Origin: a virus
Virus record (IMG/VR): IMGVR_UViG_3300023478_000001
Location: 1-64,000 of that record
DNA: 64,000 nt
Direction: 5' to 3' (one strand)
Within the stretch, counting starts at the first letter, position 1. Every line of letters starts with the position of its first letter. Positions 1 through 64,000 of the stretch are shown here, one piece after another. A program made the position numbers and the translations under genes. The notes below the pieces were generated by a model. That model was not told the origin of the DNA. It ran no database searches and saw only the letters and a list, made by a program, of their open reading frames with translations.

Positions 1-76
1 GTAGTAATATAGTTTTTCGTTTATCTTTAGGTAATACTGGTGTTCCGTTTCTTAAATCACCTATGTTATATTCCAT
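1..76 (-). CDS. Partial gene cut by the left window edge
   Basis: Only the first 25 codons are visible, starting MEYNIGDLRNGTPVLP and running off the left edge. The visible part contains no diagnostic motif. The end (KRKTILL) looks like the start of a beta strand leading into an alpha/beta domain. Phage glycosyltransferases can begin this way, but that is only a guess. Confidence 0.55.
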   Translation of the reverse strand, partial: MEYNIGDLRNGTPVLPKDKRKTILL

Positions 77-164
77 TCATTTTTTATTTAAGCATCTAGT
101 ATTAGATAATATTTGTAAATTATATTATCATAAAATATATAAGTTTAGATATATCTTTATTTTT

Positions 165-371
165 TTAAAATCCAGAACCGCTTACTTGTAGTTCAGTATA
201 TTCATTTATTTCATTTCTATATGTTTCATCAGTAACATACTTATGTAATGTTCTGTTTGTAATTCGTTGTAGTGTAACGCCAGATGTAAATGATATATAT
301 TTAAATTGTGCATAAATATCTTTAATAATTTTTACAGTCGTAAGTTTTGTTTGAGTTTCGTTTGATTTCAT
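165..371 (-). CDS. Small ribbon-helix-helix-like protein
   Basis: This 68-residue protein begins MKSNETQTKL. A strand (TTVKIIKDIY) is followed by two helices (residues about 20-45, with TLQRITNRTLHKYV), which resembles the Arc/MetJ-type ribbon-helix-helix DNA-binding fold. The frame stays open 22 codons further upstream, but that part is hydrophobic AT-rich leader. The start chosen here is preceded by GGGAG at good spacing. The likely role is phage transcription control. The fold assignment comes from pattern only. Confidence 0.6.
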   Translation of the reverse strand: MKSNETQTKLTTVKIIKDIYAQFKYISFTSGVTLQRITNRTLHKYVTDETYRNEINEYTELQVSGSGF

Positions 372-427
372 TAGATTACTCCCTATTAATATATATATAA
401 ATATATAAAAAAATAAAAAACAATAAT

Positions 428-673
428 TTATTTCCATGAATCACAATGAGTACCTTTAAATACACACCAATCACATAATCGAGATGGCTTTGCAGGATAT
501 CCAGTAAGTCTACGATTTCCGTTTTCATCAAATACTGTATCTACAAATTCCATAAAAAGTTTCCATGCAGCATTTATAGATGGGCTACCATTTGCAGGTG
601 CAAACTTTGATACTCGTGGTATTGGATACTCTAAATCAGTACGAACTTTTCGCTTTAATATGTGATATTCCAC
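428..673 (-). pseudogene. PD-(D/E)XK nuclease, C-terminal fragment
   Basis: The 81 residues include LCDWCVFKGTHC near the end, a cysteine cluster like the C-terminal one in RecB/Cas4-type phage nucleases. The frame is open upstream (YSEKYNIPLNDIRVEYH), so this is the continuation of the 705-1070 fragment in another frame. The first codon in this frame is GTG (position 673) with no convincing ribosome site. Together the two pieces would form one nuclease, but the segment that should hold the D/E-x-K catalytic core is missing between them. Confidence 0.6.
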
Positions 674-704
674 TCTAATATCATTTAAAGGTATGTTGTA
701 CTTT

Positions 705-1070
705 TCAGAATATAATTTTTGTTTTACCTGATATTTTATCTAATAATACAATATCAATCATTCCAATAAAATCTACTCCGTGCTTTATTTCATCAGTTAA
801 TTTTAATTCAATTCCTTTTAATTCATAACCTGATTTTGGATAAAATTTATTTAATTTATTAATAAGATACTGTAATGTTCTTCTACCATCACCATAAAAT
901 TCTTCTAATTCTAATTGTGTACATGGTAATTGGTCATTCATTCGTTTTTGCTCTTTCAAAAAATTACGTTTCATGTTTCCCAATAACTGAACGTCTAAAT
1001 CTATTTCTAACGCTTTCTTTTTGGATTCGCCATACATTATTTCTAAAAAATCTTGTATGGTTTCGTGCAT
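705..1070 (-). pseudogene. PD-(D/E)XK nuclease, N-terminal fragment
   Basis: The 121 residues contain MHETIQDFL and GVDFIGMIDIVLLDK, the helix and first catalytic-strand region (G-x-I-D) of RecB-family PD-(D/E)XK nucleases. The frame is also open upstream to about 1140 (LNYVDRLGKYESNIHLIYG), matching the usual N-terminal part of this family, so the true start has been lost or lies under the promoter. The chain stops at KTKIIF just where the catalytic D-x-K strand should follow. The gene appears to have lost its core by a deletion that also changed frame. Confidence 0.6.
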
Positions 1071-1142
1071 CGAAACTCCGTATATTAAATGGATGTTTGA
1101 TTCATATTTACCAAGTCTATCAACATAATTTAATTTATATTA

Positions 1143-1173
1143 TAAAGATACGAAAAAAAAATGAGATATACAA
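1143..1173 (-). promoter_or_regulatory. Promoter, TTGTAT-N16-GTATCTTTA
   Basis: On the minus strand TTGTAT (1173-1168) lies exactly 16 nt upstream of GTATCTTTA (1151-1143). This fits the Bacteroidetes pattern (-33 TTG, -7 TAnnTTTR) and shares its spacing with eight other sites in the window. It would drive the decayed nuclease and the genes to its left. Confidence 0.65.
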
Positions 1174-1185
1174 GTTTTATCTCAT
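1153..1185 (-). terminator. Intrinsic terminator overlapping a promoter
   Basis: On the minus strand ATGAGATA (1185-1178) pairs with TATCTCAT (1168-1161) around a 9-nt loop, followed by eight T (1160-1153). It ends the transcript from the 1219-2599 genes. Its T-tract is the spacer of the promoter at 1143-1173. Confidence 0.7.
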
Positions 1186-1218
1186 ATTTCTCATATTTTT
1201 AAGAAAGAAAAATATTTA

Positions 1219-1653
1219 TTATAAATTATCTAAATCTTTACTCATGTTAGTAAACTCATTAACAGTATTAATATTTTGTTTAGGTTTTGCAGATTTTGGC
1301 TTTAAACTTTGTATATATTTATATCTTAACTCTGCTAACTGTGTACGTTCTTTTTCTGAATATCTACCTCTATCTAATATTATATCTATAAAGTAAGGGG
1401 GGGTTATATAAAGTTCATTTTTTATTTTAATTAATAAATCACTGGTTTGCGAAGTTAATAAAAATGGATAAGCTATCATGAAACGAGTTTTTGCCGCGTT
1501 TAATATTGGTGGTGGAAATAGGGTACTTTTTTTTATATTTTTACTAAGTTTATTCTTTTTAATTTTTAATTTCGTGGGATGCGTAGTAATAAATTTGTAT
1601 AATACATAGCATAAAACTGAAACTATTAGTACTATAAATAATAATCTAATCAT
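1219..1653 (-). CDS. Small membrane-anchored protein of unknown function
   Basis: The 144-residue protein has an N-terminal hydrophobic segment (residues 2-23, MIRLLFIVLIVSVLCYVLYK) consistent with one membrane anchor, followed by a basic stretch and a soluble C-terminal domain. The start overlaps the stop of the gene to its right by ATGA, indicating translational coupling. The gene is followed by an intrinsic terminator. No family was recognised. Confidence 0.6.
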   Translation of the reverse strand: MIRLLFIVLIVSVLCYVLYKFITTHPTKLKIKKNKLSKNIKKSTLFPPPILNAAKTRFMIAYPFLLTSQTSDLLIKIKNELYITPPYFIDIILDRGRYSEKERTQLAELRYKYIQSLKPKSAKPKQNINTVNEFTNMSKDLDNL

Positions 1654-2015
1654 GCTAATAAATTTATTTGTTTTTTATATTTTTTAAATTGGGTTCGTGC
1701 TTTATCAATTTTTTTCTTTGCTGCTTGTATAGATATTCTATCAGTTGGATATGCATATGAAGCTAGTTCCATAATATCATCGGTTGTATTAAATTCGAAA
1801 TTCTTAATAACTTCTATTTTAATCCAATTATCATCGTCATCCTTTTTTCGTTTACACGTTAAATTAATATTCAAAATTTTACAAAACCCTATATTTTCGT
1901 TAAAAAATATTCCTTTATTTTTGTAGTTATCAATATATTGTCTATTTTTATTAGTTATTTCAATATCAGAATTACTATTAAATATCTTTAATTTTAAAAT
2001 TTCATCTTGTTTCAT
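1650..2015 (-). CDS. Hypothetical protein
   Basis: This 121-residue protein is lysine-rich with an acidic DDDD patch at mid-length (residues 59-62) and a basic, helical C-terminal third. It overlaps its neighbours by a few bases on both sides, so it belongs to a tight operon with 1219-1653 and 2015-2599. No known motif was recognised. Confidence 0.6.
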   Translation of the reverse strand: MKQDEILKLKIFNSNSDIEITNKNRQYIDNYKNKGIFFNENIGFCKILNINLTCKRKKDDDDNWIKIEVIKNFEFNTTDDIMELASYAYPTDRISIQAAKKKIDKARTQFKKYKKQINLLA

Positions 2016-2599
2016 TATGGAATATATAATATGGTTAAACTATTTTTTTTAATTTCAACATCTGGATATTTTTTTTTGAATTGGTCTATTCTAAACGGTT
2101 TAGTAATAAGATGATACCCAGTTTTTGTATGAACTGTTCCTATTGATTTATTAGTAAACCTATTTGGTTCAATTTCATCAATATACCGTATCATATCTAA
2201 GTCAGTTTTAAATGCATCATCAATATCTAGTATCCAATACTGGTCGCCATTATTCACATTACCACCAGAAACCTTTTGATATGTATTTTGAACATTTTTA
2301 AATTCGTTACTACATAATTGATTTGACAATTTTTTTAATGTTCCATACGCAGTTTTCTTAAAACTTTTACGATTTAAGTTAATATAAGTTCTTCCATTAT
2401 ATAATTTACTTAATGTAACAAATTCATCTATTAATGATTTTAAATGGGTTATTGATGTAATTTGATACGAACTAATAATATTCGAATTGCGATTAATACC
2501 AGAATTATCTTTTTTACGTTGCAGTACTGCAACGTAATAAAAATCATCTTCGGTTTCCCATTTCAAGTATGGAATTATATATTTTAAATTGTTTACCAT
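2015..2599 (-). CDS. Hypothetical protein with DxD...GxH pattern
   Basis: The 194-residue protein carries YWILDIDDAF (about residues 121-130) and TKTGYHLITKPF (about 158-169). A strand ending in D-x-D followed by a G-Y-H strand recalls the two catalytic motifs of archaeo-eukaryotic primase/PrimPol folds, with the spacing of a short catalytic core. No helicase or zinc domain is attached. The fold is inferred from motif resemblance only. It overlaps the next gene by one base. Confidence 0.6.
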   Translation of the reverse strand: MVNNLKYIIPYLKWETEDDFYYVAVLQRKKDNSGINRNSNIISSYQITSITHLKSLIDEFVTLSKLYNGRTYINLNRKSFKKTAYGTLKKLSNQLCSNEFKNVQNTYQKVSGGNVNNGDQYWILDIDDAFKTDLDMIRYIDEIEPNRFTNKSIGTVHTKTGYHLITKPFRIDQFKKKYPDVEIKKNSLTILYIP

Positions 2600-2601
2600 T
2601 T

Positions 2602-2787
2602 TTATTTTAAATTTGAAAAAAAGTTTCTCATATAATGATATAAATTGTCAGTCGTATCCTTTGATGCCGTTTGTTGAACTATCGCTGCCTAAAGGAAGTG
2701 GTTTTCTTTTGAAAGCCAGATAAAATTATCTGGAGTAGAATTAATTCGTAATCCATTAATAAATTGTTCTGTTATTTCTGGTTTCAT
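2602..2787 (-). pseudogene. Small ORF interrupted by an in-frame TAG
   Basis: A frame starting MKPEITEQFINGLRIN runs 61 codons to TAA at 2602, with one amber codon at 2691-2689 (codon 33). Both sides read like one protein (FIWLSKENHFL, stop, AAIVQQTASKD). It may be a recently inactivated gene or rely on read-through. No function was recognised. Confidence 0.45.
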
Positions 2788-2794
2788 ACGTTAC

Positions 2795-3328
2795 TTATTT
2801 TTTGATTATTGAAACCCCATTATATTTAGATGCTAATACTGTTGCTTTATATTTTGATAACGTTTTAGCTCTATCAATGTTTGTTGTTCCAAAACAACTA
2901 TGACCATGTGTTGATTTAATATATGAATTATTGTAATTATTAAGTTGAACCACGTACTCTTTTTTTGAAGATAATGATTTTAATCCAGCAACTAAACGTG
3001 TTTTAAACTCTGTATTAAACCATTTATATTTTGTTTGTAGTTCTTTAGAATATGCATTTGGAGCTAAATGTATATGATAATAATCAATAGTTTTATCACA
3101 ACCGCCACCAAATTTCATATCTTTAACAAGGGTATCAACAAAACATAATTTTTCGGTTGAATGATTTAATTGAATCATACCGCCATGTATTTCATTATAT
3201 AGTTCATCAATTGGTATAGGTGGTATCCAATAATTACTACGTGGAACAACATTATTATCACCACCTTTTACTTTAAATGTTTTTAAATCTTTACTAAAAC
3301 TGATTGAATTTGCTATAAAATAACTCAT
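2795..3328 (-). CDS. Hypothetical protein
   Basis: The 177-residue protein has a central region with FGGGCDKTIDYYHIHL and a basic C-terminal half ending GVSIIKK. The His/Tyr-rich centre might be a binding site, but no family is recognisable. It is the first gene after the promoter at 3370-3400. Confidence 0.55.
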   Translation of the reverse strand: MSYFIANSISFSKDLKTFKVKGGDNNVVPRSNYWIPPIPIDELYNEIHGGMIQLNHSTEKLCFVDTLVKDMKFGGGCDKTIDYYHIHLAPNAYSKELQTKYKWFNTEFKTRLVAGLKSLSSKKEYVVQLNNYNNSYIKSTHGHSCFGTTNIDRAKTLSKYKATVLASKYNGVSIIKK

Positions 3329-3369
3329 AATTTATTATATTTAAGGTTTAATTATTTCGTTTTACATAG

Positions 3370-3400
3370 TAAATGTACAAAAAATAATTGATATATACTA
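3370..3400 (-). promoter_or_regulatory. Promoter, TAGTAT-N16-GTACATTTA
   Basis: On the minus strand TAGTAT (3400-3395) is 16 nt upstream of GTACATTTA (3378-3370), about 40 bases before the start at 3328. The -7 element is followed by CTATGT, also found at 4104 and 50837. Confidence 0.6.
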
Positions 3401-3401
3401 A

Positions 3402-4073
3402 TTAAATCTTATTTATTTTAAATGATTTATTTTTTTCATTCAAAGGTAAATAATATGAATATCCATTGTACCACAATTTTTTAATTTTAAAATCAGGTTC
3501 AAGTTCAAAATTTCCAACATTTGTTCTAAATTCTTTATATTCATCATCTAGAATGTTTGATTCTATTACAAGTTCTAATATACCGTTATTAGCAAATTCT
3601 TTTTTAATTTTTTCTAGTTTTTTAATATTTTTCAATGCATCTTTAGACATCAAAGTTCCATCCCAAATACACATATTAGAATCTAATTCGGTTACACGTT
3701 TTTTTGCTATTTCACAATCGGCATCAGATGAATACCAATTTAAATAGTTAATATCGGTAGATTCTGTAATTAATTTACCTTTATACTTACCGTATTTAAA
3801 CTGATTATCATCATAAGTTGGAGTTTCAAACATTTCGGTTGAATTCCAAGAATTATGCTTTCCTTTTAAATCTTCATCCACAGTTAAATCAGTACATCCT
3901 AACTTAGTAGCTTTTTTCTTAGCTTCTAATTCAGTCATAGATAAATTTCTATAATATATAAAATGTGTAGTTGTGTGAGATTTGTAAGTTTTACCGTTAA
4001 AAGAATTATAAAAATCTTCGGTAGTTACATCCCATAAAGTAAAATATTTATTTGTAAATCCAATTTTTAACAT
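3402..4073 (-). CDS. Hypothetical protein with GKYKG motif
   Basis: This 223-residue protein contains FKYGKYKGKLI followed by YLNWY (about residues 91-115). This F-x-(F/Y)-G-K-Y-K-G ... YL-x-W pattern occurs in DUF3820-like modules and at the ends of phage exonucleases. The N-terminal half (ELEAKKKATKLG) looks like a WGR or single-strand-binding-like fold, unproven. Promoters lie on both sides. Confidence 0.55.
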   Translation of the reverse strand: MLKIGFTNKYFTLWDVTTEDFYNSFNGKTYKSHTTTHFIYYRNLSMTELEAKKKATKLGCTDLTVDEDLKGKHNSWNSTEMFETPTYDDNQFKYGKYKGKLITESTDINYLNWYSSDADCEIAKKRVTELDSNMCIWDGTLMSKDALKNIKKLEKIKKEFANNGILELVIESNILDDEYKEFRTNVGNFELEPDFKIKKLWYNGYSYYLPLNEKNKSFKINKI

Positions 4074-4103
4074 AGTATAATTTTAAAATTCATTATTACA
4101 TAG

Positions 4104-4134
4104 TAAATGTACAAAAAAAAAGTGAGAAATCCTA
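4104..4134 (-). promoter_or_regulatory. Promoter, TAGGAT-N16-GTACATTTA
   Basis: TAGGAT (4134-4129) is 16 nt upstream of GTACATTTA (4112-4104) on the minus strand, just before the gene ending at 4073. The TAGGAT box sits inside the loop of the terminator at 4113-4147. Confidence 0.7.
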
Positions 4135-4147
4135 CTGAAATCTCACT
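4113..4147 (-). terminator. Intrinsic terminator fused to a promoter
   Basis: On the minus strand AGTGAGA (4147-4141) pairs with TCTCACT (4127-4121) around a 13-nt loop, then a run of T follows. The T-run is also the promoter spacer, so one 45-base unit ends one transcript and starts the next. Confidence 0.75.
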
Positions 4148-4175
4148 TTTATTTATTTTGGTTTGGTATGATTAG

Positions 4176-4343
4176 CTAAATATCTCTATTATTAACTATC
4201 TGAATATATTTTACATTATGTGCATGCACATCCTGCCAATTAGAATCATTTACATTTGTTTTATAATATACTTTACCTTCACCTATTTTTATTTGTTCAC
4301 ATCTAATTTCAAGTTTGAAATCGGTTTTAATTATTAATTGCAT
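4176..4343 (-). CDS. Small hypothetical protein (55 aa)
   Basis: The reading frame MQLIIKTDFKLEIRCEQIKI ends at TAG in 4176-4178. Alternating hydrophobic and charged residues suggest a small beta-rich protein. It lies between the DUF4326 gene and a terminator and is the last gene of that transcript. No family was recognised. Confidence 0.5.
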   Translation of the reverse strand: MQLIIKTDFKLEIRCEQIKIGEGKVYYKTNVNDSNWQDVHAHNVKYIQIVNNRDI

Positions 4344-4362
4344 ATCGTATTATTTATTATGT

Positions 4363-4704
4363 TTAAAAAAATTTATTTGTTTCTGGATAATATTTATCTA
4401 AAAGTTCAAGTAAAATCTGGCCATGACAATGTAATTTATGTCTATCTTTTAATTCAAAGTGACCACACCAGCAACCGAGTGTTTTACCTTTTAATTCGTG
4501 TAAATCCTTTAAAAGATGCGTTCCGTCACCAAATAAAATATAATCTCTATATTTTTCAATTGCTTCTTTTCTAGTGGGAACAACATATTTTGCCAAAGTA
4601 TCGTTATTTTTAAGATGTGTGTACGGATTTCCCCATTTTGAAGGACGTGCAATATACACATCATAATTTTCTTTATTTATGTGTACTACTTTTGCTTTGG
4701 TCAT
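4363..4704 (-). CDS. DUF4326 domain protein
   Basis: The 113-residue protein shows the full DUF4326 pattern: VYIARPSKWGNPY at the N-terminal end, EAIEKYRDYI in the middle, LKGKTLGCWC and then CHGQILLELL. The family is widespread in phages and small soluble bacterial proteins. The conserved Cys/His residues suggest a metal or nucleotide site, but its biochemical role is not established. It overlaps the upstream gene by 32 bases. Confidence 0.85.
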   Translation of the reverse strand: MTKAKVVHINKENYDVYIARPSKWGNPYTHLKNNDTLAKYVVPTRKEAIEKYRDYILFGDGTHLLKDLHELKGKTLGCWCGHFELKDRHKLHCHGQILLELLDKYYPETNKFF

Positions 4705-4912
4705 TAGCTAATTTTAATATTTCTCTCACAAATATTTCAGCTGATTTAGTCGTATTACCTTCAAAATCCAACTTACCATCTTTTTCAAAAAATTTACCGA
4801 GTATAATACCATTATTTACACTTGCAACTGTGATGAATAATGACTGATTTTTAAACGGTTTCAATGAAAGTATCGAGATACCGTCACCTATTATTTTGTT
4901 ATCTGGTTTCAT
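4673..4912 (-). CDS. Hypothetical protein (79 aa)
   Basis: A small protein starting MKPDNKIIGDGISILSLKPF. It is encoded between the gp62-like clamp-loader gene and the DUF4326 gene and overlaps the latter. No domain was recognised. The alternating strand pattern suggests a compact beta fold. Confidence 0.5.
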   Translation of the reverse strand: MKPDNKIIGDGISILSLKPFKNQSLFITVASVNNGIILGKFFEKDGKLDFEGNTTKSAEIFVREILKLANDQSKSSTHK

Positions 4913-4913
4913 A

Positions 4914-5381
4914 TTACTTAATTTTTAAACGAAGTTTTACAATTTCTTTTTTCTCAATTCCATATTTTTCACAAATATATTTTATATGAGTTCTACCTTC
5001 TTTTGTTGAATATAAAATCTCGCAATAATCAGTAGCTTCACGCAATGAGCATAAATACTCTTGTTTAATTAACTTAACTAACCATGGTTCATATTTAGTT
5101 TCTGTTTTTCCTTTAATATAACGGTTATAATGATTTCCACGAGGTATTAACCCTATTAATACAAGATAAAGTTGTTTAGGTTTTAAAATCTGAGTATATG
5201 GTTGTATCGTAGCTATAAGGTCTACCCAATCTGTGTTCATTGATAAAAATCGATGAATCATAAAATTGTTCCAAACTTTTATATCGCTTTCTGACAATGT
5301 ATCAAAATAATTCGGATCTTGTTCTGATGTTATTGCTTTGATGTGAGAAAATAACGTTTTTGGTTTATGTATTGCACTCAT
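4914..5381 (-). CDS. Probable clamp loader small subunit (gp62-like)
   Basis: In T4, gp62 is the small, non-ATPase partner of gp44 in loading sliding clamp gp45. This 155-residue protein has the family's short N-terminal pattern FSHIKAIT, the VWNNFMIHRFLSMNTDWVDL block (compare S-x-F-M-V-N-R-x-L-S), and a helical C-terminal half. Its size is close to gp62 and it sits a short distance downstream of the gp44-like gene. The assignment rests on weak sequence similarity plus context. Confidence 0.6.
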   Translation of the reverse strand: MSAIHKPKTLFSHIKAITSEQDPNYFDTLSESDIKVWNNFMIHRFLSMNTDWVDLIATIQPYTQILKPKQLYLVLIGLIPRGNHYNRYIKGKTETKYEPWLVKLIKQEYLCSLREATDYCEILYSTKEGRTHIKYICEKYGIEKKEIVKLRLKIK

Positions 5382-5711
5382 TTATTTATTTTTTTGTGAT
5401 TTTCCAGCAAATTTACCGATAACTAATATGGATTCTGTATTTTTTACTTGATACCAATTTCGTGATAATAAATTTTTAATATATGGATATACAATTCTAT
5501 TAAGCGGTCTTTTTAATGATTTTGATGCAATTACCACGTGTTTCCAGCCCTCTTGAAGTTCATCGTATGTTAATATTTTTTGATGTTCACCCTCTTGCAC
5601 ATGGTTATAAAATGAATATGCAACAGAATATACTCCATGCTTTTTGCCTTCGGTTTCCCAACACATATCTGAACCTGCGCATCCACCACTATGATTTGTA
5701 TAATTAATCAT
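5382..5711 (-). CDS. SLOG/LOG-like nucleotide-binding fold, truncated
   Basis: The 109-residue protein opens with NHSGGCAGSDMCWE, resembling the HSGGAxGSD opening of a phage and bacterial SLOG-like family, and includes RPLNRIVYPYIKNLLSRNWYQVKN. The family usually continues with a GGT-G-x-A strand-loop-helix and is about 150-180 residues. Here the chain ends IGKFAGKSQKNK, so the C-terminal part seems lost. Any activity is doubtful. It sits in the clamp-loader operon. Confidence 0.55.
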   Translation of the reverse strand: MINYTNHSGGCAGSDMCWETEGKKHGVYSVAYSFYNHVQEGEHQKILTYDELQEGWKHVVIASKSLKRPLNRIVYPYIKNLLSRNWYQVKNTESILVIGKFAGKSQKNK

Positions 5712-5727
5712 ATATTTTAATTTATAA

Positions 5728-5979
5728 TCATTTTAAATTCTTTAATTGGTCTGGTAATAATTCTTCACAAATCTCACCACAATCTGAACAGCAATATACT
5801 TCTATTGGTATAATTGCATCTTTTGCAGTTCCAGTTAATAATTTAGATATTTTTCTAAATTTCATAGCTGGCATGAATACTTCGCAATCACATTTTGCAC
5901 ATTTGATTGCTTTTGATTTTTTAATATCTATTGATTGTTTTCCTTGTGTTGATGGATTCATTCCTATTAGTTTTCCCAT
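5728..5979 (-). CDS. Zinc-ribbon protein
   Basis: This 83-residue protein has two cysteine pairs, CAKCDC (around residue 27) and CCSDCGEIC (around 63), separated by about 35 residues, a typical zinc ribbon. Such small proteins are common in T4-like genomes and may bind RNA polymerase or DNA. No specific partner can be named. It lies between the two clamp-loader genes. Confidence 0.6.
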   Translation of the reverse strand: MGKLIGMNPSTQGKQSIDIKKSKAIKCAKCDCEVFMPAMKFRKISKLLTGTAKDAIIPIEVYCCSDCGEICEELLPDQLKNLK

Positions 5980-5993
5980 TTTTTATATAATTT

Positions 5994-6181
5994 TAATTGT
6001 TTCCGTATCGTTTAATTAAATCCCTTACTAATTCAGACAAATAAGGTTCTATATTATTAGTATAAGTTATTACTGCTTTTCTGCATGTCTTAATATGATT
6101 TGGATCTTTTCCAAATTTATCCAATCTCAATACAAAGTATTCTGCTCTTGGATCAGTTGGTTTCGCTTTCTGTTGGTATTT
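5994..6181 (-). pseudogene. Small conserved-looking frame without a start codon
   Basis: An open frame of 62 codons reads KYQQKAKPTDPRAEYFVLRL and onward to RYGNN-stop. It is bounded upstream by a TAA immediately before the first codon, and there is no ATG, GTG or TTG near the expected start. It begins just after the clamp-loader stop at 6187. The 5' end was probably lost, or expression depends on the upstream gene. Confidence 0.4.
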
Positions 6182-6186
6182 TTATT

Positions 6187-7557
6187 TTATGATGATGTTA
6201 TTCCGATTATATTTATCAAAGTCGCGATAAATGTGATTTCTTTGTCAATGACTAATGAATCTTTGTATTGTCCTTCTGATAATAATAAAATTATTGCTGC
6301 AGTTTGTCCTTTTCCGTAATCCTCTACTTTTTCATACAAATACGTATAAAAATCCGAAAAGTCTTGTATGCGAGAATCCGCAATAGCTTGTCTAATTTTT
6401 TTATATTTGTTTTGTTTAGTTTCGTTTGAAGATAATAATTTTATTACTTTAGTTTTAACATCAGAATCTAATACAGTATTTGTATCAATCTTTAATTCTC
6501 CATTGCTTGAATTTAGTTGACACGTATTGATAATTTTTCTAATATCTGGATACGATGCATCAATAATTGGTACTAAATCTTTAAGATTAAACTTTATTTT
6601 TTCAGCAGTTAATATTTTAGCTACTTGAACTGCAACATCACGCTTAGTTGGTGGTATTACTTGAAATGTTTGACATCTTGATTGTATTGGTTGAATTACT
6701 TTTTCAACATAATTACACGTTAAAATAAATCTACAATGATTTGAAAATGTTTCCATCAAATTACGCAACATTGCTTGTGCATCTGGCGTCATATAATCAA
6801 ATTCATCTAATATAATTATTTTTTTATCTCTGAACCCAACCGTTGATGCAAATCCTTTTACTTTATTACGAATAGTATCTACCCCACGTTCATCAGATGC
6901 ATTAATAATTATATAATCACATTTAACATTATTTACTATTAATTTTGCTAATGTTGTATTATGACAAATCACACCACTGCTTGTTATATATTCGTGAGGT
7001 GAATCTAATGAAAAATCATATACATACTTCGCATCATCTGGCATTATTAATTTTAATTTTTTTATACCATAAATAGTATCAACATCATACACATCCTTAA
7101 TATGAACAAAGTTTCCGTGTGAACTAACTAAATGATTTTTATCACACGTTATAGATATATTATCATCAAATACATATCTATTTACTTCGCCATACTTTTT
7201 AACTAAATAATTAACATTTTTATATTGATTATATTGGTTTTTTATTGTTAAATATCTATCAATCTTAGCTGGTTCAGACAACCCAATATCTAATAAATTA
7301 AGAAATTTTAATATTTGGTATTCATCATCTGATACACGCATTTTTATATCAATCAATTCAGAATAATCTAAACATTTACCTGTGCCAGCTTTACCAAATA
7401 GTAAAAGATGCGGTATATCAGATGTTTCGATATATCCTGCAACTTTTTCCTTTAAATGAGGATTACCTATATATTCAGATAACATAGTTGGTCTCCAACG
7501 TTCACACCATAAACTGTTATCTTGTTGTGTTTTTTGTTTTTCTTCAAAAAATCCCAT
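6187..7557 (-). CDS. Clamp loader large subunit (gp44-like) with an intein
   Basis: An AAA+ ATPase that opens and loads the sliding clamp. The extein begins with WCERWRPTMLSEYIGN (RFC/gp44 signature), has Walker A GKAGTGK|TT, Walker B IIILDEFDY (in place of DExx), sensor 1 ILTCNY and an arginine-finger-like SRCQ. A 139-residue intein (residues 62-200) splits Walker A between Lys61 and Thr201. It begins with Cys, has a block B ITCDKNHL, and ends ICHN before Thr. The protein is active only after splicing. It lies upstream of the gp62-like gene. Confidence 0.92.
   Translation of the reverse strand: MGFFEEKQKTQQDNSLWCERWRPTMLSEYIGNPHLKEKVAGYIETSDIPHLLLFGKAGTGKCLDYSELIDIKMRVSDDEYQILKFLNLLDIGLSEPAKIDRYLTIKNQYNQYKNVNYLVKKYGEVNRYVFDDNISITCDKNHLVSSHGNFVHIKDVYDVDTIYGIKKLKLIMPDDAKYVYDFSLDSPHEYITSSGVICHNTTLAKLIVNNVKCDYIIINASDERGVDTIRNKVKGFASTVGFRDKKIIILDEFDYMTPDAQAMLRNLMETFSNHCRFILTCNYVEKVIQPIQSRCQTFQVIPPTKRDVAVQVAKILTAEKIKFNLKDLVPIIDASYPDIRKIINTCQLNSSNGELKIDTNTVLDSDVKTKVIKLLSSNETKQNKYKKIRQAIADSRIQDFSDFYTYLYEKVEDYGKGQTAAIILLLSEGQYKDSLVIDKEITFIATLINIIGITSS
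6958..7374 (-). other. Contiguous mini-intein in the clamp loader Walker A
   Basis: Intein residues 1-139 start CLDYSELIDI and end SSGVICHN, followed by the +1 Thr. Block B is ITCDKNH and block F is KYVYDFSLDSPHEYIT. There is too little sequence between blocks B and F for a LAGLIDADG or HNH endonuclease, so it is a mini-intein. It is the only intein here whose host gene is still one reading frame. Confidence 0.9.
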
Positions 7558-7559
7558 TA

Positions 7560-8111
7560 TTATATATTTTTTATTATGAATGGTGATTGTACACCACCAC
7601 TAAATTTTTCTGCTGTTTCTAATGCTCTAATTATTCTATCTTTTGCAGAATAAGTTTGCATAGAACGTGTTTTTGATGAATTGTATAATGAACCTTTAGC
7701 ATATTCTTCACCGCATCCAACTGAATCATACTCATCAACTGATTCTCCTACTTGAAAATCTGAACCTATTTTAAATAATCTTCCTTGATATCCAACTAAA
7801 AATATACCGCCTTTCTCATCGCCATCACTATATTTTTGTAAAAAACCGCCTTTACTAAAACATTTGCGTACTGCTTTAATAAAATCGGTACACATATATT
7901 CATATATGTCTTTATTACCTCGTTTTTTTACTTTTAACGAAAATTGCAATAATTCAATCATTCTAAAACTAGAAGTACAACCAATTACAAAATCGCCAGT
8001 TATAAATACTTTTGGATCTTTTCTAATAACTACATCTAACCCAGCAACTCCTGCAGAATCAGCTCCTATAATAACTTTTTCTTTATCAATAATTCCTACT
8101 ATACACGTCAT
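7560..8111 (-). CDS. Ntn hydrolase (proteasome beta-subunit-like)
   Basis: The 183-residue protein starts MTCIVGII, leaving an N-terminal Thr after Met removal, as in proteasome beta/HslV-type Ntn hydrolases. VIIGADSAGV supplies the conserved Asp-Ser and RKDPKVF the catalytic-site lysine (about residue 33), followed by GDFVIGCTSS. It could process phage or host proteins. The substrate is unknown. It starts just upstream of the clamp loader gene. Confidence 0.75.
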   Translation of the reverse strand: MTCIVGIIDKEKVIIGADSAGVAGLDVVIRKDPKVFITGDFVIGCTSSFRMIELLQFSLKVKKRGNKDIYEYMCTDFIKAVRKCFSKGGFLQKYSDGDEKGGIFLVGYQGRLFKIGSDFQVGESVDEYDSVGCGEEYAKGSLYNSSKTRSMQTYSAKDRIIRALETAEKFSGGVQSPFIIKNI

Positions 8112-8112
8112 A

Positions 8113-8355
8113 TTAATGTAATTTAGTTAAACCATCATGCCAATTTGAATATGGAATTTTTTTTAAAGATACCGATAAGTCCTTATGTTTATCCCAAAAA
8201 CTATTATAAATTGATCTATCTTTACGTTCCTCTTCAGTACTAATTTCAACTAATTCTGTAAAAATATTATATAAATCAATTTTAGTTATTTTATGTTTTA
8301 TAAAGTTATCAATAGCTGTAGAAAACTGTGTATATATTAATTCTCTATGTCCCAT
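8113..8355 (-). CDS. Hypothetical protein (80 aa)
   Basis: A small helical protein starting MGHRELIYTQFSTAI, lying between the co-chaperonin and Ntn hydrolase genes with overlap or near-overlap on both sides. No motif was recognised. Confidence 0.55.
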   Translation of the reverse strand: MGHRELIYTQFSTAIDNFIKHKITKIDLYNIFTELVEISTEEERKDRSIYNSFWDKHKDLSVSLKKIPYSNWHDGLTKLH

Positions 8356-8678
8356 TATAACGAATCTACCATTAATAAATCTTGTTCTCTAAATAAAAGA
8401 TATTCTTTATCATCAACTTTAATTTTATCGCCTATCATATCCTTTTTATATAATACCATATCACCTGGTTTTACAGTCATTGGAATTTTTATACCACTTT
8501 GAGTATATATTCCATCTCCTACCATTAATACCTTACCGAATACGGTTGTACCTCGTGTAACTGAATCAGTCAGTATAATACCACCTTTACTTTTTATTTC
8601 GCCTTTTCCAGCAAATTCTACTAGTACTCTATCGCCTAATGGTTTTAATTTTTTTCTCATATTATTTTGTTTCTTCAT
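8355..8678 (-). CDS. GroES-like co-chaperonin
   Basis: The 107-residue protein shows the GroES 10-kDa fold pattern: LKPLGDRVLVE, KSKGGIILTDS (mobile-loop region), GKVLMVGDG, VKPGDMVLYKK and DDKEYLLFREQDLL. In T4, gp31 replaces host GroES to fold the capsid protein, and this protein could serve the same role. A second start (MRKKLKPLGD, position 8660) is possible and would avoid most of the overlap with the small gene upstream. Confidence 0.9.
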   Translation of the reverse strand: MKKQNNMRKKLKPLGDRVLVEFAGKGEIKSKGGIILTDSVTRGTTVFGKVLMVGDGIYTQSGIKIPMTVKPGDMVLYKKDMIGDKIKVDDKEYLLFREQDLLMVDSL

Positions 8679-8808
8679 TATTTAATTCATTTATATATAA
8701 ACTTACACACTCACAATTTCGTTTAGTACAGCCTTCACTTGTTCCATTAGATGATGATATTACATCTCTTGTGGTGAAAACTGGTTGTTCTATTTTGATT
8801 ATTTTCAT
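8662..8808 (-). CDS. Small Cys-containing protein (48 aa)
   Basis: Frame MKIIKIEQPVFTTRDVISSS ending at 8662. A CTKRNCEC cluster (residues 33-40) might bind a metal. It overlaps the start of the GroES-like gene, so translation may be coupled. No family was recognised. Confidence 0.5.
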   Translation of the reverse strand: MKIIKIEQPVFTTRDVISSSNGTSEGCTKRNCECVSLYINELNNEETK

Positions 8809-8828
8809 ATGAAAATAATTATTAATTA

Positions 8829-9821
8829 TTAAGATTTATGGAACACATAAATTGGTTCATACTTATAGATTTTATTTTTATGTTTTACCGAGTTTTTAAT
8901 TCCTGTTTTAGATGGATCAAGTCCTATCATACGGGTCATTAACATTTTTATTTTTCCTTTGTATTCACATCCTAACTCTTTTAATATTTTTATAGAATCG
9001 CCTTCTAAATCAAAATAAGTATCTTTACCAACTTTAATTGATGCTATATTCCATAAGATATATCTATCATTTTTCAAATATTCATAGATAGTAGTCAAAG
9101 TGGGTTTCAAAAAATTATCCCGCCAATTATCATAATCAGAATATTTATCCCATGATTGTCCAGTTCCAACATCGCCATATCGCTCTCTATTAAAGTATGG
9201 TGGTGATGTAAATGCAATATCTAGTTTACCTTTGTATTTTTTAAATTTTGGATTTTTATATATTAACTCTGAACCATCAGTAAATGTTTCGAATGTATTA
9301 GATTGTGATTTTACTGAAAAGAACTTATTAAATGAATCTGAATGATTATCTATACAATTTTTATTATAAAAATCTGCAACATAATCATATCGTGATTTTT
9401 GAATTTCATCTATATAATTATCCGGATTTGGGTCTGTACCTACATAATGTACTTGTTTACGTGTACTCATCGCTCCAATTATTCTACCACCCCAACCAGC
9501 AGATGAATCATAAATTATTATTGGTTCATCCTGTTTAATATGATTTGTAAAATTTTCATATAAATATTTTGCAGTTAATGCAGGAAAGTTTACAGCAGGT
9601 TGACCACAACTTAATCTAAATACTTGCAAGATTTTTGGAAATATACCAATAGTTTTATCATACCAACGTATTAAATATAAAAATTTAATAATTTTCCCAC
9701 TCTTTAATGTTGTAGAGGGTTCAATCTCTCCCAAATTTGCAATTTGAGTACTATTTAACCATTTATTATCAACACACGTTTGTACTTGTTCTGCAGTTAA
9801 ATATATTTCCATCAAATACAT
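8829..9821 (-). CDS. DNA methyltransferase, C-terminal catalytic piece of a frameshifted gene
   Basis: SAM-dependent DNA methyltransferase with a motif I-like IYDSSAGWGGRIIGA (about residue 103) and catalytic motif IV TSPPYF, placing it among N4-cytosine/N6-adenine amino methylases. The N-terminal residues up to about EIYLTAEQVQTC overlap the previous frame. Restoring two bases (TA) in an AT repeat near 9808 would join this to 9769-10359 as one protein of about 500 residues. It may be inactivated, or expressed by frameshifting. Confidence 0.7.
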   Translation of the reverse strand: MYLMEIYLTAEQVQTCVDNKWLNSTQIANLGEIEPSTTLKSGKIIKFLYLIRWYDKTIGIFPKILQVFRLSCGQPAVNFPALTAKYLYENFTNHIKQDEPIIIYDSSAGWGGRIIGAMSTRKQVHYVGTDPNPDNYIDEIQKSRYDYVADFYNKNCIDNHSDSFNKFFSVKSQSNTFETFTDGSELIYKNPKFKKYKGKLDIAFTSPPYFNRERYGDVGTGQSWDKYSDYDNWRDNFLKPTLTTIYEYLKNDRYILWNIASIKVGKDTYFDLEGDSIKILKELGCEYKGKIKMLMTRMIGLDPSKTGIKNSVKHKNKIYKYEPIYVFHKS

Positions 9822-10359
9822 CTTTTATAAAATCAATACCATTTTGTCCATTCCAAAATTTATTTTCGGTGCGTTTTGTTACGATTGATCTTGACCAAGA
9901 ATACATTGAATCGCGTTTTACAGCTCTTTTCATAATTCTAATAAACCTATCTTCAAGAGTAGGTTCAGCAAAATAATCATAAATTGATAATCCGCCATCA
10001 GATGATTTGCCACTAGATATTTTTGTTTTTAACATAGTTGGAAAAAACTGATTTATCACGGATGCATCTTTATTAAAATTTTGAATTATTCCAAGCGATT
10101 CTGTATCATTAGTTAAATCCTTTTCCAAAAAATTGCAATCATTTCCTTTTAATTTTCTAAATGATTTTATTATACCATCTTTGTTCCTTCCAATTACAGG
10201 TGGTGTACCATACACATCCCATTGGTGAGTAACTTCATTACGTAATAGTTTGGCCCAATTCACAAATTCTGTATCAGTCATTTGTAATAATTGATGATAC
10301 GTTGTATTCGATTTAAATTCAGAAAATCTGGAACGTTCATAAAAATAGTTTTTACTCAT
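9769..10359 (-). CDS. DNA methyltransferase-associated N-terminal piece
   Basis: The 196 residues, starting MSKNYFYERSRFSEF, form the N-terminal half of the methyltransferase at 8829-9821. The natural continuation would read DVFDGNIYLTAEQV across the junction, but the frame instead ends NCRTSTNVC. The half contains no recognised catalytic motif and is probably a target-recognition or substrate-binding part. A paralogue-like, intact arrangement exists at 14441-15685. Confidence 0.6.
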   Translation of the reverse strand: MSKNYFYERSRFSEFKSNTTYHQLLQMTDTEFVNWAKLLRNEVTHQWDVYGTPPVIGRNKDGIIKSFRKLKGNDCNFLEKDLTNDTESLGIIQNFNKDASVINQFFPTMLKTKISSGKSSDGGLSIYDYFAEPTLEDRFIRIMKRAVKRDSMYSWSRSIVTKRTENKFWNGQNGIDFIKDVFDGNIFNCRTSTNVC

Positions 10360-10398
10360 TTATTATAATATTTGAAATTGATTTTCAATAAATATAAA

Positions 10399-11112
10399 TT
10401 ACGAATTTACCTCTACTAAAAAATAATCGGTTGTGTATTCGTCCACTTCAAAATGAATGTGAGCCAATCCTTGGGTTGAAATATTTAACGTTGCAGTTTT
10501 TGCTTCTTTATTTGCAACAAGAATTTCTTTTAAGTATTTTGCTGAAAATGATATTGGTTTAACTTCATCTGTGGTTTCACATTCAACATCAATAGAAATT
10601 CTATTTGAGTTAATATTTTCATACCCAATAATAATTTGATGTTTATTATTTTTAGATAAAAATGTGAAATTATCTACTTCTGCAAGTGCTCCTTTTGCTT
10701 TAATGAATTTTGTAATAAAATTTTGGTCAAGTTTTAATTTTACATCAAACTCTGGTAATTGTTTTAAATCAGGTACGGTTGGTATAACTGATAAATCAGC
10801 CAGCATATAATTAATTGAGGTTGATTCATCCTTAAATTTGGCAGAAGCTACTTTATCGTTAACTACTGATAATTCAAAATCTATATCAGCACCAAGTACT
10901 CCTAGCATTTTTATTAATTTTGTAGTATCATACACTCCGAATGTTAAATCATTTTGGTCAAATCCAGTCATATTAACTGTACCAAGTACTGATTTATCAT
11001 CTGAAATAAATGATGTATTTAAGGTATTGTTTGATGATTGCCATTTTACTGATTCTACGAGACCAGCCAAATTATACTTACTAATAAATCTGTTTAATTT
11101 TTGTTTTTCCAT
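10399..11112 (-). CDS. Sliding clamp (gp45-like)
   Basis: The 237-residue protein matches T4-type sliding clamps in length and in pattern: repeated beta-rich halves with an N-terminal FISKYNLAGLVESVKW, DTTKLIKMLGVLG, and a C-terminal ISFSAKYLKEILVANK followed by HIHFEVDEYTTDYFLVE. It forms the ring that tethers polymerase and other factors. It has its own promoter immediately upstream (11151-11181). Confidence 0.88.
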   Translation of the reverse strand: MEKQKLNRFISKYNLAGLVESVKWQSSNNTLNTSFISDDKSVLGTVNMTGFDQNDLTFGVYDTTKLIKMLGVLGADIDFELSVVNDKVASAKFKDESTSINYMLADLSVIPTVPDLKQLPEFDVKLKLDQNFITKFIKAKGALAEVDNFTFLSKNNKHQIIIGYENINSNRISIDVECETTDEVKPISFSAKYLKEILVANKEAKTATLNISTQGLAHIHFEVDEYTTDYFLVEVNS

Positions 11113-11150
11113 TTTTTGTATTTAAATTTAGTTTTTATGTATTCTTATTG

Positions 11151-11181
11151 CTAATATACGAATAATTTTTTAATTATCCTA
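11151..11181 (-). promoter_or_regulatory. Promoter of the sliding clamp, TAGGAT-N16-GTATATTAG
   Basis: TAGGAT (11181-11176) is 16 nt upstream of GTATATTAG (11159-11151), about 40 bases before the clamp start. It belongs to the TAGGAT set found at 4104, 18880, 33942 and 40738. Confidence 0.65.
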
Positions 11182-11253
11182 ATATTTTTAGTGTTTATTA
11201 TTTGTTTTTACATGTCATGGTCATGACCATACATTATAATTCTATTTAATTTA

Positions 11254-12123
11254 TTAAAAATTAAAAAATTTACTGGCAGTTTTTTGTTCATTAAGTACTA
11301 ATCCCCATTTTAATACATCATAAAAATCTTGAAGTTTTCCTAATAATTCTCTTTCAAATATTTTTTCATGATTAATATAAGTATCTATAAATTTTGTTAT
11401 TTCTGGTGGGTCTTTATATCCAGTAAATCCTACTGCATCTAATCCAAACGGATTACGTTTTAAATACACCCATTTTATTTTATCGCCGTTTTTCATTGGT
11501 GCGTATTTATATGGAGTTTTGTAATATTTTAATAAATCATTATACGCAATACCAGCTTTAACATGAGCAGGTGCACCCTTTTTAAAATCGAATAATTTTG
11601 TGCTCCCAACATTCATATATTTACTTAGTTCCTTTACTGCAGAATTTTTAGCTATATCTGTGTTTGATAACTGTATCATCGAACTTTTGAATCCTAATAT
11701 TATATCTGATATTGTACTTTGCGGTGTATCTTTTAATATTTCTATAAGTACTTTTGACATTAAATCTTGAAATGCTTTTGGAAATGATGAACGTATTACA
11801 TCTAACCCTTTAACATCAAGTTTATCAACAGGTACACCATTATTAGAAATAATCCATTGAGCATATCTTTTTTTGGCTACCCAAAATCCTGCGCGTGCAA
11901 CATATTCCTTTTTTATTTGTAATCTGTGTTGTTGTACATTTAATATTTTATCTGCAAATATATCATAAAATTTATTTAAATAATTTTGCATTTCTCCTGC
12001 AATATTATCCACTTTTTTAGCTATATTTGCAGGTGTGTCTTGTTCCCATTTAGGGTTTCGGTAGTCTAATAACGGTACTGCCGAAAAAAATACTGAATCT
12101 GTATCAATTTTCTCCCCGAAAGA
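11254..12123 (-). CDS. Family B DNA polymerase, C-terminal part (palm motif C and thumb)
   Basis: The open frame from 12123 holds polymerase motif C (IDTDSVFF, near 12105-12085), KKRYAQW (about 11877), GVPVDKLDVKGLDVIRSS and the thumb. It ends with KTASKFFNF, which resembles the C-terminal clamp-binding peptide of RB69/T4 polymerase. Just upstream is the in-frame TAA of the 42-nt insertion. The first usual start codon, GTG at 12012, would drop motif C. The fragment is expected to be joined to the upstream part by bypass, or to act as a separate subunit. Confidence 0.85.
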   Translation of the reverse strand, partial: SFGEKIDTDSVFFSAVPLLDYRNPKWEQDTPANIAKKVDNIAGEMQNYLNKFYDIFADKILNVQQHRLQIKKEYVARAGFWVAKKRYAQWIISNNGVPVDKLDVKGLDVIRSSFPKAFQDLMSKVLIEILKDTPQSTISDIILGFKSSMIQLSNTDIAKNSAVKELSKYMNVGSTKLFDFKKGAPAHVKAGIAYNDLLKYYKTPYKYAPMKNGDKIKWVYLKRNPFGLDAVGFTGYKDPPEITKFIDTYINHEKIFERELLGKLQDFYDVLKWGLVLNEQKTASKFFNF

Positions 12124-12144
12124 TTAAACTAACGGGGAGAACGC
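12103..12144 (-). other. 42-nt hairpin insertion in polymerase motif C with in-frame stop
   Basis: Between codons for YID and TDSV lie 14 extra codons that include TAA (12126-12124). The insert contains a perfect 9-bp inverted repeat, TTCTCCCCG/CGGGGAGAA (12110-12118 and 12133-12141), around a 14-nt loop. It is flanked by ATCGAT and ATTGAT. GGGGAG precedes the downstream GAT by six bases. Removing the 42 nt restores an uninterrupted catalytic motif. The geometry resembles T4 gene 60 bypass: matching take-off and landing codons, a hairpin, and an SD-like element before landing. Confidence 0.7.
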
Positions 12145-12207
12145 ATCGATATAGATATTGCTATCTACTGTAGCACCACCTATATCGAGTATTTTTTTTA
12201 TTTTCAT
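12124..12207 (-). CDS. Short ORF: split-intein C-start remnant plus polymerase residues up to YID
   Basis: The 27-codon frame begins MKIKKILDIGGATVDSN, then IYID and AFSPLV-stop. The MKIKKI opening is the usual start of a C-intein fragment in this genome, but the block F/G region ending in HN is absent, so the splice junction appears deleted. DSNIYID followed by TDSV is polymerase sequence. The ORF joins the frame of the downstream polymerase part except for the TAA. Confidence 0.5.
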   Translation of the reverse strand: MKIKKILDIGGATVDSNIYIDAFSPLV

Positions 12208-12223
12208 TTATTATATATTTTTA

Positions 12224-13957
12224 TTAATTTAAAACTAAATCATCATTTGGTTGCAATTCTTTAGCCGGTATTGTTGTTATAATTCCATTACGAGTTATAG
12301 TCATTTTAGTATTTGGACTAATTTTAATAATTTTATTATTTTCTAACTCAATCTTCATCGGAGTTCCGCCAATTTCTTCATTATATTTAAGATTACACAT
12401 ATTCGCCGTTGACTTAATAATTAGCTGTCCTGTCGTTGTAACTGCTTCAGCATTTTCTCTATCATAAAAACGAAATGCGGGGAGACCCATTGTGCCATAT
12501 AAACTATTAAGTAAAATTTTCTGTACAAGCTGTCGTTTTCCATAAAAATTATATTGTTCACTATCGCCAGATTTACCATATTTTTTCATTAAATTTTTAT
12601 ATTTTACTCGTTGATCAAACCATAATGAAAGTATACCTGGAATACAACCTACTATATCTTTTCTGTACAAAACTCCATTAGTTGATACACTATAATCTTG
12701 CTCTTTTATAAGTTTAGCTAAGTTTTCCGAAGTTATAGTATTATTATCAATAGAATATGTTTTATTAGTATTATTTAAAAATTGTTGTGAATCCCAGTTA
12801 ATAATTTTAGCAATTTTAGTTTCTGGCGAAATATTTAATGTCATAATAATAGATGGATACAATGATGTTAAATCTAAATCATATATCCAATCATGTTTAC
12901 CAACTATTGGTTCTTTTACATATGCACCAATAAATTTTCCCTTTCCCGCTTCTTTTAATGCTTTCATTTTTTCTCTTCTATCTGCAGGTTTATTAGGAGC
13001 AACTAAATTTTTACGTTTTAAATAAGTTAATAATGCACCTTCTAAATATTTAGAAGAATATACAAAATCTTCATATGGTACATGACCTGAATGACAAATT
13101 CCTCTACATAAATCAATAAATTGTAGTTTCTTTTCTAATTTTACTACAATTTCAACATCTACTGTATTATATTCGACAAATTTATTAATATCTGTTTGAA
13201 ATAAATCATCAAGGTTTCCTTCATATTCAATTTTACCTTGATTTAGTTCAAGTTTACCAACGGTATCTAATCTATAATTAGGCAATTCATTATAATTGAA
13301 TTTCTTATATAATGATAAATAATCTAAGCAACTTACCCCCGCTAAAAAGAATCTTTGGCGATACGGTGAATAAAATGATTTTCCAATCGGTGATAATCTA
13401 TTTGCGTAGTCTATTCCTAATATTCGTTTTATACGATTAAATAAGTATGGAATATCAAAATAGTCAATATTCCAACCTGTTATAATATCTGGTGCTATAT
13501 CTTCATATATTTCTAAAAATTTCAAACACATAGCTATTTCAGTTTTAAACGGTAACACTAATGCCTTTGATGTTTGTTTTGCTTGCATTTTACCGGTTTT
13601 ATCCATTACAAGTACAACATATTTATTACTAATATTATCGTGCAACCCAATAGCAGTCAGCTCGTTAGTTGATTCATTAACATTAGGTAATCCACTTTCC
13701 ATTTCTACCTCAATATCAAATGTAAATACTTTAATACCAGTTGAAATTTCATCTGAATCTGTGTAAGTATCTACGAGTACTCTTGTAGTTTCAGGTACAT
13801 CAGATTCAAAAAGATTAATGTCATCCTTTGAAAACTTATATATCTTAGTTAGTTTATCACCATAAATTGATGTGTAACTACCATTAATATTTTTTTCATA
13901 TGCGTATCGAGAGTATGGAAACGAAATATATCCGTTAGTGTCATCCCAGATATGCAT
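12224..13957 (-). CDS. Family B DNA polymerase, N-terminal part with intein-like tail
   Basis: The 577 residues cover the 3'-5' exonuclease (FTFDIEVEM, exo I; GWNIDYFDIPYL, exo II; YNTVDVEIV, exo III) and the polymerase palm motif A (DLDLTSLYPSIIM) and motif B (KILLNSLYGTMG). After GQLIIKSTANMC the sequence changes to a Hint-like block B (IKISPNTKMTITRNG), ending NDDLVLN. No block A cysteine is present, so this N-intein is defective or deleted. The frame is open about 18 codons upstream (IYKNIYYQREKNL) with no ATG, so the true N-terminus may lie there. Confidence 0.88.
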   Translation of the reverse strand: MHIWDDTNGYISFPYSRYAYEKNINGSYTSIYGDKLTKIYKFSKDDINLFESDVPETTRVLVDTYTDSDEISTGIKVFTFDIEVEMESGLPNVNESTNELTAIGLHDNISNKYVVLVMDKTGKMQAKQTSKALVLPFKTEIAMCLKFLEIYEDIAPDIITGWNIDYFDIPYLFNRIKRILGIDYANRLSPIGKSFYSPYRQRFFLAGVSCLDYLSLYKKFNYNELPNYRLDTVGKLELNQGKIEYEGNLDDLFQTDINKFVEYNTVDVEIVVKLEKKLQFIDLCRGICHSGHVPYEDFVYSSKYLEGALLTYLKRKNLVAPNKPADRREKMKALKEAGKGKFIGAYVKEPIVGKHDWIYDLDLTSLYPSIIMTLNISPETKIAKIINWDSQQFLNNTNKTYSIDNNTITSENLAKLIKEQDYSVSTNGVLYRKDIVGCIPGILSLWFDQRVKYKNLMKKYGKSGDSEQYNFYGKRQLVQKILLNSLYGTMGLPAFRFYDRENAEAVTTTGQLIIKSTANMCNLKYNEEIGGTPMKIELENNKIIKISPNTKMTITRNGIITTIPAKELQPNDDLVLN

Positions 13958-13959
13958 TA

Positions 13960-14440
13960 AATTCTTCTCCCTCTGATAATATATATTTTTATAAATAATT
14001 TCTAAATTTTAATTGTTATAACTTTTTTTCTTACACCGTTTACTACGTTGATGTACTGCTAAATGAGTTGGTGGTAAATTTTTACCGCAAATATTGCATA
14101 TTGTACGTGGTATGGGGTTTTATTAGGTTCAGATATTCGTTATTTATGAATTTAAGATTTTGGTAAACGTAACCAATCATATGAATATGAACCATCTTTA
14201 TGTTTTTGTGTAATAATAATATTCCATAATTACCTTTCTTTGGTAGTAAACATTAACTTTTCTTAAATTTGTTTATTTCTGATATTGGATATCCATCTGG
14301 AAAACAAATATATTTTGTAGCAGTTGGGCTCATGTGTGATAAATTTATTTTATCATTCTCGTTTAGTATTATCATGATTGGTTCATTTTCCGCATCATAA
14401 ACTGTATTCCTATTTTTACTTTCATAATTTTATTTATTAT
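13960..14440 (-). other. Decayed intergenic region with small gene remnants
   Basis: The 480 bases hold no intact gene. Minus-strand remnants include a zinc-finger-like frame at 14009-14119 (TICNICGKNLPPTHLAVHQR, no start codon), a short frame encoding QKHKDGSYSYDWLRLP near 14160-14230, and a frame ending PDGYPISEINKFKKS near 14260-14430 whose MKVK start is in another frame. These look like pieces of one or more small proteins or mobile endonucleases broken by indels. Confidence 0.45.
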
Positions 14441-15685
14441 TTATGGTTTCTGAAATAGCCATATAGGCTCGCAGAAAGTTTTAGTATTTTCATTTGATTC
14501 TTTAATTGTTTCTTCTGAGTAGTGTTCTGTATTTCTTGCGGTTAAAGTTCCACCAGAATTTGGACGCGATGCCATTGCCATTCCAATACATCCTTTATAT
14601 ATCATTCCGTGTTCTGTTAAGAAATCATTCATTGGATTACAAATTTCTAACCAACTTTTATCCATTGACAATTTACTATTGCTATATACATCTGCTATAT
14701 TAATTGCTATAATTCCACTTTTTTTTACAGTTGGTATTATTTTTTCTAATGTTTTATGTAAAAAATCTTTGTTCCATTTATTTATATCTTTGTATCGTAC
14801 CCAACTTTGTGTATCATCATATGAGTATCGTTCCACCGAAAAATAGGGTGGTGATGTAAATACAATATCAAAATAATTTGTATAGTTTGAATAATCAAAA
14901 TCTTCGGCTGGCGATACATAGAAATCAGTTTTCTTTTTGTTTTCAAAAAATGAAGAATTTTTTGTGTAAAATTCTTTTTGCTTTTTATAAAATGGATGAT
15001 TCTCTTTTCTCGGGTCTAATCCAACGTAATGTTCCGTACAATCCGCCGAATAAAAACCAGCTAATCTATCACCCCAGCCCATTGAAAAATCCAATATTGT
15101 TTTTGCATTATACATTTCATATAAAGCTTTAGCTACTGATGGTTTAAATTGTGCACAAATATATTTGCGTAATCCAATCATAGTTCTTAATTCAGATTTT
15201 CCAACTTTTTTTAATTTAAGAGAATATGCTGAACCCATTAATGAAGTCATAAACTTTTCATTTATCCAAGTTCGTGCAGGGCCCGGTGAAACTGAACCAT
15301 CTACACTCCATCTATTAGTTTGTTGAAAATAATTTGAAGATTTATTTCCGGTATTTAATCTACTAAAATACAGTTGCTTATCGTTATACGTATAAGGATA
15401 CCGCGATTTAGATGCTTTACGTGGAAACCACTCACCCTCTTTTAAAAGTTCGTTATATCTCACCCCTTTAAGTTTCATGTAATCTTTATACGCATCGCGT
15501 TCTGATATTTCTGCATATGGTATTTCGTAAGTCATAGCACATTTTGCCATTTGCAACTTTACATCATCCTTTTCATATGTGTTTTTAATATGCTCCCATT
15601 GTTCTTCGTTGATGAAGAAGTAGGGAGTCATATTATAAAATTGTTTAAAATAATCTGTTATATTCATTTTATTGGATGAGTTCAT
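14441..15685 (-). CDS. DNA methyltransferase (TSPPY type)
   Basis: An intact 414-residue protein with a SAM-binding motif I-like region (ILDFSMGWGDRLAGF, about residue 196), a motif with DPRKENHPF, and catalytic motif IV TSPPYFSVERY, typical of N4/N6 amino methylases. Domain order matches the frameshifted gene at 8829-10359 (N-terminal helical region, then motif I, then IV), so they are probably paralogues. The substrate base and target are not predictable. It lies next to the base-modification genes. Confidence 0.8.
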   Translation of the reverse strand: MNSSNKMNITDYFKQFYNMTPYFFINEEQWEHIKNTYEKDDVKLQMAKCAMTYEIPYAEISERDAYKDYMKLKGVRYNELLKEGEWFPRKASKSRYPYTYNDKQLYFSRLNTGNKSSNYFQQTNRWSVDGSVSPGPARTWINEKFMTSLMGSAYSLKLKKVGKSELRTMIGLRKYICAQFKPSVAKALYEMYNAKTILDFSMGWGDRLAGFYSADCTEHYVGLDPRKENHPFYKKQKEFYTKNSSFFENKKKTDFYVSPAEDFDYSNYTNYFDIVFTSPPYFSVERYSYDDTQSWVRYKDINKWNKDFLHKTLEKIIPTVKKSGIIAINIADVYSNSKLSMDKSWLEICNPMNDFLTEHGMIYKGCIGMAMASRPNSGGTLTARNTEHYSEETIKESNENTKTFCEPIWLFQKP

Positions 15686-15693
15686 TATTATCT

Positions 15694-15800
15694 TTAGTTT
15701 ATAGTATTGTTTTTATGTAATTCTATATGACAATTCTTATGTAATATCACAATGTTAACTACTTTATTTTTACCAACATTAGCATAGTGTTCAATATTTT
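15694..15800 (-). pseudogene. HNH endonuclease remnant
   Basis: A minus-strand frame reads IEHYANVGKNKVVNIVILHK followed by NCHIELHKN and a stop at 15694. The VILHKNCHIELH pattern matches the second half of HNH modules. No start codon is present and the first half is missing. It is a remnant of a mobile endonuclease beside the methyltransferase gene. Confidence 0.45.
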
Positions 15801-15842
15801 ATAATTTTAACTAATATCGACATTTATTTGATATATACAAGT

Positions 15843-16745
15843 TTATTCTTTTTTATTTTGTGTAGAACGTAAATATTTTATTGAATCTTGATAACTACCT
15901 CCCAACGAAAAAAACGCTATTTTACCTTTTAATTTATGAATATTTTGGTCTAACCATTTCCATGATTTTTTTTCCCAAAATTCGTTGCAATCAAATGGTA
16001 CAATATAATCTTCCATCATATCATTGAAATCGAACTCTGGTTTGTAAAGATGAATATTATTTTTATCACCTGCATAATTTTTATTTAAAATTTTACGTGT
16101 TGAATTAATAGTAGACATCGTAATACTATGTACCTGACGTTTGTTTTCTACAATATCTTTCCAATTATCATATTTTAAAAATCCTTTAATTAATCCTGCA
16201 GCAGTTACACCACTTCCTATTCCAATAATTAAATGGTCAAAATCATTAATTTTCATGATTTCTTCCATTTTATCTTGCATATATTTTACATAAACTGGAT
16301 GATTAAATGCGTGTGGTAGCATTTGCCAGCCTTTTTTCTTATTTATACCTTTTAATTTATTTTCCATTAATGCCATCATATTTGGTTTTAACGGAAACAT
16401 AGTAGCACCATTTTCTTTAATTCGTTGTAATAATTCAGGTGGATATGATTTTGAATCTGGATATGCTGAAATATATTCTATATCATGCATTGGACATAAT
16501 TTTGATAAAGTCCAACCCGTCCAACTTCCATATACTGATAAATGTACCAATGGCTTATTTTTATCAATCGCATTAGACATTAATAATTTATCTATAGCTT
16601 CAATTTTACCCCAACGTGGATATTCATTTCCATCTCCTACCAAATCGCCACGTATTACACTAACTTCTCTTCCATTTAGCATAAATTTATCAATTCTAAA
16701 TGCTTCTTTAGGCAATTTATAATAATTCATTTTTTTTGTATCCAT
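15843..16745 (-). CDS. PLP-dependent enzyme, fold type II (desulfhydrase/ACC deaminase-like)
   Basis: The 300-residue protein resembles the tryptophan-synthase-beta fold: YPRWGKIEAIDKLL offers the PLP lysine (as in the GNKxRK loop of D-cysteine desulfhydrase), SVYGSWTGWTLSKLC follows, and IIGIGSGVTAAGLIKGF is the phosphate-binding glycine loop. It overlaps the TS/asparagine-synthase gene by 19 bases, so they are co-expressed. Together they suggest synthesis of an amino-acid-decorated base. The specific reaction is unknown. Confidence 0.7.
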   Translation of the reverse strand: MDTKKMNYYKLPKEAFRIDKFMLNGREVSVIRGDLVGDGNEYPRWGKIEAIDKLLMSNAIDKNKPLVHLSVYGSWTGWTLSKLCPMHDIEYISAYPDSKSYPPELLQRIKENGATMFPLKPNMMALMENKLKGINKKKGWQMLPHAFNHPVYVKYMQDKMEEIMKINDFDHLIIGIGSGVTAAGLIKGFLKYDNWKDIVENKRQVHSITMSTINSTRKILNKNYAGDKNNIHLYKPEFDFNDMMEDYIVPFDCNEFWEKKSWKWLDQNIHKLKGKIAFFSLGGSYQDSIKYLRSTQNKKE

Positions 16746-18859
16746 TTGTATACTCCTGTATTATATGTTTCTATCGGATTTCGTAACTCTTTATGAGAAA
16801 ATCCATTCATTTTTCTAAAATTATCTTGAATGACATGGATCATTTTTTTTCTATTATTAAAATTTATAGTCGTATCATTTAAAATAATGTGTTCAATATA
16901 AACTTTAAAATTTGTACCTTTTTGAAACGCTCGTTTTTCTTGATTGATTACCTCTTTCGGTAAGTATGGTGTAAACGCATCAGCTAATGGTAATTTCCAT
17001 TGAGTACCGTGTGATAATACTTCATTTGGTAAGTTTGTTGTATAATTAAGAAAATCTGTATCAAAAAATGGACATCTTAATTCTATTGTTCCATAATTCA
17101 TAAATACAGTATTACCTCTTAATAAATTACCATAATGTTGTTTTTCAAATAAGTTTTTCCTAATATCAGACCAATCTGGCTTTTTACTAAACATTCGTAT
17201 CATTCCGTATGAACCATATGATTCGTCTGAGCCTTCTCCGCTAAACGCAACTTTAATTCCATCTTTACACATTTCTTCGGCTATAAACGATTGTAAAATA
17301 CCAACTTCTGTTTGTACCGTTGACGGATATTCTATTACTTTAATTGATTCCAAAAATCGTTTTTTTAATATATTTGGGTCATTTGGAATATTAACTTCAA
17401 CTAATTCAACATTCAAATATTTTGCTACTATTCTAGCGAAATGTAAATCTCTTGATTCTTCATCAAATTTTGCAGTATAAGCTTTGATAGTTGGAATTCG
17501 AGCTGAAAGTAAGTAAGTAATTACTGCAGAATCAATTCCGCCACTTAAAGATGTTGCTATTGGCACATCTGATAATAATCGTTTATCAACTGCGTTACGT
17601 AATAAATTATATGTGATTAGTCCAACTTCTTCGCGTGTATTAATCTTTGTAGCAGTATTAGTAAAATTAAAATAAAAATTATTATGAATTTCTAACTTAT
17701 CGTTATTTAAATTAATTTCAATCAATGAATTTTTAGGTACGATACGTGCAATTGCAGTTGGATGAATACTATTAATAGATTTTAACTCACTAGCAACAAT
17801 TGTATGGGTAGTTCCATTTTGATATATATACAATGGTAATTTACCTACCCAATCGCGAGAAATTAATAATTTATTATTATCATAAATAACAAAAGAAAAC
17901 ATTCCGTCTAATCGATGCAATTCGTTTTCTTTATACAAATAAAGAATAATTTCTGAATCTGATGATGATTTGAATGTATAGCCTCGTTCTTCATATTCTT
18001 TGCGTAGTTGAGGATAATTCCAGATTTCGCCATTAACAATTAAATAAACACCGTCTGACTCCATTGGTTGCCTACCTGAGTCAGATGTATCATTTATAGA
18101 TAAACGATTATGTCCTAATACTATATGATGATTATTAATATCAAATTCATTAATACCGCGTGAATCATTACCTCTATGGGCAATAGTTTCAAGCATATTA
18201 TTTACATTATTCATATCGCCTAAATGACATGAGCAAGCCAATATTGAAACTTTCCCTAATTCCTGATTGCTTTCCTTAGCTAAAAATTTACCCATATCAA
18301 CTAACGCGGAATAATCAGCATATCCACTTTTAGATACTCTGTTTGAACGTATGACTGATGTTAGATATAGTTTACCATTTCTAGGTTTAACATCTATTCC
18401 TAGCATACATGGTTGAGAATATGGGTTTCTTGCGTCTCGCGATGGATCAAATATTATCATTTCACACCGTTTAACTGCTTTTCCTGTTTTTAATATCTTA
18501 ATTACGTTTTCAACTTGGTTAAATGTTCCTTGCCATGCAATCATTCTACCCCAGTATGAATCGTGCCAATGTTTTTTAATAAATTTATATTCTAATTTTG
18601 AATCGGTATCTATAAATTTATTCTTAAATTTAATAAGTTTTGGTTCTACAAATGTAACAGTTCGTGCATAATCAATTCTATCATCACCCATGATTTCTCT
18701 AAATGATGGTTCAAACCATGAATCCTCTTTAAATTCTGTAATTTCTGTCATTACATTAAGTTCTTCGGTAAGATTACCTACTTTTACTCCATGCTTTAAT
18801 AAATGATTGGCTGTTTTACACCATCCATCGCCAGGTGAAGTTGCTTTTATTACTGTCAT
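16727..18859 (-). CDS. Fusion of thymidylate-synthase-like and asparagine-synthase-like domains
   Basis: Residues about 1-215 match the thymidylate synthase/hydroxymethylase fold: a catalytic Cys in QPCMLGIDVK, then RSNRVSKSGYADYSALVDMG, ending VSILACSCHL. From about residue 215 the chain becomes asparagine-synthase-like: HRGNDSRG, GHNRLSI, VNGEIWNYPQLR, the ATP pyrophosphatase loop LSGGIDSAV, and FSGEGSDESYG. The first residues of the glutaminase domain, including its N-terminal Cys nucleophile, are absent, so ammonia must come another way or the synthase acts differently. The fusion may reflect an in-frame deletion joining two genes. Confidence 0.85.
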   Translation of the reverse strand: MTVIKATSPGDGWCKTANHLLKHGVKVGNLTEELNVMTEITEFKEDSWFEPSFREIMGDDRIDYARTVTFVEPKLIKFKNKFIDTDSKLEYKFIKKHWHDSYWGRMIAWQGTFNQVENVIKILKTGKAVKRCEMIIFDPSRDARNPYSQPCMLGIDVKPRNGKLYLTSVIRSNRVSKSGYADYSALVDMGKFLAKESNQELGKVSILACSCHLGDMNNVNNMLETIAHRGNDSRGINEFDINNHHIVLGHNRLSINDTSDSGRQPMESDGVYLIVNGEIWNYPQLRKEYEERGYTFKSSSDSEIILYLYKENELHRLDGMFSFVIYDNNKLLISRDWVGKLPLYIYQNGTTHTIVASELKSINSIHPTAIARIVPKNSLIEINLNNDKLEIHNNFYFNFTNTATKINTREEVGLITYNLLRNAVDKRLLSDVPIATSLSGGIDSAVITYLLSARIPTIKAYTAKFDEESRDLHFARIVAKYLNVELVEVNIPNDPNILKKRFLESIKVIEYPSTVQTEVGILQSFIAEEMCKDGIKVAFSGEGSDESYGSYGMIRMFSKKPDWSDIRKNLFEKQHYGNLLRGNTVFMNYGTIELRCPFFDTDFLNYTTNLPNEVLSHGTQWKLPLADAFTPYLPKEVINQEKRAFQKGTNFKVYIEHIILNDTTINFNNRKKMIHVIQDNFRKMNGFSHKELRNPIETYNTGVYKWIQKK

Positions 18860-18879
18860 AAATATTTTTTGAATTAACT

Positions 18880-18910
18880 TAAATATACGAAAATTTTTTC
18901 ATATATCCTA
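18880..18910 (-). promoter_or_regulatory. Promoter of the hypermodification genes, TAGGAT-N16-GTATATTTA
   Basis: TAGGAT (18910-18905) is 16 nt upstream of GTATATTTA (18888-18880), about 20 bases before the start of the TS/asparagine-synthase fusion. Confidence 0.7.
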
Positions 18911-18942
18911 TTTTTTTTGATTATATTGAAATATTCTTTTTT

Positions 18943-19125
18943 TCAAATGTGTTTCCAAGTAGTTCGATTTACTATTTGTCCCACATTCCAAGTAGTTATT
19001 TTATAGTTTCGTGCAATAATTTTGTGAGAAAACCCCTTAGCATGAAGTTCTCGTATTTCCAATACTTGTTTGCTGGATAATTTAGCATTCCAGTGAGTCT
19101 CGCCTCTTAATCTATTTCCGCCCAT
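18943..19125 (-). CDS. HNH endonuclease DNA-binding C-terminal fragment
   Basis: The 60 residues (RGETHWNAKLSSKQVLEIRE and onward to NRTTWKHI) match the helix-turn-helix module that ends many phage HNH homing endonucleases. The catalytic HNH part is missing. It may be a remnant, or a small free DNA-binding protein. Confidence 0.5.
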   Translation of the reverse strand: MGGNRLRGETHWNAKLSSKQVLEIRELHAKGFSHKIIARNYKITTWNVGQIVNRTTWKHI

Positions 19126-19187
19126 ATGTTGCGTTACTATAACTTTATTTTTACTACAACCTATTTTTTGTTTTTAATAGCAAAATT

Positions 19188-19388
19188 TCAAATACTATAC
19201 CATATCATCAAATGTTTAATAGCGTTTTCATCTTCGCCGCCTAATTTATATGTTCCTCGTTTTAGTATTTTATTTATATTACGTACTGATTTATTATAAG
19301 AAATATCGGTATGTGGGGTTTCCCACCATAAACATATTAATTGTTTTAAAAATTCAGATTGTTGCTTTGTAACTTTTATGTTTTTCAT
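19188..19388 (-). CDS. Hypothetical protein (66 aa)
   Basis: Frame MKNIKVTKQQSEFLKQLICL ending at 19188. The start codon lies inside the left end of the MITE-like repeat (19379-19483), so its upstream region, including a TATATTTG promoter-like -7 element, comes from that repeat. No family was recognised. Confidence 0.5.
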   Translation of the reverse strand: MKNIKVTKQQSEFLKQLICLWWETPHTDISYNKSVRNINKILKRGTYKLGGEDENAIKHLMIWYSI

Positions 19389-19483
19389 TAATAATCAAAT
19401 ATAGTTTCAATAGTTGTAATTAGTTTTATAAAATATTTTATAAAACTTTATTATATTAAATGTAAAAGAACATTATACTATTT
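19379..19483 (-). repeat. MITE-like derivative of the TnpB element ends
   Basis: Bases 19379-19435 match 54879-54935 (57 bp, one mismatch) and bases 19435-19483 match 56415-56463 (49 bp, two mismatches). These are the two ends of the TnpB element at 54879-56463, joined with nothing between. The flanks do not match. It overlaps the last codons of the reductase (IV-stop) and the first codon of the small gene to its left. It is either an internally deleted, TnpB-mobilised element or the empty form of the site. Confidence 0.7.
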
Positions 19484-20507
19484 CGCACGCATTTCCAGCA
19501 CATGCTAATTCCCCAGTTAAATCAGTAGTATCACGTTTTTCTATAATTTGTGTTACATCAATATCTTTTAATGTTTCCATTAATCGTTCGTATTCTTTTT
19601 TTGTAATATCCTGAAAAGGTGCCTGTTTATAAGTACCACCGTTATATGGCAATACAGATAATCCATTGTAAACTCTACGATTTTTCCACATCCATTCGCC
19701 TATTTCTTCCCATTCATCATCTTTTATAGAAACCGTGCATGATACATTATTTTGATTTTGACCTTTACGATATCCTTCGTGCACCCAATTTTCTGAAATA
19801 TGTTTTACTCTTTCTAGTAAATCAATTGGCGATTCATGACGAGTTATAGCTCCAATCGGTGCCTTTTGTGGTACTGATATAACTGCTTGTGTTTTTGGAT
19901 TAAAAAATTCATCCTCAATTAATTCAGCATGATTTTTCTTTAAGTATTTATATATTGATTCATCTTTACCAATTCGTACTCGTCTAATATAATAATCATT
20001 ATGCCAAGCGTGAATTCCACTACTTGTACCTAATACTAAACTTGTAGTACCCGCAGGTTTTGTTGTAGTTGTTCTGGATGCAGGATTAATTCCTATTATC
20101 TTGGCAATTACTTTATTAGTATCATTTACAATATTCGCAGTTTCTTTAAAATCTAGTTTCATATTAGATTCTGATGCTATACCCGTCATACTTACTCCAA
20201 TTAATGCATCTTTTTCGGTCGTTTTTCTCCAAATATCACGTAAATAATGAAAATCAGTATATCCTGCTTGTAGTGTACCTAAGAATGCTGCTGCTTTAGC
20301 TCTTTTATTAAAATCATCTTGATTTTTTACTGAAGCCATATTAATTTCAGTTAAATTACAAAATTGAAATGGCCTTAGTGAAATTTCACAATTATGGACT
20401 AATAAGCCATCAGCAAAAAAGTTATGATTATCAGCTACCTCAATATCGTATACATCAGTATTTTTTTCTATTGTTATTTTTTTTATCTTAATTCGTTTTA
20501 ATTTCAT
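19473..20507 (-). CDS. NrdJ-type ribonucleotide reductase, part 3, with C-intein
   Basis: Residues 1-39 are a C-intein (MKLKRIKIKK, block F DVYDIEVADNHNFFADG, ending VHN) followed by the +1 Cys. The extein (CEISLRPFQFCNLTEIN, RTTTTKPAGTTSLVLG, SGIHAWHNDYYIRRVRIG, and terminal CAGNAC) matches class II adenosylcobalamin-dependent reductase C-terminal regions, including the swinging-arm cysteines. It must be joined in trans to part 2. The last codons lie inside the MITE-like repeat. Confidence 0.88.
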   Translation of the reverse strand: MKLKRIKIKKITIEKNTDVYDIEVADNHNFFADGLLVHNCEISLRPFQFCNLTEINMASVKNQDDFNKRAKAAAFLGTLQAGYTDFHYLRDIWRKTTEKDALIGVSMTGIASESNMKLDFKETANIVNDTNKVIAKIIGINPASRTTTTKPAGTTSLVLGTSSGIHAWHNDYYIRRVRIGKDESIYKYLKKNHAELIEDEFFNPKTQAVISVPQKAPIGAITRHESPIDLLERVKHISENWVHEGYRKGQNQNNVSCTVSIKDDEWEEIGEWMWKNRRVYNGLSVLPYNGGTYKQAPFQDITKKEYERLMETLKDIDVTQIIEKRDTTDLTGELACAGNACEIV

Positions 20508-20603
20508 TTTGTATTCTTCTTATTGGTTTCCATATTTTATCTTTCCAAAATCCTTTAATTTCAACAATTTTTGTAATTTCATTTTTTTCGTTATATATAA
20601 AAA

Positions 20604-21635
20604 TTAAATTTTCAATAAAACATCACTTTCGGTTAAGTCTTTTGCTTCCACGTATCCACGATTTTCAGTAAACACCTTATGGTCAGGTGTCATCTTTATA
20701 ATTGAACCATCTTCTAATTCCAATGAAATAACATCAGCGTGTTTTCTAGTTAGTAACCCATTCGTAATCTGTTTTTTTTCAACTTTACAAGTAGATGTAT
20801 TATATGATAAAATATTTGGTGCAGTACCTCCCCGTTCATGTAATTCTACCAGTTCTTTAATAGTCCAGGTCTTATCAGTATCGGTACTAATTACGGTTTC
20901 TGGTGCCAAACAACATGGATTTGTACCCCATTCTTGATCATTGGTAAAAAATATACCGGGCTCGCCTGCACCAGATTCTTTAATTCGTTCCCAAATTCCA
21001 TTAAATTTTTGTTTGCGAATTTGATGTCGTAATATAACAACACTATTGTTGGCTCTACCACGCTGAGGATTCCGTACATACCAATCACCAGTTTTGCATG
21101 CTAGCATTTCGGTATCATTTAAATTAAATAATGATATCATTGCTGCTCTACGAATACCACCTGCTAATACTGCATCTGCAATATGACACATAATATCGTG
21201 TGATTCTAAAGTTGTTAGTTGTGTTCTATCTTGTTTTTCACGCAGCATTCCTTCGATTTTAGTAATAGCCAATCTAAGTGGTTCGGGGCCAGGAGCCTTT
21301 CCTCCTGCAGTAATAAGTAATGCTCCTTTTTCTCTAATATCACTATAATCAAATTGAATATGCGCACTAATTTTTCCTGTATAGGATTTAAATAATGTTT
21401 TTATTGCATCTGACCATCCTATGATACTATCTTGAATAACATATTTCCTATTATATTCATAATTTGGTTTTCTAATTTCTGGTAACTGTTCTACATGATG
21501 CTTTTGTACGCTATAGCCAACCCCCGTATTATGTACTACTTCTCCAGCTGCTAAACAGAAATTTTGTGTTCCTTTGATTGATAAATCATAATAATTACGA
21601 GTATCTTCAATAAATGTTTTTTTAATTATTTTCAT
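20604..21635 (-). CDS. NrdJ-type ribonucleotide reductase, part 2, with C-intein and N-intein
   Basis: Residues 1-36 are the C-half of intein 1 (starting MKIIKKTFIED, ending GEVVHN) followed by the extein TGVGYSVQKHHVEQLP. Residues 37-241 are reductase (GGIRRAAMISLF, NPQRGRANNSV). From residue 242 (NPC|CLAPETVIST) comes the N-half of intein 2, with block B IIKMTPDHKVFTENRG. A middle segment flanked by two intein halves means two trans-splicing reactions are needed. Confidence 0.88.
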   Translation of the reverse strand: MKIIKKTFIEDTRNYYDLSIKGTQNFCLAAGEVVHNTGVGYSVQKHHVEQLPEIRKPNYEYNRKYVIQDSIIGWSDAIKTLFKSYTGKISAHIQFDYSDIREKGALLITAGGKAPGPEPLRLAITKIEGMLREKQDRTQLTTLESHDIMCHIADAVLAGGIRRAAMISLFNLNDTEMLACKTGDWYVRNPQRGRANNSVVILRHQIRKQKFNGIWERIKESGAGEPGIFFTNDQEWGTNPCCLAPETVISTDTDKTWTIKELVELHERGGTAPNILSYNTSTCKVEKKQITNGLLTRKHADVISLELEDGSIIKMTPDHKVFTENRGYVEAKDLTESDVLLKI

Positions 21636-21636
21636 A

Positions 21637-21858
21637 TTATAATTCTAATAATAATTTTTTATGTATATTTTTTATCCCAGTTTTAATAATATCAGTTTCC
21701 CACCAAACAAATACCTTTTTGCCAGTAAGTTGCTCTATACGTTGGATTCTGGTTGCATCCGTTTTCCAAGTTTCTCCTACAAGTTTACCTCGTATTACAT
21801 CGGTTTCGTTATATAAAGCTGGGTTGCCGTGTCAATAATCACCATATAATAAAAACAT
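21637..21858 (-). pseudogene. Vsr-fold (EDxHD) homing endonuclease remnant with a stop at Trp
   Basis: The frame lies between the two halves of reductase intein 1. It reads MFLLYGDY, then TGA (21834-21832), then HGNPALYNETDVI and a later KVFVWWETD. The conserved GDYWHGNP motif of the intein-associated Vsr-like endonucleases is recognisable with TGA where TGG is expected. The N-terminal part is also missing. Probably a decayed endonuclease. Confidence 0.6.
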
Positions 21859-21860
21859 AA

Positions 21861-22514
21861 TTATTTAGGAATTTCACTTTCATCAGCAAATTTTATGTCA
21901 TCATCTTCGGTTAAATGTTGCGCTTCCACCCATCCTCTATTTGTTGTTAAAAATTTATGATCAGTGGTACATTTTATCACCTTGCCACTTTCTATTGTTA
22001 ATTCCATTTTTGGTTTTGATGCAGTTGGCGTCATTCCAGCAAAAGTAGGATGCACCCAATTATATTTACCTGTCGTTTCATCGAGGGTCAATATATAATC
22101 ATCAGTTGTTACATCAATAATACGTTTATCACCATCTTTTGTTTTTATCAAAGTGTCAGGGTCAAAGCATCCGCCTAACAATAAAAACATAGTTTCTGAA
22201 AAACTATATATTGAATCTACCGGCAGGAATGCACAATTATAGATTCTTGCGTTATTAAGTTCAATTGGTCTGCCACCAAATTGCATTGACCTCATTGAGG
22301 GTAACACTTTTTTTGTATAAACAAACTCCTCGTATAACTTAGTTATATCATCCTTTAATTCAGGATAAGATTTTATATGCATTTTTTTATTACGGTTTAC
22401 AATTTCTAACCACGTTTCTCTACGGTTCTCAATAGATAAATGTCTTGCGTATTTCATGTGTACTATAATATCGCTAAGTATTTTTTTATCTAACTCTACA
22501 TTAGTATTGTTCAT
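21861..22514 (-). CDS. NrdJ-type ribonucleotide reductase, part 1, with N-intein
   Basis: The extein (residues 1-115) has LPSMRSMQFGG, NNARIYNCAFLPVDS and FSETMFLLLGG, as in adenosylcobalamin-dependent ribonucleoside reductases of the RTPR/NrdJ type. At residue 116 begins an N-intein (CFDPDTLIKTKDG) with block B VIKCTTDHKFLTTNRGW. This reductase makes deoxynucleotides for phage replication and would require cobalamin from the host. Confidence 0.88.
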   Translation of the reverse strand: MNNTNVELDKKILSDIIVHMKYARHLSIENRRETWLEIVNRNKKMHIKSYPELKDDITKLYEEFVYTKKVLPSMRSMQFGGRPIELNNARIYNCAFLPVDSIYSFSETMFLLLGGCFDPDTLIKTKDGDKRIIDVTTDDYILTLDETTGKYNWVHPTFAGMTPTASKPKMELTIESGKVIKCTTDHKFLTTNRGWVEAQHLTEDDDIKFADESEIPK

Positions 22515-22583
22515 ATTTTGTAATATTCATTTTTAAAAAGTTTTTGTTTCAGTTTTTATTTAATAAATTAATTTTAAAATTCA

Positions 22584-22754
22584 TCATTTATATTCTTCCA
22601 CCGAAGCCTTTCTGTAATCGGTAATTAACTTTTTAAGCTCTCCAATAGCTTTTCTAGCACGTATTTTTGCTACTTTAGTTGTTTTGTTGTGTTCACTTTT
22701 AAATTCTTCGAATAATTCGTTTATACGATCATAAATGTCATTTGAGGTTGTCAT
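22584..22754 (-). CDS. Histone H1-like small basic protein
   Basis: The 56-residue protein reads MTTSNDIYDRINELFEEF, then TTKVAKIRARKAIGELKKLI. The A-x-R-A-R-K-A-x-x-x-L-K-K-L pattern matches the H1-like (Hc1) proteins of Bacteroidota and phages, which bind DNA. It could compact or coat phage DNA. It lies between the reductase and a methylase group. Confidence 0.65.
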   Translation of the reverse strand: MTTSNDIYDRINELFEEFKSEHNKTTKVAKIRARKAIGELKKLITDYRKASVEEYK

Positions 22755-22815
22755 AAAATAGTTGTTTTTGTTTTAAATTAAATAATTGATTGTCCGCGAT
22801 TGCGGATTTATAAAT

Positions 22816-22847
22816 ACATCATAAAAAGTTTTTGATGATTTTTTTTG
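22816..22847 (-). terminator. Weak hairpin after the GNAT gene
   Basis: CATCA (22817-22821) pairs with TGATG (22833-22837), extended by a five-base A/T helix. The run of T follows the stem on the plus strand, so as a minus-strand terminator it is weak. It lies just downstream of the stop at 22855. Confidence 0.3.
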
Positions 22848-22854
22848 TTAAATA

Positions 22855-23655
22855 TTATGTATTAAAAAAATCTTTAAATTTCATGTTGAGTTTATATTTT
22901 TGATAATTGTGGTTAAATACATTCATATTAAAGGTTGGCATCGTTATTTCATTATATTTTCCAAGCGATACTCGTTTTTCAAAAATTAAATCTATATCCT
23001 TTGGATATTTTTTATTAGTATATTCTGGATATTGATTTAATATTTTCTTGCTTGATTTATTTATAGGATATATGTATCTAAACATTAATCCTCTAATTCT
23101 AACTATTCCTTTGTATTCACAAAAATCATGAGTTAACCAAAATATTTTTTCTTTGTTTTCATATATAGCATTTTCTATACATAATTGTTTTGCGCTTCGT
23201 GGATGTATTTTTTCATGCGTTTCGATATCCATATATACACTTGTTTTAAAACTACCTAAATAACGAAAATTAGATGCTTGATAAACATAACCGCATTTTC
23301 CCATTATTCCATCAGCCATTGTATATAAAAATTTTATATCTAATGATGTTTTTATCCATTTTATTAATAAACTTGTTGACTGAGAGCCAAAATTACTTTG
23401 ATTTTTACTCGGTAAAAAACACATTTTGCCGATTTCTAAATAATCAGAACTTTTGAAATTATGCTTATAAAATATTTTATGAATTGTACCAAACGGTTGA
23501 GTTCCCCAACCCAAAGTTACAACACCAACTAATTCTTCATTTTCAAAATAGCCAAGATAATGTTTTGTTAATCTAGGTAAAATTTTACTATAATGATATT
23601 TTTGTATAAAATCAATAGCTCTTTGCGGATAAATAGGTTTAATTATTAATTTCAT
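22855..23655 (-). CDS. GNAT-fold protein, possibly Mom-like
   Basis: The 266-residue protein contains HYLGYFENEELVGVVTLGWG followed by LEIGKMCFLPSKNQSNFGSQ and SLLIKWIK. This strand, then L-E-I-x-K-(M/F)-x-x-x, then S-x-x-x-x-x-L-L-x-x-W pattern resembles the GNAT-like fold of phage Mom adenine-modifying enzymes. It overlaps the start of a methyltransferase gene by 4 bases (ATGA). A role in DNA modification is plausible by context. Confidence 0.5.
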   Translation of the reverse strand: MKLIIKPIYPQRAIDFIQKYHYSKILPRLTKHYLGYFENEELVGVVTLGWGTQPFGTIHKIFYKHNFKSSDYLEIGKMCFLPSKNQSNFGSQSTSLLIKWIKTSLDIKFLYTMADGIMGKCGYVYQASNFRYLGSFKTSVYMDIETHEKIHPRSAKQLCIENAIYENKEKIFWLTHDFCEYKGIVRIRGLMFRYIYPINKSSKKILNQYPEYTNKKYPKDIDLIFEKRVSLGKYNEITMPTFNMNVFNHNYQKYKLNMKFKDFFNT

Positions 23656-25022
23656 AAATCGAAAAATTTATTTGATTTTTTATTTTGAGCTGGAGTTGCT
23701 GATTCTTTATCTAAAACTTGAAGAGCGGTTTCAATTCTTGCTTTTGCTATTTTAAAATAATCAGCATTATCATCTATACCAATAAAATCATATCCAAGTT
23801 GTTTGCACGCTTTTCCTGTACTACCACTACCCATAAATGGATCTAATACAATTCCGTTTGGTGGCGTTACCATTCTTACTAAATATTTCATTAGTTTGGT
23901 TGGTTTTAGAGTCGGATGATTATTCTTTTTTGGTAATACGGAATTTCGTTCACTTCCATCTGGTCTGAATTTATTAGTGTTCATTCCATAAAGTTGTCCA
24001 TTATCACGTTTTGCTGATTCTTTATACTCGAAATCATCTAATCCTTCATCCCTATCTTTTTTACTGGCTTTTGCACAATAGAAAAATCTCGATGCGTTTC
24101 CACTATAGCCGTGTTGATTATTTTGATTTGCGAACCCATTTAAAAAATTTGTATTAGTATCACTTTTATAACTAGATTTATCAGATGCTACTTTACCACT
24201 TTTTGTATCTGGAAATAAATCAGTTACTTCTTCACTACCATCATGTATAAAGTTTGCTGGCCATCTGCCATTGGGTTTTATAACATCCACCCTTTCAGAT
24301 TTATTTTTAGTCATTCCCCACGTTTGATTATTAATATCAGTATCACGCTGAGACCGATTAATAGTACGAAGCTGAGAATTATCAATATCCAAATTTAATG
24401 GCACTCTACTTGCATCAATATTTATTCCACCTGTACCGTGTTTTATTACATTTTTAACTATCGTATTTTCTGAAAGTGGTTTTCTTGCCATTACAATTGG
24501 TTCATGAGCTGGTTTTAATGATGTTCCCCAGCCTTCCCATTCTGAATTTCCCTTTGTAAGTATTTCCGCGTCATATCCAAAGTGTTTTATATTATTTCTA
24601 TTAGCTGGGTCTGTAAGATACCCTGCACCTTTTGTTTTAACTGTCTGAACATCACCTCTTATTTTTTCACCGATTATTTCTCGTTTATTACCAAGTTGTT
24701 TATCAATCGCTTTACCAATATTATAATTTTTTGGAAAACCGCTTCCGTAAACCCACATTATTTGGTCTCGTATTTCAAACCCCGCATCCTCAATATTTAC
24801 AACCATTCTATGATAAGTTCTAGCTCCAGAAAATGATAATAAATATCCACCCGGTTTTAATACTCGTAAACATTCTTTCCATAATTCTACGGTTGGAACG
24901 TCATAATCCCATTTTTTACTCATAAATTTTAAACCATATGGTGGATCGGTTACAATACTATCTACGGAGTTATCTTCTAATTCTTTCAATTTTATTTCAG
25001 ATTTACCTAATAATATTTTCAT
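23652..25022 (-). CDS. DNA adenine methyltransferase (DPPY, beta class)
   Basis: The 456-residue protein opens with the catalytic motif DPPYGLKF (IVTDPPYGLKF, about residue 27) and has the SAM-binding motif GIVLDPFMGSGSTGKAC near the end, so it is a beta-class N6-adenine or N4-cytosine methyltransferase. A long target-recognition region lies between. It ends KKSNKFFDL, the same C-terminal peptide as the neighbouring methylase and similar to the polymerase end KTASKFFNF, suggesting sliding-clamp binding. Confidence 0.88.
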   Translation of the reverse strand: MKILLGKSEIKLKELEDNSVDSIVTDPPYGLKFMSKKWDYDVPTVELWKECLRVLKPGGYLLSFSGARTYHRMVVNIEDAGFEIRDQIMWVYGSGFPKNYNIGKAIDKQLGNKREIIGEKIRGDVQTVKTKGAGYLTDPANRNNIKHFGYDAEILTKGNSEWEGWGTSLKPAHEPIVMARKPLSENTIVKNVIKHGTGGINIDASRVPLNLDIDNSQLRTINRSQRDTDINNQTWGMTKNKSERVDVIKPNGRWPANFIHDGSEEVTDLFPDTKSGKVASDKSSYKSDTNTNFLNGFANQNNQHGYSGNASRFFYCAKASKKDRDEGLDDFEYKESAKRDNGQLYGMNTNKFRPDGSERNSVLPKKNNHPTLKPTKLMKYLVRMVTPPNGIVLDPFMGSGSTGKACKQLGYDFIGIDDNADYFKIAKARIETALQVLDKESATPAQNKKSNKFFDL

Positions 25023-25720
25023 AAATCGAAAAATTTATTTGATTTTTTATCTTTTATCATTAATCGTTCACTCATTACATCAAAATATTCCTGTAATTGT
25101 TCAATTCCAATAAAATCTCTATTTAAGTTTTTACACGCAACTCCAGTTGTACCGCTTCCTGCGAACATATCCAATACAATATCATTTTCATTTGTATGTA
25201 TTCTTAATAACCGTTCTAGTAATTCCACTGGTTTTTCAGTTGGATGTTTTCGTTTTTTACTACTTGGACTTGAATACTTAAATGTTTTTAATTGAGTAGC
25301 ATATCCTGTATTATTATAAGTACAGTTTTTTCCTCTTACATATACCATAAATTCTAAATTTGAAATATATTTTCCATTACCAAATGGTACTGGATTTGGT
25401 TTATCCCAAACTAGCAATGTTGTTGAAAACCCTAAGTTTTCCCAATAACTCATTATTTTTGATATTTGTTTATTTGAGCAAAATACAACTAAATTTACTA
25501 TTTTGCAAACACGTTGAATTTCACTAAATATAAGATTCATATTAAATCCATTACTGATGAAATTTATATGAGTATCTTTTACCAGTTTTCGTTGCGCGAA
25601 TTCACTTTTACCACCACCATGATTTTCTAATTTATATGGAGGGTCTACTAATATAAAATCAATCGAGTTATTCGGTATATTTTTTAATTCGTCATAACAG
25701 TTTCCATGTATTAATTTCAT
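25019..25720 (-). CDS. DNA adenine methyltransferase (DPPY, beta class)
   Basis: This 233-residue enzyme carries IDFILVDPPYKLENHGGG and DIVLDMFAGSGTTGVACK, again the beta order (motif IV first). It lacks a large target-recognition domain. It ends KKSNKFFDL through a 33-base stretch of DNA nearly identical to that of the gene downstream. It overlaps that gene by four bases. Confidence 0.88.
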   Translation of the reverse strand: MKLIHGNCYDELKNIPNNSIDFILVDPPYKLENHGGGKSEFAQRKLVKDTHINFISNGFNMNLIFSEIQRVCKIVNLVVFCSNKQISKIMSYWENLGFSTTLLVWDKPNPVPFGNGKYISNLEFMVYVRGKNCTYNNTGYATQLKTFKYSSPSSKKRKHPTEKPVELLERLLRIHTNENDIVLDMFAGSGTTGVACKNLNRDFIGIEQLQEYFDVMSERLMIKDKKSNKFFDL

Positions 25721-26188
25721 TTAATCTAAAATAACAGTATTAGCCCAATGTTTAATAGACCTTATTTCGGTAGGATAAAAATCTGTAATACTATTTATAA
25801 AATTACTGTTTATTCCTTCAAATACAAACGGTCTTCCATTAACAGTTGAGTAAAATTCTCCAGCTTTTCCAAAAAACGGTTTTCCTAATTTTCCTGTATC
25901 CTTTAAATCAACTACAATATAAGAAGTCTCTTTTACTGCTATCGCATCAGGTGTTTTGAAATTTTCTATATAAACTCCTTTTATCTCCGTCACACCATAC
26001 CCCATAGATAATAATTTACTTTTTAATAAAACGTTATTATGCTTATTTTCTTTCTTAAATATCTTTTCTCCTTTACCACACTCTTTTCTGTTACGAAACG
26101 CAGTAATTGTTCCCGAATCATGTGTTGTTACGTGTTTCCAAATTCTTGATAATGAAGATTCTTTAATTATATCTTTTAGTTTTTTCAT
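25721..26188 (-). CDS. Conserved phage protein of unknown function
   Basis: The 155-residue protein has IWKHVTTHDSGTITAFRNRK, a central VLLKSKLLSMGYGVTEIKGV and YIVVDLKD. Similar proteins occur in other large phages, but no function is known. The alpha/beta pattern of K-x-x-L-x-x-x-G-Y-G could suggest a small nucleotide-related fold. It is followed directly by the methylase pair. Confidence 0.6.
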   Translation of the reverse strand: MKKLKDIIKESSLSRIWKHVTTHDSGTITAFRNRKECGKGEKIFKKENKHNNVLLKSKLLSMGYGVTEIKGVYIENFKTPDAIAVKETSYIVVDLKDTGKLGKPFFGKAGEFYSTVNGRPFVFEGINSNFINSITDFYPTEIRSIKHWANTVILD

Positions 26189-26242
26189 AGTAATTATAAT
26201 GAGTTAAAAAATGATTTATTATTTGTTGTGCATAATTTATTT

Positions 26243-26779
26243 CTAACCCATATTTAATAAACCAGACAACAATGTATGCATAAAACTATACATATTAAAA
26301 AAAAGTAGAAATGGAAGTAACACTCCCATGTTTTCAAGATATTTTTTATGTAAAAGTTTCTTTTGCATGAGTGCTCCGTTATTTGATTCTTTAGTAGTTA
26401 ATATTCCATTCGATGAAGTGCCATCATAAACTTGAATAAATCCAGAGTTTGTATCCATTTTACAAGGAAATGTGATACCATCTGGCCCAAATCTGTTTTT
26501 CACAATATGAACCCTTGCAGTATTGTTTAATTTATCTTTTGCTTTTCTACTCCAACTCATTATAAAATCTGCATTCATTACCTTTGCATATGAATCAGCT
26601 ATTTTATCTGCTTCAATTATTTCACTATCAATTGCTGAATTATGAGTGTAAATCTCATTAGCAAAAAACATATGAGTATCATCTACTGTAATATCAACCG
26701 TTTCTTCTTCACCAATCAGTTGAATTGATTCTATTTCATCTAATTCAAAAGATTCTGTATTTAATTTATGTTCTTTCAT
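26243..26779 (-). CDS. Replicative helicase, part 3, with C-intein
   Basis: Residues 1-47 form a C-intein (MKEHKLNTES, VDITVDDTHMFFAN, YTHN) before the +1 Ser. The extein SAIDSEIIEADKIADSYAKV and VHIVKNRFGPDGITFPC is the C-terminal end of DnaB/gp41-type RecA-fold helicases, including the R-F-G-x-D-G region. Trans-splicing with part 2 is needed. Residues after about 160 are hydrophobic and may be a shifted or degenerate tail. Confidence 0.78.
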   Translation of the reverse strand: MKEHKLNTESFELDEIESIQLIGEEETVDITVDDTHMFFANEIYTHNSAIDSEIIEADKIADSYAKVMNADFIMSWSRKAKDKLNNTARVHIVKNRFGPDGITFPCKMDTNSGFIQVYDGTSSNGILTTKESNNGALMQKKLLHKKYLENMGVLLPFLLFFNMYSFMHTLLSGLLNMG

Positions 26780-26880
26780 TTATAAAATTTAAACATTTAT
26801 CTATAATCTGTTGTTTATCATTTTTTCCACTTCTTGTTTTTAAAAATTATCTTTTTGTGTTTTAAGTTTTTTTGTTAAGA

Positions 26881-28074
26881 TCATTTTTCCATTTTTTTTA
26901 AACCATCTTCTTTTCCATATTTTTCAATATAATGATTTTCTGAAAAGGTTGCTTTCTTTTTTGAAACTTTTTTTGTAAAAAGCTTATCACCTACTTTTAG
27001 ACCAGTTTCAATTGATTTTTGTTTGCCGTACTGTGTTGGGAAAAGATGTCTTGCAGAGCATTTAACTACTTTACCACTTTTTAATTTTATTTTATAAACT
27101 GGTTGCGTTTTCTTTTCAAATACATGAGTCACATTTTTATATCCATTATGTGTAAGAACTTTATCACCTTTCTTAATACTACCGATTTCGACCTTACCCA
27201 ATGGCGTATCTACTTTGGTATCCAATGTTAAACATCGATTTGTCTGGCTGGCTGTCCAGACCGGAATATTCTTCATTCCGCTTAATCCTCGTAATTCAAT
27301 ATAAACTCCGCCTTGCTCTTGATATGTTGAATCATTTCTACCAGTTGAAGATAACATTAAATCCGCATAATCAATAATGATTAAATCTGGTTTTTTACCA
27401 GCTGCTATCATTTGTTCAATATGTAATTCTATTTGCTTAGTACTCACTCCACGCGGTGGAAAATACTTAATCATTATATTACCTTGTAACGCCTTTATTT
27501 TAGAATATATCTCAGCTTGTTTATCTTTTAATTGGTTTGTTGCAATATGAGTAATTACAGTATCATATCTAGCACCCACATAAGATTCAGAAAGTTCCAT
27601 AGTATAATGAGCTACTTGTTTTCCTATACTCGATGCATATGCACCAATACAAGTTAAAATCCAAGTATTATGTGATAATATACCATTGCCATAAAAACAT
27701 TGAACTTTATCAACCATTAAATCATATAGAATTTTAATTTTTCCTTCTTTAATTTTTCTAATTTTTGCAGTACCGTTTTCAGTTTCTATAATATCATTTT
27801 CAATATTAATATCCTTAACAAGTTTCCACTCTCCATTTACTTTCAATTTATGTTCCCAACCGCATTGCAATGTTTTATTATTAGTAAAATATAAACGTAT
27901 GGATTTTTGAGAAACGGTTCTACAAATTGATGGAACTGAATAGTATCCATATGGGGTTTTCACTTTTACATCATAATGCATTTCATGAATATATTCAGCC
28001 TTTTCAGGAATATTATTATTTTTGAAAAAGGTATCCAACCGTACAGTTTCTCGTACTTTACGTGTATGTATCAT
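26881..28074 (-). CDS. Replicative helicase, part 2, with C-intein and N-intein
   Basis: Residues 1-136 are the C-half of intein 1, and here block B (TLQCGWEHKLKVNGEW) lies in the C-half, so the split falls between blocks A and B. It ends ILSHN before Thr. The extein (TWILTCIGAYASSIGKQVAHY, LIIIDYADLM Walker B, WTASQTNR) is DnaB-type motor core. At residue 281 intein 2 starts (CLTLDTKVDTPLG), with block B VVKCSARHLFPT and a tail YIEKYGKEDGL that looks like the beginning of an endonuclease domain. Confidence 0.82.
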   Translation of the reverse strand: MIHTRKVRETVRLDTFFKNNNIPEKAEYIHEMHYDVKVKTPYGYYSVPSICRTVSQKSIRLYFTNNKTLQCGWEHKLKVNGEWKLVKDINIENDIIETENGTAKIRKIKEGKIKILYDLMVDKVQCFYGNGILSHNTWILTCIGAYASSIGKQVAHYTMELSESYVGARYDTVITHIATNQLKDKQAEIYSKIKALQGNIMIKYFPPRGVSTKQIELHIEQMIAAGKKPDLIIIDYADLMLSSTGRNDSTYQEQGGVYIELRGLSGMKNIPVWTASQTNRCLTLDTKVDTPLGKVEIGSIKKGDKVLTHNGYKNVTHVFEKKTQPVYKIKLKSGKVVKCSARHLFPTQYGKQKSIETGLKVGDKLFTKKVSKKKATFSENHYIEKYGKEDGLKKMEK

Positions 28075-28912
28075 TTAAAAATTTTTTTATTTTATGTTTA
28101 ACTATTTCAGCATTTTCATTATAGTCATGTTCCCATATAATTAAAATATCATATCCACTCTGTTTAAGTTTAGATATTTTATTGATATCATAATTTCGTT
28201 TTATTGTAACATCTTCTTTATATGTTGGGTGTATATCGCCGGTTTCAAATAAACGATTACTACAATGCCAATAGTCTCCGAAATATTCTATAATTTTATT
28301 ATCAACTTTAATATCAACATTATACCCGATAACAAATTCATTAGCTACTGCATTATATCCCAAATCTTTTTGTACAAAATCAAATAACTCAATTTCTGCT
28401 AAGCTTTTATAATTTGTCGTAAAATTACCAAATCTACTAACTAATTTGTCAGCGCCCAATTTTTCAGAATATCGCTTCATTGAGTTTGATATTTTTAATT
28501 TGCTTTTATTACTATGAATTTTGCCTGTAAATTTTTTTGATTTTGCAGATAGCGATGTTTGAGTTTTACTTATTTTTTCAATAGCATCCTTCTCCGAATA
28601 TCCTTTGTTTATCCAAAATTCTACTCTAAACGATGATCTTTTGTTTCTATCTGATTTGGGAGCTGCAGCAGATTTATTTGCATTTTTAGTTTGAATTTCG
28701 CTAACTTTTCGTATAGCTTCTTCCTTTACATATCCTTGCTTAATCCAATAGTTGTAATCAAAAATACTAGATTTATTTTTCTTATATTTATCTATCCATT
28801 TTTTCTGCTTAAATCGCTCCTTCCACATCTTAGATAAATTCTGCTTTTGGTATTCTTGGGTTGTGTGTACAGTAGCTACATTATATAATAATTTATAATC
28901 AGCAATATTCAT
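28058..28912 (-). CDS. Vsr-fold (EDxHD) homing endonuclease between helicase intein halves
   Basis: The 284-residue protein has repeated short modules (SIFDYNYWIKQGYVKEEAIRK and a second WINKGYSEKDAIEK copy), which resemble DNA-contact repeats of these enzymes, and a Vsr-like core: AEIELFDFVQ, IIEYFGDYWHCSN, YDILIIWEHDYN. Its frame continues upstream to 28981 (C2H2 finger VKICGFVGKSLVSHITRKH) and is separated from part 1 of the helicase by a single TAA. It is probably the enzyme that spreads the helicase intein. It overlaps the start of part 2. Confidence 0.78.
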   Translation of the reverse strand: MNIADYKLLYNVATVHTTQEYQKQNLSKMWKERFKQKKWIDKYKKNKSSIFDYNYWIKQGYVKEEAIRKVSEIQTKNANKSAAAPKSDRNKRSSFRVEFWINKGYSEKDAIEKISKTQTSLSAKSKKFTGKIHSNKSKLKISNSMKRYSEKLGADKLVSRFGNFTTNYKSLAEIELFDFVQKDLGYNAVANEFVIGYNVDIKVDNKIIEYFGDYWHCSNRLFETGDIHPTYKEDVTIKRNYDINKISKLKQSGYDILIIWEHDYNENAEIVKHKIKKFLNDTYT

Positions 28913-28983
28913 ATCGTGTTTACGTGTAATATGGCTTACAAGAGATTTTCCTACAAATCCACAAATTTTACATACGTAAAATT

Positions 28984-29766
28984 TTACATAGTCTTACCAA
29001 CACCACATTGCTTCATTAATTTTTGAGCATCTGATGCTGTTATTGATATTTTATCATTTAAACGTATAATATCCCATGGTTTTTGCCATATTATGTATCC
29101 ATTTTCAAGCTCAAATCCAATTTCATCATATTCTATATCAATTTTAGTATCACCACCAACACATTTCCCTACACCGCTTGGTGCAACCACCACCGCTAAT
29201 TCGCCACCACCTAATCCACCATTCATCAATTCATCTATTGGCTCCCAACCGGTTGGGATAGTGCTTCTGTTTTCCTCTGAATACCTTTTCTCAAAATCTA
29301 CTTTGTAATCCATACCTAAATCGGTATTAATTCCAACTTTCATCGCCTTATCTACTTCAGTTTTAATTTTATCATATTCACCTAATTTTAATAAATCAAC
29401 CGATTTTAAAATTACTTGTTTTAAATTTTGATTGATGCAAAACCTAGTAAATTCATCTTTAATATATTGTAAATCTACGGTGCCAACTTGTGTAAAAATA
29501 TGACGTAATTGGTCTATTGCTGTTTTTTTTAATATTGGGTTTTCAAGTTGTTCTATTTTAACCTTAAACACATCAAGTGTTGGTGGTTTTTTATATAACG
29601 CATGATAATCAATTATTTCACTTACTAACCATTTATTTGCTTCTGATTCAAAAAATATTGGTTTAATAATATCAGTTAAAGTATCTAAAAATTGCGCATC
29701 AGTAAGTAAACTAGAAATAGTTTTTGTTTGAAAACTATGACCATATTTTTGTAAACTGTCTTGCAT
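28984..29766 (-). CDS. Replicative helicase, part 1, with N-intein in Walker A
   Basis: The DnaB-like N-terminal helical domain is followed by PTGWEPIDELMNGGLGGGEL and Walker A APSGVGK. At residue 202 an N-intein begins with CVGGDTKIDIEYD and runs 59 residues to GVGKTM. It contains block A but not block B, so this N-half is short. The split-intein insertion is exactly at the phosphate-binding loop. This helicase drives fork unwinding. Confidence 0.85.
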   Translation of the reverse strand: MQDSLQKYGHSFQTKTISSLLTDAQFLDTLTDIIKPIFFESEANKWLVSEIIDYHALYKKPPTLDVFKVKIEQLENPILKKTAIDQLRHIFTQVGTVDLQYIKDEFTRFCINQNLKQVILKSVDLLKLGEYDKIKTEVDKAMKVGINTDLGMDYKVDFEKRYSEENRSTIPTGWEPIDELMNGGLGGGELAVVVAPSGVGKCVGGDTKIDIEYDEIGFELENGYIIWQKPWDIIRLNDKISITASDAQKLMKQCGVGKTM

Positions 29767-29771
29767 ATTTA

Positions 29772-30845
29772 TTAAGTATGTGTTATGAGGCTACCATATG
29801 TAGTGTTTATCCAATTGTTTATGTTACTGCCAAATCCATTTATAATACCATATTTTAAACAAGTTTGAAAAAACTTAGGTTTGTTCAAAGGAATTATTTT
29901 TTCATCGTATCGTGTTAATATATTCATTTTAATACTAGCATTCATGGTTGGATTTTCTAATTGCATTAACTCTCTATTTAATAAAATTTGTGATTCTGCA
30001 TTTATAATATCATCATATAATTTAATCGGTTTTTGCTTTTCATTTAAACGTATATCCCGTTTCTTTTTTGCTAAGTCAAGTAAATCATTAACTGTTAGTT
30101 TTCGTTTCTCGCTTAGTTCTGGAAATCGTTTTAAAAGGGTTGTTATACCGCAACCTTTAATCCCAGGAATATTATCTGATACATCGCCATCTAAAACTCT
30201 GTATAACAATACGTTATATGATTCTATTCCGAAATCTTCTTTAATTATTTGTCTATTATAAATTTTCTTTTTTGTAGGTGACCAAACAATAACTTTGTCA
30301 TTAACAAGTTGTAAAAAATCTTTATCTGTTGACATGATTACGGCTTCTTCATCCGGTTTTAAAAGTTGAGTAGCTACGTACCCCATAACATCATCAGCCT
30401 CAACCATATCATAAATCATAGTAGTAACTGGTAATACACTTAGTACATCATCTAGCCATCTATATTGTCGTTTCATCGAAGTTCGTTCATCTTCTTTAGT
30501 CATCATTTCGGGGTATTGACGATTTACTCGTAATTTATTTTTTCCTCGATTTGCTTTATAACCACCAAACTTCTTTTTTCTTGAAGTTGAACCATCCTTC
30601 CCATCAAAAACTACAACTACACGTGTTGGTCTTACTTGTTTAATTGCATATCCAATTGATTTTAATACACCTGTAATTCCAGCTACATGGTCACCATTAT
30701 CATTCATTGTTGGAATTGCAGACCAACATCTTATGAAAGTATTTGTACCATCAATTATTAATACACGAGAATTTTGATGCATATTAATATTTTTAGTATG
30801 ATCTTTTTCAACTGAATATAAAATGTTCTTATATAATTCTTTCAT
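29772..30845 (-). CDS. rnh: RNase H / 5'-3' exonuclease (T4 Rnh-like)
   Basis: The 357-residue protein has the FEN-type order: LIIDGTNTFIRCW, VVVFDGKDGSTSRKKKFGGYKANR, DMVEADDVMGYVA, VIMSTDKDFLQLVND and DGDVSDNIPGIKGCGITTLL, matching T4 RNase H, which removes RNA primers with gp32. The conserved acidic clusters (ADD, TDKD, GDVSD) are intact. Confidence 0.88.
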   Translation of the reverse strand: MKELYKNILYSVEKDHTKNINMHQNSRVLIIDGTNTFIRCWSAIPTMNDNGDHVAGITGVLKSIGYAIKQVRPTRVVVVFDGKDGSTSRKKKFGGYKANRGKNKLRVNRQYPEMMTKEDERTSMKRQYRWLDDVLSVLPVTTMIYDMVEADDVMGYVATQLLKPDEEAVIMSTDKDFLQLVNDKVIVWSPTKKKIYNRQIIKEDFGIESYNVLLYRVLDGDVSDNIPGIKGCGITTLLKRFPELSEKRKLTVNDLLDLAKKKRDIRLNEKQKPIKLYDDIINAESQILLNRELMQLENPTMNASIKMNILTRYDEKIIPLNKPKFFQTCLKYGIINGFGSNINNWINTTYGSLITHT

Positions 30846-30870
30846 TTGTAACTGTTTTTAAATAAAGTAT

Positions 30871-30898
30871 CATCGGTATGGAATATACCTTACCGATG
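30871..30898 (-). terminator. Strong hairpin between recA and rnh
   Basis: CATCGGTA (30871-30878) pairs with TACCGATG (30891-30898) around a 12-nt loop. On the minus strand only a weak T-rich run (ACTTTATTT) follows, so it may act as a partial terminator or an mRNA stabiliser between the recombinase and RNase H genes. Confidence 0.5.
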
Positions 30899-30916
30899 CT
30901 TACTTAATTGATTGAT

Positions 30917-32179
30917 TTAATCATCTATACCAGGTGCTTTAGTATCTAAAGTATTTTCACTGGTATCTAAAGTATTCACTTTATATGATAGAATTTCTTC
31001 ATGACATATTCGTTCATATATTTGTTTCTTTAAATCATTATCCGCTTCTAATAAAGTTGGAAAATCTTTTGAAAGAAATTTATGAATTTCGCCAGTTGCA
31101 ACATCTGTATAAGTATACCATGCACCTGCTTGAGTTATAAGTTTAGTTTCTTTCATTACCGATAACCATGAACCAACATCATCAATTCCTCTGTTGAAAT
31201 AAATTTCAAAATCAGCTGCACGTAATGGCGGGCCCATTCTATTTTTAATAACTTGGCATCGAACTTTCATTCCAATAATTTTTTTATCCTTATTTTTAAT
31301 TTGTCCCATGTTTTTTAATCGTAATCGTACTGATGCATGAAAAGCTAAAGCTTTACCACCACTAGTAGTCCACGGGTCTCCAAACATTGCACCCATTTTA
31401 ACTCTAAGTTGATTTGTAAAAATTAATGATATGTTTTGTCTACCTATTAAGTTAGTAATTTTCCTCATTGCTTTAGAAATAATAATAGCTTTTTGAGTAG
31501 CGTATCCCGCTTGATCGTAATCTCCCGCTAATTCAACTTTCGTACTAGCACCTGCAACTGAATCGACTACAATAGTTACTAATCGTTCTCTATCGGTTTC
31601 CCTCACTTTTTGAATTATAGCTTCAATATATTCAAATATATCCTCTACTGTATCTGCTGATATATAAAGTAGTTTAGAAACATCTACACCGATTGCTTCT
31701 AAAAATTCTCTACTAACTGCAGTTTCGGTATCAATTAGAACAGCCACGCCCCCTTGCTTTTGTGTTTCTGCAAGGGAATGCGCTGATACTAATGATTTTC
31801 CTGAATTATGATTTAAAATTCCATTTCCAAAGTATGAATGATCTTTACTGTCTACTTTAATATCTACGATACGATGTAATCCAATGTACTCTACTGATTT
31901 AACTACTTGATATACATCATCATTTGTATAAATTTTTGTTATTTTTGGTTTTAATTTATCAGTAGATATCCAACCTCGCGAAGTAAAAAATTTGTGTTTA
32001 GCAGAAGTTTTTATTTTTTTACCATCATTTAATGTAACTAAAAAAGTAGGTAATACCCCTTTATCAAAATAATCAACAATAGGTACAAATTTATTATTTT
32101 TAGTTTTTACTGATATAGTTCTTCCATCATTTAATAATGTCTGTACTTGTGATATTGGAATTTGTGTTGCTGTACTCAT
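30917..32179 (-). CDS. RecA/UvsX recombinase, C-terminal part with 125-residue C-intein
   Basis: Residues 1-125 are an intein C-part that itself contains block B (KIKTSAKHKFFTSRGW) and block F/G (HRIVDIKVDSKDHSYFGNG, ILNHN). The +1 Ser continues SGKSLVSAHSLAE, completing Walker A. The RecA core follows (AVLIDTETAVS, VVDSVAG, LIFTNQLR, TTSGGKALAFHAS). The intein is split between blocks A and B, an unusual position. The extein length (295 residues) fits a phage RecA. Confidence 0.88.
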   Translation of the reverse strand: MSTATQIPISQVQTLLNDGRTISVKTKNNKFVPIVDYFDKGVLPTFLVTLNDGKKIKTSAKHKFFTSRGWISTDKLKPKITKIYTNDDVYQVVKSVEYIGLHRIVDIKVDSKDHSYFGNGILNHNSGKSLVSAHSLAETQKQGGVAVLIDTETAVSREFLEAIGVDVSKLLYISADTVEDIFEYIEAIIQKVRETDRERLVTIVVDSVAGASTKVELAGDYDQAGYATQKAIIISKAMRKITNLIGRQNISLIFTNQLRVKMGAMFGDPWTTSGGKALAFHASVRLRLKNMGQIKNKDKKIIGMKVRCQVIKNRMGPPLRAADFEIYFNRGIDDVGSWLSVMKETKLITQAGAWYTYTDVATGEIHKFLSKDFPTLLEADNDLKKQIYERICHEEILSYKVNTLDTSENTLDTKAPGIDD

Positions 32180-32232
32180 TTAGTCATTATTTATAACTGT
32201 TTTTTCTTAATTTTTTCTGTATTATTTTATTT

Positions 32233-32256
32233 AAATGAAACTCGCGAGTTTCATTT
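32233..32256. repeat. Perfect 24-bp palindrome between RecA halves
   Basis: A perfect inverted repeat with no loop, centred on CTCGCGAG. On the plus strand it is followed by six T. It lies in the 157-nt gap separating the two halves of the RecA split intein. Confidence 0.75.
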
Positions 32257-32301
32257 TTTATATTCTTTTGAGTAATATTCTACTAACTTTTCTTTTTTTC
32301 A

Positions 32302-32321
32302 TAATACTAATATTAGTATTA
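32302..32321. repeat. Perfect 20-bp palindrome just after the N-intein stop
   Basis: A perfect palindrome centred on AATATT (TAATACTAAT and its complement), within 20 bases downstream of the stop of the RecA N-part at 32337. It is AT-rich. Confidence 0.7.
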
Positions 32322-32336
32322 CGGAAATAGAAAAAA

Positions 32337-32606
32337 TCATTCAATAATTACATCAATAAGTGTATCTTCCGTTACACATTGTTCTAATCCGGTTATTTCT
32401 ACGATTCTTCCAACTGGAAATCCACCATAAGCACGGTTCGAAATCGCTATATCCAAAGTTGCACACCCAGAAGATACCCAGCCCATTACATTTGTAGGGG
32501 CTTCATCAGAATCTAAAAAGAATGCAACTTTTTGGCCTTTGGTTTTTTTGTTTAGCTCGGCCGCAAGAATATCCGCTAAGTTTTCGTCTTTTCCATCTTT
32601 TGCCAT
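32337..32606 (-). CDS. RecA/UvsX recombinase, N-terminal part with a 13-residue N-intein
   Basis: The extein residues 1-76 end VGRIVEITGLEQ at Walker A. Residue 77 starts the N-intein, CVTEDTLIDVIIE, followed by a stop. Only block A is present. If functional, this is among the shortest natural N-intein fragments known to me. After splicing, Walker A is restored as GLEQSGKS. The GLDIAISNRA-type region (TLDIAISNRAYGGFP) is typical of phage recombinases. Confidence 0.85.
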   Translation of the reverse strand: MAKDGKDENLADILAAELNKKTKGQKVAFFLDSDEAPTNVMGWVSSGCATLDIAISNRAYGGFPVGRIVEITGLEQCVTEDTLIDVIIE

Positions 32607-32621
32607 TTGAAAAATTATTTT

Positions 32622-33428
32622 TTATTTGTTAAATAGTTCGTCAAATGCTGCTCCAACATCAGTTGCGTTTGATGTTACTGTTGTAGGTTGTTTAGTTTCA
32701 GGCGCAGCAGTTTTAATTGCAGGCGGATTAGGTTTTGAAGTTGATGCAGAAGCAACGGGTTCAGTTTTAGGTTTATCAGGATTTAGCCAACCTTCAAGTA
32801 CAGATTTTAATTCATCATATGAAAGTTCAGAATATAATTCTGTAATTTCAGTTTGTGTATCTAAAAATCTAGTAGTATCATCTTTAGTATTAGCTAATGG
32901 TGTTTGATTTGGTTTAACTCTGATTGTAGTTACAGGATATGAAGTACCTGCATCTTCTGCAGATTTATACTCAATAGTAATATCTCTACCAGATTGAGGA
33001 TCTGTAATATCACCGTAATCTGGGTCAGCAATAGTGCTTAATAATTCTTGATATACAGTTTTACCGAACCCCCAAAATTGTACGCCTTTTGCTTCTTGAT
33101 CTCTAACTAAAACTGGAACAAATGTACGAAGTTTTGGCTCCATTGCTTTTGCAGCTTTCCAGTCCTCTTTATCTCCCATTCGTTTAAGTTTGTCTGCAAA
33201 CTCAACAATAGGGTCAGGTCGACCAAATGAAATGGGAGATAAATAAGTTTTGTTGTTTACGTTATAATGAAAATAAAGTTCGATAAAGCAGTTGTCTGGA
33301 ACAAATTTGTAAGGAACTATTCTAACTTGTTGTTTACCTGGAGTTGGTTTCCACAATAAATCTGATTTTCTTTGAGTGTTTTGCAGTTTGTTCAGTCTAC
33401 CTCTGATTGCGTTAATGTCTAATGCCAT
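32622..33428 (-). CDS. Single-stranded DNA-binding protein (gp32-like)
   Basis: The 268-residue protein has the T4 gp32 pattern: an N-terminal MALDINAIRGRLNKLQ (cooperativity region), WKPTPGKQQVRIVPYK, an aromatic-rich OB-fold core (FIELYFHYNVNNKTYLSP, FWGFGKTVYQEL), a flexible Pro/Thr/Ala linker, and an acidic tail FDELFNK for protein contacts. The zinc-binding Cys/His set of T4 gp32 is not seen. Confidence 0.85.
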   Translation of the reverse strand: MALDINAIRGRLNKLQNTQRKSDLLWKPTPGKQQVRIVPYKFVPDNCFIELYFHYNVNNKTYLSPISFGRPDPIVEFADKLKRMGDKEDWKAAKAMEPKLRTFVPVLVRDQEAKGVQFWGFGKTVYQELLSTIADPDYGDITDPQSGRDITIEYKSAEDAGTSYPVTTIRVKPNQTPLANTKDDTTRFLDTQTEITELYSELSYDELKSVLEGWLNPDKPKTEPVASASTSKPNPPAIKTAAPETKQPTTVTSNATDVGAAFDELFNK

Positions 33429-33586
33429 CTTGTTTTAAATTTAATTATTATTTATTAATGTTTTATGGTTTTATTTACGTGTCTTTTACCTACACGCGGT
33501 GTATATATAAGTATGTATTTTTTATAAAAATACGCCGTTTTTTTGAAGTTTTTTTGTTATGTTATATTCTAATTATAATATTGTAT

Positions 33587-33910
33587 TTATCTTAATTTTT
33601 GGTCAATATATCGTTTAATATCTTTGATATCCATAGTATCTGTACCCTTTTCTGAAAATAATTTTGCAGTATATGTTTCGGTTCTATTACGCAAGACAAT
33701 TACATTATAATCTGATAATTTCTCATCTAATACATTATTCATATCCGTCATAAAAGTGGGTGGGGTTGATGCCGGAGTTCCAATCATAAAAATTGGTTTT
33801 ATACATTTTTGACTTAAGCTAAAATTATCATATAAACTATTATGTGTTAGTATGGCAGTTGCAGGTTGTTCAGTACTGTATGTTTGGATATATCCATTAG
33901 ATTTTGACAT
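33587..33910 (-). CDS. Hypothetical protein (107 aa)
   Basis: The 107-residue protein begins MSKSNGYIQTYSTEQPATAI and has FMIGTPASTPPTFMTDMNNV at mid-length. It lies directly downstream of promoter 33942-33972. No family was recognised. The ILTHNS run resembles an intein end but nothing else in it does. Confidence 0.55.
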   Translation of the reverse strand: MSKSNGYIQTYSTEQPATAILTHNSLYDNFSLSQKCIKPIFMIGTPASTPPTFMTDMNNVLDEKLSDYNVIVLRNRTETYTAKLFSEKGTDTMDIKDIKRYIDQKLR

Positions 33911-33941
33911 ATATGAATCTTTTTTTTATGTTGAAGTAATG

Positions 33942-33972
33942 TAAAGATACGACATTTATTTTAAATATCCTA
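33942..33972 (-). promoter_or_regulatory. Promoter, TAGGAT-N16-GTATCTTTA
   Basis: TAGGAT (33972-33967) is 16 nt upstream of GTATCTTTA (33950-33942) on the minus strand, directly before the gene ending at 33910 and the SSB, RecA and RNase H genes. Confidence 0.7.
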
Positions 33973-33990
33973 ATTTTTATAGTAGTTTTT

Positions 33991-35151
33991 TTATAATTTT
34001 TTTATGTTTGATAAGAGGGCTAATCCAGTCTTAAATATTTCATCATTAAACCAGTGGTTTAATTTATTAATGGCGTCACTATTATATGACCTATTAATTA
34101 TCAATTCATTACTATCTTCATCTGTTGTATTAACTATTTCTTCACTAATTTCCGCATTATCATAAATAGCTAAATTATATACATTTAATGAATATGGACA
34201 GGTATTATTAACAAAATTAAGCGTATTAGTATATGTTTGTTTTGATTCACCCAATAATCCAATAATGAGATTTAATATTACATTTATATTGTATTTTTTC
34301 AATATTTGTACGGATTCTTTTAAAAGTTTAGTAGTTACTGGTTTTTTAAATGCTTTTAATATGGAATCATTATAACTTTCAACACCAATTTCACACGCAA
34401 ATATATGTAAATCTTCAAAATTTATTTTATGAATTTGAGAGCCGGTTGTCTGAACGATAAATCCATTAAATATTGGATTGTACTTTTTTATTATTTTATA
34501 AATATCCTTTAATAAACGATAATTAGAAGATTGGCCAAATGTTTTATCATCTATATAAATTAGTTTAAAATCTAATTTCTTAAAACTCTCTACTTGTTGT
34601 AAAATTATATCTTTATTCACTTCGACAACCGTATTATCGATCATGCAAAATTTACAATGATAATGACATCCAGTTGACATTTGTAAACGTGGGATTGTAG
34701 TATTTTTATCAAACATGGAATAATCCGTTCCAAATTTATAAGGTACTCCAATTAAATTACATAACTTATTTATATTTTCTATATAGATTGCATCTGTATT
34801 TTCTAATTTAGTGTATCCACCATAATAAACCGTTTTATCGATACCAGAACATAATGTATCTATAATATTTTTATTTGTATTTAATACTGAAAATATTACT
34901 GAATCGTATGATGAATTATTTATAAATTTTATTGAATCCTCTATATTTCGGACTATATGTAATTCACAATTAGGAATAGTATATGCAGTTTGAGCAATCC
35001 AAACAGGAATTTCCCAAAAATCATCTGGTCTTTGATATCCATCCTCTAAATGTAACTTATATATTGTATTGTAGTATAACGAAGAAATATCATTATTATC
35101 GTTATCACTATTAATCAAGTTGTTACTAATCTGACAAAGCAGTATACTCAT
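33991..35151 (-). CDS. Radical SAM enzyme
   Basis: The 386-residue protein has CHYHCKFC (CxxxCxxC, about residue 162), which binds a 4Fe-4S cluster and SAM, followed by LIYIDDKTFG, an EIGVESY motif and LNLIIGLLGE. The N-terminal 150 residues could be a cobalamin-binding-like Rossmann domain as in B12-type radical SAM proteins, but no DxHxxG is visible. The role in the phage is unknown. It may modify a nucleoside or a protein. Confidence 0.82.
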   Translation of the reverse strand: MSILLCQISNNLINSDNDNNDISSLYYNTIYKLHLEDGYQRPDDFWEIPVWIAQTAYTIPNCELHIVRNIEDSIKFINNSSYDSVIFSVLNTNKNIIDTLCSGIDKTVYYGGYTKLENTDAIYIENINKLCNLIGVPYKFGTDYSMFDKNTTIPRLQMSTGCHYHCKFCMIDNTVVEVNKDIILQQVESFKKLDFKLIYIDDKTFGQSSNYRLLKDIYKIIKKYNPIFNGFIVQTTGSQIHKINFEDLHIFACEIGVESYNDSILKAFKKPVTTKLLKESVQILKKYNINVILNLIIGLLGESKQTYTNTLNFVNNTCPYSLNVYNLAIYDNAEISEEIVNTTDEDSNELIINRSYNSDAINKLNHWFNDEIFKTGLALLSNIKKL

Positions 35152-35319
35152 TCAATTATTTTTTTAATACCAGCAAACATATATAATTGTGAACCGGAAC
35201 CTGACTCCCCCCCTCCTTACAATTAGTGTACCTAGCCTTAATGGTTTAAAAAAATTATACAATTTATCTAAAATTGTAGATTTTTCAGTAATTAGTGATG
35301 TTAATTTAATTGGTTTCAT
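35148..35319 (-). pseudogene. Small ORF frameshifted in a G7 tract
   Basis: Starting MKPIKLTSLITEKSTILDKL, the frame meets a run of seven G (about 35208-35214) and then terminates at 35164. In the next frame the sequence reads ESGSGSQLYMFAGIKKIIE, stopping at 35148 and overlapping the radical SAM start by ATGA. A one-base change in the G-tract would give one protein of about 56 residues. Phase variation or decay are both possible. Confidence 0.5.
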
Positions 35320-35321
35320 AT

Positions 35322-35729
35322 TTAATTTTTTGAAAATTCAAGAATATCATAAATTCTAGTTGGAATCTTGTTAGTTCCTTCATTATTAGTAATAACGATA
35401 GAATTTCTTAATTGTTCCCAATCAATAATAAAGTTTTTATCGAGAACCCCATAATTTTCTTCTTTTACTAACTCGTTTAATGCGTTAATAGTATATAATG
35501 TATTATATTCTTTTTTTCTGTGTACTAAAATTGTGTTATGTAATGGTAAATGCGGTTTATAATCAGTATCTATATTATACGTGACAAAAAGTTCATCTAA
35601 ATTAGTTTTATTTTGTAATATATAAATATAATTATAAACTACATTATATGTGTTTTGCACTTGATCTAGTACAGTTGTTAAATTGGATTTATCAGTAAAA
35701 GTACATAAAAGTTGTGTATGCATCGTCAA
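35322..35729 (-). CDS. Hypothetical protein (133-135 aa)
   Basis: A soluble alpha/beta protein starting MHTQLLCTFTDKS (position 35723) or two codons earlier. It has a Tyr-rich N-terminal half (NVVYNYIYIL) and the end DWEQLRNSIVITNN. It follows a late promoter element (35750-35760) and is probably expressed late. No family was recognised. Confidence 0.55.
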   Translation of the reverse strand: MTMHTQLLCTFTDKSNLTTVLDQVQNTYNVVYNYIYILQNKTNLDELFVTYNIDTDYKPHLPLHNTILVHRKKEYNTLYTINALNELVKEENYGVLDKNFIIDWEQLRNSIVITNNEGTNKIPTRIYDILEFSKN

Positions 35730-35749
35730 GTTATTTTTATTAGTTCTTG

Positions 35750-35760
35750 TATAAATATAA
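35750..35760 (-). promoter_or_regulatory. Late promoter element TTATATTTATA
   Basis: An exact copy of the 11-mer that also precedes the tail tube, sheath, TnpB-element RHH and tail fibre genes. It lies 20-30 bases before the start of the gene ending at 35322. Confidence 0.55.
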
Positions 35761-35794
35761 ACAGTAAACTAGAAAGATAAACTTTTTTTAATAT

Positions 35795-38173
35795 TTATAA
35801 TACTTTAGATTTCAACATTTTCTGTAAATCGTTACCAAACGCACCAATTACAGCATTTTGACCGACACCCTTTGTTCTGTATTTTTCCCTGCCAATTTCA
35901 GCGTTAGTTGTATCAAATAATAATGTAGCAGTATCTGCACTAACTTTTAAAGTTTTTCTTAAATGGTTAAATAATAATTTTTTATCATCATCAGTAACTA
36001 CAGTACCATTAAAATGACTCAAAGCTGCTAAAGAATCTCGCATTGTTTTAGAATTTACGGTATAACCAGCAATATTCATATCACCAATATCATCTTCGTT
36101 TTTATATATGTATCTGTCCCAGTGCATTTGCTTCATGTATGATTCAATATACGTTTGCATATATGGCCCATTTTGGTTTGGGTGAGTTCCAAATTTAGTA
36201 TGAGTCATTGGTATTGAATTAGTTTTTTCATTTAATTTCATATCAGACGATAAAAATGTATCTATTGATTCATTATATGTATCTGTATTTAGAGTATTTT
36301 GATTCATTTTTGTACTAGGATAAATATAAGCGTTCTCCCATGTGTTATCATGTCTAGTCAAATCAGTTATTAATTGAGTATGAGCTACAGACATCGAATC
36401 GCGTGTTGTAGCTCCAACTTTTTCAATCCAATTCATATCAGGTGATAACATTGTATTTAATGATTCGATAGAAAACGGTTGTGCTCCTATATTTTTATAT
36501 CCATTCACAGTTTTAAGTGTTAATTCTTTAAGTTTTAAATTTTCCAACTCAATATTATCACGTCGCATTCTATTATATACCGCTCTAACTAATTTTACAT
36601 CATCAGATACTTTTATTATATATTTTTTTACTGAATTGGTGTTATCACCATCTTTTGCTAATCCAAACACAACACCTGCTATAACATTATCTGTATATGG
36701 TGGTTGTATATTGTTTTCTCTAAAATATCTATTAATTTTTACGCCTATCGCAGAATCTAACTTTATTGATTTTTTTAAATCAACCATATAATTTTTTCTG
36801 CGTTTTTGGCCTCCATCAAAGTTTTTAAATAATTCACCTAAATTATGTTTTTCTGAATATTCTATTGGATTATCAATGTTATCGCGAACCGCTTGTCCAG
36901 AGATACTACCTGCAGTTTCTACAATTTTTGCTGCACCTTTGGTAATTTTAGATAAATTATCTACTATTTGTTTTGCATCTCCTTCTGTCATATTATAATC
37001 CCTTGCTACAGATTTAGCAGCTAATTGCATTACAGCTCCACGTTTATTAATAGTAGAATTAAATACAGGCGCACTAAATGATTTTTTATTTGAAGTGTGC
37101 TTAAATCCGATAGTGTTATCATTAGTTTCATACAAAATACCAGTATCGGTATCTTCTCTTAATTTAATAAACTTTAATTGTCTTGTATAAAATTTTTCTT
37201 TTGAACTATCACCGTTTTGTACAGCAGTAGCTACTTTATTTTTAAAAAAATTAATTAAGGTTTGTTTAGTATTATTCCTATTATTTACCGGATCCATTAT
37301 TCCAATTGGATATGGACTAGATTGAGGCGATTTAAAATTATATATGCTATTAGATTCTAATTCGTTTAATTCACTTTGGCCAGTTTTATAAGCTATTTTC
37401 ATCCACTTTATAATATCATTATCTGTTAATCCTTTACTAATAGCAGAATATTTTATATCATCAAAATTATTTTGCAAAAAATCATCTTCGGATGTATTAT
37501 GTTTATATATAGATTCAACCGATATAATACCATATAATTCACCAATTGTAGAACCGCCAGTACCAGGTTGAGTTTTTTTGCCACTAAGAATATCTTCACG
37601 TTCAGATTTGAATTTAGTTATATCAACTTTTTCTGAACTGCCACCTTCTACTCTTTTTAATGTATCTGCTTCATCTTTTATTTTCTTTTGATACATAGGG
37701 TCACTAAACGTTTTTTTAACATTTTCCTCAGCATCTGATTTTGTTTGGTCTGATTCTGAATTTACATTACTAACAATTGGATTACTCTGAGCAGTTGTAT
37801 TATTAGTAGCACCGCCGGCTTCCCCTTGTGATGCTTTTTCTTGTTCATATTCACTTGTTGACATTGGGGTATAATTATCATTATCGTCTTTTTTATAATG
37901 TTTAGCTCCTTCTTTTCCTGTATTTGCTGATTTATCAAAATCAGCTTTTCGCACGTATGCACTGCCTCCAACGTGTATGTAGTTATTATCATCTTTATCT
38001 TCTATTAAAAAATCTAAAGTTGGCTGTACTAATTCAGGAAATCCTCTTTCATATAAAATTTCTGATAATAAAGATTGTTGAGATTTTTTTGTAAAATCAA
38101 CAATACCATCTTTGCAGCGATATCCAACTTCGGATATTATACTACTTATAAATTCCTTGCTTTTCATTAGCAT
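35795..38173 (-). CDS. Large phage protein of unknown function
   Basis: The 792-residue protein (start MLMKSKEF, or MKSKEF at 38167) has a low-complexity charged region (residues about 85-200, DDNDNYTPMSTSEYEQEK) followed by a large mixed domain, e.g. GIMDPVNNRNN, RRKNYMVDLKKSIKLDSAIGV, and a C-terminal NAVIGAFGNDLQKML. The size and late location suggest a virion or assembly protein. No known fold was recognised. It overlaps the start of the SNase-like gene by about 30 bases. Confidence 0.55.
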   Translation of the reverse strand: MLMKSKEFISSIISEVGYRCKDGIVDFTKKSQQSLLSEILYERGFPELVQPTLDFLIEDKDDNNYIHVGGSAYVRKADFDKSANTGKEGAKHYKKDDNDNYTPMSTSEYEQEKASQGEAGGATNNTTAQSNPIVSNVNSESDQTKSDAEENVKKTFSDPMYQKKIKDEADTLKRVEGGSSEKVDITKFKSEREDILSGKKTQPGTGGSTIGELYGIISVESIYKHNTSEDDFLQNNFDDIKYSAISKGLTDNDIIKWMKIAYKTGQSELNELESNSIYNFKSPQSSPYPIGIMDPVNNRNNTKQTLINFFKNKVATAVQNGDSSKEKFYTRQLKFIKLREDTDTGILYETNDNTIGFKHTSNKKSFSAPVFNSTINKRGAVMQLAAKSVARDYNMTEGDAKQIVDNLSKITKGAAKIVETAGSISGQAVRDNIDNPIEYSEKHNLGELFKNFDGGQKRRKNYMVDLKKSIKLDSAIGVKINRYFRENNIQPPYTDNVIAGVVFGLAKDGDNTNSVKKYIIKVSDDVKLVRAVYNRMRRDNIELENLKLKELTLKTVNGYKNIGAQPFSIESLNTMLSPDMNWIEKVGATTRDSMSVAHTQLITDLTRHDNTWENAYIYPSTKMNQNTLNTDTYNESIDTFLSSDMKLNEKTNSIPMTHTKFGTHPNQNGPYMQTYIESYMKQMHWDRYIYKNEDDIGDMNIAGYTVNSKTMRDSLAALSHFNGTVVTDDDKKLLFNHLRKTLKVSADTATLLFDTTNAEIGREKYRTKGVGQNAVIGAFGNDLQKMLKSKVL

Positions 38174-38408
38174 TTTTATCTGGAGTAGCTTTGTATGTTT
38201 TTATTATAACATTTTTATTTAAGATTAAAGCTCTTAATTTATCGCGTGAAATTCTTCCAATTTCTTGGTCTATACCGTGTACTTGCGGGGCTGTAATACC
38301 GTATAGTCTAATAGTTAATGTGTAGCAAATTTTGAAACCCAACTGAATAATCACTCTGATAGTATCACCATTAGGTACACTCACTACTTTAGCATTGTAT
38401 TCATACAT
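38142..38408 (-). CDS. Staphylococcal nuclease-like (SNase) protein, truncated
   Basis: Residues 1-70 match the SNase (thermonuclease) fold: YNAKVVSVPNGDTIRVII (metal-ligand D in NGDTI), RLYGITAPQVHGIDQEIG. Family members are about 120-150 residues. This one ends at 88 in a charged, non-homologous-looking tail (DKNANEKQGIYK). The C-terminal helix and the last catalytic Arg are missing. Activity is doubtful. It lies just before the large unknown gene. Confidence 0.55.
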   Translation of the reverse strand: MYEYNAKVVSVPNGDTIRVIIQLGFKICYTLTIRLYGITAPQVHGIDQEIGRISRDKLRALILNKNVIIKTYKATPDKNANEKQGIYK

Positions 38409-38510
38409 ACTGTAAGGGCGTTGTGCATCTTTTTGTAAAAAATACGTGTTAATATATCATTCCTTAGTTATAAGTATATAAAACTATAGCTAATATGCAT
38501 ATTTATATGA

Positions 38511-39806
38511 TTAAACCTGCGAATAATCAGTTCCCCACGATGCTTTTACTGGATATCCAAAACTTTCTAATATGTTTTTTATATTTTTTGCTTCATTTAC
38601 TCCATTATTTTTGTCATATTCAAAAAGAAATGCGTCATATGAATATAGACACAACGAGTTTATTCCATTTTCATATAATTTTGAAATTATTTTCATATTT
38701 GTTTCTGTTTCAGTTGCTTGTAATAAATAATTGAAAACTTTTTGCGGTGTAGCATTATCTATCCAATTCAAAAATATTTTTCTGCCAGATGGTGTTTTAA
38801 CATATCCATATTTTTTAGCTTTGTTATATATTTTTTGAATATATAAGTCTACCTTATTAAAAAACGGAATTTTTTTATCTTCCGTATTAACCCCTCCATA
38901 AAGTATTCTAAACGTTCTAGATTTTGATTCTGTATAATTACAACCATACATATTAGCCAACCATAGGTGCGTCGATGTTTTTGGTAATTTAAAATTTATC
39001 ATCTTTGCAATAAGTCGTACATGATATGCATCGTAATCAAATGATAAAAATATTTTATCAAATCCCGGTATAAAAATTTCACGTGTGCCATCATTTTTAT
39101 TAAGAGCTCCATAATTAATACCAGCATGATGATTAGATGGTCGTGATGTTATTGTATATGGATTATATTCTGTATAAACTTTGTTTTCTTTAATATGTTT
39201 TATTGCATTCGGAAATCTATTTATAAATTTTTTCTTATCTATATGAATACCATGTTGTTCTAATTTTGATAAAATCGGTATCATTACTTGGTCTACCCAA
39301 TTATCTGTAAATGAGTATAATATAATATTTATTAAGGGGGTAGTAATACCTCGTAATACCTCAATCCACTTCATTATAGGAATGCTTTTACCTAAATCAT
39401 CGTGTAACCCTAATCGAGTATAAAACCCCGTTAAATCTCCTATTTTTTCATCAATCTGATATAACTCATTATTATTAAAAAAGTTATCTGCTTGCATATC
39501 ATATAAATTTTGAATGCCTAAATTTGTCTGCAATAATCCTTTTTTATAAAATGTTTTTTTCTTTTGAGTTGACCGAGTTAAATCAATATTAAGTCGTTCG
39601 CAATCATTATGATTAAAAGGTAAAATATAATCCATTTTATATAATCCTTGATCAGTTTCATCATCGCGAAACCTCACATATAAAAATGATATATCATTAT
39701 TCATTGGATGTGTTTCCGTATCTGCCCAAACGGGAAATATCAAACACGGTTCAGTATTCCAATAATTTAAAAAATTATCTATATCTTTTTTAGTTTCTAG
39801 TATCAT
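38511..39806 (-). CDS. Divergent family A DNA polymerase
   Basis: The 431-residue protein contains polymerase A signatures: TSRPSNHHAGINYGALNKNDG, motif A-like FLSFDYDAYHVRLIAKM, KSRTFRILYGG (motif B-like), TPSGRKIFLNW, and YSYDAFLFEY in place of V-H-D-E of motif C. A short N-terminal WADTETHP may be a remnant of a 3'-5' exonuclease. It is shorter than Pol I and lies apart from the family B polymerase, so this phage may carry two polymerase types. Confidence 0.68.
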   Translation of the reverse strand: MILETKKDIDNFLNYWNTEPCLIFPVWADTETHPMNNDISFLYVRFRDDETDQGLYKMDYILPFNHNDCERLNIDLTRSTQKKKTFYKKGLLQTNLGIQNLYDMQADNFFNNNELYQIDEKIGDLTGFYTRLGLHDDLGKSIPIMKWIEVLRGITTPLINIILYSFTDNWVDQVMIPILSKLEQHGIHIDKKKFINRFPNAIKHIKENKVYTEYNPYTITSRPSNHHAGINYGALNKNDGTREIFIPGFDKIFLSFDYDAYHVRLIAKMINFKLPKTSTHLWLANMYGCNYTESKSRTFRILYGGVNTEDKKIPFFNKVDLYIQKIYNKAKKYGYVKTPSGRKIFLNWIDNATPQKVFNYLLQATETETNMKIISKLYENGINSLCLYSYDAFLFEYDKNNGVNEAKNIKNILESFGYPVKASWGTDYSQV

Positions 39807-39836
39807 TAATTCTATCTAATTAATCTTTGTGAAATA

Positions 39837-40094
39837 TCAATTAATAGGAGATAAAATTAATGCGCGAGGGTTCTTTTTTAATTCTTCGTATTCATAATCA
39901 GTCATACAATTATCTTCTGCAGTCCATTCATCAAAATATACGTCTCCATTCCAAGTTGTTTCAGGCATATATCTAGCTTCAAAGTTTGCTTGAGATAACG
40001 GTGAATACCCATTTCCTTCTGAGTCATGTTGCAATATTACCTCCATATCGTCAGGAAGATTTTCAATATAATTTTTCAATTCTTTAACAGTCAT
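39837..40094 (-). CDS. Small acidic phage protein (85 aa)
   Basis: MTVKELKNYIENLPDDMEVI followed by LQHDSEGNGYSPLS is a conserved-looking small phage protein type often seen without known function. The family pattern is V-x-(E/D)-L-x-x-x-L-x-x-L-P-D-D-x-x-V. No catalytic motif is visible. Confidence 0.6.
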   Translation of the reverse strand: MTVKELKNYIENLPDDMEVILQHDSEGNGYSPLSQANFEARYMPETTWNGDVYFDEWTAEDNCMTDYEYEELKKNPRALILSPIN

Positions 40095-40106
40095 TTTTTT
40101 TTTTAT

Positions 40107-40280
40107 TTACATTAGTGGTAATGAAATTCCATTAATATTAATTAAACTAATAAATCTTCCGGCTCTATAATGCTCAAATCCTCTAATTCTTGCTTTTTTA
40201 AGATTAGGAAAAGATTCAATAAAGTGACCTCTACCTTCTAAAGCTTTACTGGTTACTGTGTATTTTCTGATTTTTGTCAT
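40107..40280 (-). CDS. Small basic protein (57 aa)
   Basis: Frame MTKIRKYTVTSKALEGRGHF ending at 40107. Strongly basic (KKARIRGFEHYRAGRF), possibly nucleic-acid binding. The start overlaps the stop of 40277-40576 (ATGA). No family was recognised. Confidence 0.5.
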   Translation of the reverse strand: MTKIRKYTVTSKALEGRGHFIESFPNLKKARIRGFEHYRAGRFISLININGISLPLM

Positions 40281-40576
40281 AATTTAATGTTTACAGTTAT
40301 ATTATTTTTATTTATTCCTCGTTTTCCAAATTTTTTAATAAAATGATTAAGAGTTAAATCGCAATAGTCATCTTCCCAATCGCCAATATAATATAATTTA
40401 TGAATTTCATTAATTACACCTTTACTATATAAATTTTCATCTAAAGTATCTGAAACAATAGAGTTTTTTATTTTACTAAAAAAATCTTTTGGCGGTAGTT
40501 TTGGTGGATCGACTGACTTTAATTTTTTCCAAAAATTAAATATTGATTTACGTTTGAATTTTTTGCTAGAATCCAT
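40277..40576 (-). CDS. Hypothetical protein (99 aa)
   Basis: MDSSKKFKRKSIFNFW is basic, and the rest includes YYIGDWEDDYCDLTL. The frame is open about 22 codons upstream with protein-like sequence (DNVGWNINPDS) but no ATG, so the gene may once have been longer. No family was recognised. Confidence 0.5.
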   Translation of the reverse strand: MDSSKKFKRKSIFNFWKKLKSVDPPKLPPKDFFSKIKNSIVSDTLDENLYSKGVINEIHKLYYIGDWEDDYCDLTLNHFIKKFGKRGINKNNITVNIKL

Positions 40577-40680
40577 TGAATCTGGATTGATGTTCCAACC
40601 TACATTGTCTTCAGTTTCAAAATAACTGTTATTTATTTTTTTTCTGATTTATATTTTAGTAGGGGGTTATCTACTAGAAA

Positions 40681-40698
40681 ACTCCAAATATTTGGAGT
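40681..40698. repeat. Perfect 18-bp palindrome in a gene-poor gap
   Basis: ACTCCAAATATTTGGAGT is a perfect palindrome with no loop. It lies in the 40577-40765 gap, which otherwise contains only a start-less frame (YNVRLDRERTPNIWSFLVDN, possibly a remnant). On the minus strand TTTTC follows, so it may be a weak terminator. Confidence 0.55.
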
Positions 40699-40737
40699 CC
40701 TTTCTCTGTCCAATCTAACATTATATTTTATTTTATG

Positions 40738-40768
40738 TAAATATACGAAAAAAAAATGAGAAATCCTA
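40738..40768 (-). promoter_or_regulatory. Promoter, TAGGAT-N16-GTATATTTA
   Basis: TAGGAT (40768-40763) is exactly 16 nt upstream of GTATATTTA (40746-40738) on the minus strand. The spacer is T-rich as in the 4104 site. It overlaps the 3' end of the small gene 40766-40867. Confidence 0.7.
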
Positions 40769-40867
40769 ATTTTTTCTATTGTTATTTTTTGAAAGATACA
40801 CAATTTCACCCATAAGTTGGCCGATACCAACTATAACTGTAAATTCAAATCCAGTTATTTTCCACAT
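40766..40867 (-). CDS. Tiny membrane-helix protein (33 aa)
   Basis: MWKITGFEFTVIVGIGQLMG continues to a stop at 40766. A hydrophobic stretch (residues 8-26) could cross a membrane once. It overlaps the 3' end of 40845-41222 by 23 bases. Small single-helix proteins can be regulators or holin-like, but this is unsupported. Confidence 0.4.
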   Translation of the reverse strand: MWKITGFEFTVIVGIGQLMGEIVYLSKNNNRKN

Positions 40868-41222
40868 TACCCAATATATAAATGAATTTATTATATAGTA
40901 AAGTACTGTAGTTGGTTTCTCCAGTATTACCACTTTTTATTGAAATACTAAGAGTTTTATGCAACATATCATAAAACTCTTTTGAGATTTTTTCAAACCC
41001 TACTGGTTTTACGATATATTTATCATTATTTTCCCATTCAATAATATCACCAACTGAAACTGATGGTGAACTTTTTGCGTGTACCTCGTTTTGACCATAC
41101 TCAAAAACTTTATTCAAATCGTAATTAATATCGCCCGTTAATATACTATAAGGAACGTTAACTATTCGCACCATTCCTTTATTAAATTTCATTTGTTCTA
41201 CTTTAAATTCTTTAGTACCCAT
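40845..41222 (-). CDS. Hypothetical protein (125 aa)
   Basis: The 125 residues have VRIVNVPYSILTGDI and SVGDIIEWENNDKYIVKPVG, a small beta-barrel-like pattern. The promoter at 41255-41285 lies just upstream. No family was recognised. Confidence 0.5.
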   Translation of the reverse strand: MGTKEFKVEQMKFNKGMVRIVNVPYSILTGDINYDLNKVFEYGQNEVHAKSSPSVSVGDIIEWENNDKYIVKPVGFEKISKEFYDMLHKTLSISIKSGNTGETNYSTLLYNKFIYILGNVENNWI

Positions 41223-41254
41223 ACTTTTTAATTTTTATTATCTTGTTATTATAG

Positions 41255-41285
41255 CAAAGATACAAAAAAAAATAGAGATATACAA
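41255..41285 (-). promoter_or_regulatory. Promoter, TTGTAT-N16-GTATCTTTG
   Basis: TTGTAT (41285-41280) is 16 nt upstream of GTATCTTTG (41263-41255). TATCTTTG is an exact match to the Bacteroidetes -7 consensus TAnnTTTG. It drives 40845-41222. Confidence 0.7.
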
Positions 41286-41339
41286 GTTTTTTTACTATTA
41301 ATTTTCTTTATGTAATATACAAAAAAATATTTATATTTC

Positions 41340-41735
41340 CTAATTTTTCTTCCAATATTGTATTAAGTTTGGCAAGTACATATTTAGATTTCTGATATTG
41401 ACAGATGCTAATTGGATTGATGTTTTATTAGAAAGTTTGACTCCTTTATCAATTATTTTCTTTTGAGGATTTCTGATAATTTCTTTTGAGCCACTAATTC
41501 GCCATCGTAAAGTTGTGGTATTGAATAATACAGAAGATGATAATCTTCCATAATCTGATGCGGATATTTCAAATATAGGTGCTGATGAATCATTCACACG
41601 TTGAGTAAAATATCTATTAATATATCCTTTGAAATAATCATTTTTGGTAGGAATTATAACAGATGCTTTAACTTTTACATTTAAGCGTTTAAATTTTCCA
41701 TTTGTTAAATTAGTATATTTATCGTTTATATTCAT
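41340..41735 (-). CDS. Probable structural protein (131 aa)
   Basis: A beta-rich 131-residue protein (MNINDKYTNLTNGKFKRL; a central region with RLSSSVLFNTTTLRWRISG) at the distal end of the baseplate cluster. Its position immediately next to the 834-residue baseplate-like gene suggests a baseplate role. No family was recognised. Confidence 0.55.
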   Translation of the reverse strand: MNINDKYTNLTNGKFKRLNVKVKASVIIPTKNDYFKGYINRYFTQRVNDSSAPIFEISASDYGRLSSSVLFNTTTLRWRISGSKEIIRNPQKKIIDKGVKLSNKTSIQLASVNIRNLNMYLPNLIQYWKKN

Positions 41736-41737
41736 AA

Positions 41738-44242
41738 CTATATTTTAATATTTCTCATTGTTGCTTTTACGGTAGTTTTCCATAAATTATCACTTATGTC
41801 ATGTGAAACTTCCATTATCTGAAACGTTCCTGATTTAAACACACTTGGTAAATCTATTATACGAAATAAATCACCTATTTTGAGACCAGAAATTCCATGA
41901 ATTTCAAAATTAAATTCAATGCTCAATATAGCAGGATTACTTATTGAGTGTGAACCATTAGCAATACTAAGTTTGCCTTCATCTCGCAATCTTATAGTTG
42001 TTAATAATGAACTATCACTCCAACCACCTACTAAGAAAAAGTTTTCTACTGTGGTTTTATTACTACTAGAAAGCCAATCAAACCACCCATTTCTGATATC
42101 AGCTCGACTTCTAAATTGATGTTTTGGAATTATAATTGCTTTTTTCATATATAATTCTAAATTTTGTTTTTTAATCTGGTCTTGTGATAATTTTTTACTG
42201 CTAGTTGGTGATGGTTCAACAGTTGCGTTATTTACTGATTTAAAACTATTTAATATTGCTACTACTCTATCTTGGGTTTTACTAAAAAAGAAACTTCTAG
42301 GTAGAGGTTGACCTTCAGCTTGAGTTTCTACTTTAAGTGAACTTCGTTGTCCTAATATTGTATTTTGCATAATAGCAGGAATATCCATATTTAGGTCAGA
42401 TGATAAAAATGGACATCCAATTCCCTTGCTTTGAAACTCTGGAATTTTAAGTTTTGTCTTATCTATATTTCCTAAAAATGTAGTATCTTTTATTTCTAAT
42501 TGGTAGTTAGGTAAAGTTGATTTTGATTTTGATTTTTTACCAAATTTTATTGGATTATTTGCATTTTCATATATTTCAAATTCCCAATAAGAATTAGCTG
42601 CAGACGATATACCATTTAATAATTCATAATAAATATCTTTGGCAACATAATTGCTTCTGGATATTACGTTTATAAAAAAATCAAAATTAATATATAAATC
42701 ATCTAAATATCCATAATTTTCAGCTTTATATGTAACTGATGTTTGGGTTTCTTTTAAAAATTTAGGTAGTGAATCATGTGTTTGAGGAAACGCATAATCA
42801 TTGTTTGAGTCATCCTCAAACATATTGCCATTTACAACTGATCCTGATACATTGTTTTCTATTCTGTCTACATCAATAGGCCATTTGTCTATTAATTTAT
42901 GAGATGTAATTGCATTAACTAATCCAAATTCTGGTAATTTACTATTTGGTATATACAATTTACTTAAATCTGTTGAAAATATGTGAGAATGCGCGCGAAT
43001 TACAGTATCGCGTGTATTAATTTTATAACTGTATGTAGTTACTTCGGAACAATTTTTAGCAGGAAGTGGTTCTAAATTAGCATTATATGTATTTAATATG
43101 GCAAATGCAAGTTCAATTCGTATAAATGAGTGCTTTTCAGATATTAATTCAATTCCATCCGGAATATCACTAGTTATTGTAATATTACTAGCAGTGTCAG
43201 TTTTCAATTTTATAGTAGACCCAGCAAGACTTCCAATATCTTTACGTATTTCATCATCTATATTAATATAGTTTCCTGGATCATTCCATGGTCTGCCACG
43301 TTTATCGACTTGATTATCTTTTACTAAGTTTTTAACTAATTCAGTCTGTTTTGCTAATGGTAGTTTATTGTACATTTGCATAAATAATCCACGACCATAT
43401 GTGTTTTTATTTTTAGCAGCTGTGTCAATTGCTTCTGGTTTAAATTTTATTCCAGTATCGGTTGATATAGCAGAAAATTTATCATTTAATAATACTCCGT
43501 TTTTTTGAACTTGTAAATATGCGGGTACTTGACCAATAGATACTAATTCTACACTTACGATATAAGTATCATTCTCTGCGTTTTTATAACCACCGCCTGT
43601 AATACGTCCCATAAATCCATCGTATGTTCCATTTGATTTTTTTCTTTTACTTAAAATTGTATTATAATTATTATATGCTGCTATAGCGCAAGGCCCCTTT
43701 TGTTTTAAATCTGCCTTACTGTTTATTGAATCGCGTGTATTCCAGCCAAACTCTACTAATACAGCAAATCCAGGTTCGTAAAAATGCTTAGTTACAATTT
43801 CTGCTTGTGATAATGTATAACACTTAATATCAAAACTTGCTTTACGAGTTAAACCTCTGCCTCCGTTTTCAATGGTTAGCGAATCTATGGTAGGTGATGG
43901 TCTATGAGCTCTGTCCGGTGAATCGGTATACACAGAATTTCCCTTAAAATCAGTTCCAACCCTTCCTGAACGACTGTTTCCACCGTATGCAGTTGTGAAT
44001 GAATTATTTTCTGGCAAACTTTCTAATATTAATCCTTTACCTTCTGCTACAGTATTTTCACCATTTAGTAAAGTTCCGGTTACATTAGTTTTTTGAATTG
44101 CAGGATGTTTACCTACAGTTCCAGCTGATGATATACGTATCCATGCCAATAACTTACTTGTATCAATATTGTTATTAGCGCGAGATTTCATCAAATCTAC
44201 TGTATATTTTTGTAATGCTCCTAATGCAGGAAATACTCCCAT
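41738..44242 (-). CDS. Large baseplate protein
   Basis: The 834-residue protein has an N-terminal MGVFPALGALQKYTVDLMKS and long beta-rich domains with E-F-G-W-N and YLQVQKNGV blocks. It sits beside the LysM baseplate gene and the tape-measure gene, so it is likely a hub or wedge component. The C-terminal FKSGTFQIMEVSHDISDN region fits the phage tail hub-like fold but is not diagnostic. Confidence 0.6.
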   Translation of the reverse strand: MGVFPALGALQKYTVDLMKSRANNNIDTSKLLAWIRISSAGTVGKHPAIQKTNVTGTLLNGENTVAEGKGLILESLPENNSFTTAYGGNSRSGRVGTDFKGNSVYTDSPDRAHRPSPTIDSLTIENGGRGLTRKASFDIKCYTLSQAEIVTKHFYEPGFAVLVEFGWNTRDSINSKADLKQKGPCAIAAYNNYNTILSKRKKSNGTYDGFMGRITGGGYKNAENDTYIVSVELVSIGQVPAYLQVQKNGVLLNDKFSAISTDTGIKFKPEAIDTAAKNKNTYGRGLFMQMYNKLPLAKQTELVKNLVKDNQVDKRGRPWNDPGNYINIDDEIRKDIGSLAGSTIKLKTDTASNITITSDIPDGIELISEKHSFIRIELAFAILNTYNANLEPLPAKNCSEVTTYSYKINTRDTVIRAHSHIFSTDLSKLYIPNSKLPEFGLVNAITSHKLIDKWPIDVDRIENNVSGSVVNGNMFEDDSNNDYAFPQTHDSLPKFLKETQTSVTYKAENYGYLDDLYINFDFFINVISRSNYVAKDIYYELLNGISSAANSYWEFEIYENANNPIKFGKKSKSKSTLPNYQLEIKDTTFLGNIDKTKLKIPEFQSKGIGCPFLSSDLNMDIPAIMQNTILGQRSSLKVETQAEGQPLPRSFFFSKTQDRVVAILNSFKSVNNATVEPSPTSSKKLSQDQIKKQNLELYMKKAIIIPKHQFRSRADIRNGWFDWLSSSNKTTVENFFLVGGWSDSSLLTTIRLRDEGKLSIANGSHSISNPAILSIEFNFEIHGISGLKIGDLFRIIDLPSVFKSGTFQIMEVSHDISDNLWKTTVKATMRNIKI

Positions 44243-44244
44243 AT

Positions 44245-44535
44245 TTATTTATTAAAATTATTAATAATAGTTATATAATCTTTTGGTATTCGTAGTATTG
44301 TACCGTCATCTACTGCAAAAACGCCATCATGAATATTATTTGCGCTTGCGATTATCCACCATAACGATTGATCATCATAAAACTGTTTAGCCAATGTATC
44401 TAATCTATCGCCTTGTTGTACAACTGCATATATATCCGTATCATCTAATGGTATATTTGGATATATTTTTGTTCTATACGTCTCACGACCATCTGATAAT
44501 TTGTTAATTTTTGTATTTTCGTTTCTACTTGCCAT
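44245..44535 (-). CDS. LysM-type baseplate wedge protein (gp53-like)
   Basis: The 96-residue protein contains AVVQQGDRLDTLAKQFYDDQ followed by WWIIASANN and GTILRIP, a complete LysM module. T4 baseplate wedge gp53 carries a LysM-like domain. It is encoded between two large baseplate-like proteins, which supports the assignment. Confidence 0.75.
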   Translation of the reverse strand: MASRNENTKINKLSDGRETYRTKIYPNIPLDDTDIYAVVQQGDRLDTLAKQFYDDQSLWWIIASANNIHDGVFAVDDGTILRIPKDYITIINNFNK

Positions 44536-44538
44536 ATT

Positions 44539-46068
44539 TTATAATAAAGTTTTAGGTACTGAAAATGTATTTAGTTTCGCCAATTTAGTTATATTAGAAG
44601 TTAGAGCAGCAGGGCCAGTTCGTGGACTTTCATTAAACGTCATATTAGTTTTAGTTAAACTAGTAGGATTAGCATATAATCCTTTTGATTCTACCCCAAT
44701 ATTTTCAATAAATTTAATTGAGACTGATACATCTATGTATTTTGGTAATAATCCAACACTAGGATCAATCTCCCATGTTGTATTATCAGGTAATGTATAA
44801 CTTAGTGAACTTATATACCCTACTTTGTTATTATACATATCACCAAGTCTAAAATTAATAATTGGTGGATTAATTAATGTACCTCTATCTTTAATTGTTT
44901 TAAATTTAGGGTACGTGTATTCAGTTAATTTTGTAATTTTTTGCCAGTTATTAATTAATTCTTGACTATTCATACAATAAATTTGTAACGAAAATGTTAA
45001 TTCTCTGCCAACACCGCTGTATGTATAAAATTCATATGGATTACCAAAAAAAGAATTAGATGACCAATTTGGCGAAACAGTTTCAGTAATGCCATTTAAT
45101 AATGTTCTAAAATGAGTTTTTGGTGTTTTTGTATCATCTTGTCTACCAATCCAAAACGGAACTAAATCATATTTTTCATATTTTTCTGTACTATAATTTA
45201 CAGTATTAGTCGTATTAACATCTTGCAAATTTATAATATCGTGTGTACCTTTAGGTTGAGTTGAACCAGCTAATTGTGGAGCAGCAATTCCATATTTTAT
45301 TTCTAATGAATCTTTTGTAATTTTATTATCTAACTTATCGCCAGTATTGCCAGTATAAGGGGTATCTATACTGTATGATGTTAATTCACTACCAAGTGAT
45401 GTATTATCTCCAAATTTTTCTTTTCTAATTTGGTGACCTAATTCGGTTGTCCATAACTCACTATGTCGGTCTACGCCATATATTGGTGAATATTTTGCTA
45501 AATCAATAGGTTTTATATGTTGAAACGTTTCAAGGATCTCTTTGCGAAACTTAGTTTTATTACCAACTTGTTCTTTATAATTTAATTTCTTCTTTACATC
45601 AGTATATGTATTTGTATTACTATATTCAAAAAAATTTAAAGGTTTTGGAGTTGTAATTCCGGATGATACTGTATTACCAAATAAAGCGTTTCTTAGTTTA
45701 TCTTTTCCTAATTTAATAGTATTTCCTAATAATTGATGTCCTATTGTTTTTAAATTTCCGCCACCAGTTTGTATTAAAGGGTGCGGAATACCTAGTGTTT
45801 CATTTACTTTGTTACGAACCGTAGTTATGGCTTTTCCAAGAATTCCGCTATTACCAACTTTACCAGTAGCAGCAGTTTTCATTACATCTAATGTTGGGGT
45901 GGTTCTTAATGCTATACGAGTTGTATCACTTCCATATAGTAATGGATTATTTGCATCCGCTAAACTGCGGGTACGGATTCCATTAAGTTCTTCTTTTACT
46001 AATGTTTCTGAGTTAGAAGTTATATTGTCATATACTGAACCTTTAAATAAATCTCTTAAACTTGCCAT
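44539..46068 (-). CDS. Baseplate/tail protein
   Basis: A 509-residue protein starting MASLRDLFKGSVYDNITSNS, with Gly-Thr-rich connecting regions and a beta-rich C-terminal half (ELTFSLQIYCMNSQELI, VGYISSLSYTLPDNT, ISVSIKFIENIG). The C-terminal half resembles the baseplate/tube junction proteins (gp48/gp54 type). This is inferred from context and pattern. Confidence 0.55.
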   Translation of the reverse strand: MASLRDLFKGSVYDNITSNSETLVKEELNGIRTRSLADANNPLLYGSDTTRIALRTTPTLDVMKTAATGKVGNSGILGKAITTVRNKVNETLGIPHPLIQTGGGNLKTIGHQLLGNTIKLGKDKLRNALFGNTVSSGITTPKPLNFFEYSNTNTYTDVKKKLNYKEQVGNKTKFRKEILETFQHIKPIDLAKYSPIYGVDRHSELWTTELGHQIRKEKFGDNTSLGSELTSYSIDTPYTGNTGDKLDNKITKDSLEIKYGIAAPQLAGSTQPKGTHDIINLQDVNTTNTVNYSTEKYEKYDLVPFWIGRQDDTKTPKTHFRTLLNGITETVSPNWSSNSFFGNPYEFYTYSGVGRELTFSLQIYCMNSQELINNWQKITKLTEYTYPKFKTIKDRGTLINPPIINFRLGDMYNNKVGYISSLSYTLPDNTTWEIDPSVGLLPKYIDVSVSIKFIENIGVESKGLYANPTSLTKTNMTFNESPRTGPAALTSNITKLAKLNTFSVPKTLL

Positions 46069-46069
46069 A

Positions 46070-48793
46070 TTATGCTACACTCAATCCAAATGAGTTTCCT
46101 GTTTGTTTTTCGCTATGTTTCATTACACTGCTAGTTACTTTATCCTTATCTAAATACACATCTCTTTTTGATTTTACTTCAGCTATTAATGTATCCATTT
46201 TGCTCAACATTTGTGTTTCGTAATCCGATACTGATTCTGTTTTTTTACCACCAAGTAAATCTCCAACACTATTAATTAATCCGCCAATTCCTTCTGCAAG
46301 TCCACTAACTGTGTTTCCGATAGAAGCCGTAATAGAAAAATTACTTAATGCATCTAATTTTGCAGGATTAATTCTATCAAGTTGAGTTGCAATCATATCA
46401 AGTGATTTTCCCATGCTTAATAAGGCAGCTGATGTTTGAGTTAAACCTGGGCCCATAGTCGATAACTGATTTAATGGTATCATAGCCAATAAAGCAAATG
46501 GAGTAGCCAAACCAAGTGTTGTTAATCCAAGTGCTAATGAACCTAATCCAATTCCTAATGTAATTATAGAACTAGCAACAGTTGCAGAATCTGATACTGT
46601 ACTTAATAATGGCCCTATTGATTTTTCTAATATTTCAAATCCATTACCAATTGATTGTAATGCGTTTCCTAATATCAACATAGAACCAGCTACTACAACC
46701 ATAGCTGCGACTCCTACTAATAATGGACCTACCATTCCTTCTGACATTACTGTTCCAAGTAATATTACTCCACCGATTAGTACAGCCATTGAAACTACTG
46801 CTTTGCCAACTGCGTTCCAACTTACTTTCATAAATTCTTGAACAGCTTTTCCAAATACAAAAACTGCTCCTGCTGCTACAACCATAGCTGCGGCTCCTGC
46901 TAAAAGTTTAGGTGGTTTCAGTTTTTGAATACTGTCAGTTAAACTTGTTGTACCTTTGCCAATTTTTGGTGAGGATTGTTTATTTGAGTCAACTCCTTTA
47001 AAAAGTTTATTTTTAAATCCACCTAATGCTTTTCCTAGTTTTGTATTTCCGATAGAGCCAAAACGTTTTCCTACATTGCCAATTTTTGGTATCATTCCTA
47101 GCATGTTTTTGCCTATCTGTAATGTACCTTTTAAAATTCCACCCACAGATAATCCAACAGATTGTAATCCTAAATTAAATTGGCCTGTTGATGCTACAAT
47201 AGCTCCTAATCCTTTTAATGAAGTTCCTAAAACTTTATTTAATCCAGCATCAATTGAAGTTCCCCATTCTGAAAATGTTTTTTTAATTACTTGACCAGAT
47301 TCACCAATATGTTTTTGATGATCTAACATTTTTTGTAATTGAGTTACTGATAATCCTATTGCTTCTGCAGCAGCTTTTCTTTGGAATACATCCATTCTAT
47401 TAAATGAATCTATTCCTCCAAGTTGTTTCAATGCTTCTGTTGTTGCCTCTTTGAGGTCACCATCATAAGCTAATTGTCTAGCCTTATTAAGATTTATGTT
47501 TCTTCCTAATAATGCACTTAATTGTAATTCTGATGCTATACTACTTTGAAAATCTAATAAACTATCAGCTACTCCAGTAAGTGTACTCATATTAGTACCT
47601 AATTTTTGAGCATAAACACCTGCTTTAATTATATTATCACCACCGTTTTTTGCATATAATGCAAATGCTTCGGCACTATCAGCTAAATCTGATAATACTG
47701 CTGAAGGTATAACGTGGTTTTGTTTTGCAAATTCTTTTGTAGTAGCAATCATATTTGTTGCTACTGATGTACTATCTCCATTTACTCTTGAAAAACTACC
47801 TATTAATGATACAGCTTCAGTATTTGAACTACCCATTGTGGATGCTATTAATCCAACATTTGTTTGAACAGTTAATGTTGCAGCACTTAATGAACCAAGT
47901 TCGCTAGATAATGATTTCACTGTCCCAGCTGTATCATCAAATGCAAAACTTAATAATCCAGCTTCGGTTGATGCTAAATTTACATCTCGTATTGTAAATC
48001 CTAGTTTTTTATTAGTATCTACTATATTATCAGTTACAAATCCAGATGCAGTAATTAAAGCGCCAAAAGCAGTTTGCGGACGTTTTAAAAATGTAGATAA
48101 AGTTGCACCTAACGCAGTAATTTTAGTTTTTATATTTTTTATTACCTTTGCTTGACTTTCAAGAATATCTTTATTTTTTGAATCAATAGATGATAATGAT
48201 TTAGCCTCGTTTGTTTGCGCTTTTATACCCGCTTCAATATCTGATTGTTTTTCTAGAAAATCTTTAGCAATACTGCTTCTTTTATCAAGTAATTCAACTT
48301 CGCCTTCTAACTCACTTTGAATGCTTTTCATATCATCTAATATATGAGCTTTACTTAATTCATCTTCCTCAGATAATTGTGATAATTTAAGTGCTAATGA
48401 TGATTGATCTTTATAATGTTTTAATACAGATTCAGTAATTTGCGCTTGAAATTCTTGAAGGTCAGTTAATCCCTTTGCAGAATTTCGTTGTATTTTGATT
48501 GAACCCAAAATGTCCATATGTTTTAACGCTTGAGCTGATATACTTTTTTTTATTTTATTGTATACCGTGCTTAATGAGCCCAATGTATCTTTTAAGTCAT
48601 ACATTGAATTAACTTGGCTACGGGCAGAAGTTGCAGATTCACGTTCAAGTTTTAAAATAGCTTGCAAGCGCGCTTTTGTTTTGATATAAGTTTTATCAAG
48701 TTTAGCTGCTTCTTTTCCATGCAGTTTTTGAATTTCCTTTATTCGTTCTACAAGTTTAAGGCGTTCTTTTAATATTTCGTTTTGAGTGGCCAT
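46070..48793 (-). CDS. Tape measure protein
   Basis: The 907-residue protein has a long alpha-helical, coiled-coil N-terminal half (e.g. LKLVERIKEIQKLHGKEAAK) and a hydrophobic glycine- and alanine-rich section (residues about 630-760, e.g. AAAMVVAAGAVFVFGKAV repeated) typical of tape measure proteins, which set tail length and enter the host membrane. It sits between baseplate genes and the tail tube. Confidence 0.88.
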   Translation of the reverse strand: MATQNEILKERLKLVERIKEIQKLHGKEAAKLDKTYIKTKARLQAILKLERESATSARSQVNSMYDLKDTLGSLSTVYNKIKKSISAQALKHMDILGSIKIQRNSAKGLTDLQEFQAQITESVLKHYKDQSSLALKLSQLSEEDELSKAHILDDMKSIQSELEGEVELLDKRSSIAKDFLEKQSDIEAGIKAQTNEAKSLSSIDSKNKDILESQAKVIKNIKTKITALGATLSTFLKRPQTAFGALITASGFVTDNIVDTNKKLGFTIRDVNLASTEAGLLSFAFDDTAGTVKSLSSELGSLSAATLTVQTNVGLIASTMGSSNTEAVSLIGSFSRVNGDSTSVATNMIATTKEFAKQNHVIPSAVLSDLADSAEAFALYAKNGGDNIIKAGVYAQKLGTNMSTLTGVADSLLDFQSSIASELQLSALLGRNINLNKARQLAYDGDLKEATTEALKQLGGIDSFNRMDVFQRKAAAEAIGLSVTQLQKMLDHQKHIGESGQVIKKTFSEWGTSIDAGLNKVLGTSLKGLGAIVASTGQFNLGLQSVGLSVGGILKGTLQIGKNMLGMIPKIGNVGKRFGSIGNTKLGKALGGFKNKLFKGVDSNKQSSPKIGKGTTSLTDSIQKLKPPKLLAGAAAMVVAAGAVFVFGKAVQEFMKVSWNAVGKAVVSMAVLIGGVILLGTVMSEGMVGPLLVGVAAMVVVAGSMLILGNALQSIGNGFEILEKSIGPLLSTVSDSATVASSIITLGIGLGSLALGLTTLGLATPFALLAMIPLNQLSTMGPGLTQTSAALLSMGKSLDMIATQLDRINPAKLDALSNFSITASIGNTVSGLAEGIGGLINSVGDLLGGKKTESVSDYETQMLSKMDTLIAEVKSKRDVYLDKDKVTSSVMKHSEKQTGNSFGLSVA

Positions 48794-48796
48794 TTA

Positions 48797-48988
48797 TTAT
48801 AAGTCATCTAATGTTTTTCGTAAATCAATATAATTTTTTTCTAAAGTAGTTAATTTATCAGTTACATTTGAAGATACACCTCGTTTCTTAGCTTGTGAAA
48901 TAAATCGTTTTTGAGTACCTAATTGTAGGTTATCAAGAAATTTATTTATAAAATTAGTTACAGATAGTTCAGTTATTCTTTTTTTCAT
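48797..48988 (-). CDS. Small helical tail protein (63 aa)
   Basis: MKKRITELSVTNFINKFLDN, then a helical end LEKNYIDLRKTLDDL. It lies immediately before the tape measure gene, the position of small tail-assembly proteins. A late promoter-like element (49010-49022) precedes it. Confidence 0.55.
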   Translation of the reverse strand: MKKRITELSVTNFINKFLDNLQLGTQKRFISQAKKRGVSSNVTDKLTTLEKNYIDLRKTLDDL

Positions 48989-49009
48989 AATATAGTAGGT
49001 GTTATAGTC

Positions 49010-49022
49010 TATAAATATATAA
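49010..49022 (-). promoter_or_regulatory. Late promoter-like element
   Basis: The minus strand reads TTATATATTTATA, a variant of the TTATATTTATA element. It begins directly after the terminator T-tract at 49023-49032 and serves the tape-measure transcript. Confidence 0.45.
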
Positions 49023-49059
49023 CAAAAAAAAAGAGTGAAGAAATATTATTTCCTCACTC
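49023..49059 (-). terminator. Intrinsic terminator after the gp51-like gene
   Basis: On the minus strand a 12-bp stem with one mismatch (GAGTGAGGAAAT and ATTTCTTCACTC, 49059-49033) is followed by nine T. It overlaps the stop codon at 49046, ends the gp26-like transcript and abuts the next promoter-like element. Confidence 0.75.
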
Positions 49060-49297
49060 GTGTTATGTGGCCTGGTGTCTTCCTGTTAGATTTCATTGCA
49101 GCTATAGTCTTCGATTCTTTCTTTTTAGATTCAAGTAATTTATTATAATAAAATTTTCTCCAATGGATAGGCATTGTATATAAAGATTTCCAAGAAAATC
49201 CATTGCCATAATTAGCTTGTTCCCAAAGTTGTGTATGAAGTTGAATACTATAATTAGTCGGTAGGGTAAAAAAACCCAACCCCAAACGGGATATCAA
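49046..49297 (-). CDS. gp51-like overlapping tail-assembly frame
   Basis: Residues LHTQLWEQANYGNGFSWKSL and MPIHWRKFYYNK resemble the small hub-assembly or tail-chaperone proteins (gp51 type) that follow gp26 in T4-like phages. The frame overlaps the gp26-like gene by 44 bases. Its only start is a weak TTG (49297). The overlap contains a T7 run (GGGTTTTTTTACC) where a frameshift from the gp26-like frame (ending GVGFFYPTD) would give a fused product. Confidence 0.6.
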   Translation of the reverse strand: MISRLGLGFFTLPTNYSIQLHTQLWEQANYGNGFSWKSLYTMPIHWRKFYYNKLLESKKKESKTIAAMKSNRKTPGHITRVRK

Positions 49298-50021
49298 TTA
49301 CCTCACTTTCGCCAGTTAACTCTGATTCGAAGTTGAACGTAAAATCCACATCTGGACTAATTGATTTAACATAGCTACGTAACGCTTTACTATCTCTTGC
49401 TAATAATTGGTTTTGTACCCAATTGTTAATAAATCCTTTATCTGTATTACCGTTTACATCAATAATCATGTATCGTAATCGTGTACTAATATCATGAGAA
49501 ACACCATCTTTGGATTTATTTAATCGTTGCAATGCTTTAACTTCTGCATTTATATTTTTTTCATCCTTATGAGTTAATAGTTTAAATACAATTTTTATTT
49601 TAGAATTTGGTAAAGTAAAATCATAACGATTTTCAGTATTTAATTTTGAAAAATCAACTTCTTTAATCTGAATAGAACCTAAATCTATATTTACTTTTTG
49701 TAATTCACCACTAAATGGGTCATTAACTTCTATATTATAATTAGGGCCATATCCCAATACTCTTGTAGCTAAAAGAATAGCATTTTTATCACCTAAAAAT
49801 ATATCATCTACATTTATATCATCTTGAACCACAACAGATTCAAACAATCGATCAAGAGCCACCCCCTTTCTTATCAAATTTTGTGATGCTAAAATATCTT
49901 CTTCCCTTGCAGTCATATATTTTAATTCCACCGTACCCTTTGATAACGGGTTTGTTTCTGGATATAGTTTTCCATTAGATGGAAGGTCTATAACTTCAGT
50001 TGGAAATTTAATTTTTGTCAT
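49254..50021 (-). CDS. Baseplate hub protein (gp26-like)
   Basis: The 255-residue protein, starting MTKIKFPTEVIDLPS, matches gp26-type hub subunits with YMTAREEDILASQNLIRKG, DDIFLGDKNAILLATRVLGY and a C-terminal TFNFESELTGESEVIDIPFG. The start at 50021 was chosen over 50045 because the eight residues upstream (MCNNKLSK) are not typical. It is followed by an overlapping gp51-like frame. Confidence 0.75.
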   Translation of the reverse strand: MTKIKFPTEVIDLPSNGKLYPETNPLSKGTVELKYMTAREEDILASQNLIRKGVALDRLFESVVVQDDINVDDIFLGDKNAILLATRVLGYGPNYNIEVNDPFSGELQKVNIDLGSIQIKEVDFSKLNTENRYDFTLPNSKIKIVFKLLTHKDEKNINAEVKALQRLNKSKDGVSHDISTRLRYMIIDVNGNTDKGFINNWVQNQLLARDSKALRSYVKSISPDVDFTFNFESELTGESEVIDIPFGVGFFYPTD

Positions 50022-50095
50022 TTTACTTAATTTATTGTTACACATATATATATATGTATAAATAAAAAAAAAGAAATACTTTTGTATTTATTTCT

Positions 50096-50227
50096 TCAAA
50101 AATATTTTTTTGGAATTGCCATATACTTATATGTTTCTGCATCGCCATATCAGCGATTTGAGTCTGACCAGAAATAGAATCTAACTTTTAGTAATTCATC
50201 TGTTGATTTTTCGTCTGTAAAAATCAT
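50096..50227 (-). pseudogene. Small ORF with TGA at a probable Trp
   Basis: Frame MIFTDEKSTDELLKVRFYFW, SDSNR, then TGA (50152-50150), then YGDAETYKYMAIPKKYF and TGA at 50096. The two parts look like one protein of 43 residues, and TGG (Trp) would fit the stop. It may be decayed, or recoded by read-through. Confidence 0.4.
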
Positions 50228-50238
50228 ATGTTTAAATT

Positions 50239-50643
50239 TTATGTTAAATGTAATATTGTTTTTTCAAATTCTCGTCTATGATTTCTATTATGTAACCACA
50301 TATTAAAACCATATACGTTTCGTTGCCATTCTTTTGATAATTTAGCGTTGATCATAGTTAATACTTTATATTCAGAAGTTGGTAACATTGGAAATAATCT
50401 ATATGTACTAGATATTGCGAAATAACGGCCGTTATCTTTTTTTGTATCTGCTACTAAATGCCAAACGTTATCTAACATCCAATATTCTTTTGAATACGAT
50501 TTTTTATTACCACGAATTAAATATTCTCCGTTTGGTAAATTTTTGTATTGTGGTAATGGTGAATCTACAATATCAAAATCCTCTAATAAATTAGTGTGTG
50601 TCCACCATTCCGGAGCATTTAAAAATTTTATCTTATTTTTCAT
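50239..50643 (-). CDS. Hypothetical protein (134 aa)
   Basis: Aromatic-rich protein starting MKNKIKFLNAPEWWTHTNLL with YWMLDNVWHLVADTKKDNG at mid-length. No family was recognised. It lies between the tail genes and a mobile HNH gene and so may be accessory. Confidence 0.55.
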   Translation of the reverse strand: MKNKIKFLNAPEWWTHTNLLEDFDIVDSPLPQYKNLPNGEYLIRGNKKSYSKEYWMLDNVWHLVADTKKDNGRYFAISSTYRLFPMLPTSEYKVLTMINAKLSKEWQRNVYGFNMWLHNRNHRREFEKTILHLT

Positions 50644-50649
50644 AATACT

Positions 50650-50794
50650 TTATTTAAGTTCAAGTGAATTATAAGTGTATCCCTCACAATCAGTATATGT
50701 ATCGGATAAATATTTTGAATATTCATCAAATATCATATCGAATTGGATCTTAGATAGCTCATTTCATACGGTTTATAATATTTTCACTTTTCAT
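50650..50794 (-). pseudogene. Tiny ORF with a one-base indel
   Basis: MKSENIINRMK is followed by TGA, but removing one A from the run restores M-NELSKIQFDMIFDEYSKYLS to a stop at 50650. It looks like a small gene broken by one base. No function was recognised. Confidence 0.35.
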
Positions 50795-50836
50795 AATTTA
50801 GTTGTTTTAAGTTTTACTTATAGTTTTATTACATAG

Positions 50837-50867
50837 TAAATATACAAAAAAAAATCGTGATACTACA
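50837..50867 (-). promoter_or_regulatory. Weaker promoter, TGTAGT-N16-GTATATTTA
   Basis: GTATATTTA (50845-50837) on the minus strand is preceded at 16 nt by TGTAGT (50867-50862), with TTTG just upstream. The -7 box and the following CTATGT match the other sites. It precedes the small broken ORF at 50650-50794. Confidence 0.5.
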
Positions 50868-50898
50868 AATTTGAAATGCTAAAGTTTTGTTAAAATTT

Positions 50899-51279
50899 CT
50901 ATGTATTATATGATGGGTGAAGTTTATGATGACATTTTTTACATAATGTTTTTCCTGATGTGCTATTATCTATATGATAATCTATAACTTTATTTGCAAT
51001 ATCTCGTTTTTCATCAAATGTATATTCATTAGTTTTATCAACAAATTTTTGAAGTATTTGTGGCATTTGTTCTTTATCATGATGAACTTCTAATTGTTTA
51101 TTAGATCCACAAGATTGACAAGTAAATTTTTCTTTTATTAATATTGGATATATCCAATCTGTATATAATCTTTTATTTGAACGTATAATATTATTTATTG
51201 AAGATACGCCACCTTTCCAATTATGTGATTTTAATCCGTATTCAGCAACAATACTTCCAAATTGCCATTGTTCAGACAT
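50899..51279 (-). CDS. HNH endonuclease, probably a homing enzyme
   Basis: This 126-residue piece has CQSCGSNKQLEVHHDKEQ and LCKKCHHKLH, a complete HNH zinc module, with KSHNWKGGVSS before it. The frame is open upstream to about 51426 (IVWNTGLTKETDDRVAKYGK) with no start codon, so a longer protein once existed. A GIY-YIG or DNA-binding N-terminal part may have been lost. It sits between the hub and tail tube genes. Confidence 0.72.
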   Translation of the reverse strand: MSEQWQFGSIVAEYGLKSHNWKGGVSSINNIIRSNKRLYTDWIYPILIKEKFTCQSCGSNKQLEVHHDKEQMPQILQKFVDKTNEYTFDEKRDIANKVIDYHIDNSTSGKTLCKKCHHKLHPSYNT

Positions 51280-51479
51280 TCGATGTTTTCTTCGTTGAAT
51301 TTCATTTTTATCTGACTGTATAGTGATACTACCGCATTTACCATATTTGGCAACTCGATCATCTGTTTCTTTGGTTAACCCTGTGTTCCAAACTATTCGT
51401 TCTCCGTTTTTGAATTGTTTTTTACGTTAAGATATGATTAAGAAGTTATTAGCAATTTCCTAATTTAGAATGATTCTAA

Positions 51480-51968
51480 TTAATACTCTAAAATTGCGTA
51501 ATCATAGGCTAACGTTAATGATATTTCTACCACATCACTTGCAGACCAGTCTAAATCACCGAATTCTGCTGATAATATGAATGCACCTTTTAATTTCCAT
51601 TGTTCTGTTTTATCACCAAGAGGGCCTAAAGTATAGCAGTCTATATCTTTTTTGTACATTCCTGCATATCCATCTCTACCTGTTAATGATTCATGAGATA
51701 ATCTTACCCAATCCATTACTGCTTGTGCTCCACTAGGTACAATTGGATCATATAGTGTCATGGTTACATCTTGCCACTCGCCTTTTCCCTTTAGTTTTCG
51801 CTTTATATTAATATGATCAAGAGTAATAGCTTCAAATTGAAGTTGGGGTTTTGTTACTGTTTTTATCATATATGATGGAATCCCATCTATCTCCATGATA
51901 AAATGATTTTTTGTTTTCGGTTCAAAGTCCGTATAGAACATATCCGAAAATTCTAAGACAGATGCCAT
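51480..51968 (-). CDS. Tail tube protein (gp19-like)
   Basis: The 162-residue protein reads MASVLEFSDMFYTDFEPKTK, with FIMEIDGIPSYMIKTVTKP and DVTMTLYDPIVPSGAQAVMDWVR, typical of phage tail tube subunits. Length and position next to the tail sheath gene agree. It forms the inner tube through which DNA passes. Confidence 0.9.
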   Translation of the reverse strand: MASVLEFSDMFYTDFEPKTKNHFIMEIDGIPSYMIKTVTKPQLQFEAITLDHINIKRKLKGKGEWQDVTMTLYDPIVPSGAQAVMDWVRLSHESLTGRDGYAGMYKKDIDCYTLGPLGDKTEQWKLKGAFILSAEFGDLDWSASDVVEISLTLAYDYAILEY

Positions 51969-52009
51969 AATTTATTTTCTTTTTAGTTAATTTCTATTTT
52001 TGTTACACC

Positions 52010-52020
52010 TATAAATATAA
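52010..52020 (-). promoter_or_regulatory. Late promoter element TTATATTTATA of the tail tube gene
   Basis: An exact copy of the 11-mer on the minus strand, about 42 bases upstream of the tail tube start. Confidence 0.6.
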
Positions 52021-52044
52021 GAAAATATTTTTTTCACTTATTTT

Positions 52045-52182
52045 AGAAAAAAATATAAATTAAAAGATACGTTAGAAAATTTTAATCCAAAATTAACAGA
52101 ATGGGAAAATATGCGAATAAATGGGTATGATAGGATTTGGGACTGCGGAAATTATGAATACACTAAAAATTATTTAAAATAA
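52045..52182 (+). pseudogene. Plus-strand gene remnant
   Basis: The plus-strand frame, with no start codon, reads RKKYKLKDTLENFNPKLTEW and then NMRINGYDRIWDCGNYEYTK to TAA at 52180. The R-I-W-D-C-G-N pattern is typical of the end of certain small phage proteins. It is the only clear coding-like sequence on the plus strand, so it probably came in by recombination and is broken. Confidence 0.4.
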
Positions 52183-52183
52183 A

Positions 52184-52207
52184 AAAACCACCCTAAAGAG
52201 TGGTTTT
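52184..52207. terminator. Bidirectional terminator after the tail sheath
   Basis: An 8-bp stem (AAAACCAC/GTGGTTTT) around an 8-nt loop (CCTAAAGA) with A-runs on one side and T-runs on the other. It can stop the sheath transcript on the minus strand and the remnant frame on the plus strand. Confidence 0.7.
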
Positions 52208-52230
52208 ATAAAAATATTTAAATATATTAG

Positions 52231-52956
52231 TTATCCATTGAATTGTGCTCCTGTACTTTGGATGTTGAAATCTAGTACAATAAATTCAGCTGTTCGTGTA
52301 GGTTGTAAAAATAATTGGCCTACTAACATATTTCTATCAATAACATCAGGTGTATTATTAGTTTCATCCATTACTACTTTAAACACAGTTAAACCTTGTC
52401 GTTGTTGTATTCCTTCTAAATATGGATTAACCGTATTTAAAAATTTATTACGAGTAGTAGGTGTATTTTGTTCAAATACTAAGAATCTTGATGTAGATGC
52501 AATAAATTTTTTGACTTTAATAAGTAATCTTCTTACGCCAATTCTATCTAATGCTGATGATGCATCTTGTAATGTTTTTTGTCCATAAGCTGCAATTCCA
52601 GTACCAGGAAATACGGCTATAGGATTTACTTTATTTTCATATAATTCATCACGTTCTGCATGAGTTAATCTGTTTAGCACACTTACTGCACCGACAAGTC
52701 CACCACGATTTAATCCAGCTGGTGCCCACCATTCTGCTGAGATTGCGTCACTTGCTGCATAAATTCCTGGCATTAATACTGATGGTGGTATTGCTGTTAA
52801 TTTGTTAGTATTTCTATCAATAGTTTTTACCCATGGATAATATGTACCTACATAGTTTGAATCCACTTTTTGAGCTTCTGTTGTTGCTTGTGCTATACTA
52901 TCATTTTGAGAAGTTATATCACCGATATAAAACGCATCTTCACGAGTTTCTACCAT
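52231..52956 (-). CDS. Tail sheath protein, C-terminal frame
   Basis: The 241 residues are the conserved C-terminal half of contractile tail sheaths: GIYAASDAISAEWWAPAGLNRG, PGTGIAAYGQKTLQ and a terminal FIVLDFNIQSTGAQF. The frame is open upstream (GIIRRLHSYSFDKIVN) and is the continuation of 52994-54466 in another frame. The likely start at 52956 is only an internal ATG. Confidence 0.88.
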   Translation of the reverse strand: MVETREDAFYIGDITSQNDSIAQATTEAQKVDSNYVGTYYPWVKTIDRNTNKLTAIPPSVLMPGIYAASDAISAEWWAPAGLNRGGLVGAVSVLNRLTHAERDELYENKVNPIAVFPGTGIAAYGQKTLQDASSALDRIGVRRLLIKVKKFIASTSRFLVFEQNTPTTRNKFLNTVNPYLEGIQQRQGLTVFKVVMDETNNTPDVIDRNMLVGQLFLQPTRTAEFIVLDFNIQSTGAQFNG

Positions 52957-52993
52957 GTTTACAATTTTATCAAATGAGTATGAATGTAATCGT

Positions 52994-54466
52994 CTAATTA
53001 TTCCTTGTAATAGATACTCCTAAATTTATAGCTCTCGTTGGAGTTACACCATCAAATCCATTTTGAAACCCTATTGTAAATTGTCGTTTATTAATATCAG
53101 TTGTATCTGAACCTGTTGCTTCATATCCAAAATTATATGGTGTTGCTACACCACCACTTGCAGCATTAATAGTATCATCAAATGAAAATACCGTATTAAT
53201 ACCTACTATTGCTGATGTTGGAATTGGGTTTAAGTAAGTTGCGTTATCTTTTTTTACGTTTGTTGTTATTAAATCAATTCCTGCAAAGTTTGTATCTTCT
53301 GTACTTGTGTTTTCGTTTGAACCAGTTGAGAAAATTACAGCTGGTACAGTAAGAGTTGTACCTGTTATATTAATTGGATTTATATATGCAGCATGTGCGA
53401 ATGGAAATGATACACGTGGAAATGAATTTTCTGGTGCAACTTCTACACGTACATATTTTGAATTATTATCATAATCACCGTTATCAGTAATTTTACCTGA
53501 TGAATTAATGGTTAAATGTTTATCGCCGATTACTTTTAATATATAATTAGATGATGCAGGATTCATAGTAACATTACTATATACTTCTTTTACCACTTGT
53601 TTACTATCAGTATCGTTGTAATCTCGTATTAAAATAGAAAATGTAGGCCAAGGTTCTGGAATACTTGTTGTTGCATCTTTTATCTTAACATTATAAATAC
53701 TAATTTTATATTCTTTGTTATAATTTGTACCATCACCTAAAGTATGAAATCTAAATAAATTATTTCTTGTTGATGAAATAAGTTGTGATTGTATCCATGG
53801 AGTTGATGCATTTGTTGCAGTATTTACATCTGTGTCTGCACCATAATTAAATTCTTGGGTTGGCAATTCAACTAAAGATACTATTCCACCAGTACCAAGA
53901 TCAGTATCAGTATTAGCAGCATTTTCAAAATAATTATAAGCATAAGTACTTTTGCTTCCTTTTGGTGAATTTCCAAATACGTCATTAATATCGTTAGGTG
54001 ATGATGTTAATACAGATGATGAAACTGGAGCTGAACCGGTTACTGTAATATTAAAATCTGATGAAGATGCTATACTACTAATAGTAGAACCAGAAAATCC
54101 AGTTAATTCACCGCCTTCATCCGTAGATAATAATGATGCGATTAATGTATTACCACTCGAACCTGATATTGAAATTCCGATTGGTGCTATGTGTTGATAC
54201 CCACCTACATGACCTACTCTAACAATAGTTACAGTTCCGGCTTCACGTAAATAGTTTTGTACGGTATATCCTGTATAGAATGTTCCATCAGGTGTACCAA
54301 AAATTTCTTCAAATTCTGATTGTGTATTTACAATTGTTGGTACGAACGTTGGGCCTTTTTTGAATGGGCCTATTATTGCTGCACCGATATTTCCAATTCC
54401 TTGTGCCAAAAATGATGTATCATTTTCACGAGTGAACACACCAGGCGATATAATTTTTTCTGCCAT
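52994..54466 (-). CDS. Tail sheath protein, N-terminal frame
   Basis: The 490-residue frame starts MAEKIISPGVFTREND, the standard sheath start, with IGAAIIGPFKKGPTFVPTIV and GFQNGFDGVTPT near the end. It stops after AINLGVSITRNN. The C-terminal half follows in the +1 frame, overlapping by about 30 bases. Typical sheaths have some 35-45 more residues between FDGV and the following REDAFY region than this pair would, so a deletion or a programmed shift is likely. Confidence 0.88.
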   Translation of the reverse strand: MAEKIISPGVFTRENDTSFLAQGIGNIGAAIIGPFKKGPTFVPTIVNTQSEFEEIFGTPDGTFYTGYTVQNYLREAGTVTIVRVGHVGGYQHIAPIGISISGSSGNTLIASLLSTDEGGELTGFSGSTISSIASSSDFNITVTGSAPVSSSVLTSSPNDINDVFGNSPKGSKSTYAYNYFENAANTDTDLGTGGIVSLVELPTQEFNYGADTDVNTATNASTPWIQSQLISSTRNNLFRFHTLGDGTNYNKEYKISIYNVKIKDATTSIPEPWPTFSILIRDYNDTDSKQVVKEVYSNVTMNPASSNYILKVIGDKHLTINSSGKITDNGDYDNNSKYVRVEVAPENSFPRVSFPFAHAAYINPINITGTTLTVPAVIFSTGSNENTSTEDTNFAGIDLITTNVKKDNATYLNPIPTSAIVGINTVFSFDDTINAASGGVATPYNFGYEATGSDTTDINKRQFTIGFQNGFDGVTPTRAINLGVSITRNN

Positions 54467-54507
54467 TTTTATTTACTCCTAATTATTTTTTTATATTAAA
54501 ATTCACA

Positions 54508-54518
54508 TATAAATATAA
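54508..54518 (-). promoter_or_regulatory. Late promoter element TTATATTTATA of the tail sheath gene
   Basis: An exact 11-mer copy about 42 bases upstream of the tail sheath start, the same distance as for the tail tube gene. It is followed by AGGAG before the ATG. Confidence 0.6.
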
Positions 54519-54540
54519 AATAGTTTTTCCAAACTACTTT

Positions 54541-54792
54541 TTATTGTTTTGTTTCTGTTTGATTTTCTTGGTTATTTGTGTTTAAAGGGGTAAACACGCC
54601 GTTTTCTGGATTATAGTTTCCATCCCCATACTTTTTATTTAATGATTTAAATAATTCTTGTTCTACTACAAATAATTTTTTCTTCTTTTCGATTGAAATC
54701 TGGCCTAATTGAGTAAATACGCCAGAAACCTCTAATCTTAAATCATTTATTTGTTTAATTTCATCATTTGTAAACTTAATTGATTTTGTCAT
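54541..54792 (-). CDS. Small coiled-coil structural protein (83 aa)
   Basis: MTKSIKFTNDEIKQINDLRL followed by an acidic-basic helix and a Thr/Gln/Asn-rich end (NNQENQTETKQ). It lies directly upstream of the tail sheath transcript. Possibly a small virion or assembly protein. No family was recognised. Confidence 0.55.
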   Translation of the reverse strand: MTKSIKFTNDEIKQINDLRLEVSGVFTQLGQISIEKKKKLFVVEQELFKSLNKKYGDGNYNPENGVFTPLNTNNQENQTETKQ

Positions 54793-54827
54793 TTTTTATC
54801 TATGTTAGTTATTAATGTATATATATA

Positions 54828-54838
54828 TATAAATATAA
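54828..54838 (-). promoter_or_regulatory. Late promoter element TTATATTTATA
   Basis: Exact copy 36 bases upstream of the start of 54541-54792. Confidence 0.55.
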
Positions 54839-54955
54839 AGAAAAAATAAAAACGTATGATTTTTCATTATAATTTTATTGTTTTTCATTAATAATCAAAT
54901 ATAGTTTCAATAGTTGCAATTAGTTTTATAAAATAATATAAAATTAACTACTTTT

Positions 54956-56142
54956 TTAGCTAGAGAGACTATATACTCCTCTACTGCGGATGTTTATTGC
55001 TGCATTATAATCTGCATCAAGTTCGTTTCCACAAGATATACATTTATATTTTTCTCCGTTTCTGGAGTGTTTATTTATGTTACCACAATTAGAGCATGTC
55101 TGACTGGTATAAGCTGGTGAAACCTTCACCATTTTTATACCATTAACCAGACATATATCTGTTAGTTTTTCAATTGTTTTAGTATAAGACAATCTTTGTA
55201 ATTTATTCATTACTTTATGATAAATCTTGCCTTTAGTATTTTTCTTAACATCTAATAAGTTCTCAATTACAAGTGTACTTATATTATCAAGTTTTAATTG
55301 TTTACTATAATAATTAATTAAATTATCTCTATGCTTTAATAATTTCTTAAATTTTTTGCTACCTTGTTCTTTATTTGAAAGTTTAGTATAAACTTTTAAA
55401 AGTTCTTTGCCAATAAATTCTTTATTAGAAGTTGTAATTAACTTTTTATAACCAAGATCGATTCCAATGGATTTACCAGTAGTTTTAAGTTCAGGTGCTT
55501 CTTTAAACCAAACTAGATTAATATAATAATCTTTGCCTATTTGCTTTAATTGTATATTGCTTTTTAAGGTATAACCACTATCTAATAAACTATTAGAATG
55601 TTTATGTTGCTTTAGTGGTAATTTTATATTAATTGCTCTAGTACCTTTCTTATTAAAATATGGAAGTGTTATTTTAACAAAGTTATCAAAGTGATTTCCA
55701 ATTTTAATATCAAAAAAGCGTTCGTCTAAATTAATAGATATATTTTTTAAAGAAGACATTTTAAAATATTTAGTCAAATAAACAGGTGTTAGTTTTAACT
55801 TTGAAAATTTAGTATTAACAAACTTAGAGTCAGGATGCATTTTAGCCATATAAGCATATACCTTTTTATAAGTGTAATAGCGTTTAGCTTTTGCTTTCTT
55901 GCTTTGAGAACGGATTATACTAGAAGCATGTTTATAAATTAAGTTTTTATATCTACTATGCTTAATTATTTTAGTTGGAAGTATTTTGCTAGATAAATTA
56001 GATTTTAAGGGTAATTTTCCAGTTATAATATAAGTTATGTAAGTTTTTAAATCATTTTTTAGCTAAAAAATAATGCATCAAGTATTACTAACTTATTTTT
56101 ATTAGCAATATTAACTATATTATGTTTTGACGTTTTAATCAT
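54956..56142 (-). CDS. tnpB: TnpB RNA-guided nuclease, one-base frameshift
   Basis: The reading frame from 56062 to 54956 (368 codons) holds the RuvC-like catalytic residues: IGIDLGYKKL (Asp), LVIENLLD (Glu), the zinc ribbon CSNCGN ... CISCGN and DADYNAAINIRS (Asp). The N-terminal residues MIKTSKHNIVNIANKNKLVI (56142-56062) lie in the adjacent frame and stop at TAA in FFS-stop; one inserted base in the A6 run near 56060 joins them. If frameshifted in reality it is inactive or depends on slippage. The RHH gene precedes it, overlapping as ATGA. Confidence 0.8.
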
Positions 56143-56273
56143 TTTCTTATTTCTTGCAAAATAAATTGTCTTATTTTTGTAGACATATCAAGTAAATCGG
56201 CATTACATACTTCTTTAAACTTCTTTTTTATATCGGTTGGTACTCTAACTATTATTTGATTAGTATGTTTCAT
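56139..56273 (-). CDS. Ribbon-helix-helix protein coupled to tnpB
   Basis: The 44-residue protein MKHTNQIIVRVPTDIKKKFK, then EVCNADLLDMSTKIRQFILQ has the RHH order strand (IIVRVP), helix, turn, helix. Its stop overlaps the tnpB start (ATGA), so translation is coupled. A late-type element (56301-56311) precedes it. It may repress the element. The frame extends 23 codons upstream through AT-rich hydrophobic sequence, but the start with a proper leader is here. Confidence 0.65.
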   Translation of the reverse strand: MKHTNQIIVRVPTDIKKKFKEVCNADLLDMSTKIRQFILQEIRK

Positions 56274-56300
56274 ATTAATTAGTATTATATTGTTACTACT

Positions 56301-56311
56301 TATAAATATAA
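56301..56311 (-). promoter_or_regulatory. TTATATTTATA element of the RHH-tnpB genes
   Basis: Exact copy of the late-type 11-mer 28 bases upstream of the RHH start. The mobile element therefore uses the phage late promoter signal. Confidence 0.5.
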
Positions 56312-56359
56312 GAAAAATAAAAAAGAAGCAAGATTTGAGCAATTATTTTTAAAAAAGTT

Positions 56360-56390
56360 TTGGTAAACTCAAATAATTTTCGTATCTTTA
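56360..56390 (+). promoter_or_regulatory. Plus-strand promoter-like site, TTGGTA-N16-GTATCTTTA
   Basis: On the plus strand TTGGTA (56360-56365) is 16 nt before GTATCTTTA (56382-56390), matching the spacing of the minus-strand promoters. It lies in the right end of the TnpB element and points rightward, towards the 3' end of 56493-56681, producing antisense or outward RNA. Confidence 0.5.
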
Positions 56391-56492
56391 ATGAAAGTAA
56401 CCATAGTTTATATTATTTTATTAAACTTTATTATATTAAATGTAAAAGAACATGATACTATTTGATTATCTTTTTAACATTTATTAAACTCA

Positions 56493-56681
56493 TTATACCA
56501 CTATTATTTTAGGGTCTCTTAAAGCTGAATTAGGGTCAACAATTATTCTTACATTATAGTTTTTCATTCCCTCTTGCAAATATAATATAAAATCATTCTT
56601 CCTTTTTTCATATTCTCTTTTTTGCTCGATTAGAGTTAATTCTTCGTCTGAAAATTCTTTTTTTTCTACTGTTTTTTTCAT
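56493..56681 (-). CDS. Hypothetical protein (62 aa)
   Basis: MKKTVEKKEFSDEELTLIEQ, a highly charged helical protein, ending VDPNSALRDPKIIVV. It follows a tail-fibre gene cluster and abuts the TnpB element. No family was recognised. Confidence 0.5.
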   Translation of the reverse strand: MKKTVEKKEFSDEELTLIEQKREYEKRKNDFILYLQEGMKNYNVRIIVDPNSALRDPKIIVV

Positions 56682-56732
56682 TTTTATATATTTAGATTAA
56701 TATTCTTAAATTATTAGTATTGTCGCATTTAA

Positions 56733-57221
56733 TTACTGTAAAGTTAAACTTACTATACTACTATATCCTGATGTATTCCCTGCTGCATCAAATGCATTTA
56801 CTCTATAGCTAACATAATCACCTACAGTTCCAGCTGCAGCGTCATAAAAAGAATTACCAGAAGGAGAACTTCTAAGTATCCAAGCACCACTGCCTATTTT
56901 TCGTTCTACATTGTAGCCCGTAACTGCTACATTATCAGTAGATGCGATCCAATCTATTTGTACTTTAGTAAGACCTGGTATTTGAGATGCTGATAATCCA
57001 GTAGGTATGCTAGGAGCTATAGTATCTGATGGTGGTGGTGGTGGTGTATTTACGTAACCTCTAAAATTTGTTAATCTATCTTTTACCCCTACATAAGTAG
57101 CATCAAAAGTACCTGTTGCATCTATAAAAGATTGAGATTGACTTCTTCCACTAGTATTAGAAGTACCATATATTTCTAAAGTTACATCTGAAAACTTTAT
57201 TGGTAACGTTGTTGCTATCAT
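56733..57221 (-). CDS. Fibronectin type III tail-associated protein
   Basis: The 162-residue protein has an N-terminal virion-like module (residues 1-56), a poly-proline hinge (PPPPPSDTIAPSIP), then a fibronectin type III domain (residues about 70-162: LTKVQIDWIASTDNVAVTGY, VSYRVNAFDAAGNTSGYSS). Such domains decorate phage tails and may bind carbohydrates. It overlaps the fibre gene by four bases. Confidence 0.75.
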   Translation of the reverse strand: MIATTLPIKFSDVTLEIYGTSNTSGRSQSQSFIDATGTFDATYVGVKDRLTNFRGYVNTPPPPPSDTIAPSIPTGLSASQIPGLTKVQIDWIASTDNVAVTGYNVERKIGSGAWILRSSPSGNSFYDAAAGTVGDYVSYRVNAFDAAGNTSGYSSIVSLTLQ

Positions 57222-60200
57222 AATTCTAATTTATTCATTATTAAATTTAGCTTATGTCTTAATTCTAAGTTTTCTTCTTTTAATTGTGCTATTTCAGCAG
57301 AATGTAAATCAATATAACTTACAGATTTTATACCTTCAGAATTAGTTCTTACAAATTCAGGATTAGCTTTTTCTAATTCTTGAGCTATTACACCAACTCT
57401 TAATTGTTTGTTTTTATCAGAGATGAATCTAAATGTTTTATAGTGGGTATCAATTTTCTTAGATTTAAAAGGTTTAATATCAGTTTTTAATCTTTCATCT
57501 GAAGTACCTATAAAATCCGTTGCTGTAACTGTGCCACTAGCAACAATATTCTTTGCGTACCAATCTACTGTTGAGAGGTTAGAGTTTCCTGCATTATATA
57601 TTGTATGCCATGTTTTACCATTCATACTTCTTACAGAAAAAGCTCCTGTATCATTATTACCATATGCAAATTGAACTCCCCGATTTATAACATCACCACC
57701 TGCAACATTCCATACATGTCCATCAGCAATAGTAGAGGGTTTATTAGTTGCAGATGATTGAAAAAATCTTGATTCCCCAATAATTGATACAGTATTTAAA
57801 TCTAAAGAAGCTTCATATGCACTACCATTACTCATTGAGTTACCAAAGTTAGTAGGTCTTGGCTTGCCATTCCAATTGGTACTATCTACAGCTTTTGCAG
57901 AGATGCCTAAGTATTTAGAAGCTAAAGACACATTGTTTTCATATAAAGTTACACCATATATAGTATTGAAATTCCATGATGAAGTACCTAAAGAGCTTGA
58001 GCCTCCCGATGTGGATGGGATAATTCCATTTACGGTTGTTCTTAACCAATCAGTCGTAGAACCACCTTTCCCTATGAATTGAGAATATGATGCTGACTTA
58101 TTATACCTTACTACTTCATTTGCACCATTATCTGTGTCTAAAGATCCATATAGGTAAGCATTACCCGTTCTTGCATCCACGGAAAAAGCAGGATTCCCTT
58201 GACCTACAGTTCCTGCAAAAGTGGAGCTTACTGAAAATCCATACCAAGTACTTATATCTATGTTGTTTATTTTTCCTAGGCCTGCAAAATCAGCTCCGCC
58301 TGTTATTTGAGCTCCACTTATTAAAGTTGTTGGGGTGGATGCATTACTAACAAAACCAAAACCCATTGCGCTCTGTCCTTGTATATTACCATACAATAAA
58401 GAGGAAAAATTATCATTTACATCACTTCTCAAAAACTGGCTACTATCAATTCCATCTAATAAATTACTATCTGATGCTTTTGCAGATATGCCTAAATATT
58501 TAGAAGATAATAATGTTCCCCCTTCTGAAATAGTGCCTGATGCAACAATATTCTTTGCGTACCAATCTACTGTTGAGAGGTTTGAGTTGCCTGCGTGGAA
58601 GATGGTATTATTATCCCAAAAGAAAGAGCCATCTCCACTAAAGTTTAATAATTTAAAACCTCCTGCACCATTCCAAACTCTTAGATTTGCTGTAGATACA
58701 TTTGTACCATTACCACCATTTGGATAATAATGGTCATATACATTTGTCGCATTATACATATAACGATAAAAATGTTGTGGTAAAGTTGAAGCTGTACTAT
58801 TAATATCTACATCCCCTGTAAAAGTTTGTTTGGAAGTAAAAGTTTGAGCCGAAGCTAATTTTGCAAATGCGGTACTATCAATTCCATCTAGTAAATTACT
58901 ATCTGATGCTTTTGCAGAGATACCAAGATATAATCCTGCGTGGTCGCCCCAACTATATGCAGTATTCCAATTAGTACTATTGCCTCCTGTTGCTGTTATT
59001 ATACCATTTACATCTAGTGGTGTTGTTGGGGTTATCGTTCCAATACCTACGTTACTTGCAGAAGCATCTACAAAAAAAGTATCTGTATTTATTTTAAAAT
59101 CAAAATTCCCTATTGTAATTTTTCCAGTATTATCAATTCTCATTCTTTCATTGACTCCACCTGTGTAAAAAATAAGGGGTGTAGTACCTTCAGTCATTAC
59201 TCCTGCATATCCAGCACCAGAACGCAAGACAATAGAGTCTGTATTAGTAACTCTAAAATTACCACCTTCAACATGTAACTTTTCTGATGGACTACTAGTT
59301 CCAATTCCAACGTTGCCAGTTGATTTTACATAAATAGTATTTGTCGGAGTGGAGGGTTCAATTTGAAAAGGATTTGTAGTATGAGTAACATCACGAACTG
59401 TAAAACCATCATTTGTGCCCTGGACATAATTTCTCCATACTTGAGCATCATTTGACATTCTAAAACCTGCTTCTGAATTTATATCTGTACTCTTTGCTTC
59501 TATATCTATGCCAGAAGCCCCCACGACGTTAAGTTTATATAACGGATTCGTCGTCCCGATGCCGACGTTACCATTTGCTGTAATTCTCATCTTTTCAGAC
59601 AATACAGCGTTATTAGACGTTCTAAAAGCTAGAAACCCATCATCGGGAGACCAAGCTTCAACTCCACCTTTTATTTGTGCATAATTAATATTAAAAGTTC
59701 CATCATTTCCTTTAAATAATATTCCCGCGTATGTTGCATCAACTCCTGCTGGAAACTTTAAAGTAAATCCATCAGAATTATTAGTTGGAGAAATAGATTC
59801 AACAGATACAAATGAAGGCGTCCCTAATGTTGTTACATCTTGATTTATGAAACTATGATCAGAACCATCATTTGAAATATGAGTAAATGCAGTATTCCAA
59901 TTAGTACTATTGCCTCCTGTTGCTGTTATTATACCATTTACATCTAGTGGTGTTGTTGGGGTTATCGTTCCAATTCCGACGTTTCCAAATGTATTATAAA
60001 CATTAGTTCCATCACTTTGCCATCTTCCGTTATAATCTAATGCGTTTAGGTGATAATATTCTGAAGAAGTACCCCCTTGTAAACCTGTGGTATTGTTGTG
60101 TGAAACTGTAGAACCAAATTCTACCCATGCAGTTCCGTTGTAGGTATAATTTGTGTTTAGATTTTCATCCCAAAGAGTAAAACCTTTATTAGGCACAAAT

Positions 60201-60970
60201 TCTACCCAAGCTCCACTATTCCACTCATATATGCTGTTTGCATTAAATGTAATAGCTGTAGATATAGACCCTAATCCTGTTGTATTATTTATGTACCTGT
60301 CTCCTTCAGCGGGTGTTAAAGGTTCTGCGATTGCAAAATTTAATTGATTTAAGATGCTATCTTGCCAATCTAAACCAGCAATAGCTGAATTCATTTGGTC
60401 TAACCTTACTAAATGATTATTAGCCGTGGCATTGTTATTACTAATAACATTGGCAAAAGTAGGCGTTGCAGAAATTGTTACATCTTGATTTATGAAACTA
60501 TGGTCTGAACCATCATTTGAAACATGCGTAAATGCAGCATTCCAATTAGTACTATTACCTCCTGTTGCTGTTATTGCCCCGTTAATATCTAATTTGGTTG
60601 CTGGAGTGGTTGTTCCAATTCCAACATTACCGCCACTATAATTTATTCCACCAGTTGCGTTGTCCCACTGAGAATATAAATTAGCACCCTCTGTTAAATT
60701 ATCCGTTGTTTTTGTGGCTAATTGAGTATCCCATAAACTGTTAAAATCAGTTATTCCGTATCCTCCAATAGTTGTAGGTTTACTTTGTAAATCTGAAAAT
60801 AATCTAGTTGTTGAGTGATTACCCCAACTATATGCAGTATTCCAATTAGTACTACTACCACTTAATGCTGTTATTGGCCCACTGACGTTATTGCTGCCTG
60901 ATATAACTAAATTAACTCCGATTTCTACGTGAGTAGAATCTTCGACTATTTGACTTTTATATTTGCTCAT
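57218..60970 (-). CDS. Large tail fibre with C-terminal S74 chaperone
   Basis: The 1250-residue protein has repeated fibre modules (GNVGIGTTTPATKLDINGAI, STNWNTAYSWGDHAG) and GISAKASDSNLLDGIDS repeats. The C-terminal end (about residue 1150 onward) is an intramolecular chaperone of the peptidase S74 type: GTSDERLKTDIKPF, then RVGVIAQELEKANPEFV and a coiled coil. After trimerisation this end is cleaved. Receptor binding is likely in the middle repeats. Confidence 0.88.
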   Translation of the reverse strand: MSKYKSQIVEDSTHVEIGVNLVISGSNNVSGPITALSGSSTNWNTAYSWGNHSTTRLFSDLQSKPTTIGGYGITDFNSLWDTQLATKTTDNLTEGANLYSQWDNATGGINYSGGNVGIGTTTPATKLDINGAITATGGNSTNWNAAFTHVSNDGSDHSFINQDVTISATPTFANVISNNNATANNHLVRLDQMNSAIAGLDWQDSILNQLNFAIAEPLTPAEGDRYINNTTGLGSISTAITFNANSIYEWNSGAWVEFVPNKGFTLWDENLNTNYTYNGTAWVEFGSTVSHNNTTGLQGGTSSEYYHLNALDYNGRWQSDGTNVYNTFGNVGIGTITPTTPLDVNGIITATGGNSTNWNTAFTHISNDGSDHSFINQDVTTLGTPSFVSVESISPTNNSDGFTLKFPAGVDATYAGILFKGNDGTFNINYAQIKGGVEAWSPDDGFLAFRTSNNAVLSEKMRITANGNVGIGTTNPLYKLNVVGASGIDIEAKSTDINSEAGFRMSNDAQVWRNYVQGTNDGFTVRDVTHTTNPFQIEPSTPTNTIYVKSTGNVGIGTSSPSEKLHVEGGNFRVTNTDSIVLRSGAGYAGVMTEGTTPLIFYTGGVNERMRIDNTGKITIGNFDFKINTDTFFVDASASNVGIGTITPTTPLDVNGIITATGGNSTNWNTAYSWGDHAGLYLGISAKASDSNLLDGIDSTAFAKLASAQTFTSKQTFTGDVDINSTASTLPQHFYRYMYNATNVYDHYYPNGGNGTNVSTANLRVWNGAGGFKLLNFSGDGSFFWDNNTIFHAGNSNLSTVDWYAKNIVASGTISEGGTLLSSKYLGISAKASDSNLLDGIDSSQFLRSDVNDNFSSLLYGNIQGQSAMGFGFVSNASTPTTLISGAQITGGADFAGLGKINNIDISTWYGFSVSSTFAGTVGQGNPAFSVDARTGNAYLYGSLDTDNGANEVVRYNKSASYSQFIGKGGSTTDWLRTTVNGIIPSTSGGSSSLGTSSWNFNTIYGVTLYENNVSLASKYLGISAKAVDSTNWNGKPRPTNFGNSMSNGSAYEASLDLNTVSIIGESRFFQSSATNKPSTIADGHVWNVAGGDVINRGVQFAYGNNDTGAFSVRSMNGKTWHTIYNAGNSNLSTVDWYAKNIVASGTVTATDFIGTSDERLKTDIKPFKSKKIDTHYKTFRFISDKNKQLRVGVIAQELEKANPEFVRTNSEGIKSVSYIDLHSAEIAQLKEENLELRHKLNLIMNKLEL
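58957..59044. repeat. 88-bp exact repeat, first copy
   Basis: Identical to 59887-59974 within the fibre gene and encoding the STNWNT...ITATGGN module. It could allow recombinational shuffling of fibre modules. Confidence 0.7.
59887..59974. repeat. 88-bp exact repeat, second copy
   Basis: Second copy of the 88-bp repeat inside the large tail fibre gene, separated from the first by about 840 bp. Confidence 0.7.
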
Positions 60971-60973
60971 ATC

Positions 60974-61276
60974 TTAAATTATCACAGCGAACTTATGATT
61001 TGGAGTTACTGGTTTAATCTCATATTGCGCCCATTCTTTTGGTTGTGAGGTTTTCCACATAACATCTACGTTATAAGTAGTGCCTTTTTTTATTAATACT
61101 TGTTTATCGGTTTTTGGGTCATAAGAGAATTTATCTTCAAACCCCCATGCGTTTATCCCATTAGTTAATTCTGTTACTGTAATATCTTTAAAAGATAAAC
61201 TACTACCTTTTGGTATTAATGTTTCTAACAACTGTTTAGCTGTTACTTCGTCTGGAAATGAATATCTATTTATCAT
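60974..61276 (-). CDS. Small tail-associated protein (100 aa)
   Basis: MINRYSFPDEVTAKQLLETL and QYEIKPVTPNHKFAVII. It is encoded between two fibre genes, overlapping one by four bases and adjoining the other, and is likely a fibre-assembly or connector protein. No family was recognised. Confidence 0.6.
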   Translation of the reverse strand: MINRYSFPDEVTAKQLLETLIPKGSSLSFKDITVTELTNGINAWGFEDKFSYDPKTDKQVLIKKGTTYNVDVMWKTSQPKEWAQYEIKPVTPNHKFAVII

Positions 61277-63900
61277 AACATTATAATTTTATTAAATCTT
61301 CCATTAGGAATCTGATATGTTCCTGGTATAGTTGTTATAGGAGCTTGGTCTATATTATTTATTGTTTCAATGATACTTGTTACTCCTACTGGTGGTGTTA
61401 CTGTAACAACATCCGCTACCCTTGTTACTGTTGTGCCTAAGGTCTTTATGTATGAGGTGGCTGATGTGCCTAATTCTATTTGTGCACCATATAAATATAT
61501 ACCCTTTATTCCATCACTTATATAATTAGGCATTATTGTATTACCGTTATATGTGAATGAATTATCTTCAAAACCCCCTATATTTAAATTATTTGGATAA
61601 TGTGTTGCTGGATTTGTTATTGTAAAAGTTATATATTTCCAACCATTAATCAATGAGGTAAATATATAAGAATAAGTACTACTAGATACGGAAGATGAAA
61701 ATAAACTACCATCTGTTAAGTCTATTATTATACCAATACCACTTGAATTAGATGCGTGTAGAAATGAACAAGCAACATATTTCTGTCCTCCCTCTTTAAC
61801 AAAAAAAGAAGCTGTTGCAGATAAATCTGTTGTATTAGAAAAAGACCGTACTAAATGATGTCTTTCTAATGTTGTAGATGATATTATTTTATCCGCCGTT
61901 AAATTACCATCTGGTGATATAATATTATTTGCAGTTACACTAACACTCCCAATATGATTCCAAGCAGTAACATTATCAAACTCCTCACTTCTTAAAGCTA
62001 AATTAGTACTTTGACCTTCTACTAATATCTCTGGAAAACCATTTGTGTAATCAAAGCGTATTACGTCATTAGCCTCTGTTACTAATATTCCATCACTATT
62101 AATTCTAGTTGCTATTGAAGCTCTTGATACTGTGAAGTCGCCTGTTCTATCTGGCGGTAATATACTATATAATTTAGATAATTTTTCTGCGCTTGGTATT
62201 GTTAATAAACTTGGATATATATTTTGTTGTTTAATAGCAGCATATTCATATCCCGCTGAATTAGGATAATAAGTAGCTCCATCATTTATAACGGTATCCC
62301 TGTAATTTGCAATATATGATTCTCCAAATGAAATATTTCTTTGTGATACTATTAATGTAGATTGCGGTGAAATCTGTTGTAGCGTTACAAATTCATTAGG
62401 ATTTACTGCATCTTGTCCAGATTGAGGTACACTAAAATTATTATCTGTGTCTGTATGAGCTACATTGACCGGTATATTAGTCAAATCTGAATATCCAACT
62501 TGATGTGGATTGCCTGATGTTAATTGAGAATGCGCATATCCCGCATTCCATTCAGTACTACTACCACTTAATGCGGCTATATAACCACTAAATATAGCAT
62601 CGTTTCCATATAGTGTTCCTGTCAATGCACTTCCAGTACCTACAGTAAGTGGTAAATAATTATTTATGTTTGTTGTTTGAGATGCATCGATTTGTGAACT
62701 TCCGCTTACAATACCAGCTGGAATGCTTACAATATTTGGATAAATTACTTGTGAACTTCCGCTAAATAAAGTTGGTAGATTAGATATGTTAGAATAATCA
62801 ATATCAGCTGCAGTTACGCCAGTTACTTGTGAACCATCTCCTTTAAATCCTATCGACGATGAAACTTGATAATTTAATAAAATAGTTTGTGATGCGTGTT
62901 CCCAAACTAATGATGGATTTGCTTGACTTAAAATATCAATCTCAATACCGCCACCATCAGCAGTAGCTGAATTTATTGAACCACTTGCAACTGTAATTAA
63001 TTTATCTGTTATTTTTAGTGCACTTGTTTTAATTTCTGTAGCAGCGCCTAATACAACTAAATCACCATTTATTGTTAAATCGCCAGTAAACGAGCCAGTA
63101 TTAAATGTTACATTAGATATACTATTTATATCTTGGTTTAAGTTACCGACATAACCCCATTGCACACTAGAAATTGTACTTGAATCAATATTTGCAAGTT
63201 GAGTGATTTCACTCGGTGTTAAACTATTTAATAAAGATTGAGATACTACTCCATCTATATCTAGTTTGTTCTTTATACCGTTTGTAAAGTGGTTCGAACC
63301 AGTATCTAACGTTATTGTTTTTGAAGTAACAAGTGTACCACCACCACTTAATCCGTTACCTGCAGTTATTATTAGTGTTGAATGGTCTATATGTTGATTT
63401 AAAACATAGTTTGTAGTTAAGTTATGATCAATTTGAGCAGAACCACTAACTAATGTTGGGTTGTTTATAATATTAGGCCAATCAACTATAATTGAACCAC
63501 TAATATTAATGGCGTCAATTGTATCTGCATATATTTTATTCCATTGTTTAGCAGGAGAACCTAAATCATATGTAGCATCAATTTCTGGAATTAAAGAGCC
63601 TGATAAAGGAGCTCCTACAATAATTGTATCATTGCTACCACTACCAAGTGTAATACTACCGCCTATAAATAAATTACCTTCTAAATCTATGTTCCCAGAA
63701 AAAATTGCTGATGATGCAGTTATGTTACCAATTAAATTTAAATCACCTGTATTTGATCCATCTAATTTAATTAATGTTATATAACTACCAAATTCATCAA
63801 TTCCAATATTAAAAGTAGTATTAGTAGTTTCTAAAAAAGGTTCTGCAGTGACTAAACTTTCTATTGTTGTGTTATTTCTTAATTGTAATATTGCAGCCAT
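61273..63900 (-). CDS. Tail fibre protein with lectin-like C-terminal domain
   Basis: The 875-residue protein has repeated fibre motifs (GNIDLEGNLFIGGSITLGSG, SGSSQIDASQTTNINNYLPL) and a jelly-roll-like C-terminal domain from about residue 580, including FTVSRASIATRINSDGILV, LRSEEFDNVTAWNHI and GASLELG-type YGAQIELGTSATSYI, as in phage carbohydrate-binding lectin-like modules. Likely a host-attachment fibre. It has a late promoter immediately upstream. Confidence 0.82.
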   Translation of the reverse strand: MAAILQLRNNTTIESLVTAEPFLETTNTTFNIGIDEFGSYITLIKLDGSNTGDLNLIGNITASSAIFSGNIDLEGNLFIGGSITLGSGSNDTIIVGAPLSGSLIPEIDATYDLGSPAKQWNKIYADTIDAINISGSIIVDWPNIINNPTLVSGSAQIDHNLTTNYVLNQHIDHSTLIITAGNGLSGGGTLVTSKTITLDTGSNHFTNGIKNKLDIDGVVSQSLLNSLTPSEITQLANIDSSTISSVQWGYVGNLNQDINSISNVTFNTGSFTGDLTINGDLVVLGAATEIKTSALKITDKLITVASGSINSATADGGGIEIDILSQANPSLVWEHASQTILLNYQVSSSIGFKGDGSQVTGVTAADIDYSNISNLPTLFSGSSQVIYPNIVSIPAGIVSGSSQIDASQTTNINNYLPLTVGTGSALTGTLYGNDAIFSGYIAALSGSSTEWNAGYAHSQLTSGNPHQVGYSDLTNIPVNVAHTDTDNNFSVPQSGQDAVNPNEFVTLQQISPQSTLIVSQRNISFGESYIANYRDTVINDGATYYPNSAGYEYAAIKQQNIYPSLLTIPSAEKLSKLYSILPPDRTGDFTVSRASIATRINSDGILVTEANDVIRFDYTNGFPEILVEGQSTNLALRSEEFDNVTAWNHIGSVSVTANNIISPDGNLTADKIISSTTLERHHLVRSFSNTTDLSATASFFVKEGGQKYVACSFLHASNSSGIGIIIDLTDGSLFSSSVSSSTYSYIFTSLINGWKYITFTITNPATHYPNNLNIGGFEDNSFTYNGNTIMPNYISDGIKGIYLYGAQIELGTSATSYIKTLGTTVTRVADVVTVTPPVGVTSIIETINNIDQAPITTIPGTYQIPNGRFNKIIML

Positions 63901-63927
63901 TTATTTGTATTCTATCTCTTATCTTTA

Positions 63928-63938
63928 TATAAATATAA
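63928..63938 (-). promoter_or_regulatory. Late promoter element TTATATTTATA of the tail fibre operon
   Basis: Exact copy of the 11-mer, 28 bases upstream of the tail fibre start. The remaining bases to 64000 hold a short hairpin-like repeat (AACCCAT and ATGGGTT) but no gene. Confidence 0.6.
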
Positions 63939-64000
63939 CTAATTAATAATTGTGAACTACCCATCCACGTAAAAAGCGATGAATGGGTTTTACACTCATT

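Follow-up and report, generated by a model that had tools for sequence, protein, structure and literature searches.

The family B DNA polymerase (PolB) gene in the 64,000-nt stretch of viral DNA analyzed here (the window) is broken twice, first into two ORFs that carry the remnants of a split intein and again, 21 codons into the second ORF, by a 42-nt gap inside the catalytic motif YIDTDS. The reading that best accounts for this arrangement, to which we assign a probability of roughly 0.6, is programmed ribosome hopping similar to that of T4 gene 60, operating in an intein-derived cassette that was fractured by a homing endonuclease. Related viruses harbor the same layout, even in an unrelated enzyme, and comparison of their sequences suggests that a routine ribosome jump over the gap may occur in each. 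The initial annotation of this DNA had already proposed a bypass, as a single insert in one continuous gp43. The bypass stands as the best explanation, with recurrent gaps in catalytic motifs, 5′ hairpins and, in several cases, matched codons in its favor, but the continuous gene does not: it is fractured, and both fragments carry split-intein remnants.

The anatomy of the gap can be read directly (Table 1). On the minus strand (12144-12103) it comprises GCG TTC TCC CCG TTA GTT TAA TCT TTC GGG GAG AAA ATT GAT, preceded on the 5′ side by AAT ATC TAT ATC GAT (ATC GAT at 12150-12145) and followed by ACA GAT TCA from 12102. The 42-nt insert with its in-frame TAA held up letter by letter, as did the perfect 9-bp hairpin, in which TTCTCCCCG (12141-12133) pairs with CGGGGAGAA (12118-12110), and the GGGGAG six bases before the landing GAT. 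The stem starts 3 nt past the take-off GAT, and the UAA is the seventh codon past take-off rather than directly 3′ of the take-off codon. The 151 nt around the gap fold with a predicted energy of −42.4 kcal/mol, compared with −20.8 for shuffled sequences (z = −6.6; none of 200 shuffles was as good). Because 105 distinct uninterrupted relatives read continuously through YIDTDS, the gap is an insertion, and its excision restores the motif, as had been claimed. The insert occurs once in the 71,322-nt virus record. A random 42-nt insert would be expected to have GAT at its end in ~1.9% of cases, and a random 5-nt insert to provide an early stop and a matched hop restoring DTDS in ~1.6%. The role of the GGGGAG is doubtful because SD use is rare in the window genome, where SD-like motifs precede 5 of the 52 start codons; it is perhaps just part of the gap stem. 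The same scarcity of SD motifs (5 of 52 starts) points to a host with SD-poor initiation. No tRNA genes were found in the window.

Table 1. Positions of features in and around the interrupted polymerase gene of the window
Feature	Positions	Strand	Remarks
N-terminal fragment, family B DNA polymerase, 577 aa	12224-13957	−	PF03104 and PF00136 matches
C-terminal tail of the N-terminal fragment (N-pol), decayed half of a split-intein N fragment	12227-12367	−	Block B region, no block A
"C-head" MKIKKILDIGGATVDSNIYID, 21 codons, start of the C fragment	12145-12207	−	Intein-C-like first strand and extein strand NIYID
5′ hairpin	12146-12188	−	NIYID codons form the 3′ arm, up to the take-off GAT; head z = −6.1, 0/1000 shuffles; covariation
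Putative take-off codon GAT (D of YID)	12145-12147	−	
Untranslated gap, 42 nt	12103-12144	−	Between ATC GAT and ACA GAT TCA
Gap hairpin TTCTCCCCG-N14-CGGGGAGAA	12110-12141	−	Loop conserved in L087
In-frame TAA stop of the gap	12124-12126	−	The sole one
GGGGAG, SD-like, 6 nt before landing codon	12112-12117	−	Putative role
Putative landing codon GAT	12103-12105	−	
C-terminal polymerase fragment, coding again from TDSVFF	11254-12102	−	PF00136 at 1e-8; pairwise dN/dS indicates purifying selection

The gene thus contains two nearby insertions: KYNEEIG and DSNIYID are parted by the fracture, YID and TDS by the gap. The fracture lies some 60-80 nt upstream of the insert: the N-terminal fragment, whose nearest relatives are ~73% identical and uninterrupted, reaches KYNEEIGG, continues into a tail of ~45 aa and stops at 12224, and a new ATG follows at 12207, 16 nt on. 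In relatives the same region is KYNKELGTKDVDSNIYIDTDSVFF, unbroken. Past the gap the C fragment runs for ~283 codons. The other split polymerase genes, both PolB and DnaE, have heads of the same kind as the window C-head. The initial annotation had missed both the gene split, which places the insert 21 codons into the C fragment, and the upstream hairpin at 12146-12188. It had named separately initiated polypeptides as an observation that would count against bypass; the N stop and the ATG at 12207 agree with two such chains, but the insert is still present within the C fragment.

Several comparisons identify the origin of the tail. It matches the Pfam model Intein_splicing (PF14890) at 19.8 bits. 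In an AF2 model of the N-pol C terminus the tail has a pLDDT of about 70-85, and its first 19 PDB matches are all inteins, with 33-48 columns aligned and most within 2 Å rmsd, none having an E-value under 0.2. An HMM built from seven polymerase tails gives the canonical split TerL intein of Streptococcus phage GXN1 a score of 33 bits, which 0/2000 shuffles reach, the highest of them having 12.7 bits; the split DnaE tails of Cellulophaga phi13:1 and MT835494 obtain 22 and 28 bits, compared with 19.5 for the highest-scoring shuffle. The window tail has, in a model of moderate confidence, an intein (Hint) fold. However, unlike in split inteins, the block A nucleophile, the catalytic TxxH and the C-terminal HN are absent from the tail IGGTPMKIELENNKIIKISPNTK and the head MKIKKILDIGG, and protein splicing is not expected because all three are missing. 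Instead, the intein remnant probably serves to bring the N and C halves back together, unspliced. The gap also sits at a known intein site, as the initial annotation had stated. The pol-c intein of LR756508.1 occupies the corresponding position, YxD/TDS, being a full intein at YTD/TDS. In this 484-kb phage (L014/L015) the PolB gene contains an intein between LLIN and SVYG as well as a split with a half-intein tail; the full pol-c intein is in the C fragment, and ~3 kb of other genes lie between the fragments.

Interruptions of this type recur in other viral PolB genes. Viral collections were scanned, and the counts of interrupted loci are lower bounds. Among the viral loci compared, split polymerases of the window type are present at eight (the window, L087, L057, L069, L095, L004, L135, and LR756508.1); in a ninth, L134, a homing-type ORF comes after the tail and the contig ends. 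Five of the PolB loci are interrupted between YID and TDS, the window and L087 by 42 nt, L057 by 6 nt, and L004 and L135 by 5 nt each; L069 and L095 are split but uninterrupted. With the two DnaE cases described below, there are seven interrupted lineages (the window, four further PolB and two DnaE), with gaps of 5, 5, 6, 7, 40, 42, and 42 nt. Excision restores the catalytic motif in all seven. Two lineages have the same codon at take-off and landing and two more have synonymous ones, and a restart AUG is absent from five of the seven. The PolB codon pairs are GAT/GAT in the window, ACG/ACC in L004, ACC/ACA in L135, and ACG/ATG in L057. A stop lies directly 3′ of take-off in L004, L135, L057, and the DnaE case MT835494, all with tiny gaps.

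The L087 insert is homologous to that of the window, with a common stem and loop and the TAA at a different codon, and a copy of it is carried by L125. The 58.8-kb L125 contig starts (position 1) within the NIYID hairpin, as though differing alleles had broken the assembly there. L087 fits bypass poorly, because ACA is preceded by TAC in place of GAT, and ATG TAC ACA GAT, with its ATG two codons ahead of TDS, offers re-initiation. The L057 gap, of which L131 has a copy, is TAAATG and directly precedes DS. The L004 and L135 junctions read ATC GAT ACG TAA CC GAT TCA and ATC GAC ACC TGA CA GAC TCA, respectively; their take-off, stop, and landing codon differences are all synonymous, and the two may share descent. 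Thus, the matched GAT codons and GGGGAG listed in the initial annotation as bypass features hold for the window but are not universal, L087 having TAC before TDS and the short-gap cases lacking GGGGAG. Pattern scans gave no match for the exact window-junction DNA, only L125 and L087 for the stem, and, for NIYIDT followed by a stop, L135, L057, L004, and their copies as the only interrupted polymerases; a pattern scan of genome contigs gave one match, which was unrelated.

The interrupted loci do not form one clade in a tree of the C fragment (C-pol). The window and L087 share an insert yet are not sisters, and L057 adjoins the uninterrupted L069, to which it is 94% identical. Because the interrupted loci are scattered in this way, with L057 beside L069, a moving cassette fits. 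ORFs resembling homing endonucleases lie between the fragments in L004, L069, and L095, an assignment that is a reading of their sequences and placement; they have no Pfam or NCBIfam match. The fragments are only 13-18 nt apart in the window, L087, and L135. The L069 polymerase (1-4864) is encoded in three or more pieces: N1, which runs up to 1035, is followed by an HNH-like ORF (1072-1767) and by N2 (1742-2293), which has its own new head and precedes another homing-type ORF and the C fragment. The C-fragment ORFs are under purifying selection: between L057 and L069, dN/dS is 0.076 for C-pol and 0.067 for N-pol, and other pairs, for which dS is near saturation, point in the same direction.

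Searching with the half-intein tail also revealed fractured genes for DNA polymerase III alpha (DnaE). In Cellulophaga phi13:1, Tenacibaculum phage Larrie, and Bacteroides phage BS-TP1 these have the tail and head with the PDIDTDF-type motif intact, and in two human-faecal phage contigs, MT835494 and MT835601, which are unverified metagenomic records, the motif is interrupted. MT835494 has a 7-nt gap between LP and DIDVD, reading GHSALP(CCG) TAAGGCG and then DIDVDY, with the codon pair CCG/GCG and HNH-like ORFs between the fragments. In MT835601, GSLPD(GAT) is followed by the 40-nt gap CAATTTCCCCCTTGTTTTCGAACAAGGGGGAGCGTTAGAT and then IDTDV (LPD/IDTD). This gap shifts the frame, an 811-codon ORF follows it, and no in-frame ATG, GTG, or TTG is present near the junction. 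Its plan resembles that of the window gap, though in an unrelated enzyme: the flanking codons are GAT/GAT, a perfect 10-bp hairpin has a UUCG loop, and GGGGGAG lies 5 nt ahead of the landing GAT. This independent case strengthens the bypass proposal. The further DnaE matches, L247-L251, are uninterrupted or broken differently. In phage BS-TP1 (L243; PQ571274.1, positions 583-1524) the DnaE C fragment is unannotated, and the halves flank a Dda-like helicase gene. The DnaE gene of Bacillus phage Jayan (L252 1754-2030; PQ299153.1) contains ~270 nt with a short ORF between MP and DIDTD, perhaps an intron at the same hot spot.

Directly upstream of the window gap is a second hairpin, stronger than that of the gap itself, and its presence tracks interruption. 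When whole heads were compared, 10-13 of the last 15 nt were paired as a hairpin 3′ arm in each of the seven interrupted cases (z = −2.7 to −6.1), whereas all six uninterrupted split heads lacked the hairpin, with 1-5 nt paired. The arm duplex in the PolB cases has energies of −14.8 to −21.4 kcal/mol; the best among 105 unsplit genes is −11.3. The weakest excess over shuffles, a moderate one (z = −2.7), is that of MT835494, whose hairpin loop is 3 nt. In PolB (five cases) the 5′ arm tracks synonymous third-position changes at the GAY, ATH, TAY, ATH, and AAY codons, giving compensatory pairs at four positions, all third codon positions; this fit, made on five ungapped sequences with pairs maximized, is biased toward pairing, and the uninterrupted controls fail the hairpin test.

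These features would fit the following mechanism. An element of the homing-endonuclease/split-intein type would have fractured the polymerase gene, leaving a half-intein tail on the N fragment and a short head on the C fragment. The ribosome would translate the 21-codon head to the GAT of YID, let go of the mRNA and slide across the 42-nt gap, which its own hairpin would compact. Asp-tRNA would then re-pair with the landing GAT and translation would resume, restoring YIDTDS. On emerging from the ribosome the 5′ hairpin would refold and tug the mRNA backwards, thereby powering the forward slide, a role already suggested for the 5′ stem-loop of T4 gene 60. The window has a 5′ stem-loop, a gap hairpin, matched GAT codons, and an SD-like site, each of which could contribute. 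Counting against bypass, no stop adjoins the take-off codon in the window, and re-initiation is possible in L087 and L057.

Indeed, the main rival to hopping is termination followed by re-initiation, which would yield a separate head peptide of 21-28 aa containing NIYID and a C fragment that starts anew just before TDS, making a three-chain polymerase split in its catalytic turn. Candidate starts are present in L087 (AUG UAC ACA GAU after GGGGAUAAA), in L057 (UAA AUG GAU), and in the window (AUU after GGGGAGAAA), and split T4-type polymerases do work as two chains (PMC2988022). However, L004 and MT835601 have no plausible start, L135 has only a CTG, and MT835494 only a distant TTG or ATT. Such a break would also cut the head and NIYID strand off from the C fragment they should tether and separate the two catalytic Asp residues, and chance would have to explain why the motif is restored exactly. 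We regard re-initiation as unlikely.

It is quite improbable that the gap is instead a scar left behind by a lost intein or by homing repair, the allele being dead or misassembled and the genome being replicated by another polymerase. As the 71-kb record is a fragment, a further polymerase is possible, and the neighboring methylase gene is frameshifted. This methylase (8829-10359, minus strand) is in two frames here compared with one ~545-aa ORF in relatives; ~110 nt are missing around 9769-9821, which may reflect a deletion, recoding, or an assembly error. Yet the same insert occurs in independent contigs, interruptions recur in five PolB lineages and in DnaE, C-pol is under purifying selection, and a scar would not be expected to show hairpin covariation. 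An assembly artefact, which the initial annotation had allowed for, is disfavored because L087, an independent contig, and again L125 carry a homologous insert at the same site. The initial annotation had also considered replacement of gp43 by a family A polymerase; this is unlikely because the match of the PolA-like ORF is weak and partial, confined to a short part of the C terminus, and the window genome contains T4-type clamp, clamp-loader, and SSB genes. The record holds a single PolB. Least probable of all is excision of the gap at the RNA level, either as a minimal intron or through cleavage and ligation of the transcript. In its favor, excision restores the motif precisely, the RNA around the gap is structured, and a group I intron is known in the 43B gene of phage 25. 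However, introns of 5-7 nt, the size of the gaps in relatives, are implausible, and the window region and four related loci have no Rfam intron or ribozyme match; a group I or group II intron was rejected on the latter ground.

The hopping model is best compared with T4 gene 60, on which efficient ribosome bypass in phages rests and which a review calls apparently unique (PMC3014915). There, take-off is from a GGA codon with a stop and a hairpin beside it, landing is on a matching GGA with an SD-like site, and a 5′ stem-loop zips on leaving the ribosome and pulls the mRNA; synthetic stop-hops work over few nucleotides (PMC5009743, PMC3014915, PMC11194080). Like the window, T4 gene 60 (gp39/gp60 topoisomerase, mobA) combines a homing-endonuclease fracture with a gap near the 5′ end of the C fragment, and its gap also falls in a catalytic DxD-type motif (DADHDG). 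The two have in common matched codons, a GC-rich hairpin, an SD-like pre-landing site, and a 5′ stem-loop, and both C-fragment heads are lysine rich (MKFVKI in T4, MKIKKI in the window), that of the window lying nearer the P site than the KKYK-type signal of gene 60. In contrast, the host genes differ, the gaps have no detectable sequence homology, the stop adjoins take-off in T4 but not in the window, and the gaps of window relatives can be just 5-7 nt. The T4 gp39 tail (L236 3781-3909) is a 43-aa extension, absent from RB69, that by eye resembles the half-intein tails; its homology to the polymerase tails was rejected (HMMER 3.6 bits, p about 0.04; hhalign within the shuffled range).

Other systems share parts of this organization. 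In Aeromonas phages 25 and 44RR a T4-type PolB is likewise made as two chains, gp43A and gp43B, and in phage 25 a homing endonuclease lies between 43A and 43B, with a second insertion in 43B. However, the gp43A/43B split is elsewhere, before SLYG, and the phage 25 intron is not at the window site, being a group I intron between SLYGAL and N rather than a short gap at DTD. The byp elements of Magnusiomyces mitochondria are, like the window gap, short untranslated inserts in coding sequence, which ribosomes skip (PMC5009743), but they number 81 in one mitochondrial genome compared with one copy in this phage record.

We consider it an even bet that T4 gene 60 is one of a class of widespread phage mobile cassettes, its membership resting on layout, not sequence. 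Each would consist of a homing-endonuclease-fractured replication gene, decayed split-intein halves that tie its pieces together, and, in the C fragment, a hairpin-driven hop of 5 to ~50 nt exactly in the endonuclease-targeted catalytic motif, shielding the conserved sequence from cleavage while the protein stays intact. An earlier description of this class was not found in the open-licence papers searched. If the proposal is correct, such genes are at risk of being misannotated as broken or left unannotated. Moreover, seven candidates in two unrelated polymerases, with gaps of 5-42 nt and a common 5′ hairpin, would provide a comparative system in which one could separate what the hairpin, the codon match, the stop, and the nascent peptide each contribute, and bypass, split inteins, and homing endonucleases would be steps in one invasion of catalytic motifs.
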